This document shows positions 1 through 64,000 of a stretch of DNA of 64,000 bases, piece after piece. The stretch comes from Clostridium pasteurianum DSM 525 = ATCC 6013 (GTDB lineage Bacteria; Bacillota; Clostridia; Clostridiales; Clostridiaceae). The position numbers and the translations under genes are program-made. Position 1 is the stretch's first letter. Each line of letters starts with the position of its first letter. The stretch spans positions 650,384-714,383 of the forward strand of contig NZ_CP009268.1 in NCBI RefSeq assembly GCF_000807255.1. Reading direction: 5' to 3'. The notes beneath the pieces were generated by a model. That model did no database searches. It saw only the letters and a program-made list of their open reading frames with translations, and was not told the origin of the DNA.

Positions 1-169
1 ATGCAGTATTTAAAATACATTTATAATTATAGTATTTAATTGTAAAATTATATATCTATATTAAAAAGTTCATTATAAAGGAATTTGCAAATGGTTTGCA
101 TTTACATTATTATGCATTAATGATAATATATTACTAGAGAGTTTTAAAATTAAAGGAGAGATTGAATTT

Positions 170-1141
170 ATGAGTATATTGGTAGATATTTTTTCTGGAT
201 TTCTGGGAGCAGGTAAAACTACACTTATAAAAAAGTTAATTGATGAAAACTTTATTAAAGAAAAAGTTGCGATTATTGAGAATGAATTTGGTGAGGTGGG
301 CATTGATGGAAGTATACTTAGAAAATCAAATATGCAGGTAAAAGAAATAAATGCCGGGTGCATATGCTGTACTATAAATCAGGATTTTAAAGAGGCAGTT
401 GGTGAAGTCATAGATAAATTTAATCCAAGTAGAATTATAATAGAGCCTTCCGGGGTAGGAAAATTATCAGAAATATTAAAATCCCTTAATAGTGCTGATC
501 TAAAAAGCAAGATTAAATTGAATATGATTATAGCTGTGGTGGATGCATTAAAATATAAAATATATATATCAAATTTCGATGAGTTCTACAAAAATCAAAT
601 AGTAAATTCAAATACAATAATATTAAGTCGTACACAGGCTGCAAAAACTAGCCAGATAGAAGAGGTTATGAGAGATATAACTAAAATAAATTCCAAAGCA
701 GTTATAATAACTACTCCTTGGGACAAAATATCTTCCAGTAAAATTGTAGAAGTATCACAGATGAATAGAAAAATACCTGTAGAGGAACAAGTAAATTTGA
801 TAAAAATGCCAGAAAAAATGACATTTTTAAGAGAGAAAAAAGATAATCATCATGATCACCATGCAGATGAAATTTTTTCTACTTGGGGAATCGAAACTGC
901 AAAAGTATTTAACAAAAAAAATTTAATAGAGAATCTGCATCATATAAATAAAAATAAAAATTATGGAATAGTTTTAAGAGCCAAAGGAATAGTACAGGTG
1001 GATAAAAATCAATGGATACAGTTTGACTATGTGCCAGATGAATTTAAAGTTGTCACTACTACTCCAGATTACACTGGAAGATTGTGCATAATTGGTAGTA
1101 ATTTGAATAAAAAAGATATTAAAGAATTATTTTTAAGATAA
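170..1141 (+). CDS. COG0523 family metal-trafficking GTPase (CobW-like)
   Basis: A 323-residue G3E GTPase. The Walker A motif GFLGAGKT is at residues 10-17, the family metal-site motif CICC is at 64-67, and IIEPSG forms the Walker B-like region. A His-rich linker (HHDHH) near residue 225 precedes the CobW C-terminal domain, which starts around STWGIE. Family members load or deliver zinc, cobalt, nickel or nitrile-hydratase metals; the substrate here cannot be told. The start is fixed by AAGGAG about 11 bases before the ATG. A shorter paralogue and a His-rich YmaF protein follow on the same strand, suggesting a small metal-handling group. No Zur box or cobalamin riboswitch was recognised upstream. 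Confidence 0.88.
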   Translation: MSILVDIFSGFLGAGKTTLIKKLIDENFIKEKVAIIENEFGEVGIDGSILRKSNMQVKEINAGCICCTINQDFKEAVGEVIDKFNPSRIIIEPSGVGKLSEILKSLNSADLKSKIKLNMIIAVVDALKYKIYISNFDEFYKNQIVNSNTIILSRTQAAKTSQIEEVMRDITKINSKAVIITTPWDKISSSKIVEVSQMNRKIPVEEQVNLIKMPEKMTFLREKKDNHHDHHADEIFSTWGIETAKVFNKKNLIENLHHINKNKNYGIVLRAKGIVQVDKNQWIQFDYVPDEFKVVTTTPDYTGRLCIIGSNLNKKDIKELFLR

Positions 1142-1237
1142 TATAGGAAAATTTTATTATGATTTTTATTACATGACAATGAATAGAAGCAGGTAAAAAA
1201 TAAGAATTCAGGGGAAGCTCCCTAAAGGTGGGATAGT

Positions 1238-1879
1238 ATGATTTTAAGGACAAACATTGAAATTGTAACTGGATTTTTAGGCTGTGGTAAAACTACATTT
1301 ATCAATGCACTGCTGGATAATACTTTAGTTCACAATGAATTGGTCATAGTAGTTCAATGTGAGGAAGGACAAACTTTTATAGATGAGAAATTTAGAAATA
1401 AAAAAGAGATATTGATAAAGAAACTTGGCACATCTAATATAATAAGTACTAATTTTATAAAGGAAATAATTGATGTCAATAAGCCTCACAGAATAATAAT
1501 AGAGCACAATGGCAGTAAAAAGTTGGAGGGGGTGTTAAATATAATTCATAATAAAAAGTTGAAGTACAGGTGTAAGGTTACAGATATTTTTAACATTATT
1601 GATGTATCTACCTTTAAAGTATATATTGAGAATATGGGAAGTCTGTTATTGAGCGGTATAGAAAATAGTGATTTAATAGTATTGTCTAATGTAAATAAAT
1701 TACTGGCATCACAGATAAATGAAGTAGTAAATTTGTTAAAAAAGTATAATTATGAAGCTTATATTTTAGGAGTAGACAATATAAAAAATATTTCTTTCGT
1801 TCTTATGAAAGAAAATATTTTGTTTAATGGCTATCTTAAAGAATTTAATGTGCTGGTAAAAAATTTCATCAAAAAATAG
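1238..1879 (+). CDS. Short COG0523-like GTPase paralogue lacking the CxCC motif
   Basis: A 213-residue P-loop protein. The Walker A motif GFLGCGKT is at residues 12-19 and IIIEHNG occupies the position of IIEPSG in the neighbour. It aligns with the N-terminal GTPase domain of the upstream protein, but the CxCC metal motif is absent and there is no CobW C-terminal domain. It lies 96 bp downstream of the first GTPase with AAGGTGGG before its ATG. It could be a regulatory partner of the full-length protein or a degenerating duplicate. The frame is open and the P-loop intact, so I annotate it as a gene. Confidence 0.75.
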   Translation: MILRTNIEIVTGFLGCGKTTFINALLDNTLVHNELVIVVQCEEGQTFIDEKFRNKKEILIKKLGTSNIISTNFIKEIIDVNKPHRIIIEHNGSKKLEGVLNIIHNKKLKYRCKVTDIFNIIDVSTFKVYIENMGSLLLSGIENSDLIVLSNVNKLLASQINEVVNLLKKYNYEAYILGVDNIKNISFVLMKENILFNGYLKEFNVLVKNFIKK

Positions 1880-2018
1880 AAAAATTTTACAGATTTAAAA
1901 TTGCTCCAAAATTCAGTAAGCTCTAATTTTCTCTTACTTGTATAGAATATGAGAATTCTGCACATTAGGTAGAAATAAACATATATAATTACTGAGAAAA
2001 CAATTGGGAGGAATTTTA

Positions 2019-2300
2019 ATGAAAAAACATTCGCATGCTTACTCAGGTCTCACAACTTATAATGATGGACATATTCATCATTATGGTGGAGTTACTGCTA
2101 AAGCTAAAAGTGGAGTGCCTCATTGTCATTATATGGAAGGCTTTACCACTTATAATGATGATCATGAACATGAATATTGTACTGAAACAGGCCCAGCAAT
2201 ATTGTTGCCTAATGGTCTCCATTACCATTATTTTAAAACCAGAGTAAAAGTTGCTGATGGGCATATTCATTGTATAGCTGGTTATACTAGCGCTGATTAA
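2019..2300 (+). CDS. YmaF family His-rich protein
   Basis: A 93-residue protein with many regularly spaced histidines (HSHAYSG, DGHIHHYGG, DDHEHEY, HYHYF, DGHIHCIAG), arranged as an imperfect repeat of about 35 residues typical of the YmaF family, whose function is unknown. The ATG at 2019 is chosen because GGGAGG lies 9 bases upstream; an in-frame start at 2004 has no such site. The histidine density and the neighbouring COG0523 GTPases suggest metal binding or buffering, but this is inference. Confidence 0.82.
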   Translation: MKKHSHAYSGLTTYNDGHIHHYGGVTAKAKSGVPHCHYMEGFTTYNDDHEHEYCTETGPAILLPNGLHYHYFKTRVKVADGHIHCIAGYTSAD

Positions 2301-2320
2301 ATTATATTATTTTAATTTTT

Positions 2321-2348
2321 ATAGCTGCCATCATTATATGACAGCTAT
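2321..2348. terminator. Hairpin between convergent ymaF-like and nitroreductase genes
   Basis: Inverted repeat with arms ATAGCTG and CAGCTAT closing a small loop, with T-rich sequence upstream and downstream. It lies between two convergent genes and could end transcription from both sides. Confidence 0.55.
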
Positions 2349-2409
2349 TATTGTTATTTAAAAGATATCAATTTATATTAAGTTTTTATACAAAATAATT
2401 AAATAAAAT

Positions 2410-2970
2410 TTATTTAATTATGTTTATTGTATTTTCTCTTCTTGCAGGAGCTTTGGTATTTTCATTAGCAGCGTAGCCTAGAGCAATAGAGTTTATTGGA
2501 TTATAACCTTCAGGAATTCCCAGTTCCTTTTTAAAGTACTCATTCTGTGCATTTTCAAATATAAGGGGCATGCTTCCTATCCAGCAAGATCCCAAACCAA
2601 GAGCTTTTGCTGCCAGTAGCATGTTCTCAGTAGCAGCTGCAGTATCGGCTTCTGTATTAAGAGCATTAACATTTCCAGATATAACTATAGCTGTAGGTGC
2701 GTTATAAAATACTTTATAATTGTCATTTTTTGATAAAGATTTAAGGTGTTCAACATCAGATTTAGCAAAAGTATTTTTTGCAATTTGGGTAAATTTTTTT
2801 AGTAACTCAGTGTTTTGTATGACAGTAAAATGCCAGGATTGTTCATTCATTGCACTTGGGGCATACAATCCAGCCTCTAAAACTGCCTGCAAATCTTGCT
2901 CTTTAACCTGTTCATCTTTAAAATTTCTTATACTTCTTCTTTCTTTTATAGTTTGCAAAGTTTCACTCAT
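2410..2970 (-). CDS. Nitroreductase family protein (FMN-dependent)
   Basis: A 186-residue nitroreductase. The N-terminal RRSIRNF motif is the usual FMN phosphate-binding signature of NfsA/FRP-type enzymes, followed by APSAMNEQSWHF (flavin-contacting) and a C-terminal LGYA. Members reduce nitro compounds, quinones or flavins with NAD(P)H in the cytoplasm. The start at 2970 is preferred over 2979 because AAGGAG sits 8 bases before it. It is a single-gene unit, convergent with the YmaF-like gene. The physiological substrate cannot be assigned. Confidence 0.87.
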   Translation of the reverse strand: MSETLQTIKERRSIRNFKDEQVKEQDLQAVLEAGLYAPSAMNEQSWHFTVIQNTELLKKFTQIAKNTFAKSDVEHLKSLSKNDNYKVFYNAPTAIVISGNVNALNTEADTAAATENMLLAAKALGLGSCWIGSMPLIFENAQNEYFKKELGIPEGYNPINSIALGYAANENTKAPARRENTINIIK

Positions 2971-3155
2971 AAATTTCACTCCTTAAATAGATTAATATTA
3001 TCCTGTTTGTACTATTATATAGTAATTCACTTATTAAAATAAAGTATGCACTTTTATGTAACATACTTACCTAAAAGTTAGTTATAATAATATGTAAAAT
3101 AACCTAAATAGAGTATTTTTTATGATATAATACTTACTGAGTGAGGTGTCATATT

Positions 3156-3995
3156 ATGAGTAAAATAGGCAGAAATGATCCTTGTCCATGTATGAGTGGC
3201 AAGAAGTACAAGAGTTGCTGTATGGACAAGAACTACATAGAAGAATTGGAAAAGCAGAATTTAAAATATTATGATGAGAATTACATACTTAGCAAAATAA
3301 AAAGAGAAAGCCAATGTTTCAATATATTTTATGAAAATGAAAGACAGAAAATAAAAAGAGGATTGTTCTGGTTAAAGAAAATCATAAACTCTGGGGCAAA
3401 TATGTCCTACGGAACCTTGCCTTTTGTAGAAGGTGAACCATACTGCCTTGCTGTAAAAGACGTACCAATATTGTTAAAAGAAGATTTTCAGGCTGCTCGT
3501 GAAATTAAGCGTATTATCTCTTTTGAAGAGGGATTTAAAATCGTCAAATTTAAAGAAGAAGCAGCAGGTAACTATAGAAAAGTTCCTGTTAAGGCCATAA
3601 ATGATATGATATATGATCCTATGATAGACAGTCATCTCATTAAATATGGTTTTGATTTAAATAAATATTACAAGCGGGAAGATGAGGACCATAAAGAGAG
3701 CATAGTAATTCAACCTATTGAAAGTCTTCGACCTCATCAGGTAGTATTTATTACTACTCTATATGTTAAGAAGACTTTGCAATACAGAAATATTTATCCT
3801 GATATAAGTGATGAAGAGATAGAATTCAATAAATGGATAAAGGAAAATTTTGAGGGACTTGTACCATTTTCAAAAACTATATTGAAGTTTGTGGAAGAGG
3901 TAGGATGCAGTACAACTGAAAAAGTGGAAAGTATTTTTCATAATATGATAAAATCCTTGAAGTTAGAGGAAGCATTGACTGTTGATTGCATATAA
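3156..3995 (+). CDS. SEC-C motif protein of unknown function
   Basis: A 279-residue protein beginning with a SEC-C zinc-binding motif, MSKIGRNDPCPCMSGKKYKS with the Cys pair KSCC just after, as at the C-terminus of SecA. The remainder has no motif I recognise. SEC-C motifs bind zinc and often mediate ribosome or protein contacts. The ATG at 3156 is preferred (GTGAGGTG upstream) over an in-frame start at 3141. The gene stands alone and ends at a strong bidirectional hairpin. Confidence 0.75.
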   Translation: MSKIGRNDPCPCMSGKKYKSCCMDKNYIEELEKQNLKYYDENYILSKIKRESQCFNIFYENERQKIKRGLFWLKKIINSGANMSYGTLPFVEGEPYCLAVKDVPILLKEDFQAAREIKRIISFEEGFKIVKFKEEAAGNYRKVPVKAINDMIYDPMIDSHLIKYGFDLNKYYKREDEDHKESIVIQPIESLRPHQVVFITTLYVKKTLQYRNIYPDISDEEIEFNKWIKENFEGLVPFSKTILKFVEEVGCSTTEKVESIFHNMIKSLKLEEALTVDCI

Positions 3996-4002
3996 GAACT
4001 TA

Positions 4003-4043
4003 TTAAAAGGGAATGAATAAGCTAAATTATTCATTCCCTTTTA
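4003..4043. terminator. Bidirectional intrinsic terminator
   Basis: A near-perfect stem with arms TAAAAGGGAATGAATAA and TTATTCATTCCCTTTTA and a six-base loop, with A and T tracts on either side. It separates the convergent SEC-C gene and the RloA/RloB operon. Confidence 0.85.
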
Positions 4044-4108
4044 AAGTGCTTTAGTAACTAAATCATAGAAGATTATAATTTATATACAGTTTTCTGATTT
4101 TTTGATTT

Positions 4109-4765
4109 TTATTTTGTGTATTTGATTAAATCTTTAACTAAGTCTTGTACTGTAGTAGAAGGATTCATTTTAGATGGACAAAAAACACCATTTTGTTTAT
4201 GATGTAATAAAAGAGATTCACTTCTCTGTATAGCTGTTTCCACAAAAGGATAAGTAATATCAAATATTTTATTTATGCTTTTATTATAGATTCCTCTATT
4301 AATGTTATTTTCTTTAAAATGAGAAGTTAACTTGGAATAATAGTCTGCTCTAGAAATAGATGATTCTAAATATTGAAAATGAAGTAATAACCATAGCTCA
4401 AAGCATTCATTTGACCATGCAATATTTAATCCTTCTTTTTTAGCCATTTCTATAGCTTCGTCAAAATCTGAATTATCATCTTTATCAAAAACAACCCAAA
4501 CCTCACTGTAACTTCCTAAACTACGTTTTTTTATAGCTTCATTTACAAGAACTTTAGTAGATCTACCTGTACCTTCTATATTTAATGATATTTTATCAAC
4601 AATGATTTTATTTCTAAATAAATTTTCAATTATTTGTTTTATATTTTTAAAATAATTGACCTCAGTTTCAGTACCTTCAGTTACAATTAAATAGTTTCCA
4701 GGACCAGTTATTTTAGTATATTCATTTCTAGGGCGTTTACGTCCGCCTCTATTTAGCTTTACCAT
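4109..4765 (-). CDS. RloB / AbiLii-like protein with TOPRIM-like acidic motifs
   Basis: A 218-residue RloB-family protein. The N-terminus is basic (GGRKRPR). A TEGTETEVNYF motif near residue 28, VVFDKDD near residue 92 and NECFELWLLLHF near residue 118 supply a Glu, an Asp pair and a Glu in a TOPRIM-like order. RloB partners an AAA ATPase in restriction-linked loci and in the lactococcal AbiL phage-exclusion system. Its start overlaps the end of the ATPase gene by 17 bp, so the two are translationally coupled. The toxic activity of RloB is inferred from family context. Confidence 0.82.
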   Translation of the reverse strand: MVKLNRGGRKRPRNEYTKITGPGNYLIVTEGTETEVNYFKNIKQIIENLFRNKIIVDKISLNIEGTGRSTKVLVNEAIKKRSLGSYSEVWVVFDKDDNSDFDEAIEMAKKEGLNIAWSNECFELWLLLHFQYLESSISRADYYSKLTSHFKENNINRGIYNKSINKIFDITYPFVETAIQRSESLLLHHKQNGVFCPSKMNPSTTVQDLVKDLIKYTK

Positions 4766-5993
4766 TTTCTGTCCTCCACATATCGTAACCTCTTAATATA
4801 GGAACAGCACCATACTTACCTAAAAGATAATCTTTATTAAAGGATGCATCTTTTCTAACTTTTTTGTCATCAAATTTATACTCAATTAAAGAATAAAGAT
4901 GTGAAGTAGCATTTTCATCTTTTTCTGCAAACCATATTTGATCTCTTCTAAATATATCTTTAGTTAGTGTATAATTATCATGAGTTGTATAAATAAGCTG
5001 AGCATTATTTTTATTTATAGATTCGTTATGAAACATAATTAGGATATACCTCAAAAGTAATGGATGAAGTTTTGAATCAAGCTCGTCAATAAATATAGGT
5101 ATACCTAATTGAATTGACATCTTTAAAAAATAAAAAAGAGAAAACATCTTTTGAGTTCCACTAGATTCTTCAAAAAGAGGCATTTTATAGTAGTTTTTTC
5201 CGTCTTCTATTAAATGTTTTGTATAAATCTTATACTCAGATTTAAGAGTATTTTCATTTTTGTATTTTTCTATGATAATGCCATCTATATTAATATCTAT
5301 AGCTTTTAAAAATGTAGTCAAATCCCTTTGATAATTTTTATCTTCAATATTAGGTGCATATACTTGAGTCAATGCAGTTTCAAATCCTAAATCACCATAA
5401 TCTATAACAGCAAGTACTAAAAACCATTCAAAGACATCTTTAGCATAATCAATTTTAGCGTTTGATATTATAGAAAGAAACAAAGTTTTGTCTTCAACCA
5501 TATTAATAAAATTATTGGAACCTTTTAATAACTTTAAATTACATTCAATGTCAGAACCTGATCTTTCAAATAGAGGAGTATATTTATCCTTGCTGTCAGT
5601 TTTTTTTATATACAACCATTCTTCATGAATTTTATAATTATCTAAAGAAAAACCATATTGATATTCATTGCCTTTATATATAAAGAACACTTCAAACTCT
5701 GCGGGAATATTTTTACTTTCAGTATCAAAAGCAAATCTTTTAACTGGAATTTCATCATTATCAGATGAATTTTTAAAAGATTCTCTTATCCAGGCTTTCA
5801 TAAAACTAAAGGCCTTTATTACAGAACTTTTACCACTAGCATTTGCGCCATAAATGGCTGCAATCTTAATATATTTTTCATTCTTAATGTTTATGAGATT
5901 GTAAGGGTGTTCTGTAATAGAAGTGGCTGACATATCCAATGTAGTCATATCTCTAAAACTTTTAAAATTTTTAAAATTAAATTGTATTAACAT
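4749..5993 (-). CDS. RloA / AbiLi-like AAA family ATPase
   Basis: A 414-residue ATPase of the ABC/SMC-like AAA_15/AAA_21 type. It starts with a FKSF motif (IQFNFKNFKSF), then Walker A YGANASGKSS near residue 50, and late Walker B FIDELDSKLHP with a following TTHD switch histidine. This is the layout of OLD-, RloA- and AbiLi-type ATPases that sense phage and control a nuclease-like partner. The ATG at 5993 follows AAGGA by 10 bases; a GTG at 6002 is a weaker alternative. It is the first gene of a two-gene operon with RloB. Confidence 0.85.
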   Translation of the reverse strand: MLIQFNFKNFKSFRDMTTLDMSATSITEHPYNLINIKNEKYIKIAAIYGANASGKSSVIKAFSFMKAWIRESFKNSSDNDEIPVKRFAFDTESKNIPAEFEVFFIYKGNEYQYGFSLDNYKIHEEWLYIKKTDSKDKYTPLFERSGSDIECNLKLLKGSNNFINMVEDKTLFLSIISNAKIDYAKDVFEWFLVLAVIDYGDLGFETALTQVYAPNIEDKNYQRDLTTFLKAIDINIDGIIIEKYKNENTLKSEYKIYTKHLIEDGKNYYKMPLFEESSGTQKMFSLFYFLKMSIQLGIPIFIDELDSKLHPLLLRYILIMFHNESINKNNAQLIYTTHDNYTLTKDIFRRDQIWFAEKDENATSHLYSLIEYKFDDKKVRKDASFNKDYLLGKYGAVPILRGYDMWRTENGKAK

Positions 5994-6119
5994 TTTTCTC
6001 ACATCCTTATTATTATAATACTATATTTATCTAAGACAATGAACACTTGTGAGAAATTTTCTCATATAGTATTTTTGACATATATATTTTATATATACAT
6101 TATCCTAAATATTTTTAAG

Positions 6120-6242
6120 GTAGCTAGTGTAACTATGGCTAATGGTGGAGATAATATTGGAATATATATATCATTTTTTTTCAGTATAAGTGTAATTGAC
6201 ATACTGGCAATGTTGGAAATTTTTATATTAATATCTCAATAA
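6120..6242 (+). pseudogene. cadD: Remnant of a CadD-family cadmium resistance transporter
   Basis: About 40 residues (VASVTMANGGDNIGIYISFF and the following hydrophobic stretch) match the central part of CadD/Cad family transporters, where VxxVTxAxGxDNIGxY is characteristic. Flanking sequence in this frame is not CadD-like, and a full protein is about 200 residues, so this is an internal fragment. The 3' end overlaps the convergent acyltransferase gene. It is a decayed copy, not a functional gene. Confidence 0.6.
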
Positions 6243-7223
6243 CTTTGTCATGACTATAGATTTAGTTATTTTGGTGATGATTTTAGAAGAAAGCACAAAG
6301 ACTATAATTAAAGAAAGAGATATAATCAGTGTTTCGTTTATAAAGGCATTATCTTTAATAAGCATACGCAGAATATTATACTTCACAAATAATTTTACGA
6401 TAAAACCATGAAATAGATATACAGCCATAGTTCTTGAACCCAAATTAGTAAAGAATAAATTTGAGTTAGGGATTAATACTAGTATGAATGTACATATGAA
6501 TATGGCAAGAATATAAGTAAAAATTTTCATTAAGAAACCTGGTAAACCTGTACTATTTATCTGAGCATAGGAAAAGCTTCCATAAAACCATCTATAATCA
6601 ATTCTGTATAAAATAAAACTTATTGGCAGCATACTCATAAGTAAAATAACTAGTGATAGAGGTTTTGAAATATAATGCTTAAGAACAATAATGTATTCTC
6701 TTTTAAAAAAGTATCCCATTAGAAAATAAGGAAAAAATGTTATGGTCCTAGATAAACTTAAGTAGTATCCAATATTGTTATCATAGCCTGCCATGAGAGA
6801 AATAATAACTGCTATTATAATTGAAAATCTAAGCTTTGAAAAGTATGGCAGAACTATATTCCATAGTAATAGTGAAAGAAGATACCAGGTAATCCAGTAG
6901 GGATAAACAAGGGTTATGGGAAAATTTTCAGCTTTAAGTATATAAATATTAAATAGGGAATACAGAAGTTGAAAAATTATGTAGGGTATGAGAATAGTAT
7001 TTATTTTATAGATGATATTTTTATGACTGCCATTATTTTTTGAAAAATATCCTGATATAAAAGCAAAAAGTGGCATGTGAAAAGAGTATATAAAAGAATA
7101 CAATAATTTAGCCTTTGGATAATTGCCTATTAGAGGTTCCACAACATGTCCCATTACAACTAGAGTAATTAGAATAAGTTTTAAGTTGTCAAAATAATAA
7201 TCTCTTTGTTTTTCATAAATCAT
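6228..7223 (-). CDS. Membrane acyltransferase, family 3 (OafA / fucose 4-O-acetylase type)
   Basis: A 331-residue multi-spanning protein. It begins YYFDNLKLILITLVVMGH, the hallmark start of acyltransferase 3 proteins with its membrane-embedded His, followed by SFHMPLFAFISGYF. Around ten hydrophobic helices follow. Members O-acetylate sugars or peptidoglycan, or modify secreted metabolites. The start has GGGGAG 8 bases upstream. It stands alone; no polysaccharide genes are adjacent, so its acceptor is unknown. The upstream region holds repeat copy A. Confidence 0.85.
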   Translation of the reverse strand: MIYEKQRDYYFDNLKLILITLVVMGHVVEPLIGNYPKAKLLYSFIYSFHMPLFAFISGYFSKNNGSHKNIIYKINTILIPYIIFQLLYSLFNIYILKAENFPITLVYPYWITWYLLSLLLWNIVLPYFSKLRFSIIIAVIISLMAGYDNNIGYYLSLSRTITFFPYFLMGYFFKREYIIVLKHYISKPLSLVILLMSMLPISFILYRIDYRWFYGSFSYAQINSTGLPGFLMKIFTYILAIFICTFILVLIPNSNLFFTNLGSRTMAVYLFHGFIVKLFVKYNILRMLIKDNAFINETLIISLSLIIVFVLSSKIITKITKSIVMTKLLRY

Positions 7224-7249
7224 AATAATCTCCCCATATATTATTATTT

Positions 7250-7539
7250 AACCTGACTAACTTGGCGTAAGTCTCCCACGCACTCTGTACAGCCCTCACA
7301 CAAAATCAAAAAAAGATTTTGGTTCTCTGCTTGCACTCTGTGAAAGTGATTCACACCAAATTAAAATTTGGGCTCTCTACTTGCACGCTGTACAGCCCTC
7401 ACACAAAATCAAAAAGAAGATTTTGGTTCTCTGCTTTTCTTCAAGTGGAAGCTAAACGCCAAGTAAGCCATGCATTTGCAGTTCTAAAATTCAGATGGGG
7501 TAAAAGAATCCCCACCTGAATTAAGAACTTGCTTCAATT
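7250..7539 (+). repeat. Modular intergenic repeat, copy A (three loop modules)
   Basis: Longest plus-strand copy of the window-wide repeat. It opens with AACCTGACTAACTTGGCG, whose ACTTGGCG pairs with CGCCAAGT downstream. Between the arms lie three tandem modules (7280-7332, 7333-7382, 7383-7436), each running GCAC(T/G)CTGT...TCTCT(G/A)CTT and folding on AAAATC/GATTTT or AAATT/AATTT. After the stem comes GCCATGCATTTGCAG, then a hairpin with arms AATTCAGATGGGG and CCCCACCTGAATT, and the end GAACTTGCTTCAAT. The function is unknown. Confidence 0.85.
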
Positions 7540-7870
7540 AGCATATTAAAGTATCTTTATATTTCAAATTATAATTAACAATTATGGATTAATTATAAAA
7601 ACTTTATGTGATTTAGCTAAAGGAATAAGTAAAACTAAAAAGCATCATCATCATTAATAGTTAGAAAGTAGCTATGTAGCTATTATATATCTAGCTGTAT
7701 TTTTGTTTGTATTTATGTATATCAAATTATGAAGAATTAGGACAAAGGTATATTCTGGGGAAACGTTCTTTTTGATATAATAAACTTGCAAAAGAGGAAT
7801 GTTTCTTATGAATTTTATTATATTAGTGAAGTTATGTTATAAGAAATGCCCTTTTATAAATGGAAAATAA
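7540..7870. other. Non-coding interval
   Basis: A+T-rich sequence between repeat copy A and the MerR-type promoter. I see no credible gene. A short open stretch ending in four His codons near 7655 has no start with a ribosome binding site. Confidence 0.5.
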
Positions 7871-7873
7871 CTC

Positions 7874-7904
7874 TTGACTTAGAGTTAACTTTAAGATGTA
7901 TTAT
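7874..7904 (+). promoter_or_regulatory. MerR-family-type promoter and operator
   Basis: TTGACT at 7874-7879 and TATTAT at 7899-7904 are separated by 19 bases, longer than the usual 17 and diagnostic of MerR-activated promoters. The spacer contains the dyad CTTAGAGTTAACTTTAAG (7878-7895). It drives the aldo/keto reductase at 8012. No merR-like gene is present within the window. Confidence 0.75.
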
Positions 7905-8011
7905 ATTGATAAACACATTAATCACCAACTTGTGAAATATCAATGGTTTTTACTTAATGGTTGCTTTACTGCTATTAAATACGTACACAATATTAAAGGG
8001 GGAATTTATAA

Positions 8012-9157
8012 ATGTTATACAGAAACTTCGGTAAAACTAATGAAAAGGTTTCAACACTTGGATTTGGGTGTATGAGACTTCCACTTATTCCAGGGGGAGA
8101 TGCTACTAATATTGATGAAGAAAAATCTATAAAATTAATTCGCAGTGCCATTGATAAGGGGGTAAACTACATAGATACTGCCTATCCTTATCATGGAACA
8201 GGTATGGGTCATGGGGGTGCCAGTGAACCCTTTGTGGGAAGAGCCTTAAAGGATGGTTATAGAGAAAAAGTTAAATTAGCTACTAAACTTCCAAGCTGGC
8301 TTATAAATTCAAGAAGTGATATGGATAAATATTTGAATGAGCAGCTGGAAAGGCTTCAAACAGATCATATAGATTTTTATCTTGTACACTCCCTTAATCG
8401 TAAAGACTGGGACAGATTAAAGAAAAATGGTATTGATGAATTTTTGGATTCTGCATTAAAAGATGGTAGAATAAAATATGCAGGGTTTTCCTTCCATGAT
8501 AAATTAGATCTTTTCAAGGAAATTGTAGATTACTATGATTGGTCTTTTTGTCAGATACAATATAACTATTTAGATGAAGAATTTCAGGCAGGAACAGAAG
8601 GACTTAAGTATGCAGCTGAAAGAGGTCTAGGAATTACAATAATGGAACCTCTTAGAGGAGGAAAGCTTGTTAATAATCTTCCTAGAGAAGCTAAGGAGGC
8701 CTTTAATGAAGCAGATATAAAGAGAACTCCTGCAGAGTGGGCATTGAAGTGGGTATGGAATCATCCGGAAGTATCAGTTATTTTAAGTGGTATGAATTCC
8801 ATGGATCAGGTAGAAGAAAATATAAAGATAGCCAGTGAAACGGAAGCCGATTCTCTAACAGAGGGAGAATTAAAACTTATTGATAAAGTCAATAATATCA
8901 TTAAAGGTAAAGTGAAAGTCAATTGTACTGCCTGTGGATACTGCATGCCTTGTCCAGCTGGAGTGAATATTCCAGGTTGTTTTAGTGCTTATAATAATTA
9001 TGGCATGTTTGGAAAAGATGAAACCTATAATATTATGATCAGACGAAGAAATCAAGAGGCGTCTAATTGTGTAAAATGCGGAAAATGTGAAACTCATTGT
9101 CCACAGGGAATTTCCATACGTAAGGAACTAGAAAAGGTAAATGAAGTATTTGCATAG
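8012..9157 (+). CDS. Aldo/keto reductase with C-terminal 4Fe-4S clusters
   Basis: A 381-residue protein. The AKR barrel carries DTAYPYHG (catalytic Asp and Tyr region), the Lys of ATKLPSW and the His of YLVHSLN. The last 80 residues add two Cys groups, CTACGYCMPCPAG and CVKCGKCETHCPQG, typical of ferredoxin-like 4Fe-4S binding. Such fused enzymes are common in clostridia; the electron donor may be ferredoxin rather than NAD(P)H, but this is unproven. A clear AAGGGGG precedes the ATG. Expression is probably MerR-controlled from the promoter at 7874. It ends near a GAAGGGATT/AATCCCTTC hairpin at 9181-9205. Confidence 0.9.
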   Translation: MLYRNFGKTNEKVSTLGFGCMRLPLIPGGDATNIDEEKSIKLIRSAIDKGVNYIDTAYPYHGTGMGHGGASEPFVGRALKDGYREKVKLATKLPSWLINSRSDMDKYLNEQLERLQTDHIDFYLVHSLNRKDWDRLKKNGIDEFLDSALKDGRIKYAGFSFHDKLDLFKEIVDYYDWSFCQIQYNYLDEEFQAGTEGLKYAAERGLGITIMEPLRGGKLVNNLPREAKEAFNEADIKRTPAEWALKWVWNHPEVSVILSGMNSMDQVEENIKIASETEADSLTEGELKLIDKVNNIIKGKVKVNCTACGYCMPCPAGVNIPGCFSAYNNYGMFGKDETYNIMIRRRNQEASNCVKCGKCETHCPQGISIRKELEKVNEVFA

Positions 9158-9180
9158 AATTTAGTAATAAATCTTATTTT

Positions 9181-9205
9181 GAAGGGATTTTGTCATAATC
9201 CCTTC
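9181..9205 (+). terminator. Hairpin after the aldo/keto reductase
   Basis: Perfect arms GAAGGGATT and AATCCCTTC around a TTGTCAT loop, followed by a weak T-containing tail. It is a probable terminator of the monocistronic reductase unit. Confidence 0.6.
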
Positions 9206-9212
9206 ATGTTTA

Positions 9213-9268
9213 GAAAAGCAGAGAGCCAAAATTTCAATTTTGTGCGAATCGCTTTCCCATAGTGCAAG
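9213..9268 (-). repeat. Solo loop module of the modular repeat (inverted)
   Basis: AAAAGCAGAGAGCCAAAATT followed by a T-rich loop, GTGCGAATCGCTTT and AGTGCAAG reproduces one internal module of the big repeat in reverse orientation, with no core stem beside it. It shows that the module can exist apart from the core. Confidence 0.7.
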
Positions 9269-9347
9269 AAGACTAAAATTTATTTAGTATTTGGTGGCAT
9301 ATAGAATAAAGTCAAGTGAAACAAAAAAACATATTGAGAGGTAAAGT

Positions 9348-10748
9348 ATGAGGGTATTATATTACGATTGTTTTTGTGGAATAAGTGGAGATATGAATTT
9401 AGGAGCATTAATTGATTTAGGAGTAGACAAGAATTATATCATAAAAGAGCTTTTAAAGCTCAATTTGTCTTCTGAATATGAGATAGAGGTTAAAAAGGGT
9501 ATTAAAAAGGGCATAACGGGAACTAAGGTAGATGTAATTTTAAAAAATCAGCAGGATCATCATAATAATATTGAAGAAACTCATCATCATGGGCATACTC
9601 ATGGTGAAGCTTTAGTACATAATCATAGTGAAGATGCTGCATACTCTAATCAGAAATTAGAGGAGCACCATCACCATAATCATGAGGATAAAATTGGTCC
9701 TGATGGTGAAGCGGCATTATCATATAGTCATGCTGATAACTTAGAGCACAACCATGGAGAAACTCACCATAAATCACATCACCATCAGCATAGAAATCTA
9801 AAGGATATTGAAAATATAATAAAGGGAAGCACTTTAAATGAAAATGTAAAAGAGATGAGTCTTCATATGTTTATAAAAGTGGCAGAGGCAGAGGCACTGG
9901 TGCATGGCAAGTCACTGCAGGAAGTTCATTTTCACGAGGTAGGAGCTACGGATTCCATTGTAGATATAGTGGGAGCAGCTATAGCACTGGATTATCTGAA
10001 GGTGGATAAGATAATGGCTTCTACCGTTCAAGTAGGCGGAGGATTTGTAAAATGTGCTCATGGAGTCATGCCAGTGCCTGCACCGGCAACGGTAAATATA
10101 TTAAAGCATATACCAATGAAAACCGGTATAGTTCCCTTTGAAACCACCACTCCTACAGGAGCAGCTATATTAGCTGCAAATGTTAAAGAGTTTACAGATA
10201 ATATGGATTTTGTCATAGAAAAAACAGGCTATGGACTGGGAACCAGGGAACTGGACATTCCAAATGTTTTAAGAGTATATCTTGGGAATCTTAAAGGGAA
10301 AGATGAAGATATAGAAGAACAGTATTTACTGGAGACAAATATAGATGACATGAATCCAGAGTTATATGAATATGTGGAGGGGAAACTCTTTAACTCGGGA
10401 GCATTGGATGTATTTAAAACTCCTATTATCATGAAAAAAGGAAGACCGGCCATAAAGCTCAGTGTATTGGTAAGCCAGAAGAGAGAAAATCAGGTGCTGG
10501 ATGTGGTGTTTAAAGAAACTACTTCTATTGGAATCAGAAAATTTAAAGTAGAAAAAACAATGCTCAATAGAGAATTTTCAAAGCTTAAAACCCGTTATGG
10601 AGAAGTGACAATTAAAAATTCCTATTATGAAGGTAAACTTGTAAAATACAAGGCAGAATATGAAGATTGCAAGAGACTGGCAGAGGAAAATAATGTACCT
10701 ATTAGAGAAATCTATAGGTCTATTGATAAGGTTATAGATGAAGGTTAG
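9348..10748 (+). CDS. larC: LarC, nickel insertion enzyme for the nickel-pincer cofactor
   Basis: A 466-residue LarC/DUF111 protein. It opens YYDCFCGISGDMNLGALID, the family start, and has FHEVGATDSIVDIVGAA and TNIDDMNPE typical of LarC1 and LarC2. LarC inserts Ni into pyridinium-3,5-bisthiocarboxylic acid mononucleotide, the cofactor of lactate racemase and related enzymes, using CTP. Residues of about 64-152 form a histidine-rich insertion (HHHGHTHGE, HHHHNHED, HHKSHHHQH) likely to bind nickel. In some lactobacilli larC needs a programmed frameshift; here it is one continuous frame. larB and a nickel transporter follow. Confidence 0.93.
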   Translation: MRVLYYDCFCGISGDMNLGALIDLGVDKNYIIKELLKLNLSSEYEIEVKKGIKKGITGTKVDVILKNQQDHHNNIEETHHHGHTHGEALVHNHSEDAAYSNQKLEEHHHHNHEDKIGPDGEAALSYSHADNLEHNHGETHHKSHHHQHRNLKDIENIIKGSTLNENVKEMSLHMFIKVAEAEALVHGKSLQEVHFHEVGATDSIVDIVGAAIALDYLKVDKIMASTVQVGGGFVKCAHGVMPVPAPATVNILKHIPMKTGIVPFETTTPTGAAILAANVKEFTDNMDFVIEKTGYGLGTRELDIPNVLRVYLGNLKGKDEDIEEQYLLETNIDDMNPELYEYVEGKLFNSGALDVFKTPIIMKKGRPAIKLSVLVSQKRENQVLDVVFKETTSIGIRKFKVEKTMLNREFSKLKTRYGEVTIKNSYYEGKLVKYKAEYEDCKRLAEENNVPIREIYRSIDKVIDEG

Positions 10749-10759
10749 AATAAAAGTAC

Positions 10760-10781
10760 AAAGTTCAAAGAACAAATATCA
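10760..10781 (+). repeat. Short dispersed repeat, copy 1 of 3
   Basis: A 22-bp sequence, AAAGTTCAAAGAAC followed by AAATATCA, repeated exactly at 22720-22741 and 34115-34136. It holds the small dyad GTTC-AAA-GAAC. It lies between larC and larB here; the function is unknown. Confidence 0.75.
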
Positions 10782-10941
10782 AAATAAGTGTATAGTTTCA
10801 ACTAATAAAAATCACAAAGGTAGAATTTAAAATAAAGAGAGAAGGGAGGTAATTTTATCAGAAACCCCATATATCAATATTTAACTGCTATTATATAACC
10901 AATTTAATATTATAAATTTAAATCAATAATTGCAGTTATGA

Positions 10942-11715
10942 GTGGGAATTCTGACTAAAATTGAGATCATGAATAAGGAAGACATAAAAAATCTATTGAA
11001 AGCCGTTAAAGATAATAAAATTCCAATAGATGAAGCTATGAAGACAATTGAAGACCTGCCCTTTAAAGATCTGGGTTTTGCAAAGATTGATAACCATAGA
11101 GAGATAAGAGTGGGATATCCTGAAGTTATATATTGTGCTGGAAAGACAATAGAGCAGGTAAAAAGTATTATTGAATTTATGCTTACTAAGGAAAATAATA
11201 TTTTAGCCACCAGAGTAACTGAAGATATGTATAAGGCTGTAAGGGAAATATGCAAAGAGGTCAGCTACAATAAGCTTGCTAGAACGATGACTATTAAGAA
11301 AAGAGAAGAAAAGCTTACGGACAGCTATATTGTCATAGTTTCTGCAGGAACTTCTGATTTACCGGTGGTAGAAGAAGCTGCAGAAACTGCCATGATATTT
11401 GGAAACAGGGTAGAAAAAATTGTTGATGTAGGTGTGGCAGGTATTCACAGGCTGTTTTCAAAGCTAGATATTATAAGAGGGGCAAAGGTTGTAATTGTTG
11501 TGGCAGGCATGGAAGGGGCTCTTGCCAGTGTAGTGGGGGGCCTTGTAGATAAACCTGTTATAGCAGTTCCCACCAGTATTGGATATGGAGCAAACTTCAA
11601 GGGACTTTCAGCACTTTTATCAATGCTGAACAGCTGTGCCAGCGGAGTTACGGTAGTAAACATAGACAATGGTTTTGGTGCAGCCTACAATGCCAGTATT
11701 ATAAATAAGTTATAA
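10942..11715 (+). CDS. larB: LarB, carboxylase/hydrolase of nickel-pincer cofactor synthesis
   Basis: A 257-residue LarB. The C-terminal half resembles PurE (AIR carboxylase), with [44 protein letters not shown] and a closing GFGAAYNAS. LarB carboxylates nicotinic acid adenine dinucleotide and cleaves the phosphoanhydride to give P2CMN. The start is uncertain: GTG 10942 is the longest option and ATG 10969 ([10 protein letters not shown]) is equally plausible; neither has a good ribosome site. GGGAGG at 10845-10850 lies too far upstream. It sits between larC and the nickel transporter; larE and larA are not in the window. Confidence 0.92.
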
Positions 11716-11819
11716 ATTTTATATATTCAGTGTATAATTGGGTATTGTAAATTATGCTGGTTGCAGCGTTAAATATTCTTCCAGTGAATTAATACAGGAA
11801 ATAAATAGGAAAGGAGAAG

Positions 11820-12932
11820 TTGGTCAAAACTGGCAACATTATAAGACTTGCAACTTATAGTAAAGTTATTAAATTCAGTAATTTTAGCAAGTGTTATAAA
11901 GTTTTGGCAACGAAAATTAGTTTGATTAAAAATGTTAAATGGATTTATTACGCAGTAGCAGTGGCAGTACTGCATATAATTGGTATAGCAATACTAGCCG
12001 TTTATGCCCGTGAGTATCCAGAGATGCTTGGTTTTGGATTCCTAGTATATACCTTGGGACTTAGGCACGCTTTTGATGCAGATCATATAGCTGCCATTGA
12101 TAATACTGTACGTAAATTAGCTCAGCAAAAAGAGGAATCTAATGGTGTTGGATTTTTCTTTTCTCTAGGGCACTCTACTGTTGTATTTGTTATGGTGCTG
12201 ATAACCACTTTTTCCATGAAATGGGCTCGGGGAAATATTCCACAGATAAAAGAGATTGGAAGTGTAATTGGTACTTCTGTATCCGGTGGATTCCTTCTAC
12301 TCATAGGAATATTGAATTTATATATATGGTTTGACATCTATAAAATTTTTGTAACCACTAGAAAAGGCAAATACAATGAAGAAGAACTAGATAAGCTTCT
12401 TTTAAATAGGGGGTTAATATCACGTTTTGGAGGACCTCTTTATAAAATTATAAATAAGAGCTGGCATATTTATCCTCTTGGATTTCTCTTTGGATTAGGA
12501 TTTGATACTGCCTCAGAAGTAGCCCTTTTGGCCATTTCTGTAAATGCTGCCAGTCAAGCAGTACCAGGAACACTTTTAATTGCACTGCCAATACTTTTTG
12601 CTGCAGGAATGAGTCTTATGGATACAGCAGATGGTATATTTATGACTAATGCCTATAGCTGGGCCTTTTCAACGCCTCTACGTAAAATATATTATAATCT
12701 GTCCGTTACAGGTATATCTGTAGTGGCAGCACTGTGTATAGGTTTTATTGAGCTGACTCAGATACTTGCACCTAAGCTTGGATTGACTAGTGGTATCTGG
12801 AAGTGGATAACTGATTTGGATTTTGGAAGTGTTGGTTATTTGCTGGTGGCACTGTTTGTACTTTCTTGGGGATTATCTTATTTTATATGGAAGAAACTGG
12901 ACCTGGAATCTACTACAGGGCCAACGGTGTAA
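11820..12932 (+). CDS. NiCoT family nickel/cobalt permease (NixA/HoxN type)
   Basis: A 370-residue membrane transporter with the family signature RHAFDADHIAAIDN in helix II, plus FSLGHSTVVF and LGFDTASEV, all diagnostic of NiCoT high-affinity Ni2+/Co2+ uptake proteins. About eight transmembrane helices are visible. The likely start is the TTG at 11820 just after AAAGGAGAAG; the first 40 residues are not typical of the family, so the true start may be further in. Position behind larC and larB argues for nickel supply to the Lar cofactor. A strong terminator follows. Confidence 0.9.
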   Translation: MVKTGNIIRLATYSKVIKFSNFSKCYKVLATKISLIKNVKWIYYAVAVAVLHIIGIAILAVYAREYPEMLGFGFLVYTLGLRHAFDADHIAAIDNTVRKLAQQKEESNGVGFFFSLGHSTVVFVMVLITTFSMKWARGNIPQIKEIGSVIGTSVSGGFLLLIGILNLYIWFDIYKIFVTTRKGKYNEEELDKLLLNRGLISRFGGPLYKIINKSWHIYPLGFLFGLGFDTASEVALLAISVNAASQAVPGTLLIALPILFAAGMSLMDTADGIFMTNAYSWAFSTPLRKIYYNLSVTGISVVAALCIGFIELTQILAPKLGLTSGIWKWITDLDFGSVGYLLVALFVLSWGLSYFIWKKLDLESTTGPTV

Positions 12933-12941
12933 ATTAAAAGG

Positions 12942-12984
12942 AACAGTCTCGCAATACATGTATCCATTGCGAGACTGTTTTTTC
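12942..12984 (+). terminator. Intrinsic terminator of the lar/nickel operon
   Basis: AACAGTCTCGCAAT pairs with ATTGCGAGACTGTT around a ten-base loop and is followed by TTTTTC. It marks the end of the larC-larB-NiCoT unit. Confidence 0.92.
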
Positions 12985-13188
12985 GTTGCCCTATTAAAAT
13001 AATAGGTTTCCAAATTAGATGTTTATAAAGTATATAAAAATTTATACGATAATAATATCAAATGGAATTTATTATCAGCGAATTTTAGCTTTTTAGTATT
13101 GCAGGTGTACATATAAAATAGATTTTATAAGATTGAGTTGATAATGAAATTCAATTAATAAGATTAAATACATAAGGAGGAAATTTAA

Positions 13189-14901
13189 ATGACATTTTTT
13201 AAGGATATGAATACGGGGAGAAGAATGTTTCTGACATTTTTATGCATAATAGTAGTAATTACTGGGGTTGGATCTTACAGCGTATATTCTTTGGGAAAAG
13301 TAAATTCAAATTCAGAAAAAATGTACAGTAATAATCTTCAAGGTGTACATGCACTTATGGATATGAAACAACAGACCATGAAGGCTCAAAGCAATATGCT
13401 TCAATTAGTTTATTTAAAAGATGAAAATAAGAAAGAAGATTTATTTAAAGATATTGAAAATAGTACAGAAGCAAACAATAAGGATATAAAAATATATAGT
13501 TCCATGTCTATGGATAGTGATGAAAAAAAATATTTTGACAATTTTATAAAGAGTGTTCAGGATTATAGAATAGCAAGGGATAAACTTACAAATGCGGTTA
13601 AAAATAATAATTATGAAGAAGCCGATGGATATTATAAGGATATGGATCAGTTGTGGCAGCCTATAGTTGACAATATAGATAATCTTATTAATATAAATAC
13701 AAACAAGGCAAAAAGTGCCAACGAAGAAAATAAACAAGTATTTAGTTCTGCAAGAAATGCAATGACTATATTTATTATTGTAGATATACTTATAGCCGGA
13801 ATTTTAGGAACACTTATTACAAGATATTTCTCTATATGTATAAATAAATTAAGAGGATATGCCAAAAGAATTGCTGGGTATGACTTTTCAACTCCGATAA
13901 TTATATCCGGTAAGAATGAATTTGCAGAACTATCTCAGGATTTGAATATAGCACAGAAAAATGTAAAAAATCTTGTAAATACCATAATAGAAGATTCCCA
14001 GACTATGAGTGCCTCCAGTGAGCAGCTTACTGCCATGGTACAGGAATTAAATGCAAGTTTTGAAAACATAAATGACTCCTCAATAGAAATAAACAATGGA
14101 GTTCAGGAGAGCAGTGCTACATCGGAAGAAATTATGTCTTCTATAGAAGAAGTAGATGCAAGTATAAATCAGTTATCAGAAAAAGTTATGGAGGGTAGTA
14201 ATAATGCCAATGAGGCTAAGAATAGAGCTACTGAAATGAAAATCCGGTGTGAAGAATCATCAAAATCCATAACTGATCTTCATAGAGAGAAAAATGAAAA
14301 AATATTAAAGGCCATTGAAGAGGGGAAAGTAGTGGAAGATATAGGCAAAATGTCAGATAGTATAGCTTCCATAGCAGAACAGATAAATCTTTTAGCTCTT
14401 AATGCAGCTATTGAAGCCGCTAGAGCAGGAGAACATGGAAGGGGTTTTGCAGTGGTAGCAGAAGAGGTAAGAAAACTGGCAGAGGAGTCTTCAAATTCCG
14501 TAAATAGTATAAAGGACACTATTGTAGGTGTTCAGAAGGCTTTTAAAAATCTTTCTGACAACAGCAGTGAGGTATTGAGATTTATAAATGAAGATATAGA
14601 TAATCAATTTAAGGAATTTACAAAGATGGTGGAATCCTATTATAAGGATTCAAATTTTGTAAGTGGAATAACAGAGGAAGCAGCATCTATGACGGAGGAG
14701 ATAACAGCTACAGTGACACAAGTAAGTATAGCAGTACAGAATATGGTTTTAAGTATGGAAACTTCTTCTGAAAATGTAGAAAAAATAGAACACAAAATGG
14801 TTGAAGTTACTAGTGGAGTAGAGCAGGTAGCAGTTACTTCAGAAAATCAGTCACAGATGGCACAGAATCTAAATGAAGTAATCCATAAATTTAAAATTTA
14901 A
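13189..14901 (+). CDS. Methyl-accepting chemotaxis protein 1 (4HB sensor, HAMP)
   Basis: A 570-residue chemoreceptor with transmembrane helix 1 near residues 12-32, an extracellular helical region of about 160 residues of four-helix-bundle type, helix 2 near 192-212, HAMP to about 265, and a cytoplasmic coiled coil. The signalling tip is [27 protein letters not shown] lies 7 bases before the ATG. The ligand is unknown. It is the first of four chemoreceptors of near-identical length between 13 and 26 kb, each with its own terminator; they share the cytoplasmic domain but differ in the sensor. Confidence 0.93.
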
Positions 14902-14918
14902 GCAGAGAAAAAAATAAG

Positions 14919-14963
14919 AAAGTGGCTGTTACACTAAAAAAATTAGTGCGACAGCCACTTTCC
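14919..14963 (+). terminator. Intrinsic terminator after chemoreceptor 1
   Basis: AAAGTGGCTGT pairs with ACAGCCACTTT, extended by ACACT/AGTG, and followed by CCTTT. It is a strong stem directly after the stop codon. Confidence 0.85.
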
Positions 14964-15010
14964 TTTGGAGTATAATTAAACTAATATGTTTTATTGGAAG
15001 GATGATTTGT

Positions 15011-15666
15011 ATGACGGAAATGGCTAATAAAAGTTCTGGTAAATCAAATTACTATCTCATTGTAATAGTACTTGCCCTTACAACGCTGATGGCGGCAATA
15101 GATACTAATATAGTTAATATTGCCTTGCCTACTGTTGCAAAGTCTCTCAAGGCAAATTTTGCCAGTGTTCAGTGGATAGCTCTCAGTTATCTTTTGGCAG
15201 TAACTTCCCTCATTGTTGGAATAGGACGTATTGGGGATGTATTTGGAAAGAAAACTATTTTTATATTGGGGGTTATAATCTTTACCTTGGCATCTTTAAT
15301 GTGTGGACTATCTACATCTTTGTATTTAATGGATGTCTGGCATTTTTTCAAACACCCAATAATGCATCTATAATATCCTCTGCAAAATCGGAAGAGAGAG
15401 GCCTTGCTTCAGCACTGCTTAATTTGTCACGTACTATAGGACAAACTACTGGAGCGGCACTAATGGGAGCTTTATTTTATTTTTTTACCAATACTAAATC
15501 CATAAGCAAGTCAGATCCCGCAAGTATTGTTTCTGGAATACATTATACTTTTCTTGTGGCAGGGGGAATTATAATAGGAGCTTTCATTATTTCAATGATT
15601 ACTCTTTTCCCTAAAGTGAAACAACAAAAGAATAAATTGGTTAGAGAAAATATTAAGTTAAGATAA
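15011..15666 (+). pseudogene. Decayed MFS multidrug transporter (EmrB/QacA type)
   Basis: The first part (about 108 codons) reads as transmembrane helices 1-3 of a 14-helix MFS exporter: LTTLMAAIDTNIVNIALPTV and GRIGDVFGKK are hallmark motifs. Near 15340 it switches frame and resumes with FQTPNNAS, the motif before the last helices, then runs to KLVRENIKLR. An intact protein is about 470 residues, so roughly 250 codons are missing and the join is out of frame. The gene is inactive. The start at 15011 has GGAAGG upstream; a terminator follows at 15676. Confidence 0.85.
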
Positions 15667-15675
15667 TAATATAAA

Positions 15676-15724
15676 TTGCTTCCTCATGATTCACATTTAG
15701 TGATATTGAGGAAGAATTTTTTTA
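15676..15724 (+). terminator. Intrinsic terminator after the MFS remnant
   Basis: CTTCCTCA and TGAGGAAG form an eight-base perfect stem followed by AATTTTTTT. Confidence 0.85.
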
Positions 15725-15872
15725 TGTTTAATATGTTTTTGTTTGTACTTAATATATTAAATACATTGGGGTGAATTTACTTTTTGATATTGTAATAAAT
15801 AATTTATGTATCTTTGGAAAAATTATATATATATAATTTTATAAATGAGAGTTTAAGTTAGGAGATTAGCAT

Positions 15873-16947
15873 ATGAAAGAAAAATTAACATCATATCAAT
15901 TTTTATCAATAATGTTTTTTGTGTCCTATGGAACTGCAAGCTTGTTTTTCCTAACTCCAGATGCTAAAAATGACATTTGGGTTGCATTATTGTTTTATGC
16001 ATTGGTTTCTATAATTCTTCAAATGATCTATGTAAATCTTTTTAATAAATACCCTGAGGATTCTATAGTAACATATTTACCCAAAATATATGGCCAATAT
16101 ATTGGTTTTATTTTAAGTATTATATATATATGGTTTTTCGCCTATGATGCTGCCAGAGATTTGAGAGACTTTACTGAGCTTATATCATCTTTTTCACTTA
16201 TGAGGATGCCTACATATGTAACAGCATCAGTTTTTACAATTGTCATTACCTATAGTGTTTATAAAGGAATTGAGAATATAGGAAGTATGGCACAGATGTG
16301 TCTTATAATTATGACATTTTCCAGTAGTATTATTTTTATATTATTATATATAACTGGACATACTTTAAAATTTTATAACTTGCTGCCTATTTTACATATG
16401 GACTTTATAGCATTGCTTTTCTATGTTTCCTTATGGTGAATATATAACTATGACTATGTTATATCCTTTTCTAATACAAAGAACTAAATTAAAAAAAATT
16501 GTTATTTCTACAGTAATTTTGGAAGTAATATTTCTTATATTGAATAGTATTTTGTTTATAGTAACTTTGGGATATGAATTTGCCATTTCCACTGATTATC
16601 CTTTGCTTGAAGCTCTTAGACTAGTGCATATTGGTGATTTTTTAAACAGGCTTGATACAATATTTGTAATAATTTTAACGTTAGGAGGATTTTTTAAAAT
16701 ATCTATACTTATGTATGCATCAGCACTAGGAATTTCACAGATGTTTAAGTTTAAAAATTGGGGACTTTTGTGTATCATATTAGGAGTATTTATAATAATT
16801 ACATCATTGATAATGGCAAGAAATAATCCAGAACATTTAAATATTGGTTGGAATTTTATGGTGATATATATATCTATACCTCTTTATATTATTATTCCAC
16901 TATTATCTCTTATAATTTATCATGTAAAAGGATTGATAAAAAAATAA
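15873..16947 (+). pseudogene. Frameshifted spore germination permease (GerAB/GerKB family)
   Basis: Two reading frames (15873-16439 and 16423-16947) together make a GerAB-family endospore germination permease. The intact paralogue at 27382-28491 shows what is lost: its segment between SILPIIH and MFPYGE is 14 residues, but here the same interval is shortened by about 17 bases, which throws the frame. Helices before and after the break are otherwise well kept (FFAYDAARDLRDF, NPEHLNIGW). GerAB proteins sit in the inner spore membrane with GerA and GerC subunits; neither partner is adjacent. AGGAG precedes the first ATG. Confidence 0.85.
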
Positions 16948-17137
16948 TTTTAAAAATAAATTTATACAAGCAGGAAAATATTATATTACTTGTTTTTAGA
17001 CTTTTCATATTGCTTATTTAATGTAATACTTATAATTGTAGTTTTTTATCTATAGTTTGTGATAAAATATAAATTATGCAAAAGAAATGTATTCTAGATT
17101 ATACATTTCTAAAGGAAAAAATGGCAAGGAGAAAAAA

Positions 17138-18385
17138 ATGAGAAAGTTTAAGCATAATTATTATACTATAGTGGCTCTGATTGGAATAATACTTTCAGTT
17201 CTTTGGATCGTATTTATAAAGACGGAACCCTTTTCAGATTTTAAATATTATAATGAATTGGCAAAGCAAATAGCCGCAGGAGGTCAGTGGGGAGATACCT
17301 ATACCTCAGTAGGATATTCAATAATTTTAGGATTTATATACAAAATATTTGGAAGCAGTATTATTACCGCCAAGATTTTTAATGTAATTTTAACTGCATT
17401 AAGTTACCTTATATTTTATAAATTAATAATGAAATTGCCTTTAAAGGATGAAGTACGTAAGATTGTATACTTGTTGTTTGTACTATTCCCAAGCAATATT
17501 TTTTATAATAGTATACTCTGTACAGAAATATTATTTACAACACTTTTTCTTTTAATTACATTGATATATTATAGCAATATTAACTATAAATATGTACTTA
17601 TAGGTGCTTTGGTAGCAGTAAATTCTATGATAAAACCCTTTTTTATGGTATTTTTTCTAGCCATATTTCTAGTAGAACTCTTATCAAAGGTAAAATTTTC
17701 AAAGGTAGTAAAACACACTGCTGTAATATTTATCGTAAGCTTTATAGCTATTTCACCTTGGATATATAGAAATACAAAACTAATGGGACAATTCACCTTT
17801 ATATCCAATAATGGCGGTATAGTTTTATACATAAACAATAATTCACAGAATGATTATGGGAGATGGATGGCTGCTGCTGATGTGGAAAATTCTGTTGTAA
17901 ATACTGATGAATATAAAAAGGCAAATGCTACAGAAAAAAATAAAATGCTCAGCAATGCAGCTAAAAAATGGATAAAGAATAATCCAGGTAAGTTTATAGA
18001 ACTAGGCTTTAAGAGATTATTCAACACATATTTTGTAGGAGATGATGTAATATATGCTCTTAACGGGGCCGGTCTTAGTAAAGGGTTAGAGTATGTTTTT
18101 ATAAGTTATGCTAATATTGCAAGAAATATACTATTTATTCCTGCTATAATTTTAATAATCATAAGCAGTGTAAAAATAATTTTAAATCTCATTAGAAAAA
18201 ATCCTATAGAATCCTTTACTCTTTATGGAATCATATGTTTTTATATGTTTGCATCAGTATATTTCATTACAGAGGGACAGGGAAGATATTCTTTTCCGGT
18301 TATATTTATAGCACTGTATTTCTTAACAGGATTGTTGGCGAAAATATGGTTTAAAGTTAGAAATTTAAATTTTATTAGTAAGTAG
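17138..18385 (+). CDS. Multi-spanning glycosyltransferase-like membrane protein (GT39/PMT-like)
   Basis: A 415-residue integral membrane protein with about nine hydrophobic helices and an early extracytoplasmic loop (FSDFKYYNELAKQIAAGGQW) resembling the acidic catalytic loop of ArnT/PMT-type lipid-linked sugar transferases. A soluble segment (WMAAADVENSVVN...) follows in the second half, and there is ITEGQGRYSFPV near the end, a motif common in GT39-related clostridial proteins. The ATG at 17138 is chosen because AAGGAG precedes it; a longer in-frame start at 17087 lacks one. Donor and acceptor are unknown. It is monocistronic. Confidence 0.7.
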   Translation: MRKFKHNYYTIVALIGIILSVLWIVFIKTEPFSDFKYYNELAKQIAAGGQWGDTYTSVGYSIILGFIYKIFGSSIITAKIFNVILTALSYLIFYKLIMKLPLKDEVRKIVYLLFVLFPSNIFYNSILCTEILFTTLFLLITLIYYSNINYKYVLIGALVAVNSMIKPFFMVFFLAIFLVELLSKVKFSKVVKHTAVIFIVSFIAISPWIYRNTKLMGQFTFISNNGGIVLYINNNSQNDYGRWMAAADVENSVVNTDEYKKANATEKNKMLSNAAKKWIKNNPGKFIELGFKRLFNTYFVGDDVIYALNGAGLSKGLEYVFISYANIARNILFIPAIILIIISSVKIILNLIRKNPIESFTLYGIICFYMFASVYFITEGQGRYSFPVIFIALYFLTGLLAKIWFKVRNLNFISK

Positions 18386-18445
18386 AAATTTATATAGGTA
18401 TTTATCTGAAGATTAATGTAAGTTCTTTCGTACAGGATTTTATCC

Positions 18446-18668
18446 GATGACTACCAGATGTAATAATCCCATCGCACTCTGTACAGCCCTCACACAAAAT
18501 CAAAGATTCTTGTTCTCTGCTTGCACACAGCGAAAGCGATTCACAGAAAATCAAAGATTTTTGTTCTCTGCTTTTCTACAAAGTGGGAGATAACGGCTGG
18601 TACGTCCCTGGATAACGATTTCCAGGTTTCAGCGGTGGTAAAAAACTCCACCTGAAACAAAGAACTCT
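18446..18668 (+). repeat. Diverged modular repeat, copy C (two loop modules, different core)
   Basis: Same architecture as the main repeat with another core. Outer arms TACCAG/CTGGTA and TCCCA/TGGGA close a loop that holds two modules (GCACTCTGTACAGCCC...TCTCTGCTT and GCACACAGCGAAAGCG...TCTCTGCTT). A second hairpin follows with arms TTTCAGCGGTGG and CCACCTGAAAC and the end AAAGAACT. It fills the 320-bp gap before chemoreceptor 2. The hairpin recurs inverted at 20428-20470. Confidence 0.7.
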
Positions 18669-18705
18669 ATTTATAACAGATATAAAAAATTATAGGAGGT
18701 AGTAT

Positions 18706-20418
18706 ATGGAATTATTTAGAAGGATAAAAGTTGGAACCAAGATAATTGCAGCTTTTGCTGTTTCAGTATTATTAATTGCTCTTATAGGGATTATAGGGAT
18801 GAGTTCTTTAGCTGTGTCAAGCAGAAATTCCCAGGATATGTATAGTAATACTCTTAGAAGTGTATATATACTTACAGATATGCAGCAAAATTTAACCCAA
18901 GTAAAATCAGATGTGCTTGAATTGATTGGTACAAGCAGTGGTAGTGAAAAAACTGCATTATTACAGAATATTAATGACCTTACTGAGATAAATGATGGAT
19001 ACATAAAAGAGTATTCTGGAATGCGTTTAATTGATAAGGAAAAGAATGAGTTTAATCAGTTTAATTCTGAGCTTCAAGACTTTAGAGTGGAAAAGGAAAA
19101 GTTATTAAAGCTTGTAAACTATGGAGATATGCAAGGTGCAGCAAACCAGTACAGGGAAATGGAAAGCAAATGGACACCTATGTTTAATTCCATTGATAAA
19201 TTAGTGAATTTGGCTAATAATCATGCAAAAAACACCAATTCAGATAATTATAATATTTATAAAGGCGCCAGCAATACCATGCTTATACTTATTGTAGTTG
19301 GAATTGTTCTTGCTGTAGTTTTAGGCTTTGTAATTACAAGGACAATAATTGTATCACTGGGAAGAATAGGGGGATTTGCAGAGGAGTTAGCCCAGTATGA
19401 TTTTTCAACATCAATAAATATAAAAGGTAAAGATGAATTTGCAAAAACTGCTGCTTCACTTAACAGGGCTCAAAGCAATGTAAGAGAGCTTATTAAGAGT
19501 ATAATGGGTAATTCTCAGGATATGAATGCTTCCAGTGAAGAACTTTCTGCTATGGTTCAGGAACTGAATGCAAATTTTGAAAATATAAATTCATCTACAA
19601 AGGAAATAACCAGTGCTGTCCAAGAAACCAGTGCCTCTTCTGAAGAAATTAGTGCTTCCATTGAAGAAGTAGATGCCAGTATCAATCAGCTGTCAGAAAA
19701 AGCTATGGAGGGCAATAATATTACATCAAAGGCCAAGGAAAAGGCAATTGAAGTTCAGGATAAAGGTAGAAAATCTGGAGAAACCATACAAGGTATATAT
19801 AATGAAAAGAGAAATAATATAGTAAAAGCTATTGAAGATGGAAAAGTAGTAGAAAATATAGGAGTAATGTCAGATACTATAGCAGGTATAGCAGACCAGA
19901 TAAATCTTCTTGCCCTTAATGCAGCCATTGAAGCTGCAAGAGCAGGAGAACACGGAAGGGGCTTTGCAGTAGTTGCAGAGGAAGTGAGAAAATTGGCTGA
20001 ACAATCCTCAGAGGCAGTTTCAGGTATAAAGGATACTATTTTAAAGGTACAGGAAGCCTTCAAAAATATTTCGGATAATAGTAATGATGTATTGAATTTT
20101 ATCAATGAAGATATAAGTGGATATTTTAAAACTTTTGGAGATATGGGAAACCAGTATTATAATGATTCTAATTTCATAAGTGCTATGACTGACGAAATAG
20201 CTTCAATGACAGAAGAAATTACAGCAACTGTAGGACAAGTAACAGAAGCAGTGCAGAATACCGCAGTTATTGCAGAAAAATCTTCTAGTAATATAGAATC
20301 TATAGAACAGAGCATGAATGAAGCAGTGCAAGGTGTAAAGCAGGTAGCCACAACTTCCCAGAGTCAGGCGCAGCTTGCAGAAAAATTAAATGAAGTAGTA
20401 CATAAATTTAAAATATAA
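18706..20418 (+). CDS. Methyl-accepting chemotaxis protein 2 (4HB sensor, HAMP)
   Basis: A 570-residue receptor of the same build as chemoreceptor 1: helix 1 ([20 protein letters not shown]) near residues 12-32, a helical sensor region to about 185, helix 2 ([20 protein letters not shown]), HAMP and a cytoplasmic hairpin with tip [27 protein letters not shown] sits just upstream of the ATG. The gene is bracketed by inverted copies of a repeat hairpin (18625-18664 and 20428-20470). The cytoplasmic domain is nearly identical to its neighbours; the sensor is clearly different, so its ligand probably differs. Confidence 0.93.
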
Positions 20419-20427
20419 ACAGATTTC

Positions 20428-20470
20428 TTTGTTTCAGGTGGAGTTTTTTGTTTACTACCGTTGAAACTTG
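20428..20470 (-). repeat. Inverted copy of the copy-C hairpin
   Basis: TTTGTTTCAGGTGGAGTTTT and ACTACCGTTGAAAC are the reverse complement of the hairpin at 18625-18664, on the other side of chemoreceptor 2. The rest of the gap to 20714 holds a terminator at 20478 and a degraded module near 20573 (AGAAAAGTAGAGAGCCAAAA). Confidence 0.7.
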
Positions 20471-20477
20471 TAGGCAG

Positions 20478-20524
20478 AGTTCTAAGCATGGATATTTTCT
20501 ATACTTAGAACTCGTTATTTTTTT
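20478..20524 (+). terminator. Intrinsic terminator after chemoreceptor 2
   Basis: AGTTCTAAG pairs with CTTAGAACT and a T-rich tract (TTATTTTTTT) follows. Confidence 0.85.
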
Positions 20525-20714
20525 GTAAGTCGTTATTCAGTAAAGCAGCAGAGCTTATATACAAATTTATAGAAAAGTAGAGAGCCAAAATTTAATATTT
20601 AAATTGTTTATCTATAAAATACCATAAAGTTTACAAATGAACAAACGATAAATTAAAATAAATACCTATTAAACATATTTGTATTAAAGAAATAATTTAA
20701 AAGGAGAAAAGATA

Positions 20715-22475
20715 ATGAATTTACTGAAAAGGATAAAAGAAAAGATAAAATTAAAAACAAGATTAAAATTAAAGGTAAAAACAAAAATAGCCATGGGATT
20801 TCTTATTTTAGTTTTAATAGTTGGAATAATAGGAACTATAGGTATGAACTCTTTGAGAATAGCAAATTCAAATTCTGAAAATATGTATAGTGATAATCTA
20901 AGAAGTGTATATACACTGTCAGATTCTCAGGAAACTCTAGCAACTATTAACAGCAATATATTGCGATTAATATATGTAAAAGATTTTGGTATGAAGGCAA
21001 GCCTTTTAAAAAGCATTGAAAATGATATTGATATAAATAATTCTTACATAGCAGAATATGAAAAGCTCAGAAAAGGCAATGAGGAGCAAAACTTATTCAA
21101 TGAATATAAATCACAGTTTAATGATTTTAATACAAAAAGAGAAGGAATAGTAACAAATATAGTAGAAGCTGTCAGGAATAATAATATTGATGAAGCCTCA
21201 ACTCAATATGAACAGCTTTATACTGAATGGGAACCAATGTTTAATACTATTGGTAAGCTTGTAGACTTGAATGTAAATGAAGCAAAATTAGAAAATGAAA
21301 ATAATAAAAATGTCCAAACCACTGCTAGCAATATTATGCTTATATTTATTATAATAGGAATTATTTCTGCAGTGATTTTGTCGTTAATTCTCATAAGAGA
21401 AATAACGAGACCACTTACAAGAATAAGATCCTTCGCAGAACGATTAGCTAAATATAATTTTTCTACACCAATAGTTATAAAGGGTACAGATGAGTTTTCA
21501 CAGACAGGTGCTGCCCTTAATACAGCTCAGGAAAATGTAAAAAAGCTCATTAAAACCATTATAGATAAATCTCAGGATATGAATGCTGCCAGTGAAGAAC
21601 TTTCCGCTATAGTGGAGGAGTTGAATGCCAATTTTGAAAATATAGTTTTATCCACAAAAGGTATAACAAGTGGAATTGAAGAAACCAGCACCTCATCGAA
21701 ACAAATCAGTGCTTCTGTAGAGGAAGTAGATTCTAGAATAACGGAGCTTTCAGGAAAGGCCATGGAGGGAAGTAATAATGCAAGTAAATCTAAAAAAAGG
21801 GCAAGTGAGGTTCAAAATAAAGGTAAAGAATCCATAGAAGAAGTAGAAAAAATATATATTGAGAAGAAAGAGAAAATTGTAAAGGCAATTGAGGCGGGAA
21901 AGGTAGTAGAAAATATAAATGGTATGTCAGATACTATAGGATCTATAGCAGATCAGATAAATTTATTAGCTCTTAATGCAGCCATTGAGGCAGCAAGGGC
22001 AGGAGAACATGGAAGAGGCTTTGCAGTAGTGGCAGATGAAGTAAGAAAGCTGGCAGAGCAATCTTCAGAGGCAGTAACAGGGATAAAGGATACTATTTTA
22101 CAGGTGCAGGAAGCCTTTAAAAATATCTCTCATAACAGTAGTGATATATTAAAATTTATAAATGACGATATACATTTACAATTTGAAACTTTTAGTACTA
22201 TGGGAAATCAATACTATGATGACTCAAATTTTGTAAGTTCTATGTCAGAAAAGATAGCAGCTATGACAGATGAAATTACAGCTACTGTAGGTCAGGTAGG
22301 TGATGCAGTTATAGATATGACGGGAATTGCACAAAAGACCTCAGATGAAGTAAATGCAATACAATTGAGTATAGATGAAGCAACTCATGGAGTGGACCGG
22401 GTAGCAGAAACATCACAAAATCAGGCACAGCTTGTAGAAAAATTAAATGATATAATTCAGAAATTCACTATATAG
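20715..22475 (+). CDS. Methyl-accepting chemotaxis protein 3 (4HB sensor, HAMP)
   Basis: A 586-residue receptor. It differs from its neighbours by a lysine-rich N-terminal extension of about 20 residues before helix 1 ([16 protein letters not shown]). A helical sensor region, helix 2 ([20 protein letters not shown]), HAMP and a long coiled coil with tip [20 protein letters not shown] follow. AAGGAG precedes the ATG. The basic extension would lie in the cytoplasm and may only strengthen topology. A terminator follows directly. Confidence 0.93.
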
Positions 22476-22479
22476 ATAA

Positions 22480-22527
22480 AAACACTGGAAAATTATAATG
22501 TATTTTTAAAATTTCCAGTGTTTTTTA
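22480..22527 (+). terminator. Intrinsic terminator after chemoreceptor 3
   Basis: AAACACTGGAAA pairs with TTTCCAGTGTTT, followed by TTTT. The remaining gap to 22821 contains copy 2 of the short repeat and a likely promoter region (TATAAT at 22776-ish); nothing else was seen. Confidence 0.88.
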
Positions 22528-22719
22528 TTACTGAATCTAAATTAAAAAATTGTAATGAAATTCATTAAAAAATTTATCAGACAAATACAAATATTAATAT
22601 TTGAAATAAAATTAAAGTTTATTGTAAATAGGATTATAATTTATTATAATACATATAATTATAAGTACGACAACTAAAATTTCTTACTAGTGGGAAAAGA
22701 TGAAGGGAAAGCAAAGTAT

Positions 22720-22741
22720 AAAGTTCAAAGAACAAATATCA
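22720..22741 (+). repeat. Short dispersed repeat, copy 2 of 3
   Basis: Exact copy of the 22-bp element AAAGTTCAAAGAAC + AAATATCA seen at 10760 and 34115. It lies about 80 bp upstream of the glycerophosphodiesterase gene. Confidence 0.75.
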
Positions 22742-22821
22742 GATTTAGAAAAGCTTCGTACTTTTTTCCTATGTTATAATAAAAATGCCCGACTGTTCTA
22801 TACAAAAGAGGTGATGAGTCT

Positions 22822-23724
22822 ATGGGAAAAATCAATTTAAAAAGCAAAAATTTACTAATAACAGTATTAACTGTAATTATTTTTATAATATTTTCAGCAG
22901 TTTTTATATCAAAATCCTATATTTATCAGGAAAAAAATTATATAGTAAGCAGGCTTAATAGAGAGGGAAAATTACAGAATTTCAATAGTAAAATCAGCCT
23001 AGGTCATTTAAAGATAATAGCTCATAGAGGTATTTCTAAGGATGAACCTGAAAACACCATTACAGCCATCAGAAGCTCTATAAAATATCCTGTAGATTAT
23101 GCAGAAATTGATGTTCAGCTCACTAAAGACGGTGTGGTAGTTTTAATGCACGATAGGAATCTAAGAAGACTTACGGGAATAAACACCACTGTAGATAGAT
23201 TGACTTATGATCAACTTCAAACTTTAAGAATACGAGAGCCCTTTAAAGCTCATTACAAGGCGGAAAGGATTCCAACACTGCAGGAGGTTATGAAGCTCAC
23301 AAACAATAGAAGAAAACTCATGATAGAGATTAAGGATTATCACAATACTGAAGAGTTAACTACAAAAGTAGTAAATATGATAGAGCAAAATAATTTTGTA
23401 AATCAATGTATGATTCAGTCCACAAGTTACAGTGTGCTTAAGCAGGTGAAGGAGGAAAACCCAAAAATAATTACAGGTTATATAGCTTCAAGAAGATATG
23501 AGAGACTGCCTACGGTGGATGTGGATTTCTATAGTTTAAATGAGAAGTCTGTAACAGAGAATTTGGTAAAGAACATTCATGCAATGAATAAAAATGTATA
23601 TGTATGGACTGTAAATGATGTAATAAATATGGATAAGATGATAGGTTTAAATGTAGATGGCATAATTACAGATAAATCCACTATATTATTAGATATCAAA
23701 AAAGCTAAAATTCGAAGTATATAG
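22822..23724 (+). CDS. Membrane-anchored glycerophosphodiester phosphodiesterase
   Basis: A 300-residue GDPD/UgpQ-type enzyme with one N-terminal membrane anchor (LLITVLTVIIFIIFSAVFI). The catalytic region shows IIAHRGISKDEPENT (His-Arg and Glu), AEIDVQLTKDGVVVLMHD (metal-binding Glu/Asp and second His) and IEIKDY. It hydrolyses glycerophosphodiesters to glycerol-3-phosphate and an alcohol, here probably outside the membrane, on deacylated lipids or teichoic-type polymers. AAGAGGTG precedes the ATG. It is a single-gene unit with a strong terminator. Confidence 0.9.
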   Translation: MGKINLKSKNLLITVLTVIIFIIFSAVFISKSYIYQEKNYIVSRLNREGKLQNFNSKISLGHLKIIAHRGISKDEPENTITAIRSSIKYPVDYAEIDVQLTKDGVVVLMHDRNLRRLTGINTTVDRLTYDQLQTLRIREPFKAHYKAERIPTLQEVMKLTNNRRKLMIEIKDYHNTEELTTKVVNMIEQNNFVNQCMIQSTSYSVLKQVKEENPKIITGYIASRRYERLPTVDVDFYSLNEKSVTENLVKNIHAMNKNVYVWTVNDVINMDKMIGLNVDGIITDKSTILLDIKKAKIRSI

Positions 23725-23741
23725 TATATAATTTAAAAGGA

Positions 23742-23780
23742 TTTAATACCAACGGTTATTCTTGGTATTAAATTTTTTTT
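23742..23780 (+). terminator. Intrinsic terminator after the phosphodiesterase
   Basis: TTTAATACCAA pairs with TTGGTATTAAA and is followed by eight T. Confidence 0.93.
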
Positions 23781-23782
23781 AT

Positions 23783-24073
23783 ATTGAAGCAAGTTCTTAA
23801 TTCAGGTGGGGATTCTTTTACCTCATCTGAATTTTAGAACTGCAAATGCATGGCTTACTTGGCGTTGAGCTCCCACTTGAAGAAAAGCAGAGAACCAAAA
23901 TCTTCTTTTTGATTTTGTGTGAATCGCTTTCACAGAGTGCAAGCAGAGAACCAAAATCTTCTTTTTGATTTTGTGTGAGGGCTGTACAGCGTGCAAGTAG
24001 AGAGCCCAAATTTTAATTTGGTGCGAGGACTGTACAAAGTGCGTTGGAGGCTTACGCCAAGTTAGTCAGGTTA
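23783..24073 (-). repeat. Modular intergenic repeat, copy E (three loop modules)
   Basis: Minus-strand copy. In + orientation it starts ATTGAAGCAAGTTCTTAATT, passes through the CAGGTGGGGATT hairpin and GCATGGCTTACTTGGCG, then three modules (AGCAGAGAACCAAAATC... twice, AGTAGAGAGCCCAAATT... once) and closes with ACGCCAAGTTAGTCAGGTT. The order of module types is the reverse complement of copy A. It occupies about half of the 617-bp gap before chemoreceptor 4. Confidence 0.85.
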
Positions 24074-24197
24074 AAATAAATATTTTGTGGGTATTTAATT
24101 TAAGATAGTTATGGGATGAGTTTTACAATAACTTTTTTGTTTAAGAAAATTTAATATGTATGTTACAAATCATTCAATATAATATATAAGAAATTGG

Positions 24198-24293
24198 ATT
24201 GAAAAGCATTATATGTTATAATAATTATAGAGTTAGCTGTAAAGGACTAATCTTTTTACCTAAATTGAAAAGCATTATATGTTATAATAATTA
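24198..24293 (+). repeat. 30-bp direct repeat upstream of chemoreceptor 4
   Basis: Two identical 30-bp units, 24198-24227 and 24264-24293, beginning ATTGAAAAGCATTATATG and containing TATAAT. They are 66 bp apart (start to start). Each includes a -10-like box, so the duplication may give tandem promoters or tandem regulator sites for the gene at 24342. Confidence 0.75.
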
Positions 24294-24341
24294 CTAAAAA
24301 ATATTTATTTTACTAAAAATATTGTAAATTGGAGGACAATA

Positions 24342-26054
24342 ATGAAAGCATTGAGAAAAGTTAAGGTGGGAAAAAAGCTAGGCGGGGCTTTTTTAATTAT
24401 GTTATTATTAATTGTACTGGTGGGCATTATAGGTAATACTTATCTGAGAAGATCAAATTTGAATTCAGAGAATATGTATACTCAGAGATTACAGAGTATT
24501 CAGATGATGCTGGATACCCAGGAAAATCTGGCGGCAATAAACAGCAATATATTACAATTAATATATGTGAGAGATGACAGTAAAAAAGAAGACATATTAA
24601 AAAATACTCAGGAAAACATGGACATAAGCAAAGGATATATTAATACATATAGTAAACTTATATATAATAAAGAGGATAAAGCATTATTTTCTGAATATGA
24701 AACTCAAATGAAGGTCTTTACTGAAGAGGAAGAAAAACTTATAGCTTTAATTAATAATAAAAATTATGATGAAGCTATAATACAATATGAAAATTTTTAT
24801 GATAAATGGAAACCTATGTTTAATAATATAGACAAAATAGTAAAATTAAATGTAAATTGGGCAAAACAAACTAATGAGGATAACCATCAGACCTATAGTG
24901 CTGCAAATTTGAAAGTTATAATAAGTATTATAGCAGGAGCCATTATAGCAACGGTTTTAGCTGTAATCTTAACTAAAGAAATACTAACTCCCCTTATAAA
25001 AATAAGAGGTTTGGCTGAAAGACTTTCACAGTATGATTTTTCAGAGGCCATACCTATAACTGGTAGAGATGAGTTTTCACAGACTGGAATAGCCCTTAAT
25101 ACAGCACAGAAAAATGTAAAAGAGCTTGTAAAACACATAATGGACAACTCCCAGGATATGTCTGCGGCCAGTGAAGAACTTTCTGCCATGACACAAGAGG
25201 TTATTGCAAGTTTTGAAAATATAGATGCGGCTACTAAAGAAGTAACGGGATCAGTTCAGGAAACCAGTGCTGCTTCAGAAGAAATAAGTGCATCCATTCA
25301 GGAAGTAGATGCAAGCATTAATCAGTTATCGGAAAAATGTATGGAAGGCAGTAATAATGTAGCACAGGCCAAGGAAAAATCCCAGCAGGTACAAATTAAA
25401 GGAAATCAATCAGTGCAAGCTGTAAGAAAGATATATGAAGAAAAAAGAATTAATATATTGAGGGCCATTGAAGATGCAAAGGTAGTAGAGAATATAGAAG
25501 TAACTTCTGATACTATAGCGGATATAGCTGAGCAGATAAATCTATTAGCTCTTAATGCAGCTATTGAAGCAGCAAGAGCTGGGGAACATGGAAAGGGATT
25601 TGCCGTAGTGGCTGAAGAAGTAAGAAAGCTGGCAGAGCAGTCTTCTCAGGCAGTAGCAGGGATAAAGGATACCACTTCAAAAGTTCAGACAGCCTGTAAA
25701 AACCTTTCAGACAATGGCAATGATGTACTTAAATTTATAAATGAAGATGTAAATTCCCAATTTGAAGAGTTTTTAAATATGGCAAATGAATACTATAACG
25801 ATTCAAACTTTATAAGTTCTATTAATGAAGAAATAGCAGCTATGACAGAGGAAATAACTGCTACAGTGGGACAAGTGGCTGAGGCCATACAGAATACAGC
25901 TGTCATAGCTGAAAAATCCTCTGGAAGTATGGAAACCATTAAGTCCAATATGAATGATGCAACTCAAGGAGTAGAACAAGTGGCTAAAACTTCTGAGAAT
26001 CAGGCGGAACTGGCACAAAAACTCAATGAAATAGTACAGAAGTTTAGAATATAA
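24342..26054 (+). CDS. Methyl-accepting chemotaxis protein 4 (4HB sensor, HAMP)
   Basis: A 570-residue receptor with helix 1 ([18 protein letters not shown]), a helical periplasm-equivalent region, helix 2 ([19 protein letters not shown]), HAMP and the conserved cytoplasmic hairpin ([20 protein letters not shown]). GGAGG precedes the ATG. It is downstream of a duplicated 30-bp promoter-like repeat, unlike the other receptors. Its terminator is a long interrupted stem at 26065-26138. Confidence 0.93.
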
Positions 26055-26064
26055 ACTATAATTC

Positions 26065-26138
26065 ACTCTATATTAGATATCGTGGGAAAAGCTTTTAGAA
26101 GTTATTAAGCTTATAAGATATTGATATAGAGTTTTTTT
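26065..26138 (+). terminator. Long-stem terminator after chemoreceptor 4
   Basis: ACTCTATAT...GATATC pairs imperfectly with GATATTGATATAGAGT across a long loop that itself contains AAGCTT repeats; eight T follow. Confidence 0.65.
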
Positions 26139-26236
26139 ATTTGACAAAAATTAATAATTTATATATTATTATATTAATTGTTAACTGTATTTATATATAT
26201 GGTTTACGAAAAGCAGTGCATACATTTAATTTGATA

Positions 26237-26368
26237 ATTGAAGCAAGTTCTTAATTCAGGTAGGGATTCTTTTACGCTATCTGAATTTTAGAACTGCAAA
26301 TGCATGGCTTACTTGGCGTCGAACTCCCACTTGAAGAGTTGGAGACTTACGCCAAGTTAGTCAGGTTA
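26237..26368 (-). repeat. Modular intergenic repeat, copy F (no loop module)
   Basis: Minimal minus-strand copy of about 130 bp. The same 3' hairpin and TTACTTGGCG/CGCCAAGTTAG stem are present, but the loop is only CTCCCACTTGAAGAGTTGGAG. With copies G and I it defines the core without modules. It sits 38 bp upstream of bioB. Confidence 0.85.
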
Positions 26369-26406
26369 AAATTTATTTTAAAATATAATCAGGCGGAGGG
26401 GAATAT

Positions 26407-27372
26407 ATGGATAATATAATTTCAAAATTGGAGAAAAAGATAAATGAAGGACAACTGATAAACTATGAAGAGGCTTTGGAACTGGCAAAAACTGAAGATT
26501 TTAAAGAGCTCATAACTGCGGCAGATAGAATAAGGGATAAATTCAATGGTAAAGTTGTAGATATATGTTCCATAATGAATGCTAAATCTGGTAAGTGTAC
26601 TGAGGACTGTAAGTACTGTGCTCAATCTGCTCACTACAAGACAAATGTACAGGAATATGATCTGGTAGGGGAAGAAGAGGCTGTTAAGCTTGCAAAAGAA
26701 AATGAAAGCTGTGGTGTAAACAGATTTTCACTGGTTACCAGTGGAAGAGCTCTCACAGGAGAGGAGTTTAAAAGAGCAATAAAAATATACAGTACCCTGA
26801 GAGATGAAGTAAAGATGGATCTCTGTGCTTCTCTTGGAATCATAACTGAAGAACAGCTGGAAGAATTAAAGGGAACGGGCATAACTATGTATCATCACAA
26901 TCTGGAAACCAGTCGGGATTACTACGGTAAAATATGCACAACTCACAGCTATGAGGAGAGAATAGAAACTATAGAAGCGGCAAAAAAAGCGGGCCTTAGG
27001 GTGTGCTCCGGTGGAATTATAGGTATGGGAGAAACTATAGAGGATAGAATAAAAATGGCTATGGAGCTTCAAAAACTTCAGGTATACTCCATTCCAGTAA
27101 ATGTATTGAATCCAGTAAAGGGTACTCCTCTTGAAGATGCAAAGTCCCTTACAGATGAAGAGATACTTAGAACCATAGCAGTATTTAGATTTATAAATCC
27201 AAAAAGTCAAATAAGACTGGCAGGAGGAAGAAGTCTTATAGCTAAAGAGGGACAAGACTGCCTTAGAGCAGGAGCCAATGCCACTATTTCAGGAAACTAT
27301 CTTACTACTGTGGGAAATAAAATTGAAGACGATATAAAGATGATAAAGGAAGTTGGCATGGAAGTAGTCTAA
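26407..27372 (+). CDS. bioB: Biotin synthase
   Basis: A 321-residue radical-SAM enzyme. The 4Fe-4S motif [14 protein letters not shown] places cysteines at 64, 68 and 71, and [18 protein letters not shown] and RLAGGR are BioB signatures (the last holds the Arg ligand of the 2Fe-2S cluster). It inserts sulfur into dethiobiotin. GGCGGAGGGG precedes the ATG. No other bio gene is adjacent, so the biotin pathway is either elsewhere or dethiobiotin is imported. No BirA operator was recognised. It is convergent with the germination permease, only 9 bp apart. Confidence 0.96.
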
Positions 27373-27381
27373 ACTTCCATG

Positions 27382-28491
27382 TCATTCATAGTTACGATTT
27401 TTTTTCTGTAAGAATAACTTTATATAATGGGTTATAAGGGCTGCCAGGGGAATTAGTATTACAAACTGGGGAAAAATATATTTTAAGCCTATATTCCATC
27501 CTATATTTAAATGTTCTGGATTATCTCTTGCCATTATAAGTGAAGTAATTAGTATCAGGACTCCTAGTATACTGCAGAGTATTCCCCAATGCTTAAAATT
27601 GAACAGCTGTTCAATTCCAAGAGCTGCTGCATATATGAGTATGGATATCTTAAAAAATCCTCCCAGCGTTAAAACCACCAGAAATATTATGTCCAATCTA
27701 TTTAAAAAATCTCCAATGTGTATCCATCTAAGGGTTTCAAGAAGAGGATAGTCATTGGTGTTGGCAAATTCGAAGCCTAAAGTTACTATAAATAAAATAT
27801 TGTTTACAGCTAAAAATAGTCCCTCTAGAATTGAGGAGAAAATTACAGCTTTTCTCAATTTGCTCCTTTGGAGTACAAAGGGATAGAACATAGTCATGAC
27901 TACAAATTCTCCATAGGGAAACATACTGAGTTTCCAGCCACTTGTAACTAGGGATACAAAGCCACTGTGTATAATTGGTAATATACTTTGTATTCTAATA
28001 TTGGGGTCTGTAATATAAGCAAGTAACAAAATGCAAAAAGAGGAAAATGCAACAATTAGAAAAGCTATCTGTGCCATATTTCCTATGTTTTCAATCCCCT
28101 TGTAGACATTATATATAATTGCTGTGACAAAAACTGCTCCAGTTATATACATAGGCAGTCTTATGAGAGAAAAAGAGGCTGTAAGTTCTATGAAATCCCT
28201 TAAATCTCTTGAGGCATCATAGGCAAAAAACCATATATACAATATGCTTAAAATGAATCCTATGTATTTTCCAAATATTTTTGGCAAATAAGTTACTGGA
28301 GAATCATTGGGATATTTGTTAAACAGACTTATGTAGATCATCTGAATGGGTATGGAAACCAAAGAATAAAATATCAATGCAATCCACACATCATTTTTTG
28401 TATCTGATGCCATAAAAAATAAGCTTGCAGTTCCATAGGGAACTAAAAACATCAATATTAAAAATTCATAGGAAGTTATTTTTTCCTTCAT
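27382..28491 (-). CDS. Spore germination permease (GerAB/GerKB family)
   Basis: A 369-residue protein with about ten transmembrane helices, of the endospore germination permease family within the APC superfamily (KEKITSYEFLILMFLVPYGT, DASRDLRDFIELTASF, MFPYGEFVVMTMFYPF). GerAB subunits bind small germinants such as amino acids. It is alone here without GerAA or GerAC genes. AAGGAGG lies upstream of the ATG. It is the intact paralogue of the frameshifted copy at 15873 and serves as the reference for its damage. Confidence 0.9.
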   Translation of the reverse strand: MKEKITSYEFLILMFLVPYGTASLFFMASDTKNDVWIALIFYSLVSIPIQMIYISLFNKYPNDSPVTYLPKIFGKYIGFILSILYIWFFAYDASRDLRDFIELTASFSLIRLPMYITGAVFVTAIIYNVYKGIENIGNMAQIAFLIVAFSSFCILLLAYITDPNIRIQSILPIIHSGFVSLVTSGWKLSMFPYGEFVVMTMFYPFVLQRSKLRKAVIFSSILEGLFLAVNNILFIVTLGFEFANTNDYPLLETLRWIHIGDFLNRLDIIFLVVLTLGGFFKISILIYAAALGIEQLFNFKHWGILCSILGVLILITSLIMARDNPEHLNIGWNIGLKYIFPQFVILIPLAALITHYIKLFLQKKNRNYE

Positions 28492-28853
28492 GGCATCATT
28501 TCCTCCTTGTATCCCTTATTTATTATCAACATTGTTGTTATTAATCTCATTAATGTAAATTCAAGATTATTATTCCACAAAAGGATGAAGTTTATTAATT
28601 TTTAAATTGATATTTTAAAAATGATATTGAAGCTCAAAATATAGAACACTAAAACATTTCTGGTTTTACAATAAAAAACCAGCTAAATTAATTATTCTAT
28701 AAATTTTATAAATATTTTTATGGAATTAATAAATTAATATGTAGATTTTTATAGAATACTGTGGTTGGTATTTATAATTAAACTATAGAACATTAGAAAT
28801 GTGCTTTCTAATGTTTTAGTTTGTTACTAATAAAATTGGAGGAAAAAACTATT
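28492..28853 (+). promoter_or_regulatory. Leader region of the amino-acid ABC operon with terminator-like hairpin
   Basis: A 360-bp non-coding, A+T-rich gap between divergent genes. It contains a CTGGTTTT/AAAACCAG hairpin near 28660-28683 and a perfect AACATTAGAAA/TTTCTAATGTT hairpin (28789-28815) followed by TTAGTTTGTT, just 26 bases before the GGAGGA ribosome site. No T-box (AGGGTGG), lysine or other riboswitch core was recognised. Confidence 0.5.
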
Positions 28854-29627
28854 ATGAAGAAAAAAATTATGGCAGCAGTAACTGCCCTTGCCATCTTCAC
28901 TACAGCACTTTTAACTGGCTGCGGCAGTTCATCAGTACAGGCTAATGGAAAGAAGAAGTATATTATAGCAACTGATATTACATTTCCACCTTTTGAATTT
29001 AAAAAGGATGACAAATACATAGGGATAGATATAGATATATTAAATGCTATTGCAAAAGAGGAAAATTTTGACGTTGAATTAAAACCTATGAACTTTAAAG
29101 GTATACTGCTTGCATTAGCTTCAAATCAGGTAGATGGTGCTATTACAGGTATGACTATAACTGATGAAAGAAAGAAAATAATGGATTTTAGTGACCCATA
29201 TTATGATTCCGGTGTTGGAATGGTAGTTAGGGAAAGTGAAACTTCTATAAAAACTATGGAGGATTTAAAGGGAAAAACCATTGCAGCTAAAAAAGGTACT
29301 TCTGGTGCAATCTTTGCTGAAAAAAATAGGGGAAAGTATAACTTTACTATAAGATATTTTGATGATACTCCCTCTGTACTTCAAGAGGTAAAAAACGGCA
29401 ATGCTGCAGCAGACTTTGAAGATTACCCTGTAATGGCTTATAGCATAAGTGAAAATCCAGATCAAGGCTTAAAACTTGTGGGAGATAAATTGACTACAGA
29501 ACATTATGGATTTGCAGTTAATAAGGGGAAAAACAAAGAGCTTTTAGATAAATTTAATGAAGGATTAAAGAAAATACAAACAAGTGGACAGTATGATGAA
29601 ATTATAGCTAAATATATTAAGAAATAG
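28854..29627 (+). CDS. Amino-acid ABC transporter substrate-binding lipoprotein
   Basis: A 257-residue solute-binding protein of the polar amino-acid type (family 3). The signal peptide ends in a lipobox LLTGC, so the mature protein is lipid-anchored. The mature part shows TDITFPPFEFKKDDKYIGID, MNFKGILLAL and GMTITDERKKIMDFSDPYY, the classic amino-acid-binding core. The start at 28854 (GGAGG upstream) is preferred over an in-frame TTG at 28821. It is first in an operon with permease, ATPase and, 57 bp further, alsS. The ligand is not determinable; family members bind Gln, Cys, Arg or Lys. Confidence 0.93.
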   Translation: MKKKIMAAVTALAIFTTALLTGCGSSSVQANGKKKYIIATDITFPPFEFKKDDKYIGIDIDILNAIAKEENFDVELKPMNFKGILLALASNQVDGAITGMTITDERKKIMDFSDPYYDSGVGMVVRESETSIKTMEDLKGKTIAAKKGTSGAIFAEKNRGKYNFTIRYFDDTPSVLQEVKNGNAAADFEDYPVMAYSISENPDQGLKLVGDKLTTEHYGFAVNKGKNKELLDKFNEGLKKIQTSGQYDEIIAKYIKK

Positions 29628-29637
29628 GAGTGATTTT

Positions 29638-30288
29638 TTGAACACAGAATTACTTATAAAGCAAAGTTTGCCCACTCTTTTTGATGGCTTAAGGGTTACT
29701 ATTGAAATTACAGTAATATCCTTAATTATTGCCATTATAATAGGGCTAATAATAGGACTTATGAATATAAGCCGCAATAAAGTTTTAAAAATAATAGCGA
29801 TTATATATATAGATATAGTAAGGGGAACTCCTCTTATAGTACAAGCATTTTTTATATATTTTGGATTGCCTGCAGTACTGGACTTTAAAATCAATGCATT
29901 GACAGCTGGTATAATAGCCATAAGCTTTAATGCAGGGGCTTATATGGCTGAAATATTCAGAGCTGGTATTCTATCTATAGATAAGGGACAGATGGAGGCA
30001 GCTAGAAGTCTTGGTTTACCTTACGGAAAATCCATGACGAAGATAATTTTACCTCAGGCAGTGAGGAGAATGGTTCCTGCCCTTATAAATCAATTTATAA
30101 TATCCTTAAAGGATACATCTATTTTATCTGTAATAGGTATACAGGAATTGACTCAAAGCGGTGAGATTATTATAGCCTCTACTTTCAAATCTTTTCAGAT
30201 ATGGTCTGTAGTAGGAATAATGTATTTCATTTTGATTATGATATTGACTGTCTTATCCAGAAACATTGAAAGGAGGCTTAAAGTATGA
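29638..30288 (+). CDS. Amino-acid ABC transporter permease
   Basis: A 216-residue permease of the HisM/GlnP type with five helices. GMEAARSLG-type EAA loop is visible as [20 protein letters not shown]. The start is a TTG at 29638 with TAGGAGTG upstream, 10 bp after the binding-protein stop. It overlaps the ATPase gene by 4 bp (ATGA). With the neighbours it forms a complete importer (probably as a permease homodimer). Confidence 0.93.
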
Positions 30289-31004
30289 TAAAGATTAAGA
30301 AGCTTAAAAAGAAATATGGGGATTTGCTTGTATTAGATGGAATTAATTTAACTATAGATAAAAGTGAAGTATTATGTCTTATAGGACCCTCAGGTTCTGG
30401 TAAAAGTACACTTTTAAGATGCCTTAATGGGCTGGAGGAAATTACTGAAGGAGATGTGCTGGTAAAAGATCAGAGTCTAGTTGACAATAAGATAAATATA
30501 AATAAATTGAGAGAAAATATTGGTATGGTATTCCAATCCTTTAACTTGTTTCCTCACTTAACTGTACTTGAAAATATAACACTGGCACCAGTTTTACTTA
30601 AGAAATTGAGTAAAGTTGAAGCTAAGGAAAAGGCATTAAGTCTTCTTGATAAAGTAGGACTTAAGGAGAAAGCCCAGGTGTATCCAGAAAAACTCTCTGG
30701 AGGACAAAAACAAAGAGTAGCTATTGCAAGGGCACTGGCTATGAATCCTGAAATAATGCTATTTGACGAACCTACTTCTGCACTAGACCCTGAGATGGTA
30801 GGGGAAGTTTTAAAGGTTATGAAGGACCTTGCAAAAGAGGGTATGACTATGGTAGTGGTTACTCATGAAATGGGCTTTGCGAGAGAAGTATCAGACAGAG
30901 TCATCTTTATGGCAGATGGAAATATAGTAGAAGAAGGTAAACCCGAGGATATATTCTCAAATCCTAAAAATTCAAGAACTCAAGATTTCTTGAGAAAAAT
31001 ATAA
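30285..31004 (+). CDS. Amino-acid ABC transporter ATP-binding protein
   Basis: A 239-residue ABC ATPase of the GlnQ/HisP group. Walker A is GPSGSGKST, the Q-loop is [16 protein letters not shown], the signature is [15 protein letters not shown], Walker B is [14 protein letters not shown] and the switch His is in VTHEMGFA. It powers the importer encoded by the two preceding genes. Its start overlaps the permease stop, indicating translational coupling. Confidence 0.95.
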
Positions 31005-31061
31005 AAATGTAAAAAAATATAAAAACCCAAAAAAAATATAAGTAAAAGGAAGTTTGTTATT

Positions 31062-32732
31062 ATGGGAGAAAATAAAAAGGAAGTAAATTTAAATACAGCA
31101 CAGATGCTAGTAAAATGCCTTGAAGCAGAAGGTGTAAAATATATTTTTGGTATTCCAGGAGAAGAAAATCTGGAAGTAATGAATGCTATTGCAGATTCAA
31201 GTATTGAATTTATTACTACCCGTCATGAACAGGGGGCTGCCTTTATGGCAGATGTCTATGGAAGACTTACAGGAAATGCAGGGGTGTGCCTGTCAACCTT
31301 GGGGCCTGGTGCTACTAACCTGGTAACAGGGGTAGCAGATGCAGACAGTGATGGTGCTCCTGTAGTTGCCATTACAGGACAGGTAGGTACCGAGAGAATG
31401 CATATTACATCTCATCAGTTCCTTGATCTTTGCAAAATGTTTGAGCCTATAACAAAGAGAAGCAAGCAGATTGTGCGCCCAGATACTGTAAGTGAAATTG
31501 TTAGAATTGCTTTTAAGTATGCTGAAAGTGAAAAGCCGGGAGCTTGTCATATTGATCTTCCTGTAAATATTGCAAAGATGCCTGTAAGTGCCTGCGAAAA
31601 ACCTCTTGAAAAAAAGACTCAGCCAGTAGAACTTGCAAACCTTACAAGCATTGAAGAAGCAGCTGGAGAAATTTTTCAGGCAGAAAATCCTGTAATACTA
31701 GCAGGCTGCAGTGCTATTCGTAACAAAGCTGCTCATGCGGTTACAGATTTTGCAAATAAACTTAAAATACCTGTAATAAATACAATGATGGCAAAGGGGA
31801 TTATTCCTTTTGACAATAAATATTCCATGTGGACAATTGGTATTCCACAAAAGGACTATGTAAATGAAATTATTGAAGAATCAGATCTTGTAATTGCCAT
31901 TGGTTATGACATTGTAGAATATGCTCCTGCTAAATGGAATAAAAATGGTAAAAGTAAAATTATTCATATTGATACAAGACCAGCTCATATTAACAAACTT
32001 TATCAACCAGCAGTGGAGATTGTAGGAGAGATTTCAGATTCTCTTTATGACATAATGAGAAGAACTTCAAGAAAAGTAGAACCGGTAAGGGCTATTGAAA
32101 TCAAAGAAAAAATGTTTGCAGAACATGAAAGCTATGCAGAGGATAATTCTTTCCCAATGAAGCCTCAGAAGATTTTAAATGATGTGAGAAAAGTAATGGG
32201 AGAGGATGATATTGTAATCTCTGATGTAGGGGCTCACAAGATGTGGATAGCAAGACACTACAATTGCTATAAACCAAACACTTGTATAATTTCAAATGGT
32301 TTTGCTACCATGGGGATAGGGGTTCCTGGTGCAATTGCAGCAAAGCTTATAAATCCAGATAAAAAGGTACTAGCTATAGTGGGAGACGGCGGTTTCATGA
32401 TGAACAATCAGGAATTGGAGACAGCCCTTCGTATAGGAACTGCAATTGTAGTTTTAATATTCAATGACAGCAGCTACGGTCTTATAAAATGGAAACAGCA
32501 GGATCAATATGGAAAGACCTGCAGTGTAGATTTTACAAATCCTGACTTTGTAAAGATGGCTGAAAGTATGTATGGAAAAGGCTATCGCATAGAAAAGGCA
32601 GAGGAGCTAATTCCTACTCTTGAAGAGGCTTTTAAACAGACTGTGCCAGTAATAATTGACTGTAGAGTGGACTATGGTGAAAATGTAAAACTTACAAAAC
32701 ATTTACAGGAAGTATGTAAGAGTTTTTGTTAA
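31062..32732 (+). CDS. alsS: Acetolactate synthase, catabolic (AlsS-like)
   Basis: A 556-residue TPP enzyme with all three domains. GIPGEENLEVMNAI and the catalytic Glu in TTRHEQGAAFMA lie in the first domain, and the TPP-binding motif GDGGFMMNNQELETA...FNDSSYG in the last. The absence of a regulatory small subunit nearby and strong likeness to Bacillus AlsS suggest the catabolic enzyme, condensing two pyruvates to acetolactate for acetoin or 2,3-butanediol. AAAGGAAG precedes the ATG. It follows the ABC importer by 57 bp without a terminator and may be co-transcribed. No alsD is adjacent. Confidence 0.9.
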   Translation: MGENKKEVNLNTAQMLVKCLEAEGVKYIFGIPGEENLEVMNAIADSSIEFITTRHEQGAAFMADVYGRLTGNAGVCLSTLGPGATNLVTGVADADSDGAPVVAITGQVGTERMHITSHQFLDLCKMFEPITKRSKQIVRPDTVSEIVRIAFKYAESEKPGACHIDLPVNIAKMPVSACEKPLEKKTQPVELANLTSIEEAAGEIFQAENPVILAGCSAIRNKAAHAVTDFANKLKIPVINTMMAKGIIPFDNKYSMWTIGIPQKDYVNEIIEESDLVIAIGYDIVEYAPAKWNKNGKSKIIHIDTRPAHINKLYQPAVEIVGEISDSLYDIMRRTSRKVEPVRAIEIKEKMFAEHESYAEDNSFPMKPQKILNDVRKVMGEDDIVISDVGAHKMWIARHYNCYKPNTCIISNGFATMGIGVPGAIAAKLINPDKKVLAIVGDGGFMMNNQELETALRIGTAIVVLIFNDSSYGLIKWKQQDQYGKTCSVDFTNPDFVKMAESMYGKGYRIEKAEELIPTLEEAFKQTVPVIIDCRVDYGENVKLTKHLQEVCKSFC

Positions 32733-32805
32733 TTATTTAAGCTTAGCGAAAGGATAACTTTCACTGAGCTTAAATTTTAGCTATAATTATAGATATCTCA
32801 ATTTT

Positions 32806-32936
32806 AACCTGACTAACTTGGCGTAAGTCTCCCTCTTCCTAAAGTTGGAGTTCAACGCCAAGTAAGCCATGCATTCGCAGTTCTAAAATTCAGATGGGGT
32901 AAAAGAATCCCCACCTGAATAAGAACTTGCTTCAAT
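32806..32936 (+). repeat. Modular intergenic repeat, copy G (no loop module)
   Basis: Plus-strand minimal copy: AACCTGACTAACTTGGCG, loop TCTCCCTCTTCCTAAAGTTGG, CGCCAAGTAAGCCATGCATT, hairpin ATTCAGATGGGG/CCCCACCTGAAT and AAGAACTTGCTTCAAT. It fills the gap between alsS and the alcohol dehydrogenase. Confidence 0.85.
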
Positions 32937-32989
32937 GAGGCGAATAGGGAATATTTCACAAATTGCATTAATAATTGGAGGGGATTATC

Positions 32990-34105
32990 ATGAAAGAATT
33001 ATCTATCAAGCCGGAAATTCACACTTTTGACAGCTGTGAAGAATTTATAAATAGTTTTAATCTTAGAAAAGAAGATTTAATTATTACCAGTGAACACACT
33101 TATAATAGTTATTTTAAAAATTTTAATCTGAAGTCCAATATTATTTTTCTAAGAAAATATGGCAAGGGTGAACCCAGTGATGAAATGGTAGAATCACTGT
33201 ATGAAGACGTAAAGGATATTCCCTATAAGAGAGTAATAGGTATTGGCGGGGGAAGTGTTTTGGATGTTTCAAAATTGTTTGCACTAAAAAATATTTCCCC
33301 TGTAGTGGATTTATTTGAACACAAGCTTGAATTCATAAAGGATAAGGAACTTATATTGATTCCAACTACCTGCGGCACTGGCAGTGAAGTAACAAACATT
33401 TCTATTCTAGAATTAAAGGCAAAGCACACAAAATTAGGACTTGCAGTAGATGAGATATATGCAGATTACGCAGTTATGATTCCAGAGCTTTTAAAAGAGC
33501 TTCCTTTTGAATTCTTTGCTACAAGTTCTATAGATGCACTGATACATGCCATTGAATCCAGTGTTTCACCAAAGGCTACAGCTTATACAGAGATGTTTTC
33601 CTATAAGGCAATGGAAATGATATTAAAAGGTTATCAAAGGGTAAGAGACAATGGACCAGAAGCTAGAATACCTATTCTTAAAGATTTTCTACTGGCAAGT
33701 AATTATGCAGGAATTGCCTTTGGAAATGCAGGCTGCGGTGCAGTACATGCCATGAGTTATCCTCTAGGAGCCAATTATCATGTTCCTCATGGAGAAGCCA
33801 ATTATCAGATGTTTACAGGAGTATTTAAAACCTATGAAGCCCTTAAACCGGAGGGAAATATAAAAAAATTAAATGCTTTTCTTGCACAGATATTGGGATG
33901 CAGTGAAGAAGCCGTCTACTCTGAAATAGAAGAACTGTTAAATGTACTTATTCCAAAGAAACAGCTTAGAGAGTACGGAATTCCTAAGGAAGAATTAAAG
34001 GACTTTACTGAAAGTGTCATGACAAAGCAGGGACGTCTTATGGCAAATAACTATACAGAGCTTACAAGAGAAACTGTATATGGGATATATGAGGGGCTTT
34101 ATTAA
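32990..34105 (+). CDS. Iron-type alcohol dehydrogenase, probably NAD-dependent 4-hydroxybutyrate dehydrogenase
   Basis: A 371-residue group III alcohol dehydrogenase. GGGSVLDVSK is the NAD-binding loop, PTTCGTGSEVTN follows, and the metal ligands lie in SIDALIHAIES and GAVHAMSYPLGANYHVPHGE. From memory the sequence closely resembles 4HbD of Clostridium kluyveri (same length, GNAGxGAVHA and PHGEANY blocks), which interconverts succinate semialdehyde and 4-hydroxybutyrate. Substrate assignment is by resemblance only. The ATG at 32990 follows TTGGAGGGG; an in-frame TTG at 32975 is unlikely. It is a single-gene unit. Confidence 0.82.
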   Translation: MKELSIKPEIHTFDSCEEFINSFNLRKEDLIITSEHTYNSYFKNFNLKSNIIFLRKYGKGEPSDEMVESLYEDVKDIPYKRVIGIGGGSVLDVSKLFALKNISPVVDLFEHKLEFIKDKELILIPTTCGTGSEVTNISILELKAKHTKLGLAVDEIYADYAVMIPELLKELPFEFFATSSIDALIHAIESSVSPKATAYTEMFSYKAMEMILKGYQRVRDNGPEARIPILKDFLLASNYAGIAFGNAGCGAVHAMSYPLGANYHVPHGEANYQMFTGVFKTYEALKPEGNIKKLNAFLAQILGCSEEAVYSEIEELLNVLIPKKQLREYGIPKEELKDFTESVMTKQGRLMANNYTELTRETVYGIYEGLY

Positions 34106-34114
34106 TTAAAGTGT

Positions 34115-34136
34115 AAAGTTCAAAGAACAAATATCA
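34115..34136 (+). repeat. Short dispersed repeat, copy 3 of 3
   Basis: Exact third copy of the 22-bp element AAAGTTCAAAGAAC + AAATATCA. Here it runs into a triplicated ATATCAA, suggesting slippage. It lies just after the alcohol dehydrogenase stop codon. Confidence 0.75.
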
Positions 34137-34322
34137 AATATCAAATATCAAATGGGAAAAGTGCTGGTAGTAAATGTATCTAATAAATGGATATCTTGTT
34201 ATAACTATAAGTATATTGAGCTTTATATATGAATAAAAAATGTATATATGGACAAATATATAATTATATGTTTGCATAATTATAATTGTAATTAAGGTAA
34301 ATTTACAAAACAAGTTTTTATA

Positions 34323-34351
34323 TTGACATAGATTATATATTGTCATATTAT
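34323..34351 (+). promoter_or_regulatory. Sigma-A promoter before the GHKL/STAS-like gene
   Basis: Consensus TTGACA at 34323-34328 and TATTAT at 34346-34351 with a 17-base spacer. Transcription would begin near 34358, only about 30 bases before the first usable start of the next gene. Confidence 0.7.
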
Positions 34352-34388
34352 TGGTATAAGTTATATATTATAGCATTTTTTACCTGAA

Positions 34389-35120
34389 TTGAGAAACAAT
34401 ATAAAGTCAATCTGTGAATATGGTTTTACAGAGATGTTTAATAATGTTATTGATCACTCAGAGTCAGATACTGCAATTGTTTCTATAAAATATACTGCTC
34501 AGTGGATATCAATGATGATAATAGATAAAGGTATTGGTATATTTAATAAAATACAAGAGCATTTTAATTTATCAGATCCTAAGCAATCGATACTGGAATT
34601 ATCTAAGGGGAAGCTTACTTCTGATCCAGATAGACATTCTGGAGAGGGAATATTTTTTTCATCAAGAATGTTTGATGAGTTTAGAATTCTTTCTCAAGGA
34701 TTATTTTTTACTAGTAAACATGATTCTGACTGGATTATGGATTATAATGGTAAACCAGAAAATACAGGTACTTGTGTAGAGATGAAAATAAGCTTGAATT
34801 CAAATAGAAATATTAGTGAAGTATTCAATCAGTATAGTAATGATAATTTTGGTTTTTCTAAAACCATTGTACCAGTTAAATTGTTACAATATGAAGGAAT
34901 GGAATTAGTATCCCGTTCTCAAGCAAAGAGATTAATCACAAGATTTGATAGGTTTGAAGAGGTAATATTAAATTTTGATGGTATTTCTATTATTGGTCAG
35001 TCTTTTGCAGATGAACTATTTAGAATATTTAAGAATAATCACCCTAATGTACATATTCAATACATTAATGCTAATGAAAATGTAGAGGGAATGATTAAAC
35101 ATGTTTGTAATACTAAGTAG
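34389..35120 (+). CDS. GHKL ATPase fused to a STAS-like (DUF4325) domain, N-terminally short
   Basis: About 243 residues. The N-terminal two-thirds is a GHKL/HATPase domain: FTEMFNNVIDHSES is the N box, DKGIGIF the G1 box and HSGEGIFFSSRMFD the G2 box. The last 70 residues (RFEEVILNFDGISIIGQSFA) match the STAS-like DUF4325 domain. As I recall the family, homologues begin with about 90 residues of helix-turn-helix; here a stop lies just upstream (TAG near 34373), so that part is missing. The start is a TTG with no ribosome site, so expression is doubtful, although a good promoter lies at 34323. Related domains recur at 43.5-45.9 kb. Confidence 0.7.
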   Translation: MRNNIKSICEYGFTEMFNNVIDHSESDTAIVSIKYTAQWISMMIIDKGIGIFNKIQEHFNLSDPKQSILELSKGKLTSDPDRHSGEGIFFSSRMFDEFRILSQGLFFTSKHDSDWIMDYNGKPENTGTCVEMKISLNSNRNISEVFNQYSNDNFGFSKTIVPVKLLQYEGMELVSRSQAKRLITRFDRFEEVILNFDGISIIGQSFADELFRIFKNNHPNVHIQYINANENVEGMIKHVCNTK

Positions 35121-35141
35121 GGATAAAAATATATTCCCTGC

Positions 35142-36137
35142 TTAGTTTAGTTCCCCCTCAAATATAAACTGATGCAAATCCTTAATATTTCCTTCCCTAT
35201 CCCAATCCAGATAAAACACACCATTAATCATTTTGTCAGTACTGTAACCGGGCTTACTTTCCGGCAGTCTGAACTGTTCTATAGTTCTTATATTATTTAT
35301 GAATACATAGGAAGCATAGGATAGTATATCTCTTTTGGAGAGAGAGGTTTCCACATTTGGGAGAATTGTATCAAGTAAATTGGAGGCCTCAGATATATTC
35401 ATGGAAGACATTTTGCTAAATATTGCAGTTAGAACTTCCCTTTGTCTTTCAGTTCTCTCAAAGTCACCATTGCCCACATAGCGTATTCTGCAGTAGGCTA
35501 GAGCCTGTATACCGTTTAATTTTTGCATACCGGCTTTGGTTAAATAGGTAGGAGTCTTTTTTTCTGATACAGCTACTTCTTTAATGTATTTGTTAAGGGA
35601 AGCTATTTCATTACTCTTTACATTTACATTGACGCCGCCTAAGGTATCTATAATTTTATAAAAGCTTCTAAAGTCCACCTTTATAAAATTTTGCATATTC
35701 ATATTGAGATTTTCATTTATGACCTTTAAAGATAATTCCGGTCCACCATAAGCATAGGCATGGGTGAGTTTATCCTGAGATTTTTTACCTACATTATTCA
35801 TGAGCATATCACGCATTAGGGATGTAAGTTTTATTTTTTTATGTGATCTGTCAAGAGTGAGTATTATATTGGAATCAGCTCTGGCGGTACCATTAGATTT
35901 ATCTATGGAATCTACACCCAGCAGCAGTATATTCACATAGTTTTCCTTAATTGTGCTGGCATTGTCACTGTGGAATTTTTCTGTGTCTATACCAAGATTG
36001 GAGGGATCTTTTGATATCTTCGTGGTATTGAGTTTTGAAAGTTTACTGTCAATGGCTGAATATCCAAAAGCAGCAATGGAAATAATAACAGCAAGTACTA
36101 TTAATAAGGAAATAAAATTTTTCTTTTTTTTCTTCAT
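35142..36137 (-). CDS. LytR-CpsA-Psr (LCP) family protein 1
   Basis: A 331-residue LCP protein with a polylysine N-terminus and one membrane anchor (FISLLIVLAVIISIAAFGYS). The LCP core shows LLGVDSIDKSNGTARADSNI, LTSLMRDM, HAYAYGGPELS and YCRIRYVGNGDFERTERQRE with its conserved Arg cluster. LCP enzymes ligate lipid-linked glycopolymers to peptidoglycan outside the membrane. TTGGAGGAAAC precedes the ATG. Two paralogues lie at 40879 and 51645. Confidence 0.92.
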   Translation of the reverse strand: MKKKKKNFISLLIVLAVIISIAAFGYSAIDSKLSKLNTTKISKDPSNLGIDTEKFHSDNASTIKENYVNILLLGVDSIDKSNGTARADSNIILTLDRSHKKIKLTSLMRDMLMNNVGKKSQDKLTHAYAYGGPELSLKVINENLNMNMQNFIKVDFRSFYKIIDTLGGVNVNVKSNEIASLNKYIKEVAVSEKKTPTYLTKAGMQKLNGIQALAYCRIRYVGNGDFERTERQREVLTAIFSKMSSMNISEASNLLDTILPNVETSLSKRDILSYASYVFINNIRTIEQFRLPESKPGYSTDKMINGVFYLDWDREGNIKDLHQFIFEGELN

Positions 36138-36344
36138 AAGTTGTTTCCTCCAATTGTTTTAACTTTATTTAAAACTCGCCATCTTCCTCTATTTAATAGT
36201 CTGCCTTGTATTTATCAATATATAGGTAGTAAATTATGTAAAGGTGCTGTTGCCACAGATTGTTTGAAATGAAAGTTTATTCAGTATATAATAGTTAATA
36301 TAAAAATTAATTTTATATTAGATATGTTGAGGAGATGAATATAC

Positions 36345-37343
36345 ATGGAATACACAGAAATCAACAAAACAAATCTTAATAAATTATCAAAAGTTGCTAT
36401 TGGTACCTGGGCTATTGGTGGATCTGACTGGGGAGGAACAGATGTAAAAAAATCTATTGAAACCATACATCATGCCTTGGATTTAGGCATCAATGTAATA
36501 GATACTGCTCCAGCTTATGGAAGAGGGGAATCAGAGACCATTGTGGGAGAGGCAGTTAAAAATATACCTCGTGATTCTTTTTATATAGCTACAAAAGTGG
36601 GTTTGGATTGGTCCAAGGGAGATGGAAAGGTATATCGTAATGATACCAAAGAGAATATATTAAAGGAAGTAGAGGATTCTCTAAAGCGTCTTCAAACAGA
36701 TTACATAGACATCTACCAGGTACACTGGCCAGATCCTCTTACACCTATTGAAGAAACTGCTCTGGCAATGAAAAGCCTTTTGGATGCAGGAAAAATTCGT
36801 GCCATAGGTGTAAGTAATTTTAGTGTAGAACAGATGGAGACCTTTAAAAAATTTGCACCCATTCATACCGTTCAGCCTCCTTATAATATTTTTGAACAGG
36901 ATTTTAAAAAGGAGTTATTGCCTTACGCAAAAAAGCAGAACATTACAGCCTTATATTATGGAAGTATCTGCCGTGGACTGCTTAGCGGAAAGATGACTCT
37001 TAATCGTAAATTCAATGGAGATGATCTTCGTAATACAGATCCTAAGTTTAAATCAGATCGTTTCCCAGGTTATATAAAGGCAGTAGAGGCCTTAGACAAA
37101 TGGTCAAAAGACAATTATGGTAAACCTGTTATCAGCCTTGCTATCCGCTGGTTAATAGATCAGCCTATTTCAGGTATTGCATTGTGGGGAGCACGAAAAC
37201 CAGATCAACTAGATGCAATTAAAACTATTGAAGGATGGAAGTTAAAAGAGGAAGACTTTGAAACTATCGAATCAATTGTAAATACTTATGTAAAGGAATC
37301 TGTAGGACCTGAATTTATGGCTCCTCCTGTACGTGATATATAG
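36345..37343 (+). CDS. Aldo/keto reductase (no iron-sulfur domain)
   Basis: A 332-residue AKR. The tetrad is visible as DTAPAYGRGESE (Asp, Tyr), ATKVGLDW (Lys) and YQVHWPDP (His). The C-terminal part carries the NADPH-binding segment (LAIRWLIDQPISGIALWGAR). It probably reduces small aldehydes or sugars in the cytoplasm. GAGGAGATG lies upstream of the ATG. It is divergent from the LCP gene and ends in a terminator. Confidence 0.9.
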   Translation: MEYTEINKTNLNKLSKVAIGTWAIGGSDWGGTDVKKSIETIHHALDLGINVIDTAPAYGRGESETIVGEAVKNIPRDSFYIATKVGLDWSKGDGKVYRNDTKENILKEVEDSLKRLQTDYIDIYQVHWPDPLTPIEETALAMKSLLDAGKIRAIGVSNFSVEQMETFKKFAPIHTVQPPYNIFEQDFKKELLPYAKKQNITALYYGSICRGLLSGKMTLNRKFNGDDLRNTDPKFKSDRFPGYIKAVEALDKWSKDNYGKPVISLAIRWLIDQPISGIALWGARKPDQLDAIKTIEGWKLKEEDFETIESIVNTYVKESVGPEFMAPPVRDI

Positions 37344-37370
37344 CTTTATAATAGTATTTAGAGAAAAGAA

Positions 37371-37398
37371 GGATAAAACTTTTGTTTTGTCCTTTTTT
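37371..37398 (+). terminator. Intrinsic terminator after the aldo/keto reductase
   Basis: GGATAAAAC pairs with GTTTTGTCC and is followed by seven T. Confidence 0.85.
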
Positions 37399-37878
37399 TG
37401 TGTGAAATTTTAAATTTGTTTTTTTACAAGTAATTTTGTAAATTGCCAATATGAGGGATAACATGGTTTATTTATGAAAATTTTTTCGAATAAATTGCAA
37501 TGATTTATAATAAAATTAAAGATCAAATAATAATTATTAAATAATAAAAAATCATTAGTGTTTTAACAAAAAAGTTGTATTATTTTTATACCGGTTAGTA
37601 TAGAATATATATGTATTTAATTTTAGCAGCATTATAAGTGAGGTATAATTTTATGGAGGTTATATCAAATTTATTGACCTGTAAAATAATATGCAATAAA
37701 TTAAGCACAAATAGATTACATATATAATATAATTTATAAGTTAATATTTAATTGTAGGAATTTATTTTATTCTGTTAGGTTAGAGATGGACTATTAATGG
37801 AGCTGCAGCTGTTATGTGGGGTACTGCGGCTGTTAGTCATGTGATATTAAAACTAATATATAAACTGGGAGGAAAAAT
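37399..37878. other. Non-coding interval before chemoreceptor 5
   Basis: 480 bp, very A+T-rich, without a credible gene. Near 37800-37840 the G+C rises abruptly and CTGCAGCTGTTA and CTGCGGCTGTTA occur 20 bases apart. I checked for a c-di-GMP riboswitch, common before clostridial chemoreceptors, and did not find its core. Confidence 0.5.
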
Positions 37879-39591
37879 ATGAATTGGCTAAAGAACTTAA
37901 AATTGGGTAAAAGACTTGTTATGGCTTTCCTTGTAATGACCATATACATCGTAATCGTGGGAGCTGTGGGAGCTGTTAATATGTACAGGCTTAATGAAGG
38001 GGCTAAAGAGCTGTACACTGTAAATTTACAGAACATAAACAATCTAAATAAATTTGATGCTAATACCATGAAATTCAGATTAGAAATAATAAATTTGGTA
38101 GAAAGCAGAAATAAAGATGGAATTGAAAATACTAAAAGTACCGGGGCTGCCTTAGTGAGCGAAAACAATAAAATATTATCTGACTATAAGAGTTCCACTC
38201 TTACCCAGGAAGAAAAGGCTCTCTTAGATGAACTTGACAGCAAAATGAGCAACTGGAGAGCAATGTGTAATAATACCATAAATCTTATGAGTGATGGCAG
38301 ATATGATGAGGCCATGAATTTAAGCAAAGAGTCAGCGGAATATAGAAGTGAAATAACAAAAACTGTAGATGAACTGATTGTACTTACAGATAAACAGGCT
38401 AAAGCTCAATATGACAACAATATTTCCATATTTAATGTTTCTATATATATTATAGCAATAGTAACTTTAGCTGGAATAGCTGTTGCAATCATTATGGGAA
38501 ATAGAATATCTTCTTTCCTTGTAGGTAAAATTAACAAAATACTTTCCTTTACGGATTCTATGAGTAGAGGTGATTTGAGTAAATCCCTTGAAGATTTGGG
38601 ATCAGACGAAATAGGCAGTATTGGAAGAAGATTAAACAAGGCTAATGACAATATTAGAACACTGGTAAAGGAAATAAATGACAGCGTTGAAAATATGACT
38701 GCTTCCAGTGAAGAACTATCTGCCACCACTGAGGAGATATCTACTATGATGAATGTGGTAAATGAAGCTGCCAATCGTATTGCAGAGGGCTCAGAGAATC
38801 TAAGTAGTGTCACAGAGGAAATCAGTGCTTCCTCTGGAGAAATGGATAACAATACGGAAAGACTTACAACTAAAGCAGATGAAACCAATAAATCCTCTTT
38901 AGAAATAAAGGAACGTGCCTTAGGAATAAAGGAAAAGGCTTCTCTGAGCATAGAAGAGGGAAAATCCGTCTACAGTGAAAAGGAACAGTCTATTGTAGAG
39001 GCCATAAAAGCAGGAGAAGTAGTATCAGAGGTTAAGGTTATGGCAGAATCCATTGGAAATATAGCAAAACAGACAAACCTTTTGGCATTAAATGCAGCTA
39101 TTGAGGCCGCAAGAGCAGGTGAAGCGGGAAAGGGTTTTGAAGTAGTGGCAGAACAGGTTAAAAAGCTGGCAGAGCAGTCTTCAAATTCAGTGGTTAGTAT
39201 AAATAACATGGTAATGTCTGTAGAAAATGCCTTCAAGAGTCTATCGGAAAGCAGTAGAGGAATACTGGATTATATTTCAAGAAGTGTACAGCCAACTTAT
39301 CAGCTTCTTATGGATACGGGAATGCAGTACGAAAAGGATGCGGAATTTATAAACACCTTGGCAAAGGAAGTGGATTACTCATCAGATGAAATGAAACAAA
39401 TGGTAAGTGAAGTCAGTGGTGCCATAGAAAGTGCAGCTTCCACAGCTCAGGATTCTGCAGAGGAATGTCAGGAAATACAGAGCAGTGTAGAAGAAGTTAC
39501 AAAGGCAGTAAATGATATAACTACTTCTTCTCAGGATCTGGCTAGGCTTTCTCAGGATATAACTGGTATGGTTAAAAAATTTAAACTGTAG
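37879..39591 (+). CDS. Methyl-accepting chemotaxis protein 5
   Basis: A 570-residue chemoreceptor with helix 1 ([20 protein letters not shown]), a helical sensor to about residue 185, helix 2 ([20 protein letters not shown]), HAMP and the signalling hairpin with tip [20 protein letters not shown]. It has the same length as receptors 1, 2 and 4 but is clearly more divergent in both sensor and coiled coil and stands 12 kb away. GGGAGGAAA precedes the ATG. A strong terminator lies about 110 bp downstream. Confidence 0.93.
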
Positions 39592-39702
39592 AATGTATTA
39601 AAGGACAAAATTTTTTCAGAGAGCTTTGAATAATATAAATATAAGCAGTTCACGAAGAATTATTTACAGTGCTGAATTCTGTGAGAAGTTTATACAATGG
39701 AT

Positions 39703-39732
39703 AAAACCCCCTAAAAAATCAGGGGGTTTTTA
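39703..39732 (+). terminator. Intrinsic terminator after chemoreceptor 5
   Basis: AAAACCCCCT pairs with AGGGGGTTTT, followed by TAT. Confidence 0.88.
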
Positions 39733-39799
39733 TAATTCTAAAACTTTATCAATATGCTCTGTACTCATATAAAATCAGAACAAAGTTTTTTATACAAAT

Positions 39800-39901
39800 C
39801 TATAAATCTCTATCTTTGCCGGCAGCCTTGCATAGAGCAAATATCAGCATATATATTATACTTACAAAAGAACCTATAAATAGACGAAATAAAATAGCCA
39901 T
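39800..39901 (-). CDS. 33-residue membrane microprotein (DUF3789-like)
   Basis: A tiny gene: MAILFRLFIGSFVSIIYMLI followed by FALCKAAGKDRDL. It has a good ribosome site (AAGGAG, 10 bases before the ATG). One transmembrane helix containing a LFIGSF motif and a short charged tail (AAGKxR) fit the DUF3789 family as I remember it; those small proteins have no known function. It is the only gene seen in the 600-bp gap between chemoreceptor 5 and the next protein. Confidence 0.6.
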   Translation of the reverse strand: MAILFRLFIGSFVSIIYMLIFALCKAAGKDRDL

Positions 39902-40192
39902 AATAAACCACTCCTTATTTTCAGTATAGACATAATAATTACATCTTATAACTAAAAAATCAAAATATATGAGAATAAATAACAGTGAATAGATTAGTCT
40001 ATTTTGTTATAGAAAAATTATAAAGACAATTAATGTATAGGCTATTAAATAATTTTTAAATTATAGTAAATACTATGAGAAAATCAGATCTTGAGAAAAT
40101 TAGGAGATTTTTAAATATTTATGGAAAACTAGGTTATAATATACTTTTATAATGATTAGTGATAAAATTATAAGTGAAATGAGGTGTAAAAA

Positions 40193-40552
40193 ATGATATT
40201 ATATCATTTCTCAAATGGGAAGTGTGACAGATTGATTCCCAATTTATCATCAAAAAGACAGCTAACTGAGGGAAATACAACAAAAGAAAAGATAACAATT
40301 TTAACTACTAACCCCAATATGTTTTATGAAAATGACAATGGAGATAACTTTTTTAAGTATAGATATATTGTAAAGCTGGACGAAAACGATCCTTATTTAC
40401 ATGCTGATGATAAATTCAATGGAATGCTGGAAAAACATAATAGAAGCTTTCATTCCAAGCGTGTGGCATTTAAGTGGTTTTTTTATGAGAATCCACTTGA
40501 TTACAGTGCTATTTCAGAATGGGATAAAAAGCTATGTAAATTTATGGAATAA
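40193..40552 (+). CDS. Hypothetical protein, 119 residues
   Basis: I do not recognise this protein. It begins MILYHFSNGKCDRLIPNLSS, is soluble, and has aromatic and charged stretches (FKYRYIVKLDENDPYLHADD, HSKRVAFKWFFYENP). The opening YHFS resembles the start of some ADP-ribosyltransferase-like small domains, but the rest does not support such a call. GAGGTG precedes the ATG. It is a single gene followed by a terminator at 40605-40655. Confidence 0.6.
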   Translation: MILYHFSNGKCDRLIPNLSSKRQLTEGNTTKEKITILTTNPNMFYENDNGDNFFKYRYIVKLDENDPYLHADDKFNGMLEKHNRSFHSKRVAFKWFFYENPLDYSAISEWDKKLCKFME

Positions 40553-40604
40553 TAGGGAAAAAAGCTATTACACCATATTTAATTTTGATATCTACAGCAT
40601 AAAA

Positions 40605-40655
40605 AATAACCTCAGCTTATATGTGAAATCAGTTATATAAGTTGGGGCTATTTTT
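40605..40655 (+). terminator. Interrupted-stem terminator
   Basis: AATAACCTCAGCTTATAT pairs with ATATAAGTTGGGGCTATT (one mismatch region) and TTTT follows. It ends the 40193 gene. Confidence 0.7.
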
Positions 40656-40656
40656 C

Positions 40657-40842
40657 ACCTGACTAACTTGGCGTAAGTCTCCCTGGCACTCTGTACAGCC
40701 CTCACACAAAATCAAAAAGAAGATTTTGGTTCTCTGCTTTTCCTAAAGTGGGAGTTCAACGCCAAGTAAGCCATGCATTCGCAGTTCTAAAATTCAGATG
40801 GGGTAAAAGAATCCCCAGCTGAATTAAGAACTTGCTTCAATT
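40657..40842 (+). repeat. Modular intergenic repeat, copy H (one loop module)
   Basis: Plus-strand copy with a single module (GCACTCTGTACAGCCCTCAC through TCTCTGCTT) in the loop, between ACTTGGCGTAAG and GGGAGTTCAACGCCAAGT, then the usual hairpin and CTTGCTTCAATT. It is intermediate between minimal and three-module copies. Confidence 0.85.
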
Positions 40843-40878
40843 ATAATAATTTATTTACTCTTTTAATCAGGTGAAATA

Positions 40879-41904
40879 TTATTTCAAATCTCCCTCAAAT
40901 ATGAACTGATGAAGATCCGCTACATTTTTATCCTTATCCCAGCCGAGAAAGTAGGTACCTTTGATGTATTTACTGAAGCTGTAACCAGCTTTATCCTCTG
41001 GAAGTCTGAACTGGTTAATAGTCGTAATCTTATTGGTGATTACATAGGTTATATATGAAAGAATATCTGTCTTTGACAATGAGGTTTCTACATCGGGAAA
41101 AATTGTATCAAGGGCAGTAGAAGCCTCAGCAGGATTCATGGAAGCAAGTCTACTGAATACCTGAGTCAGTACTGCTCTTTGTCTTTCAGTTCTCTGAAAA
41201 TCCTGTCTGCCTACATATCTTATTCTGGAATATCCAAGGGCTTGTATACCATTTAGATGCTGCATTCCTCCCGTAGTTAAAAGCTTAGGAGTTACTCCAT
41301 TTATCTTTGCCACTTCTCTTATGTAGTTATTGGCAACATCCACCTCAGAAGAGGATACATACATATCTATACCACCTACTGCGTCTATAATTCTGTCAAA
41401 GTGAGTAAAGTCTACCTTTACGTAATCTTTAATATTCATATCAAAATTGCTGTTTATGGCTTTGATAGAGTACTGACCACCTCCATTTTTTCCTCCTCCC
41501 TGCTTATAGATGACGTTGATTCTGTCAAGGGTAGTGCCTTCGGTAACACCTTCCCCTACCACATTGTCTATGAGCATATCTCTCATAAGGGAGGTAAGTT
41601 TTAATTTGTTATGAGCTTTATCAATAGTTAAAATCATTATAGAATCTACAAGACCGGGATCTGTATCGGGATCACGGCTGTCTGAGCCCATAAGAAGTAT
41701 ATTAACATAATTTTTATCAATATCTTTGCTGGTGTTCTGATCAAATTGCTTGGTATCTATACCAAGATCAGAGGGTTTCTTTGATATCTCTGTAGTTTTC
41801 ATTTTGGATAGCTTGCTGTCTATGTATAGATAAGCACCTCCGCCTATAATAGCTATAATTAGCAAAACAACTATAATAGGAACAAATATTTTTTTCTTTT
41901 TCAT
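40879..41904 (-). CDS. LytR-CpsA-Psr (LCP) family protein 2
   Basis: A 341-residue LCP protein with a Lys-rich start, a single anchor (IFVPIIVVLLIIAIIGGGAY), LLMGSDSRDPDTDPGLVDSI, LTSLMRDM and YSRIRYVGRQDFQRTERQRA. Compared with its two paralogues it has about ten extra residues after the LMRDM motif (VVGEGVTEGTTLDRINVIYK) in place of the shorter GKSQDKLTHAYAYG-type segment. TTGGAGGACA precedes the ATG. Confidence 0.92.
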   Translation of the reverse strand: MKKKKIFVPIIVVLLIIAIIGGGAYLYIDSKLSKMKTTEISKKPSDLGIDTKQFDQNTSKDIDKNYVNILLMGSDSRDPDTDPGLVDSIMILTIDKAHNKLKLTSLMRDMLIDNVVGEGVTEGTTLDRINVIYKQGGGKNGGGQYSIKAINSNFDMNIKDYVKVDFTHFDRIIDAVGGIDMYVSSSEVDVANNYIREVAKINGVTPKLLTTGGMQHLNGIQALGYSRIRYVGRQDFQRTERQRAVLTQVFSRLASMNPAEASTALDTIFPDVETSLSKTDILSYITYVITNKITTINQFRLPEDKAGYSFSKYIKGTYFLGWDKDKNVADLHQFIFEGDLK

Positions 41905-41954
41905 TGGTTGTCCTCCAAATTTTATTTTATATAATCTTTGCTAAAATATATTAT

Positions 41955-41990
41955 CTCACAAAGCAATTTAAATTTAAATTGCTTTGTGAG
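41955..41990. terminator. Perfect 36-bp palindrome, probable bidirectional terminator
   Basis: CTCACAAAGCAATTTAAA is followed directly by its exact reverse complement, giving an 18-bp stem without a designed loop. It lies downstream of the 42016-42723 gene and upstream of LCP protein 2 on the minus strand. Confidence 0.7.
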
Positions 41991-42015
41991 ACTGCATCTT
42001 TTTGTTTATATGTTT

Positions 42016-42723
42016 TTAAGCAGAAAATATAATAATCATTTTTAGTATTACAGCCAATAGAGGAAATATTAAAAATAAATATTTTTGTTTTAACTTAGAA
42101 TTTAGTTGTGTATTTCTAAAAATTTCAATTATAAACCATAAAGAGAGTAAAATATAAGCGGTGCCGAAAGGAAGTACTAAATATTTATTGTTAGATTTAA
42201 TTATTATAATGAGAGCTAAAACAACAAGTATAGGCAAAACATACTGTGAAGTTTTAATTAAAGATGGAGTAGTACTTTTTTTTATATCCGCATACTGTGA
42301 TAAAGTATTTTTTACCTCCTCATAGCCAATTAGATAATAGGGTATTCCAATTACTTTATATTTATCTTTGGTTTTTATAATTAAGCCTTTATAAGTTATT
42401 TCCTCTATAGTAATAATATCACTGTATTCAATTTCTATAGTTGGAAGAGATAATTGCTTTTTTACTATTGAATTATCTGAAATTACTAATTCATAAGATA
42501 AAAGAGATTCTTTTTGATTTTTTAATCCTCTTTGTATTGATATAGTTAATACTACAGCTATTAAAATAACTATAATAAAAAAAGTTGTTATACTGGTTGA
42601 ATTGTTTGCCGAATTCATATATAACACAGCAACTAAAACTAACAAAGATAATGGTATTATTCGTAGTAATATTTTAGATATAGATTTATTAAGTCCTTCT
42701 GGTGATAATTTGTAAGTTTTCAT
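42016..42723 (-). CDS. Hypothetical membrane protein, 235 residues
   Basis: An unassigned protein with two N-terminal helices (LLRIIPLSLLVLVAVLYM, TTFFIIVILIAVVLTISI), a PH-like soluble middle (LLSYELVISDNSIVKKQLSL, IDIITIEEI-type strand pattern) and three C-terminal helices. The layout is common in clostridial membrane proteins with a bacterial PH-like domain. GGGGGAATATT lies before the ATG. It is close to another small membrane protein gene on the same strand. Confidence 0.65.
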   Translation of the reverse strand: MKTYKLSPEGLNKSISKILLRIIPLSLLVLVAVLYMNSANNSTSITTFFIIVILIAVVLTISIQRGLKNQKESLLSYELVISDNSIVKKQLSLPTIEIEYSDIITIEEITYKGLIIKTKDKYKVIGIPYYLIGYEEVKNTLSQYADIKKSTTPSLIKTSQYVLPILVVLALIIIIKSNNKYLVLPFGTAYILLSLWFIIEIFRNTQLNSKLKQKYLFLIFPLLAVILKMIIIFSA

Positions 42724-42793
42724 TAATATTCCCCCAATATGATATTATACAAGTTTTTAAAATAATATATATTATAACTTTTCAAAATGCTAA

Positions 42794-43273
42794 TCAAGCA
42801 TTCTTGTACATCTTTATATAATCACCTAAAGTCTTAAAAAAGTCATTATTCTGAGTATCAAGTAAAGATAGATTTACTGCCACAGAGCGGCCCTGTTTTC
42901 TATGAAATCTCAGCATATAGTTTGTAGAAAAGCCTACCAAGGAGGAGCTTGCTACCAGCTGAGTATATTTTTCCCGGTTAATACCTTTCAGTTCATCCCA
43001 CTTTATGAATATGTTAGAGAATATAAAACTTTGAATCTCAATGCCTTCCTTAGAAATTGTAACTATAGGTCTTTTATCCACTGCCTTTATAAAGGTGGTT
43101 AGCCCAACTACTACCAAAACAACTATTACAATTCTAAGTATAATTACAGCGGTATCTGTTATCATATCTGGATCATTTAAAACTTTTGTACAGATTAAAA
43201 ATATTAGCACCCAGCAGAGTATTGATAGAATAATGCAGTTCACTCTCTTTGAATAATAAGATTTAGATTCCAT
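42794..43273 (-). CDS. Small membrane protein of STM3941/PH-like type
   Basis: A 159-residue protein with two helices (CIILSILCWVLIFLICTKVL, VIILRIVIVVLVVVGLTTFI) and a soluble C-terminal half beginning RPIVTISKEGIEIQSFIFSN and containing IKWDELKGI, as in STM3941-like and PH-like domains. The function is unknown. AAGGAGTGA precedes the ATG. It is probably transcribed with the 42016 gene. Confidence 0.65.
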   Translation of the reverse strand: MESKSYYSKRVNCIILSILCWVLIFLICTKVLNDPDMITDTAVIILRIVIVVLVVVGLTTFIKAVDKRPIVTISKEGIEIQSFIFSNIFIKWDELKGINREKYTQLVASSSLVGFSTNYMLRFHRKQGRSVAVNLSLLDTQNNDFFKTLGDYIKMYKNA

Positions 43274-43481
43274 AAAATCACTCCTTAATATTGGTTTATA
43301 ATTTTTATTCCAATTTAAATATATTATGACATAAAGTAGGATAGATTTAAATGCTTTTTATAATGATAAGAAACTGGACTTACTGTTAAATAAAATTAAG
43401 ATTTAAGTTTATAAATATTTATAACAACGATATAATTTAAGTAAAATAAAAGATGTGTATATTAAGAAACGGTTTATATTT

Positions 43482-43510
43482 TTGCTTCCAGTTGGTGCTA
43501 GTATGATAAT
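43482..43510 (+). promoter_or_regulatory. Candidate promoter of the GHKL/RES/STAS locus
   Basis: TTGCTT at 43482-43487 and GATAAT at 43505-43510 with a 17-base spacer, about 25 bp upstream of the first reading frame of the locus. Confidence 0.45.
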
Positions 43511-43531
43511 ATATTATTAAGAATAAGTGCG

Positions 43532-44328
43532 GTGATAATTGTGAATATATATTTTCCTAAAAGTTTAAAGTCAGATAAAAAAGGAATTGAATTTATTTCA
43601 TATGTTTGGGGTAAGTGTAAAAAAATATATTCATATAAGATTTTCTGGAATTTAAGGTTTACTTCAAATATTGAAACAAATCTTTTATCTGTATTAGGAA
43701 TAATTATAGATAAACTTATGAAAAAAGGTAACAAAATTTTTATAGAATTAAGAGATAATAAAGGAATATTGAGAACTATTTCTAGCAATATAATTGAAGA
43801 ATTATTTATGAAGTACTCTGAATTTAAATTTAAGGCATTGCAATATAAATATATAAATTTTTCTATTGTAAATAATGAAATAGATAAATATCTAAATGAA
43901 GATTTAAAAGAACTAAGATTAAAAGAATTTGAGAAAGTAAAAATAATACTTAGTGAGCTTATTGCAAACATAAAAATGCATGCATCTTCAAAACAAGGTT
44001 CTATATCAGCATTCATAGATATAAAAAAAGATGAGTTAGTTGTAAGTGTATGTAATATAGGAAAGACTATAAAGCAGAATATTGAAGAAAAAGTTAATTA
44101 TAATTTTGATAATGATTTAGATGCAATTCTTTGGCTGAATTAAATAAATGGTTTTATAATGAAAAGAATGTAAACGAAATAGATATTTCGGATAGTTTAA
44201 TAATAAATAGTTTTTTCCCTGGAACATTAATAACTATTAGTATTGACTATGATAAAAATGAAGGTGCTTATGAAAATTATTTTGTAAAAGAATTTGATTT
44301 GTTTCAAATATTTAACATTAAAGAATAA
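43532..44328 (+). pseudogene. GHKL ATPase with STAS-like N-terminus, broken by a deletion/frameshift
   Basis: The first frame (43532-44143) has an N-terminal region patterned like a STAS domain (ETNLLSVLGIIIDKLMKKGN, then KIFIELRDNKG) and then a GHKL N box, ILSELIANIKMHASS, and a short G1-like VCNIGKTI. It stops after DLDAILWLN. The next 65 codons, in another frame from about 44131 (SLAELNKWFYNEKN...FFPGTLITISI), are the C-terminal strands of the same domain. The G2 box (GGxGL) expected between them is missing, so roughly 20-25 codons appear deleted. As written it cannot bind ATP normally. The start is GTG 43532 or 43541. Confidence 0.65.
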
Positions 44329-44336
44329 GAGGAAAA

Positions 44337-45608
44337 ATGATGAATTGTATTATATATTTTTTAACTGATTATTATCAAAAAAGCTTAAGAAGTTTAGCTC
44401 AGACTCAAGCTGATTCATATGAAGAGGTCTTAGATAAATATAAAAAAATATTTATCTCACATTTGAATTATGTAAAAAATAAAAAATGCAACTTTGAGTC
44501 TTGCAAGTTTGGTTGTAATAATGAATGTAGTAATCTAAAAGAAATAATTAAGAATATAGATGTTAATAAAATACAGGATTTTTTTGATACAATAAAGAAA
44601 ATATATATAAATTGGATAGATGCAAAGACAAGTGATTCGCTAAATGAATTAAAGACTTTGTTACATAATTTTAAAATGATTGATTTTAAGGCAGAAGATA
44701 TTACAAAAGAATTATTTTTTAAAGGAAGGCTAAGTGAACAAATATTAACAACATGGCAGATGTTTCACATACCGTTTAATAAACGTTATCTTATTAGCAA
44801 TCAAAGATATAGTTTAACTGGACAACCGTTAATTTATTTGGGTAAATCAGTTATTGATGTTGTAGAAGAGTTGGAAGTAAGTCAAGAACAATTATCATTG
44901 TTAAAAGTTTCAACTTTTGAAATAAAAGAAAACTTGAGGGTATATGATTTAAGAAATGATATATATAATGACGTTATAAATGCAAAAATAGAAAGTAGAA
45001 TATTAGGTAATGATAGTAAGGAAATAATAAATGAAGGTAAATTTTTTAAAAACATACTATCATCAATATGTAGTTTTCAAAAAAGAAAAGAACATAGAAA
45101 TTTTTCCTTCTGTGAAGAATATGTACTTCCACAGGTGTTAGCTCAAACATTAAAAAATGAATTATTTCATGGTATAATATATCATTCCACAAAAAAGTTT
45201 AATAATATAAACTTTGAAATTTCATCTGAAGAAGATAGTTGGATACAATACATAAAAAGAACAAAATATAAAGAAAATGTTGCATTGTTTACTCATTTCA
45301 ACGATGAGCATGTATATGATAGAAACTTATATGAGAAACTTACTATAAGTACTCCAATAGATATTGCAAAATTAAACACTATAAAAATCGATGATTTGAA
45401 AAATATTCAAGCTGAAATTAATCAAACTAAGAAGCAAGATATGATTTCAATTTGTGAAACATTATTATCTAAATTTGATAGAGAATTTTCACAATGTTGT
45501 ATAAATGAGAAAAAATATCGCGAAACAAATATAGGTCAGCTGCATATATATCATTTGTATAGTATTTTTAATAGAATTTTAACTCAGTGTAATGAAGAGG
45601 TGAAGTAA
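44337..45608 (+). CDS. RES-domain protein with N-terminal Cys cluster
   Basis: A 423-residue protein. An N-terminal helical region contains a CX4CX3CX3C cluster (C51, C56, C60, C64), likely zinc-binding. The central part matches the RES domain: QRYSLTGQPLIYLGKS with Arg157, VVEELE with Glu177/178, and HGIIYHSTKKF with Ser284, giving the R-E-S triad in order. Characterised RES toxins degrade NAD+. The usual RES-Xre antitoxin is absent; instead the gene lies between a GHKL ATPase remnant and a STAS-like gene. AAGAGG precedes the ATG. The RES assignment comes from reading motifs and should be verified. Confidence 0.65.
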   Translation: MMNCIIYFLTDYYQKSLRSLAQTQADSYEEVLDKYKKIFISHLNYVKNKKCNFESCKFGCNNECSNLKEIIKNIDVNKIQDFFDTIKKIYINWIDAKTSDSLNELKTLLHNFKMIDFKAEDITKELFFKGRLSEQILTTWQMFHIPFNKRYLISNQRYSLTGQPLIYLGKSVIDVVEELEVSQEQLSLLKVSTFEIKENLRVYDLRNDIYNDVINAKIESRILGNDSKEIINEGKFFKNILSSICSFQKRKEHRNFSFCEEYVLPQVLAQTLKNELFHGIIYHSTKKFNNINFEISSEEDSWIQYIKRTKYKENVALFTHFNDEHVYDRNLYEKLTISTPIDIAKLNTIKIDDLKNIQAEINQTKKQDMISICETLLSKFDREFSQCCINEKKYRETNIGQLHIYHLYSIFNRILTQCNEEVK

Positions 45609-45914
45609 ATGGAGAAAGTTATAAAGGTCATTGATTTACTAAATTCTATATCAGCAGATGATGATGAAAAGGGAAATAAAGTATTCAATAGTATCGTTAA
45701 TAGTGCAAATGAAAAATACGATAATATAATATTAAACTTTGAAGGTATAAGTTTAATTAATACAGCTTTTCTTAATAATGCTATGGGAAAGATATGTGGA
45801 TTAGAAGAATTTGAAAGTGGGAAAGTGAATGTAAAGGTGGCCAACTTTCCAAAAGAAGCAATTGAACTTTTAAGGGAAGTGTTAAAAACTGCTAGTGAAA
45901 AATATTCAAAATAA
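45609..45914 (+). CDS. Stand-alone STAS-like (DUF4325) protein
   Basis: A 101-residue single-domain protein. The pattern YDNIILNFEGISLINTAFLN is the DUF4325/STAS-like core also seen at the C-terminus of the protein at 34389. The ATG abuts the stop codon of the RES gene, with AGAGGTGA inside that gene, so the two are translationally coupled. By analogy with STAS/GHKL pairs it could bind the ATPase or restrain the RES protein; this is inference. Confidence 0.75.
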   Translation: MEKVIKVIDLLNSISADDDEKGNKVFNSIVNSANEKYDNIILNFEGISLINTAFLNNAMGKICGLEEFESGKVNVKVANFPKEAIELLREVLKTASEKYSK

Positions 45915-45933
45915 TATGGTCCAAGATACTGAT

Positions 45934-45972
45934 AAGCTGTAAGCATAAAATTTTAAATGTATACTTACAGCT
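45934..45972 (+). terminator. Weak hairpin after the STAS-like gene
   Basis: AGCTGTAAG pairs with CTTACAGCT across an A+T loop; the following T tract is short. It is a possible end of the GHKL/RES/STAS transcript. Confidence 0.5.
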
Positions 45973-45980
45973 ATAAGTTT

Positions 45981-46120
45981 AACCTGACTAACTTGGCGTA
46001 AGAGGTAAGCCTCCCACCTTTTTCAAGTGGGAGTTCAACGCCAAGTAAGCCATACATTTGCAGTTCTAAAATTCAGATGGGGTAAAAGAATCCCCACCTG
46101 AATTAAGAACTTGCTTCAAT
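45981..46120 (+). repeat. Modular intergenic repeat, copy I (no loop module)
   Basis: Plus-strand minimal copy with loop GCCTCCCACCTTTTTCAAGT inside the ACTTGGCG/CGCCAAGT stem, then GCCATACATTTGCAG, the ATTCAGATGGGG hairpin and AACTTGCTTCAAT. It sits between the STAS-like gene and the gntP stump. Confidence 0.85.
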
Positions 46121-46144
46121 ACTCATGAAATCTAAAGCAGTATA

Positions 46145-46310
46145 TTATCCAAAGAAAAAATTAAGAATAAGCAGGGCAATAAGTCCTGTAAAGCAGGCAA
46201 GGGTTGAAGTTACAGACCGGACCTTCATCTGTTCTTTAACGTCTTTTATACCAATGGATTCATTGATAACCCAAAAATAGGAGTCATTAAAATAGGAGAA
46301 AATTGTTACG
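46145..46310 (-). pseudogene. gntP: 3' stump of a GntP-family gluconate permease
   Basis: The minus strand translates to FSYFNDSYFWVINESIGIKD followed by VKEQMKVRSVTSTLACFTGL and a final hydrophobic helix ending in a stop. This matches the C-terminus of GntP/DsdX permeases (SHxNDSGFW motif and last helix). The frame is cut at 46310 where transposon-like terminal sequence begins. The missing 5' part is not found on the other side of the element, so sequence has been lost as well as interrupted. Confidence 0.75.
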
Positions 46311-46533
46311 TGTCAAATTATTTAATCCTTAAAAAGTCAAATTATTTCAGCCTAAAATTAGTAATAATGTGGTAAAAAATCAGTTTAAATAATCTTACTA
46401 ATGGCAAATTAAGTCTCAAAAATCAAATTAAATAACCCTTTCTCCACAATATCCACAATGTATAAAATTCTAAAATTGGTCAATAAATATAGGCATAGAA
46501 AAACACTGCTCAGAATAAGCAGTGTAAAAAATT

Positions 46534-47340
46534 TTAAATTGTAAGATCAATTTCACTCTGAGATTTATAAACTGTATCTGAATTAATAGAAGTAAGTCTT
46601 TCATTAGCACCAGAGATAAGGCACATTCTCGTTAGAGAATTTAGTGGTCTTATAGCTCCATTAGTGCTTGAATAAATGAGTTCAAAAGCATCATCAGTAA
46701 AAATTGGTTCTGAACAGCCTGCGGCTTTTAGCATAGAAGTTATGTAGGGCTTACATTCATCATGCGTTAGCCCTTTTAAGCAATAATTCATTATGATTCG
46801 TTGACGTAGTGCTTCATGGACCTGCCTGCTGAGTTGAAGTAAAAAATTAGGTTGACCTGAAAGAATTAACATAGCATAATTCTTTGAGTCCATATGAAAA
46901 TTAAATATTATTCTTAAATCATCAAGAATGGAATTGCTTAAAAATTGACATTCATCAATTATAATAACTGGAATTACATTTTTACTGTGGCTATAAGTGT
47001 ATATAGACTCTTGTATTTGCTTAAACATAGTTACTTTTTTCTGAGCATGAATTATTCCAAGACCATCGCATAATGCTCTATAGAAGTCCATAACAGTTAA
47101 AGTGGAAATAGGAATGTATACGCACTTATATAAATTTGGATTTAGTGAATCTACAAAATTGCGGAGCAAGAAAGACTTACCAACTCCAGGCTCTCCAGTA
47201 ATAACGCCAATCCCTAAAACAGATTTTAAAAATTCTAATCTATTCATTGCTTTAGAGAAATCCTCAGATTTAAAACTGTATTTTAAGTCAAGATTTTTAT
47301 CAAAAGGATCAAAAGTTAAGCCATAAAAAGCTTTATACAT
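46534..47340 (-). CDS. Transposition AAA ATPase (ExeA/TniB-like)
   Basis: A 268-residue ATPase starting MYKAFYGLTFDPFDKNLDLK, a typical ExeA-like start. Walker A is GEPGVGKSF, Walker B is VIIIDECQFLS, and a sensor-like SGQPNFLLQLSR follows. Such ATPases select targets and activate the DDE transposase in Tn552/Tn5053/IS21-like elements. It lies 15 bp after the transposase with a good GGAGG site, so the two are co-expressed. Confidence 0.88.
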   Translation of the reverse strand: MYKAFYGLTFDPFDKNLDLKYSFKSEDFSKAMNRLEFLKSVLGIGVITGEPGVGKSFLLRNFVDSLNPNLYKCVYIPISTLTVMDFYRALCDGLGIIHAQKKVTMFKQIQESIYTYSHSKNVIPVIIIDECQFLSNSILDDLRIIFNFHMDSKNYAMLILSGQPNFLLQLSRQVHEALRQRIIMNYCLKGLTHDECKPYITSMLKAAGCSEPIFTDDAFELIYSSTNGAIRPLNSLTRMCLISGANERLTSINSDTVYKSQSEIDLTI

Positions 47341-47355
47341 AATATCAACCTCCGG

Positions 47356-48619
47356 TTAGTTAGCTTCAAAGGCAGAAAAATCAACAGAATTAGTATTGTT
47401 AGTTCTTCTGATTTTTGAATTATCAATTTTTTTAACAGGGAAAATAGTATCTTCAAGTTTACCATCCTGTGAAAAAATATAAGCTTTATCAATAGATGAT
47501 GGATCATAGCGTATATTTATTTTGTCACCAACATATTTTAGTGGTACTTCAAATATTTTTGTACCTATAGATACTGTGGAGTCATTTTTTACAGTACGGA
47601 GTACTTTATATAAAAATAAATAGTCTAGTTCAGTTTTAGAATCAATAAATCTTATATTTTCAACATTAGACATGTACTTATCAATTGGTTTTTTGTTTAT
47701 TGAGGAATGTATAGTGTTGTTATAACTGTTAACATAACCCGACAGGGATTCATTTAAAAGATCTATAGATTTAAAATCATTCCAATTAATTGAATTCATC
47801 CATTGTTTTTGCATAGTTTGGAACCATCTTTCAATTTTGCCCTTAGATTGAGGGGAATATGGTCTTGCAAAACTTAAAATACTACCAAGAGCTGCACAAA
47901 TCAAATGAAATTGCTCACTTTTATATATCTTTCCATTATCAACGAAAACTTTTTTAGGAATTCCCTTTGATGCTACCGCATCTTTAAATACAGACATAAG
48001 AGATAAAAGATCATCTTTAAAAAATGCTTTGCATCCTACAATGACTCTACTGGAATCATCTAAAAAAGCTATAATATAAGTCTTGAATTTTTTTATCTTC
48101 TATAGTAAGGTAAGGACCTACAGATACGTCAGATTGCCAGCATTCATTGGAAAACTCAAATTCAAAGGCTCTTCTATCATCAGGTACAAGCTTTTTAGAA
48201 CCTATCTTAGCCTTATTTATAAATCTAGTTACTGTTGACAGGGAAATACTAGTTTCACTTTCAAAACCTTTAGCTATAACTTCATGATATATGTACTTGG
48301 CAGTTTTTTTAGGTGAATTTAATTTACTGTTTATAATAAATTCTTTGGTTTCATTTGAAATTTTTCTGGAAGTACCTTTATCAGCTCTTGATTTTGGATA
48401 TAAGCCATCAATACCATATTTCCTATATTGAACTAGCCATCCTTTGATTGTTGCAGGAGAATACTCTTTTTTCTTGCCGTTAGGCAGTGTATAAGACTTT
48501 GCTGCAATTTCTGCTAAATAATCTTTTACAGAAGTCTGAGTAAATGTATTGGTTATAATGGGTGCAATCAGAGAATAACGAAATAATGCTATCTTTTGAT
48601 TAAATTCTTTTAATATCAT
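47356..48619 (-). pseudogene. DDE (rve) transposase split by a frameshift at an A7 tract
   Basis: Read from 48619 downward: an N-terminal helix-turn-helix (TIKGWLVQYRKYGIDGLYPK) and the first catalytic Asp in ECWQSDVSVG. The frame then ends at 48056 (YYSFFR). Removing one A from the A7 run (T7 on the + strand at 48088-48094) restores EDKKFKTYIIAFLDDSSRVI and runs into the second part, with VDNGK (second Asp) and SKGKIERWFQ (Glu). So all DDE residues exist but in two frames. It is a single-base indel, or a slippage site used for expression. Confidence 0.82.
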
Positions 48620-48818
48620 TGATTATCAACCTCCTATTTTTATTAATAATTATGACTTAAAATCGATATTTAAACCGTTAAAGGTTGTGTGGAATTATAC
48701 AAAAATTTTAGATAGAACAAGAGAAATGAGGACAAGATTGATATAAAAAGACATTAAAAAAAGTGTGAAGTATTTAATTTGATAAAAAAGATAGATCTAA
48801 TTTGTACCTATTAAATTA

Positions 48819-49391
48819 TCATTTACAAAAGAAATACTTAGGCATGTGTAAAAAATAATCCAAGTTAAAATCGTGCCTTAAACGGCAAAAGATAATAATT
48901 TTTTTTATGATATCAATAGGTAATTTGCTATTTATGTTAGAATTATAGAATTTATACTGTGCAAAAAATAAACGAATACTCGATAATGAGCTTACTAGCC
49001 TATTTTTCCAAAATGATAGATCTGTTGTATTAAGAGATGAGTAGTTAATATTAAGAGATTTTATAAGAGTTAATATTTTACTAAAGGAATAACCTAGTTT
49101 TAGCATCATAATAATAGAAGTTAGAATAACTTCATAAGCATATTGCCTATAAGGAATAATAAAACTGGGTATAAGAGAATAGGTTTTACCACAGGATTGA
49201 CATTTACAACGCAGGATGACTATCTTGTATGCACCTTTAAGGGTAATTAAGTTTCTATAATAAAATCCATGTCTGTACAGCTTACCTTCAAATCCACATG
49301 CTTCGCATCCATATTTACTTGGAAATTGATTAAACTTACAAAGTTTATTGTATTTTTTTATTCCGTAAGGCATTTTTACTATATTTATCAT
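48819..49391 (-). CDS. DUF6431-like zinc-ribbon protein of the transposon
   Basis: A 190-residue protein with a zinc ribbon near the N-terminus (CEACGFEGKLYRHG ... CKCQSCGKTYSL) followed by a helical region. The pattern resembles the DUF6431 proteins that accompany this type of DDE/AAA element; I recall the family but its role is not known to me. A DNA-binding or target-selection accessory role is plausible. The gene lies inside the inferred ends. Confidence 0.65.
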   Translation of the reverse strand: MINIVKMPYGIKKYNKLCKFNQFPSKYGCEACGFEGKLYRHGFYYRNLITLKGAYKIVILRCKCQSCGKTYSLIPSFIIPYRQYAYEVILTSIIMMLKLGYSFSKILTLIKSLNINYSSLNTTDLSFWKNRLVSSLSSIRLFFAQYKFYNSNINSKLPIDIIKKIIIFCRLRHDFNLDYFLHMPKYFFCK

Positions 49392-49514
49392 TATTATTTC
49401 TTCTCATAATTAAAAAATTTTCTCCTTACTAATTATCGTCAGATTAAATAATCTTATTCTTTTTGAGTCAGATTATTTAATCTGACCTATAAATTAAGTC
49501 TATAATAATTTGAC

Positions 49515-49595
49515 TTTTTTGAATGTTTTTTAGCTTAAGTAAAATGCCTAATAACAAATTACAGGTAAGATTAGAAAAACTATGGATTTCTTAGT
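49515..49595 (+). other. Remaining leader of the CRISPR array
   Basis: About 80 bp of A+T-rich sequence between the right transposon end and the first CRISPR repeat. If the array reads left to right this is all that is left of its leader. No cas gene or promoter is evident. Confidence 0.5.
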
Positions 49596-50155
49596 GTTGA
49601 ACCTTAACATAGGATGTATTTAAATCAGATAATGCTACATGGAGAGGGGCTATAACACAAGGTTGAACCTTAACATAGGATGTATTTAAATTAATCATTA
49701 TTTTCTCCTAACCAAATTCCATATTTCGTTGAACCTTAACATAGGATGTATTTAAATATATCAGGACAGTCATCTAATCTGCTAGTGTTTAGGTTGAACC
49801 TTAACATAGGATGTATTTAAATTGGAATAGTTAATACACAACTTACTTTTGAAGATTTGTTGAACCTTAACATAGGATGTATTTAAATTAATAATACCTT
49901 CCTGCAAATTCATAATTTTTTTGAGTTGAACCTTAACATAGGATGTATTTAAATTAATTTGGAAAACCTATATGAAAAGAGGATAGTGCAGTTGAACCTT
50001 AACATAGGATGTATTTAAATACAGCAGTTGCAAATAATGCAACTGCTACAGTACGTTGAACCTTAACATAGGATGTATTTAAATCTACTTGGTTAAATGA
50101 ATTAAGGAGAGAATAATAAGATATGGTTGAACCTTAACATAGGATGTATTTAAAC
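49596..50155 (+). CRISPR. Orphan CRISPR array, 9 repeats and 8 spacers
   Basis: Repeats of 30 bp (GTTGAACCTTAACATAGGAT followed by GTATTTAAAT) start at 49596, 49662, 49728, 49793, 49859, 49925, 49991, 50055 and 50126. Spacers are 36, 36, 35, 36, 36, 36, 34 and 41 nt. All repeats are identical except the last, which ends AAAC instead of AAAT, so the right end is the trailer and transcription should be rightward. The repeat is the type I-B form found in C. tyrobutyricum, C. pasteurianum and relatives. There is no cas gene within the window; the left flank is the transposon end. Confidence 0.97.
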
Positions 50156-50205
50156 GCATAGTACCATAAGTACCACTGCCCTTCTCCACTGTTGAGTTAT
50201 GCATG

Positions 50206-50252
50206 AAAAAGTCAGCTTACAGACAAAAATCTGTATATAAGCTGACTTTTTT
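50206..50252 (+). terminator. Intrinsic terminator after the CRISPR array
   Basis: AAAAAGTCAGCTTA pairs with TAAGCTGACTTTTT across a loop with its own ACAGA/TCTGT stem. It probably ends the pre-crRNA. Confidence 0.88.
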
Positions 50253-50348
50253 AGGTGATGATTTTTTTATTATAATAAAAAGGATTTTTTCATTTTCCAT
50301 AGAAATATATAAACCATTAACCTATAAATCGAAAAGAGGTGGATTTTA

Positions 50349-50399
50349 GTGAGAGAAATGCAATTATTATATTTTCTCACTGAAGATAAAAATGAATAA
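50349..50399 (+). CDS. 16-codon upstream reading frame coupled to the NlpC/P60 gene
   Basis: GTG at 50349, preceded by AGAGGTGG, opens a 16-codon frame whose stop TAA (50397-50399) overlaps the ATG of the next gene (50392). The large gene itself has no good ribosome site. The region also folds as GTGAGA/TCTCAC. This looks like a leader peptide for translational coupling. Confidence 0.5.
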   Translation: MREMQLLYFLTEDKNE

Positions 50400-51564
50400 A
50401 AAACCTATTATTCTGCTATTGGCAGTAGCAGTTTCAATTGGATTGATATTGCCAGCAAAATATACTTATGCAGCCACTAGCCATAAAACTGTAATTTCTA
50501 AATCAAAGTCTAAGCCGTCACCAAATCTAAAGTCCATGACTTGTATAGATACGCCAAGATCAGGAAGCTTTTTAAATAAAAATACTTTAATAGGCGGATG
50601 GGCGCTGAATAAATCTGGAGTGAAAGAGGTTCAAATTTTAGTTGACGGCAAGTTCAAGGGAAGAGCTAAAATTGGAATAAGTCGGCAGGATGTAGCAAGG
50701 GTTTATCCTGCCTATAAAAATAAAAATAGTGGATATAACTATATTTTAGATTACAGGAGTATAGGTCAAGGTACTCATACTATTACAGTTAAGGCCATAG
50801 GTAAGAACAATACCTCAAATACAAATTCGATAAAAGTCAATGTAAACAAGTTAGCACCTATAGTTTGGATAGACACTCCAACTTCAGGCACAAATATAAA
50901 TAAGAATTTTAATGTTGCAGGTTGGGCGCTCAATGGCTCTGGAGTAAAACAGGTGCAAGTCTATGTGGATAATAGATTAATTGGAAATGCTGTCATTAGA
51001 AAATATAGACCAGATGTTGCCAGAGTATTTCCAAAGTATAATAATAGAAACAGTGGATATTCATTGACTATATCTAAAGACAAAATTCCTTCAGGCAATC
51101 ATACCATAACAGTTAAAGTAAAGGGTAATGATGGCGTTATAACCAGTAAGTCTGTTAAAATAAAAAAAGCAGCTCCTGTTTCAACTAAAAGCTCTGCAAA
51201 CAAAGGACAAGCAGTTGTAAACTATGCTGAAAAATTTAAAGGTATAAAATATGTTTGGGGCGGGGAAACTCCAAAAGGTTTTGATTGCTCAGGATATACA
51301 AAATATGTATATAATTATTTTAATATAAAACTTCCTCACAATGCAGCACAGCAATATAAATACGGCAAATACGTAAGTAAGAACAGCCTTAAGCCAGGAG
51401 ATTTAGTCTTCTTTGGAAAAACAGCTGGCAGCATATATCACGTAGGTATATATATAGGCAGTGGTAATTATATAAACGAACCTAAACCAGGAGATAAAGT
51501 AAAAATAACAGTACTTCGCTATATGCCGGATTATTATGGAGCAAAGAGATTAATAAGCCAATAA
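50392..51564 (+). CDS. Secreted NlpC/P60 peptidoglycan hydrolase with two Ig-like repeats
   Basis: A 390-residue secreted protein. The signal peptide is MNKKPIILLLAVAVSIGLIL to about AYA. Two tandem domains of about 90 residues start CIDTPRSGSFLN and WIDTPTSGTNIN (each with GGWALN/AGWALN and HTITVK). A Ser/Lys linker leads to the NlpC/P60 domain, with Cys in GFDCSGYTKYV and His in YHVGIYIG; the third polar residue position reads Asn in YINEP rather than the common His. It cleaves peptide stems of peptidoglycan. A terminator follows at 51578. Confidence 0.9.
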   Translation: MNKKPIILLLAVAVSIGLILPAKYTYAATSHKTVISKSKSKPSPNLKSMTCIDTPRSGSFLNKNTLIGGWALNKSGVKEVQILVDGKFKGRAKIGISRQDVARVYPAYKNKNSGYNYILDYRSIGQGTHTITVKAIGKNNTSNTNSIKVNVNKLAPIVWIDTPTSGTNINKNFNVAGWALNGSGVKQVQVYVDNRLIGNAVIRKYRPDVARVFPKYNNRNSGYSLTISKDKIPSGNHTITVKVKGNDGVITSKSVKIKKAAPVSTKSSANKGQAVVNYAEKFKGIKYVWGGETPKGFDCSGYTKYVYNYFNIKLPHNAAQQYKYGKYVSKNSLKPGDLVFFGKTAGSIYHVGIYIGSGNYINEPKPGDKVKITVLRYMPDYYGAKRLISQ

Positions 51565-51577
51565 AAATATAATAAAT

Positions 51578-51620
51578 AAAACCAGCTCATATTGAAAATC
51601 ATTCTATATGAACTGGTTTT
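51578..51620. terminator. Bidirectional terminator
   Basis: AAAACCAG...TCATAT pairs with ATATGA..CTGGTTTT; it separates the convergent hydrolase and LCP genes. Confidence 0.85.
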
Positions 51621-51644
51621 ATCTATTAGGATAATATAAATTAT

Positions 51645-52625
51645 TTACTTCAAATCTCCTTCAAATATAAACTGATGTAGATCAGCAATATTACCTTCTC
51701 TGTTCCAATCAAGATAGAACACACCGTTGATCATTCTATTGGTAGCATAACCAGGTTTATCATTGGGAACTCTGTATTGATTAACTGTATTTATCTTATT
51801 CATAAGTACATAAGAAGTATTGGAAAGAATATCTGATTTTGTTAAGGAAGTTTCTACATTTGGAAGTATAGTATCCAGCATACTGGAAGCTTCTGTTAAA
51901 CCCATGGAAGATATCTTACTGAAAACTTGAGTTAAAACAGTTCTCTGTCTTTCTGTTCTCTGATAATCCCCATCTCCTACGTATCTTATTCTGGCATAGG
52001 CTAAAGCCTGCATTCCATTTAAGTGCTGCATTCCTCCTGAAGTTAGATACTGAGGAGTTACCTTCTCAAGTTTTGCTAATTCTGTTATATAGCCATTTAG
52101 TACTTTTACTTCTGCATCAGATACATTTATATCTACTCCGCCTACAGCATCTACAATTTTATCAAAATGAGTAAAGTCTACTTTTACATAATCCTTTATA
52201 TTCATATTGAAATTCTCATTTACTACTTTTAAGGATAACTGAGGTCCCCCATAGGCATAGGCATGGGTAAGCTTGTCTTGAGATTTACTGCCTACATTTG
52301 TTACCAATAAGTCTCTCATTAGAGAAGTTAATTTTATCTTCTTATGAGCTTTGTCAAGGGTCAGTATCATAATGGAATCAGAACGACCAGTATCAGTGTT
52401 AGCATCTCTGGTATCTACACCTAGAAGCAGTATGTTCACATAATTGTCTTCCACAGTATTGTTAAACTGTTTGGTGTCTATACCAAGATCTGTGGCGTTT
52501 TTAGAGATATTTGTGGTTTTTAGTTTGGATAGCTTGCTGTTAATAGTGAAATAGGTTCCGGCACCAAAGGCTATTATAAATGCCAGAATTATAAATATGG
52601 GAATAATAATTACCTTCTTTTTCAT
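51645..52625 (-). CDS. LytR-CpsA-Psr (LCP) family protein 3
   Basis: A 326-residue LCP protein: anchor IIIPIFIILAFIIAFGAGTY, LLGVDTRDANTDTGRSDSIM, LTSLMRDLL, THAYAYGGPQLSLKVVNENF and YARIRYVGDGDYQRTERQRT. It is closer in sequence to LCP 1 than to LCP 2. AGGAGGAAAAA precedes the ATG. It is divergent from the polysaccharide cluster by 595 bp and is the most likely ligase for that polymer. Confidence 0.92.
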   Translation of the reverse strand: MKKKVIIIPIFIILAFIIAFGAGTYFTINSKLSKLKTTNISKNATDLGIDTKQFNNTVEDNYVNILLLGVDTRDANTDTGRSDSIMILTLDKAHKKIKLTSLMRDLLVTNVGSKSQDKLTHAYAYGGPQLSLKVVNENFNMNIKDYVKVDFTHFDKIVDAVGGVDINVSDAEVKVLNGYITELAKLEKVTPQYLTSGGMQHLNGMQALAYARIRYVGDGDYQRTERQRTVLTQVFSKISSMGLTEASSMLDTILPNVETSLTKSDILSNTSYVLMNKINTVNQYRVPNDKPGYATNRMINGVFYLDWNREGNIADLHQFIFEGDLK

Positions 52626-53219
52626 TTTTTCCTCCTAAAGGGCATCCTAATAGTTTTACCTATATATAGATACTCAAATTTATTTTTAATATTTTGTAAA
52701 TATTAATATATAGTTTTAAATTACAATATTTTTTAAATATATCATAATATATGATATATTTTGACAGATGATATGTCAATAAAGCTCAGAAATATACTGA
52801 AATTTGTAATTAAAAAAATATAAAACTTTAGAAATTTTAACCTAATATGACTTAAATAAGGAATATAATCACGAAATAATATATATGAGATCAAAGAAAT
52901 TAATATAATAAATTAGACAAATATCAATAATATTAATATAATAATATTATGTTTTTAGATAATATTATTATATTTTAGAAAAAATGCATTATCGTGAATA
53001 TGGAGTGGAACTTTAGAGGTTTTAATCAGATTTTATGTAACATATGACACAATATACCAGCTTTTCTTGTATTCCACCTAAAAACATAGTATAATGATGC
53101 ATGTGATATGTAAAGTTTACATAAATTTAAAAATAATAATATTGATTATATTAAATATGTTCATTTTTATAAAAGATTTTAAAGCTAAAATTCTAAGATG
53201 TAAGAGGGGGAGATTTTAA
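52626..53219 (+). promoter_or_regulatory. Intergenic region with promoter of the polysaccharide cluster
   Basis: A 594-bp, extremely A+T-rich gap. TTGTAT at 53067-53072 and TATAAT at 53090-53095 with a 17-base spacer form a good promoter, leaving an untranslated leader of about 120 bases before the first gene. No riboswitch, ops element or terminator was recognised in the leader. Nothing else was seen in the gap. Confidence 0.65.
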
Positions 53220-53888
53220 TTGCAGAATTTGGAATTAGATAAAGAGGTGGATGTGGATTTATACAGGGACAGATATTCAAAATCTTTTTTATATTACGCT
53301 GGAAAGAGATTAATTGACATATGCGGTTCATCTATTGGATTAATCCTTTTAAGTCCCTTTCTTTTAGTAATAATAATAGCAATTAAACTGGATTCCAAAG
53401 GACCTGTAATATTTTCTCAAGAGAGAGTTGGTAAAAATGGCAGGAAATTTAAAATGTATAAATTTAGGTCTATGGTAGTAAATGCAGAAGAACTGCTGAT
53501 AAAATTAAAAGATAAAAATGAAATGTCCGGTCCCATGTTTAAAATGAAGGAAGATCCCCGAATAACAAAGGTTGGTAAGTTTATAAGAAGGACAAGTATT
53601 GATGAACTTCCACAGCTGCTGAATGTGTTAAAAGGGGATATGTCCTTAGTGGGACCAAGACCGAATTTACCAAGAGAAGTGGCAAAATTCAGTGATTATC
53701 ATAAGCTAAAATTACTGGCAAAGCCTGGACTTACCTGTTATTGGCAGGTTATGGGTAGAAACACCATAGGCTTTGAAGAGTGGATGAAATTAGACATAAA
53801 GTACATAGAAGAGAGAAATCTATGGGTAGATATAAAGCTCATAATAAGGACATTTTTTATGCTGTTTGGAGATAAGAATGCTCATTAA
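53220..53888 (+). CDS. Initiating sugar-phosphate transferase (bacterial sugar transferase)
   Basis: A 222-residue polyprenyl-phosphate sugar-1-phosphate transferase. A single membrane segment (LIDICGSSIGLILLSPFLLV) is followed by the catalytic domain: KFRSMVVNAE, RRTSIDELPQLLNVLKGDMS, LVGPRPNLP and KPGLTCYWQVMGRN. It starts repeat-unit assembly on undecaprenyl phosphate. The start is a TTG with AGAGGGGGAG upstream. It is the first gene of the cluster; it lacks the CoA-binding-like N-terminal domain of the long WbaP/WcaJ enzymes. Confidence 0.94.
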   Translation: MQNLELDKEVDVDLYRDRYSKSFLYYAGKRLIDICGSSIGLILLSPFLLVIIIAIKLDSKGPVIFSQERVGKNGRKFKMYKFRSMVVNAEELLIKLKDKNEMSGPMFKMKEDPRITKVGKFIRRTSIDELPQLLNVLKGDMSLVGPRPNLPREVAKFSDYHKLKLLAKPGLTCYWQVMGRNTIGFEEWMKLDIKYIEERNLWVDIKLIIRTFFMLFGDKNAH

Positions 53889-53925
53889 ATATATAGAGAC
53901 AGAAAACTTAAGGGGGAACAATGAG

Positions 53926-55233
53926 ATGAAAATAGTTGTAGCTGGAACTGGATATGTAGGTCTTGTAACAGGAGCCTGCTTATCCGAGGTAGGACATAGT
54001 GTAACCTGTGTAGATATTGACGAAAAAAAGGTTCAACTTATGAAAGATGGTATTTCACCTATATATGAACCGGGACTGGATGAATTATTAAAGAAAAATC
54101 ATGAACAGGGAAGACTTAATTTTACTACAGATTATAAAGCTGCCTATAGTGATGCGGATGTAATATTCATAGGAGTTGGTACTCCAGAGAAATCTGATGG
54201 TTCAGCAAATCTTGACTACGTCTATATAGTGGCAAGACAAATTGCACAAAACATCACCAGAGATTGTTTAGTAGTAGTTAAATCCACAGTACCTATAGGA
54301 ACTAATGACGAAGTAGAGGAATTCTTAAAGGATAACTTGGTTAAGGATGTTAATATAGAAGTGGCATCAAATCCGGAGTTCTTAGCTCAGGGTACAGCAG
54401 TTAAGGATACCCTTCATGCTAAACGTATTGTAGTAGGAGTAGAATCTGAAAATGCAAAGAATATAATGACAGAAATCTACAATAGATTCAATCAGCCTAT
54501 TGTGGTTACAGATAGAAGAAGTGCAGAAATGATAAAATATGCCTCAAATGATTTCTTGGCACTAAAGATTTCCTTTGTAAATGAAATAGCAAATCTATGT
54601 GAATTGGTAGGTGCTAATATAGAGCATGTAACAGAAGGTATGTCTTATGACACCCGTATAGGAGACAAATTCCTAAAAGCTGGAATAGGATACGGTGGTT
54701 CTTGTTTTCCTAAAGACACAAAGGCTCTTCACTGGTTAGCTGACGGCTGGGGATATGAAATAAAAACTGTTAAAGCCACTATCGATGTTAATGAAAATCA
54801 AAAATTCAGACTTATACGAAAAGCAAAGCAGAAATGTAAAATACTTAAAGGCTTAAAGGTAGCAGTACTGGGTCTTACCTTTAAACCAGGTACAGATGAT
54901 TTAAGAGAAGCGCCATCTATCCCTAATGTTAAGATGCTTTTAGAAGAAGGAGCAGAGGTTATTGCTTACGATCCAGTAGGAGAGGATAATTTTAAAAAAT
55001 TATTCCCTACAGAGATAACCTATGTACAGAATCCAGAAGAAGCCCTAAAGGATGCAGATTTAGCTTTCCTTTTCACTGAATGGAAAGAGATTACTGGAAT
55101 AAGTTTAGATAAATATAAAGAACTCATGAAAAAGCCTGTTATATTTGATGGACGTAATTGTTACGACTTAGAAGAAGCAGAGAAGGCTGGTGTAGAGTAC
55201 TATTCCATTGGAAGGCCCGCAGTTAAAAGCTAA
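53926..55233 (+). CDS. ugd: UDP-glucose 6-dehydrogenase
   Basis: A 435-residue enzyme with N-terminal Rossmann motif VVAGTGYVGLVTG, SNPEFLAQGTA in the middle, the catalytic Cys in GYGGSCFPKDTKAL, and a C-terminal UDP-binding domain (LGLTFKPGTDDLREAPS). It oxidises UDP-glucose to UDP-glucuronate for the polymer. The ATG at 53926 is preferred because AAGGGGGAACA lies upstream and MKIVVAGTG is the family start; the frame extends 20 codons further up, overlapping the preceding gene. Confidence 0.96.
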   Translation: MKIVVAGTGYVGLVTGACLSEVGHSVTCVDIDEKKVQLMKDGISPIYEPGLDELLKKNHEQGRLNFTTDYKAAYSDADVIFIGVGTPEKSDGSANLDYVYIVARQIAQNITRDCLVVVKSTVPIGTNDEVEEFLKDNLVKDVNIEVASNPEFLAQGTAVKDTLHAKRIVVGVESENAKNIMTEIYNRFNQPIVVTDRRSAEMIKYASNDFLALKISFVNEIANLCELVGANIEHVTEGMSYDTRIGDKFLKAGIGYGGSCFPKDTKALHWLADGWGYEIKTVKATIDVNENQKFRLIRKAKQKCKILKGLKVAVLGLTFKPGTDDLREAPSIPNVKMLLEEGAEVIAYDPVGEDNFKKLFPTEITYVQNPEEALKDADLAFLFTEWKEITGISLDKYKELMKKPVIFDGRNCYDLEEAEKAGVEYYSIGRPAVKS

Positions 55234-55258
55234 AGTATAATTATAAGGGGGATTGAGA

Positions 55259-56308
55259 ATGTTATGTGCACTGATAATGGCCGGAGGTAAAGGAGAAAGA
55301 TTTTGGCCTCTTTCCACAGATGAAAAACCAAAGCAGTTTTTAAAGCTTTTAGGTGAAGAAACCATGATACAGATGACAGTAAACAGACTTAAGGATTTGA
55401 TCCCTGTGGAGAGAATATTTGTAGTTACAGGGGAGAGATACACTAAGTTAGTAAAGGAACAATTACCTGAACTTCCACAGAGAAATATTATAGTAGAACC
55501 TATGGGAAAAAATACAGCACCTTGTATAGCATTATCTGCTTTCCACATTGAAAAGTACTATGAAAATGCTACTATAGCAGTACTGCCCTCAGATCATCTC
55601 ATTAGAAATGAAGAGGAGTTTAGAAATGTTATAGCAACTGCAGATTCATTTATAGAGAAACATGAGGATTCTATCGTAACTTTAGGAATGAAACCGGATA
55701 GAGCAGAAACGGGTTATGGATACATAAAATGTGATAAAACAGATTCCATTGTAAAGGGATTAAAAATAAGAAATGTGGAAATGTTCGTAGAAAAACCAGA
55801 TGAGGAAACTGCAGAGGAATACCTAAGAGACGGAAACTTCCTATGGAATGGTGGTATGTTTGTCTGGAAGGCAAAAAATGTTCTAACACTTACAGAGAAA
55901 TATCTTAAAAACACCTATGATGTACTTAAGGAAATAACTTGCAGTCTAGAGGAAGAATATGAGGAAAAGTTAAAAACTAACTACAACTTAGTAGATAGTG
56001 TATCTATAGATTATGCCATAATGGAGAAAGCAGAAAGTATCTATGTGATACCCAGTGAATTTGGCTGGGATGATGTAGGAACCTGGTATTCTGTAGAGAG
56101 ATACAGAGATAAAGATGAAAATAACAATGTGTGTGTAGGAAATATCATCAATATAAATAGTAAAAATAACATTATTGTAGGAAACAATAAGCCAGTTATA
56201 ATATCTGGATTAGATGATATATTTGTGGTGGAGAGTGATGATGTTATTTTGATTGGTAAAAAAGATGATATTAAGGATATAAAAGATATTAAAAAGACGG
56301 TCCTATGA
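55259..56308 (+). CDS. manC: Mannose-1-phosphate guanylyltransferase
   Basis: A 349-residue nucleotidyltransferase. It has MAGGKGERFWPLSTDEKPKQ (GTP-binding loop), VEPMGKNTAPCIAL, LPSDHLI and FVEKPDEETAEEYL. It makes GDP-mannose. It lacks the C-terminal isomerase domain of bifunctional ManC/AlgA. GGGGGATTGAG precedes the ATG at 55259. The stop codon overlaps the first possible start of the next gene by four bases. Confidence 0.95.
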   Translation: MLCALIMAGGKGERFWPLSTDEKPKQFLKLLGEETMIQMTVNRLKDLIPVERIFVVTGERYTKLVKEQLPELPQRNIIVEPMGKNTAPCIALSAFHIEKYYENATIAVLPSDHLIRNEEEFRNVIATADSFIEKHEDSIVTLGMKPDRAETGYGYIKCDKTDSIVKGLKIRNVEMFVEKPDEETAEEYLRDGNFLWNGGMFVWKAKNVLTLTEKYLKNTYDVLKEITCSLEEEYEEKLKTNYNLVDSVSIDYAIMEKAESIYVIPSEFGWDDVGTWYSVERYRDKDENNNVCVGNIININSKNNIIVGNNKPVIISGLDDIFVVESDDVILIGKKDDIKDIKDIKKTVL

Positions 56309-56322
56309 TTGGAGTTGGAAAT

Positions 56323-57435
56323 GTGAAGGTAGCTTTAGTACATGATTGGTTGACTAATATGGGTGGGGCGGAAAGAGTTGTGATAAATTTTAAAGAGATA
56401 TATAAGGACTCACCTATATACACAACACTTTATAATCCAGAAAAATTAGATGAAGAACTTAAAAATATTGATGTGAGAACATCATTTTTACAGAATGAAA
56501 AAAATCTGAAAAAAGGGCATCAAAGTCTTTTGCCTTTTATGCCTATGGCTTTTGAAAGCTTTGATTTAAATGAATATGATATTATACTCAGTAGTAGTTC
56601 CTCCTGTGCCAAGGGAGTAGTAACAAATCCAAACTCTATGCATGTATGTTATTGTCATACTCCAATGAGGTATGGTTGGGAGTTTTACTATGAGTATGCT
56701 AATAACTGGGACATGAAAAAAATAAAAAGGAATATGCTTAAATATTTTATTAACTATATAAGAGTATGGGATAATGTGTCATCTAATAGAGTAGATTATT
56801 TTATTGCTAATTCTCAAAATGTAGCAAGAAGGATTTGGAAACACTATAGAAGAGAAAGCGTTGTTATTCATCCTCCTGTTAGATGTAAGTTATTTAATAT
56901 TAGTGATATAGATGAGGATTATTTCTTAATACTTTCTAGATTAGTTCCATATAAAAAAGTAGATTTAGCGGTTAAAGCATTTAATGAATTGGGACTACCT
57001 CTAGTTGTAATAGGTGATGGAGTAGAAAGACAAAAATTAGAATCTATAGCTAAAGATAATATTAAGTTTTTAGGCAGACAACCAGATAGTGTAATAAAAG
57101 AGTATTATTCAAAATGTAGGGCTTTTTTATTTCCTGGTGATGAGGATTTTGGTATAACACCACTGGAAGCTCAAGCAAGTGGACGACCTGTAATTGCCTT
57201 TGGAAAAGGTGGAGCACTTGAGACTGTAGTAGAAAATCAAACTGGAGTTTTTTTTAGAGAACAGACGGTGGATAGTTTAAAAGATGCAGTTAAAAGATTT
57301 GAAGGTGTTAAATTTGATAAGCAAGCTATTAGAAAGCATGCTGAAGAATTTGATGAGGAGATATTTAAAGAAAAAATTAAAAGTTTTATAGAAAATTCAT
57401 ATGTTAATTTTAAAAAAAGTTTTAATGTGCTGTGA
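56323..57435 (+). CDS. Glycosyltransferase family 4 (mannosyltransferase-like)
   Basis: A 370-residue GT4 enzyme starting KVALVHDWLTNMGGAERVV, with HVCYCHTPMRYGWEFYYEY in the first half and FLILSRLVPYKKVDLAVKAF then FGITPLEAQASGRPVIAFGK in the nucleotide-binding half. The HTPMRYxW block is common in GDP-mannose users, which fits the neighbouring manC. The GTG at 56323 has GGAG 8 bases upstream; an ATG at 56305 overlapping the manC stop is the alternative. Confidence 0.9.
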   Translation: MKVALVHDWLTNMGGAERVVINFKEIYKDSPIYTTLYNPEKLDEELKNIDVRTSFLQNEKNLKKGHQSLLPFMPMAFESFDLNEYDIILSSSSSCAKGVVTNPNSMHVCYCHTPMRYGWEFYYEYANNWDMKKIKRNMLKYFINYIRVWDNVSSNRVDYFIANSQNVARRIWKHYRRESVVIHPPVRCKLFNISDIDEDYFLILSRLVPYKKVDLAVKAFNELGLPLVVIGDGVERQKLESIAKDNIKFLGRQPDSVIKEYYSKCRAFLFPGDEDFGITPLEAQASGRPVIAFGKGGALETVVENQTGVFFREQTVDSLKDAVKRFEGVKFDKQAIRKHAEEFDEEIFKEKIKSFIENSYVNFKKSFNVL

Positions 57436-57447
57436 ATGGAGTCTGAA

Positions 57448-58656
57448 ATGAATATATTAATAGTTAATACTTATTATTTTCCTAATATAATTGGTGGAGC
57501 AGAAATAAGTGTAAAAAAGTTAGCAGAAGGATTAGTAGCTAATGGACATGAAGTCCACATTATATGTACAGATGTAAAAGATGATAATGAAATTATTAAC
57601 GGGGTGAATGTTCACAGAATAAAGCTTAGTAATATATATCAGCCTATAGAATTAAGAAATAAGAATATTTTAAAGAAAATGATTGGAAGAATTAATGATA
57701 TATATAATATGTTTAATAGAAAAAAACTTAAAGAAGCGATATTAGAAATTTCACCAGATATAATGCATGTTAACAATATATATGGTATTAGTCCTGCAAT
57801 ATGGAATTTGGCTAAAGATATGGAAATAAAATTAGTGCACACTATAAGAGATTACTATTTGATGTGCCCTAAAATAAGTATGTTAAAAGAAAATAAAATA
57901 TGTAATAAAAAGAATATTGTATGTAAAGTATTCTGCAATATAAATAGAAATATATCTAATAAGGTGGATTTTGTTACAGCACCTTCACAGTATACATTAG
58001 ATACATTTATTAATGACGGATTTTTTAATTTATCTAAAAAAGAAAAAGTATTTAATGCAATAGATTTTGATCAGAAAATGGTTAGAGAAATATACTTTTC
58101 AAAAAATTTTAATATTAGCAATGATAAGATAATAAAATTTGTTTTTATGGGGAGTTTAAATAAAAATAAAGGTATTGACTTGTTATTAAAAGCATTCTCA
58201 GAAGTTAGAAATAAAGAAATCGAATTAATAATTGCAGGCAAAGGTCCATTAGAACAAATGGTCAACGAATACTGTAATATGGACAAGCGTATACACTATA
58301 AAGGTTTCCTAAGAGAAGAAAAAATTAATGCAATTCTTAGGGAAAGTCATGTTTTAGTAGCACCATCAGTATGGAATGAACCGTTTGGAAGAGTTGTAAT
58401 AGACGCATATAAAAATTGTATGCCGGTAATAGCAGGTAATTATGGAGGACTTAAAGAAATAGTAAAAAATGATTTTACAGGAAAACTTATAGAGCCAAAT
58501 AATAAAAATGAATTTATAAAAACAATAGAATATTTTACTAATAGAAGTATCATAAAACAAATGTTAAAAAATTGTATGGATGAATTAGCCGAATATTCTA
58601 TACAAAAGCAAGTGGAGCATTTTGAAAATATTTATAAAATTTGTTTAGAGGATTAA
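57448..58656 (+). CDS. Glycosyltransferase family 4
   Basis: A 402-residue GT4 enzyme: MNILIVNTYYFPNIIGGAEI at the start, FVMGSLNKNKGIDLLLKAF-type hinge strand (VFMGSLNKNKGIDLLLKAFS) and VAPSVWNEPFGRVVIDAYKN near the C-terminus. A Cys-rich stretch (MCPKISMLKENKICNKKNIVC), found in some GT4 proteins, lies in the middle. The ATG at 57448 has GGAG six bases upstream; an in-frame ATG at 57436 directly follows the previous stop. Donor and acceptor are unknown. Confidence 0.9.
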   Translation: MNILIVNTYYFPNIIGGAEISVKKLAEGLVANGHEVHIICTDVKDDNEIINGVNVHRIKLSNIYQPIELRNKNILKKMIGRINDIYNMFNRKKLKEAILEISPDIMHVNNIYGISPAIWNLAKDMEIKLVHTIRDYYLMCPKISMLKENKICNKKNIVCKVFCNINRNISNKVDFVTAPSQYTLDTFINDGFFNLSKKEKVFNAIDFDQKMVREIYFSKNFNISNDKIIKFVFMGSLNKNKGIDLLLKAFSEVRNKEIELIIAGKGPLEQMVNEYCNMDKRIHYKGFLREEKINAILRESHVLVAPSVWNEPFGRVVIDAYKNCMPVIAGNYGGLKEIVKNDFTGKLIEPNNKNEFIKTIEYFTNRSIIKQMLKNCMDELAEYSIQKQVEHFENIYKICLED

Positions 58657-58699
58657 GATTAAATCATAAAGAATTTATACAATATCAAGGAGAAATCTA

Positions 58700-59743
58700 A
58701 TGAAAACTTGTTTTTGTCCATATGAATCAAAATTAAATAAATATGTTGAGATAATACAGGATTGTCTAAAATTAAAAAATATAGAAGTATATAGTATTAA
58801 GAGTGTTCTAAGTAATAGAAAATTATTTAAAGAAGTATCTATTTACAATTTTAATTGGTTTGAAAATGTAGATAAAAGTAAGATTAAGATGATACCAAAA
58901 ATAATCTGTAAGATATTATTTATAAAATACTTAAGAATAAAAAAGAAAAAAATAATTTGGACTATGCATAATAAGGAACCGCACAATTCCAAAAATAATT
59001 TACTAGCACAATTTATGATAAAGTTTATGGCTGTAAATTCACAAAAAATAGTTGTACTATCTAATGAAAGTAAGGTAACTTTAAAAAAATTTATTAGTGA
59101 GGAAGAGATTGAAAAAAAAGTTAAGCTAATTGCACATCCAAACTATTTAGGTTCATATAAAAATAGTAAAGTAGATGATATTAGTAATAATAATTATTTG
59201 AATTTACTATTTATTGGAAGGGTACAGCCATATAAAAATATAGAGTTGCTAATAGATGTTTCGAATTCATTTTACAATAAAAATGTAAATTTTATTATAG
59301 CAGGTAAACCTAATACAAGTGAATATGGTGAAATGTTGAAAAAAAGTATCAAAAATAAAAATATAAAAACGAAGTTTTCTTTTATAGAAGATGAGGAAAT
59401 GATTTCATTAATAAAAATGAGTGACGCAATTATTTTACCATATGATATCCAAAGTAGTTTAAATTCTGGAACAATTATGTTAGCTTTTTCAAATAAAAAA
59501 ACTGTGATAAGTCCACTAATAGGAACACTTAAAGACATAAAAAATGAAAATTTATATTTTACATATGAATATTCATCTCAAGAGGAACATAAAAAAAAGT
59601 TAAAAGAAGCAATTATAAATGTTACTAAAAAATCTAGAGTTGAAATTCGAAATATGGGAGAAAGATGTTTTGACTACGTAAAAGAACATAATAGTAAAGA
59701 ACTTATTGCAGAAAAGTATGAAGAACTATATAACAACTTATAG
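58700..59743 (+). CDS. Glycosyltransferase (GT4-like, GT-B fold)
   Basis: A 347-residue protein. IIWTMHNKEPHN in the N-terminal half and LLFIGRVQPYKNIELLIDVS, IIAGKPNTSEYGEML and LPYDIQSSLNSGTIMLAFSN in the C-terminal half fit a GT-B transferase such as those of the GumH/EpsF type. CAAGGAGAAATC precedes the ATG. Codon use is noticeably more A-rich than in ugd and manC, suggesting that this part of the cluster is separately acquired. Confidence 0.82.
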   Translation: MKTCFCPYESKLNKYVEIIQDCLKLKNIEVYSIKSVLSNRKLFKEVSIYNFNWFENVDKSKIKMIPKIICKILFIKYLRIKKKKIIWTMHNKEPHNSKNNLLAQFMIKFMAVNSQKIVVLSNESKVTLKKFISEEEIEKKVKLIAHPNYLGSYKNSKVDDISNNNYLNLLFIGRVQPYKNIELLIDVSNSFYNKNVNFIIAGKPNTSEYGEMLKKSIKNKNIKTKFSFIEDEEMISLIKMSDAIILPYDIQSSLNSGTIMLAFSNKKTVISPLIGTLKDIKNENLYFTYEYSSQEEHKKKLKEAIINVTKKSRVEIRNMGERCFDYVKEHNSKELIAEKYEELYNNL

Positions 59744-59757
59744 AAAGGAATTCGTAA

Positions 59758-60765
59758 ATGAAAAAGGTAGTACCTATAGTAATTATTGAGTTCAATAGTT
59801 ATGCTAGAACAATAAAATATATATATGATTTTCTCGATAGTGTTATATATGAAAAAGTTAGTTTTATTATAGTTGATAATGGAGATAGTGATAATAATTA
59901 TAATTCTATAAAAAAAGAAATTAAAAATAAATTTGAAAGCAAATATGAATTAAATATACTAGAAAATAATGATAAGCGAATAAAAAAGGCAATTAAAATT
60001 ATTGTTAAAATAAAAGATATATATATAGTAGATATTGTTCTAATAAAAGCAAAAGAAAATTATGGATTTGCCATAGGAAATAACATAGGAGTTAGTATAG
60101 CTGAAAAAATATATAAAGTAGATCATATAATTTTTAGTAATAGCGATATTAGGTTCAATGAAAGCTTTAATTTGAAAAAATTAATTGAAAAGTTAAAATC
60201 AGATTCGCAAATAGCTTTAGTTGGTCCGAAAATTATAGGCCTAGATAATGAAGCTCAGACTCCATGTGAAGAAAAGACTATAATGGAAAGATGGAATTTA
60301 CTATCAATTGTATGGCCATTAAATAGAATTTTTAAAATAAAATTTTTAAATACTTCTGATGATGTTATACATATAAACGAGAATTATATACCTTATAGAA
60401 TATTAGGGGCATTTATGTTATTTGATTTTAAAAAGTTTTTAGAAATAAACATGTTCGATGAAAATACATTTTTATATGCAGAAGAACTTATAATAGCAGA
60501 AAAGTTAAAGCAATTAGATTATAAGACATATTATTGCAATTCTCAAATTTTAATTCATGAACAAGGAGGAACAACTAAGAAAGTTTTAAATAATATTAAT
60601 AAAATAAAGCTTAGATTTAATTCTGAAATGTATTACTATAGTAGATATAAAAAAGTAAATAATAAAATAATTTTTATAACAAAAGTATTATTTAATTTTT
60701 ATATTTTTAAGTTAAATATATATCATTATTTTCAAAATAAATTTATGAAAAAAATTAATTTATAA
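59758..60765 (+). CDS. Glycosyltransferase family 2
   Basis: A 335-residue GT-A enzyme. FIIVDNGDSDNNYNSI, KAKENYGFAIGNNIGVSIAE and HIIFSNSDIRF (the DxD-equivalent) are typical of rhamnosyltransferase-like GT2 proteins, and LGAFMLFDFKKFLEINMFDE then FLYAEELIIAEKLKQLDYKT completes the family pattern. AAAGGAATTC precedes the ATG. It lies 14 bp after the previous gene. Confidence 0.85.
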   Translation: MKKVVPIVIIEFNSYARTIKYIYDFLDSVIYEKVSFIIVDNGDSDNNYNSIKKEIKNKFESKYELNILENNDKRIKKAIKIIVKIKDIYIVDIVLIKAKENYGFAIGNNIGVSIAEKIYKVDHIIFSNSDIRFNESFNLKKLIEKLKSDSQIALVGPKIIGLDNEAQTPCEEKTIMERWNLLSIVWPLNRIFKIKFLNTSDDVIHINENYIPYRILGAFMLFDFKKFLEINMFDENTFLYAEELIIAEKLKQLDYKTYYCNSQILIHEQGGTTKKVLNNINKIKLRFNSEMYYYSRYKKVNNKIIFITKVLFNFYIFKLNIYHYFQNKFMKKINL

Positions 60766-60934
60766 AATAAAATTTTTTTATTTTATAGAAAGTCATATTA
60801 CTGTATTAATAGAAAGTGGAAGTTAACTGTTAATAAGATAGAATTAAAAATTTATAAGTAGCTATAAGTTATTTTAAAGCTATTATTAAAAAATTATTAA
60901 GTAACATCATTATTTATTAAAAGGAAGAGGTACA

Positions 60935-61855
60935 ATGAAAATTGGAATTATAATAGTTACATACAATAGAAAAGAATGCTTATTAAAATCACTAAAATTA
61001 TATGAACAACAGAGTAAGCTACCATCATATATATTAGTTGTAAATAATAATAGTAATGATGGAACAGAAAAAGTGTTAAATGATTGGAAAAATGATGAAA
61101 AACATTTTAAAAAGTATGTTATAAATTTAAATAATAACATTGGTGGCAGTGGAGGATTTTATACTGGACTAAAAAAAGGATTGGAACTTGATGCTGATTG
61201 GATTTGGGTATCAGATGATGATGCATATCCTGAAAAAGATGCATTAGAAAACATATATAAGTATGTAAAGTCAAATGATGAAAAAACAATTCATAAAATT
61301 TCTACTATTTGTGGACAAGTGATTAATAATAATAAAATAGATGAATCACATAGGAAAAGACTAAAAAAAAGTTTTTTAAAAATAGATTTTATTCCAGTTA
61401 ATAAAAATGAGTACGATAAGGAAAGTTTTGAATTAGAACTATTTTCTTATGTTGGTTCTGCAATAAATAAGAGATATTTAAAACAGGCTGGATTGCCAGA
61501 AAAAGATTATTTTATTTATTATGATGATACAGAGCATTCATATAGATTAAGTAAAAAAGGAAAAATAATATGTCTTCCAAGTGTAAAAATTATACATGAT
61601 GTTGATTCAAGAACTAGCTGTGATGTAGACTGGAAGAAATATTATGGAATGAGAAATAGACTTTTATTTTTAAAAAAACATTTTAACATAAGATATTATA
61701 TATATTCATATGTAACACAAATAATTAAATGTGCCATAAGGGATATAATTAAATCTTCTTTAATTGAAAATGTGCAAATAAGAGACGCACTTAAGGATAG
61801 TAGGCAAAATGTTTTAGGATTACATAGCAAATATAAACCGGGATGGAAACCATAG
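60935..61855 (+). CDS. Glycosyltransferase family 2 (GlfT2/rhamnosyltransferase-like)
   Basis: A 306-residue GT-A enzyme: IGIIIVTYNRKECLLKSLKL, NNNSNDGTEKVL, LNNNIGGSGGFYTGLKKGLE and WIWVSDDDAYPEKDALENIY (DDD metal site). The NIGGSGGF and DDDAYP blocks resemble galactofuranosyltransferases and rhamnosyltransferases; with glf downstream a Galf transferase is plausible. AAAAGGAAGAGG precedes the ATG. Confidence 0.88.
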   Translation: MKIGIIIVTYNRKECLLKSLKLYEQQSKLPSYILVVNNNSNDGTEKVLNDWKNDEKHFKKYVINLNNNIGGSGGFYTGLKKGLELDADWIWVSDDDAYPEKDALENIYKYVKSNDEKTIHKISTICGQVINNNKIDESHRKRLKKSFLKIDFIPVNKNEYDKESFELELFSYVGSAINKRYLKQAGLPEKDYFIYYDDTEHSYRLSKKGKIICLPSVKIIHDVDSRTSCDVDWKKYYGMRNRLLFLKKHFNIRYYIYSYVTQIIKCAIRDIIKSSLIENVQIRDALKDSRQNVLGLHSKYKPGWKP

Positions 61856-61910
61856 ATACGATAATCTTAAGGGTAAATATGGATATATGATAATTTGAGA
61901 GGATATTATT

Positions 61911-63194
61911 ATGAAAATAACTGACAAATGTATCAATTTTTTAGAATATATAGTTGCTATTTGTATGATCTTAGATTTTCATTCAGTATGGACACGGGTT
62001 AATTCCGATTTAAAAACAATAAATTCACTTGTATTATTTGTAACACTAGCTATTTTGGGATTAATAGTAATCAAATATATTATAAGAAATAAAAAAGAGT
62101 TTACTGTATTATTAATTATTATAACAAGTATAGTAATATATAATATTATATTTATATCTTTTAATCAAATAAATACTAAAAATTTTATTTTGGTATTTTT
62201 AGTTATATTATTAGAATTTATAATTTATTCAATTTATAATATAAAAATAAATAAAAATAATGTAATATTAACAAATATATCGAATGTAATTATAATACTT
62301 TCTGTTATATCACTTGTTTTTTATATATTTGGAAGTAATATGAATTTAGTATCACCTAATAAACAAGTTCTAATCGATTGGGGAGGAGAACATTTTATTC
62401 CAAGTTATTATAATTTATATTATGAAACTCAAATAACCTTTATATCTAACTTTAGAGTAATAAGAAATAGTGGAATATTTAATGAACCAGCTATATACGC
62501 TGCTTGTTTATGTTTAGCTTTAATACCACAATTATTTTTAAATGCCAAAAAAAATAAGATTAAAATAGGAATTATATTATTTACTTTAGTAACAACATTT
62601 TCAACTACTGGAATAATTGTAGGACTATTATTGACTTGTATTAGCTTATTTTTTAGAAGAACATATAGAATTAAAAATTCTATTAAGATTTTATTAATGC
62701 CAATTTTAGTGTTTTGTTCAATATATGTTATAGTTTTTTTTATAAATGATAAATTAATTCAAAGTAAATATAATTCTAGAGGATCATATTCAGTAAGAAT
62801 GGATGATATTAGAGTTGGAATTGAGGCATGGAAAGATCACAAATTTTTAGGTAATGGTTATAATGACAAAGTATCAATACAAAATTATATGGATCTTAGC
62901 ATAAGAGGAGTTGATACAGGCGGAAGCAATGGTACTATGCTGATATTATCACAGGGAGGAATATATTTGTTAAGTATTTATATTATATCTTTTTCTTTAG
63001 CTATTGCTTATTCTATAAAAAGAAAGAATTTTAATAATATATATATTTATTTAACAATAGTAATTTTACTTTGTGCAAATGCTATACCATATAATTATAT
63101 TGTTGTTTATTTTGTGGGCAATGGCATAATATGTAATTTTATATCTAAAGGTATAGAGAAATCTAAGATAAATGGTGGCTTTAAAATAAAGTAA
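61911..63194 (+). CDS. O-antigen/capsule polymerase-like membrane protein (Wzy type)
   Basis: A 427-residue protein with about eleven transmembrane helices and a large extracytoplasmic loop (residues of roughly 135-190, containing FRVIRNSGIFNEPAIYAACL). The RNSGIFNEPxxYA segment and the late FLGNGYNDKVS and GSNGTMLILSQGG are typical of Wzy-like polymerases. It would join repeat units outside the membrane. No Wzx flippase is seen yet, presumably beyond the window. GAGAGGATATT precedes the ATG. Confidence 0.82.
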   Translation: MKITDKCINFLEYIVAICMILDFHSVWTRVNSDLKTINSLVLFVTLAILGLIVIKYIIRNKKEFTVLLIIITSIVIYNIIFISFNQINTKNFILVFLVILLEFIIYSIYNIKINKNNVILTNISNVIIILSVISLVFYIFGSNMNLVSPNKQVLIDWGGEHFIPSYYNLYYETQITFISNFRVIRNSGIFNEPAIYAACLCLALIPQLFLNAKKNKIKIGIILFTLVTTFSTTGIIVGLLLTCISLFFRRTYRIKNSIKILLMPILVFCSIYVIVFFINDKLIQSKYNSRGSYSVRMDDIRVGIEAWKDHKFLGNGYNDKVSIQNYMDLSIRGVDTGGSNGTMLILSQGGIYLLSIYIISFSLAIAYSIKRKNFNNIYIYLTIVILLCANAIPYNYIVVYFVGNGIICNFISKGIEKSKINGGFKIK

Positions 63195-63669
63195 AGTTAA
63201 AATTTACTTAAAAACTTTCTAAAATAGTATATATTGATTGTATCAATTACAAAAGATAGTATATATAAATAAAACAATGTGATATAGATTCAATTATAGA
63301 TAATTAAGATTATTTTTAGGGGTAATTTTATAAATGAAATGTTTCAAAAATATAGTTTTAGACAAATTAATTGAAATTTTATGTTTTGTGTATTCTTGCC
63401 TATATAGTATAAATCAGTAATAAAATCTATGAAATGGACATAAAGTGGATTGTTTTATTATATCTAATTGAAGAGTTTGATAAAAATCAAAAAAGTATAA
63501 AATCAAGAAAATATTCTTGTAATTTATAATAATAATTTTTATGCTAATACATTATTATTGTTCAACAACATAACAATAATAAAATATAAGTTTATTTATT
63601 TTACAATTAAAATAAATAAGTTATTCACTAAGTTTTTTGTAGTATAATTTAACAGGGGGATAAAAGTCT
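63195..63669 (+). other. Non-coding interval with a 28-codon frame (63334-63420)
   Basis: A 475-bp A+T-rich gap in the polysaccharide cluster. One short frame has a fair ribosome site (TAGGGGT) and reads MKCFKNIVLDKLIEILCFVY plus eight residues; it may be the remnant of a lost gene. No terminator with a good T tract was found. Confidence 0.4.
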
Positions 63670-64000
63670 ATGAAAAAATATAATTATATAATAGTAGGAT
63701 CTGGTATTTTTGGGGCCATTTTTGCTTATGAAGCAAATAAAATAGGGAAAAAATGTTTAGTTATAGATAAAAGAAGTCACATTGGAGGGAATATATATTG
63801 TGAAGACATAGAAGGTATTAATGTTCATAAATATGGCGCTCATATATTCCATACGAGTAATAAGAAAGTTTGGGATTATATAAATAGTTTTGCTGAATTT
63901 AATAGATATACAAATTCACCAATTGCGATTTATAAGGATGAGCTTTATAATATGCCATTTAATATGAACACTTTTAATAGGCTATGGGGAGTAAGAACTC
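63670..64000 (+). CDS. glf: UDP-galactopyranose mutase (5' part, cut by window end)
   Basis: The first 110 residues of Glf. YIIVGSGIFGAIFAYEA is the FAD Rossmann motif, followed by VIDKRSHIGGNIYCED, KYGAHIFHTSNKKVWDYI and NSPIAIYKDELYNMPFNMNT, all highly conserved in the family. It converts UDP-galactopyranose to UDP-galactofuranose. AGGGGGATAAAAG precedes the ATG. It implies that galactofuranose is in the polymer. Confidence 0.95.
   Translation, partial: MKKYNYIIVGSGIFGAIFAYEANKIGKKCLVIDKRSHIGGNIYCEDIEGINVHKYGAHIFHTSNKKVWDYINSFAEFNRYTNSPIAIYKDELYNMPFNMNTFNRLWGVRT

What the first reader, a model, noticed from the sequence alone, without database searches (positions are those of the whole stretch)
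43532..45914. GHKL ATPase + RES-domain protein + STAS-like protein: a candidate undescribed effector system
Seen: one strand, three adjacent units, the last two coupled by abutting stop and start. The middle protein carries an Arg-Glu-Ser triad in RES order (R157, E177/178, S284) plus a CX4CX3CX3C cluster; the first has GHKL motifs; the last is a DUF4325/STAS-like domain. Known: RES toxins act on NAD+ and are normally held by Xre antitoxins; STAS and GHKL domains form partner-switching pairs (SpoIIAA/SpoIIAB, RsbS/RsbT). Inference: an NAD-depleting effector controlled by a GHKL/STAS switch instead of Xre, perhaps in phage defence or stress arrest. I know of no described system with these three parts.
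Basis: partly seen in the sequence, partly recalled or inferred. Interest (0 to 1): 0.78.

Follow-up and report, generated by a model that had tools for sequence, protein, structure and literature searches.

The report
Kinase–STAS switch over a RES toxin
Three bacterial genes look like a poison enzyme of the NAD-attacking RES kind, an inhibitor that holds it off and a kinase that would release it; this re-wires the VapKSC toxin switch published in 2026 around a different toxin, but in this genome the kinase gene is broken.

Summary
The three units exist at the stated place and recur elsewhere as a conserved operon. (1) The first gene is a STAS-like plus GHKL kinase related end to end to VapK. 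In this window it is a pseudogene: about 41 residues including the G2 ATP-binding box are deleted and the frame is broken. (2) The 423-residue protein is a divergent RES-superfamily enzyme. R131, R157, Y167, E178 and N314 are invariant in 23 relatives, and S284 is kept in close kin. (3) The DUF4325 protein is homologous to the antitoxin VapS (PDB 9Z7O, E=2e-10), and its conserved Thr/Ser falls on the VapS phosphosite S48. Among 11 close loci the STAS gene is always next to RES. The kinase is intact in 6 and was lost or broken at least four separate times, without loss of RES or STAS. Best reading: STAS is the antitoxin and the kinase the activator, a VapKSC-like switch in which RES replaces the PIN nuclease VapC. 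Intact copies lie in prophage lysogeny regions or behind type I R-M specificity genes, which suggests anti-phage or DNA-damage growth arrest. The RES version is not in the literature I could search. Toxicity, phosphorylation, NAD loss and defence are untested.

The parts
43532..44143 (+). Kinase pseudogene, 5' fragment: STAS-like N-terminus, then N box (ELIANIKMHA, about 43955-43984) and G1-like box (VCNIG, about 44048-44062)
   Evidence: K HMM positions 5-205 of 306, E=1.8e-33; homologous to VapK through intact relatives
44131..44140 (+). Deletion/frameshift junction (about 44134/44135): about 41 codons with the G2 box lost relative to intact relatives
44131..44328 (+). Kinase pseudogene, 3' fragment in another frame with G3 box (FPGTLITI, about 44214-44240)
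   Evidence: K HMM positions 247-299, E=8e-4
44337..45608 (+). RES-like protein, 423 aa: N-terminal helical region (1 to about 115, with a variable Cys/His cluster), RES core (about 126-317), C-terminal helical region
   Evidence: (model pLDDT 86, pTM 0.88)
44727..45278 (+). RES catalytic-site candidates: R131 (44727-29), R157 (44805-07), Y167 (44835-37), E178 (44868-70), S284 (45186-88), N314 (45276-78)
   Evidence: alignment to the RES protein L045; NatT active-site residues from PMC11535050
45609..45914 (+). DUF4325/STAS-like protein, VapS homologue and proposed antitoxin; translationally coupled to RES
45762..45764 (+). T52 codon, the predicted phospho-switch residue (aligns with VapS S48)

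Best explanation
A kinase-switched toxin-antitoxin operon, order kinase - RES effector - STAS antitoxin. In resting cells the STAS/DUF4325 protein binds the RES enzyme and keeps it inactive. A signal, probably DNA damage or single-stranded DNA as for CapK and VapK, activates the STAS-GHKL kinase. The kinase phosphorylates the conserved Thr/Ser (T52) of the STAS protein, which lets go of RES, and RES then attacks NAD+ or ADP-ribosylates a target and stops growth, plausibly as abortive infection. In this window the kinase has decayed and only the RES-STAS pair remains, so this copy is either locked off or works as a plain two-gene toxin-antitoxin pair. Shown here: homologies, conserved residues, operon conservation, repeated kinase loss, and purifying selection on RES-STAS in one kinase-less lineage. 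Inferred: binding, phosphorylation, NAD chemistry, trigger and defence role.
For: Kinase: hhalign of 3 intact kinases to a VapK from an annotated K-STAS-PIN operon, 99.6% probability, E=4.7e-24 over 256 columns. STAS: hits VapS 9Z7O at E=1.8e-10, with T52 at VapS S48; Thr in 10 of 11, Ser in one. RES: profile match to a bona fide RES protein, 93.7%, E=1.8e-7, against 0.6% for two unrelated controls; SPbeta YopC, annotated RES, at E=6e-12. Operon: STAS beside RES in 11/11, kinase intact in 6/11. Every kinase-less branch has a kinase-bearing relative beside it, so at least four losses, with STAS never lost; no second kinase in G000, G102 or G103. dN/dS 0.073 (RES) and 0.024 (STAS) between two kinase-less sister species. 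Context: lysogeny region in L047 and L050, type I HsdS upstream in L020, L021 and L038. VapKSC shows the same logic experimentally (PMC13373217).
Against: Nothing was measured. The STAS proteins mostly lack the VapS C-terminal helix (94-116) that VapS needs to inhibit VapC, so RES would have to be held differently. The aromatic residue implicated in ssDNA sensing is W/Y in only 3 of 6 intact kinases. Foldseek gave no significant RES hit. PF08808 scores stay below the curated cut-off. In this window the kinase is broken, and the nearest defence-like genes (AbiL-like) are 38 kb away.
Confidence: 0.62

Rival explanations
1. Two-gene toxin-antitoxin pair: RES and STAS alone form the functional unit and the kinase is an optional add-on with another role, for example expression control.
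For: RES-STAS persists without an intact kinase in 5 of 11 loci and is under purifying selection in L017/L018.
Against: The kinase is intact in 6 loci across three clades and is inferred to be ancestral; the Thr/Ser phosphosite is conserved even where the kinase is gone.
Confidence: 0.2
2. The kinase is the inhibitor (anti-sigma-like) and STAS is the activator, as in SpoIIAB/SpoIIAA partner switching.
For: GHKL anti-sigma factors inhibit by direct binding (general knowledge; no tool result here).
Against: At least four kinase losses with an intact RES gene kept; losing an inhibitor of a toxin should be lethal. The VapS homologue is an antitoxin by experiment.
Confidence: 0.05
3. A transcriptional regulator cassette like CapKS, with RES as the regulated gene and not a protein partner of STAS.
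For: Kinase and STAS are of the CapK/CapS superfamily; weak hit to CapS 9Z72, E=0.18.
Against: The STAS protein has no wHTH domain (98-129 aa, STAS only), and its gene lies downstream of RES, coupled to it.
Confidence: 0.05
4. The middle protein has a RES-like scaffold but is not an NAD-acting toxin (different substrate, or inactive).
For: Weak PF08808 scores; no significant Foldseek match.
Against: Known RES active-site residues are invariant in 23 relatives spread over phages and bacteria, and dN/dS is low.
Confidence: 0.08

Closest known systems
VapKSC (PMC13373217, EMBO J 2026)
   Same: STAS-GHKL kinase homologous over its whole length; STAS antitoxin homologous, with a conserved Ser/Thr phosphosite; three-gene operon with a growth-stopping effector; some copies near defence genes
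   Different: Effector is RES-like instead of a PIN nuclease; order K-RES-S instead of K-S-C; most STAS proteins lack the VapS C-terminal helix; the ssDNA-contact aromatic is only sometimes present; the kinase is often lost
CapK/CapS (PMC13373217)
   Same: STAS-GHKL kinase plus STAS partner associated with defence genes, often behind R-M operons
   Different: No HTH on the kinase, no wHTH on the STAS protein; not an expression controller by architecture
RES-Xre toxin-antitoxin modules (ParTS, MbcTA, NatRT, GndRX)
   Same: RES core with the same R, Y, E, S and N residues; GndRX links a RES toxin to NAD loss under DNA damage (PMC12457610)
   Different: No Xre antitoxin; large extra N- and C-terminal helical regions; very divergent in sequence
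SPbeta YopC and P2-like phage RES proteins (Bacillus phage SPBc2, Escherichia phage Cartapus)
   Same: Same long RES subfamily, carried by temperate phages
   Different: No adjacent kinase or STAS gene is annotated

Membership tests
VapKSC | STAS-GHKL kinase of VapK type | tested here: met
   Met in intact relatives; the window copy is a broken remnant
VapKSC | VapS-like STAS protein with absolutely conserved Ser/Thr phosphosite | tested here: met
   E=1.8e-10 to 9z7o_A; T52 aligned with S48; Thr 10/11, Ser 1/11
VapKSC | PIN-domain VapC toxin | tested here: not met
   Effector is RES-like; profile comparison to the D. gobiensis PIN protein 0.6%
VapKSC | VapS C-terminal helix needed for inhibition | tested here: not met
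   Only a few to about 22 residues follow the STAS core, most under 13
VapKSC | Aromatic ssDNA contact in the kinase (VapK F54 / CapK W68) | tested here: inconclusive
   W or Y in L047, L048, L050; V in L021, L033; N in L019 and the window; position inferred by alignment to the D. gobiensis VapK
VapKSC | Phospho-release of the toxin, phage protection | not testable with these tools
   Needs biochemistry and phage assays
RES domain superfamily | Conserved Arg-Glu-Ser and other pocket residues (R, R, Y, E, S, N) | tested here: met
   R131, R157, Y167, E178, N314 invariant in 23 sequences; S284 invariant in the close clade
RES domain superfamily | Pfam PF08808 above the curated cut-off | tested here: not met
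   Best are YopC 22.4 and L023 20.7 bits against 23.2; the window protein has no hit
RES domain superfamily | Profile-level homology to a bona fide RES protein | tested here: met
   hhalign 93.7%, E=1.8e-7, controls 0.6%
RES domain superfamily | RES/ART fold | tested here: inconclusive
   First model: ParT structures are the four top hits but E 0.5-1.1; better model: none; some ART-like viral models, not significant
RES domain superfamily | NAD+ degradation or ADP-ribosylation | not testable with these tools
   Needs an assay
RES-Xre toxin-antitoxin | Adjacent Xre/MbcA/ParS antitoxin | tested here: not met
   The operon partner is DUF4325, not an Xre-type protein
CapKS | STAS-wHTH repressor | tested here: not met
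   STAS only, 98-129 aa
HEPN/RES-NTD1 proteins (PMC3710099) | Recognisable HEPN/RES N-terminal domain | tested here: not met
   No such Pfam model matched at E<=1; a variable Cys/His site is present

The most novel reading that the evidence does not exclude
A new class of immune or stress module in which a DNA-damage-sensing kinase releases an NAD-attacking RES enzyme from a STAS antitoxin, carried by prophages and type I R-M loci. This would be the first RES effector under phosphorylation control and among the first with a defence role.
Probability: 0.5. Interest if true: 0.75.

Novelty: new variant of a known kind. Interest (0 to 1): 0.6.

Why it matters
It would show that the kinase-STAS switch of VapKSC is an exchangeable controller for unrelated toxins. 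It would also give RES enzymes, whose role in immunity is stated to be unknown (PMC11535050), a trigger and a phage-linked setting. Repeated kinase loss offers natural off-switch mutants for testing which part is the antitoxin.

Tried and rejected
Intact kinase with a sequencing slip: rejected, because a 41-residue stretch is also missing. A trans-acting second kinase in the same genome: none found. The Cys cluster as a defining zinc site: rejected as general, since relatives carry CxxC plus CxxH, other Cys sets or none. Death-like (bDLD2) and Csm2 hits: E 0.28 and 0.11, chance. Plasmid carriage of close RES relatives: none. Foldseek as proof of the RES fold: not significant, kept as inconclusive. 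Defence island in the window: only an AbiL-like pair 38 kb away and scattered ATPase-type matches that were not all traced to their genes. The genome-contig scan with the RES alignment gave 7 loci; phylum and class samples added only distant RES relatives.

Full report
WHAT IS THERE. The three units are real ORFs on the + strand: 43532-44143, 44337-45608 (423 aa) and 45609-45914 (101 aa). The stop codon of the second abuts the ATG of the third. The third is DUF4325 (PF14213, E=1.2e-8). The middle one has no Pfam, NCBIfam or PADLOC match of note. The window lies in a 4.35-Mb single-contig genome. Named relatives of the same family are Clostridium species, so the host is a member of the Clostridiaceae (inference).

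THE KINASE IS BROKEN HERE. Intact relatives (L019, L021, L033, L047, L048, L050) are 301-330 aa with an N-terminal STAS-like region and N, G1, G2 and G3 boxes. A six-frame search with an HMM of these finds, in the window, positions 5-205 in one frame and 247-299 in another. Positions 206-246, with the G2 box, are deleted and the frame is shifted near 44134. No other copy of this kinase was found in the genome.

THE KINASE AND THE STAS PROTEIN BELONG TO A PUBLISHED SWITCH. A 2026 paper (PMC13373217) describes CapK/CapS and the toxin-antitoxin system VapKSC: a STAS-GHKL kinase is proposed to phosphorylate a conserved Ser/Thr in a STAS antitoxin and so free the PIN toxin VapC; [quoted passage not shown] The DUF4325 profile finds VapS (9Z7O) at E=1.8e-10, and the invariant T52 of the window protein falls on chain residue S66, which is native S48 after an 18-residue tag (offset computed from the lengths 134 and 116). 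In 11 STAS proteins the residue is Thr (10) or Ser (1). The kinase aligns over 256 columns with VapK of Deinococcus gobiensis, which lies in an annotated kinase-STAS-PIN operon (99.6%, E=4.7e-24).

THE MIDDLE PROTEIN IS RES-LIKE. Across 23 relatives R131, H144, R157, S159, G162, P164, Y167, E178, E261, Y262 and N314 are invariant. S284 is invariant in the close clade. NatT, a studied RES toxin, uses R23, R82, Y93, S184 and N193 (PMC11535050); I match these by motif order to R131, R157, Y167, S284 and N314 (inference, supported by the alignment). SPbeta YopC, annotated as RES, is found at E=6e-12. PF08808 gives E=1.4e-4 (YopC), 4.6e-4 (L023) and 2.3e-3 (L047), all under the curated cut-off. hhalign to L045, a bona fide RES protein (over the PF08808 cut-off, related to annotated RES NAD+ phosphorylases), gives 93.7% and E=1.8e-7; two unrelated controls give 0.6%. 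The structure test is not decisive. A 7-sequence model (pLDDT 65) had four ParT chains as its top PDB hits, but at E 0.5-1.1. A 23-sequence model (pLDDT 86, pTM 0.88) had no RES hit. I therefore call it RES-superfamily by sequence, fold unproven.

THE OPERON IS CONSERVED AND THE KINASE IS DISPENSABLE. Of 13 close RES loci, one is cut by the contig end (L038) and one divergent locus lacks both partners (L034). In the other 11 the STAS gene is adjacent every time. The kinase is full length in six, truncated in two (window, L020) and absent in three (L017, L018, L022). On the RES tree every kinase-less branch has a kinase-bearing relative beside it: window/L033, L020/L021, L017+L018/L019, and L022 beside L050 and L020/L021. 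That is at least four losses of the kinase and none of STAS. Between the kinase-less sister species, dN/dS is 0.073 for RES and 0.024 for STAS against 0.111 for the next gene. If the kinase were the inhibitor of a toxin, losing it would be lethal, so the pattern fits STAS as antitoxin and kinase as activator, as in VapKSC. The sample is small and this remains an inference.

SETTING. In the viral contigs L047 and L050 the complete triplet lies in the lysogeny region, beside a repressor-like HTH gene, an IrrE-type peptidase and an integrase or recombinase. In L020, L021 and L038 it follows a type I specificity gene. Published CapKS genes also often follow R-M operons. In the window itself I see no dense defence island; an AbiL-like pair lies at 4109-6002.

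DIFFERENCES FROM VapKSC. The effector is RES-like and not PIN; the order is K-RES-S; the STAS proteins mostly lack the C-terminal helix that VapS needs to inhibit VapC; and the aromatic residue tied to ssDNA sensing is present in only three of six intact kinases. I therefore do not file it as VapKSC, but as a system that works like it. No paper in the searched library joins RES with DUF4325 or with this switch; that library holds open-licence PMC papers only.

VERDICT. Real and conserved, a new variant of a very recently described kind; the window holds a decayed copy. Function is inferred and can be tested with simple expression experiments.

Noticed in passing
window 4109-6002 (-): AbiL-like pair: 417-aa AbiLi/AriA-type ATPase (E=9e-91) and 218-aa AbiLii (E=1e-27), a candidate anti-phage system.
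   Followed up: partly
window 34389-35120 (+): A second DUF4325 protein, fused to a GHKL domain (PF14213 E=1.4e-14, HATPase_c_2 E=5e-6), next to an Fe-type alcohol dehydrogenase gene.
   Followed up: no
window 13189, 18706, 24342, 37879 (+): Four 570-aa methyl-accepting chemotaxis protein paralogues, 30-57% identical to each other.
   Followed up: partly
window 46534-48619 (-): Transposition genes: AAA ATPase, integrase-like part with a weak TnsB match, and an HTH part; the transposase looks split in two ORFs.
   Followed up: no
L061 4623-5951; L062 3623-4828: Long RES proteins in temperate phages: SPbeta YopC near the AimP lysogeny genes, and a P2-like phage RES gene directly after the integrase.
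   Followed up: partly
L034 5001-6293: Close RES relative with neither kinase nor STAS partner; the neighbour is an unidentified 589-aa protein.
   Followed up: no
L093 4835-6235 (-): DUF4325 gene beside a short STAS-like ORF and a Fic/Doc-like protein (by eye): possibly another effector on the same switch.
   Followed up: no
RES N-terminus in L020, L021, L034, L047, L050: CxxC at the start plus a Cys/His pair near residue 50 suggest a zinc site, lost or remodelled in other relatives including the window.
   Followed up: partly
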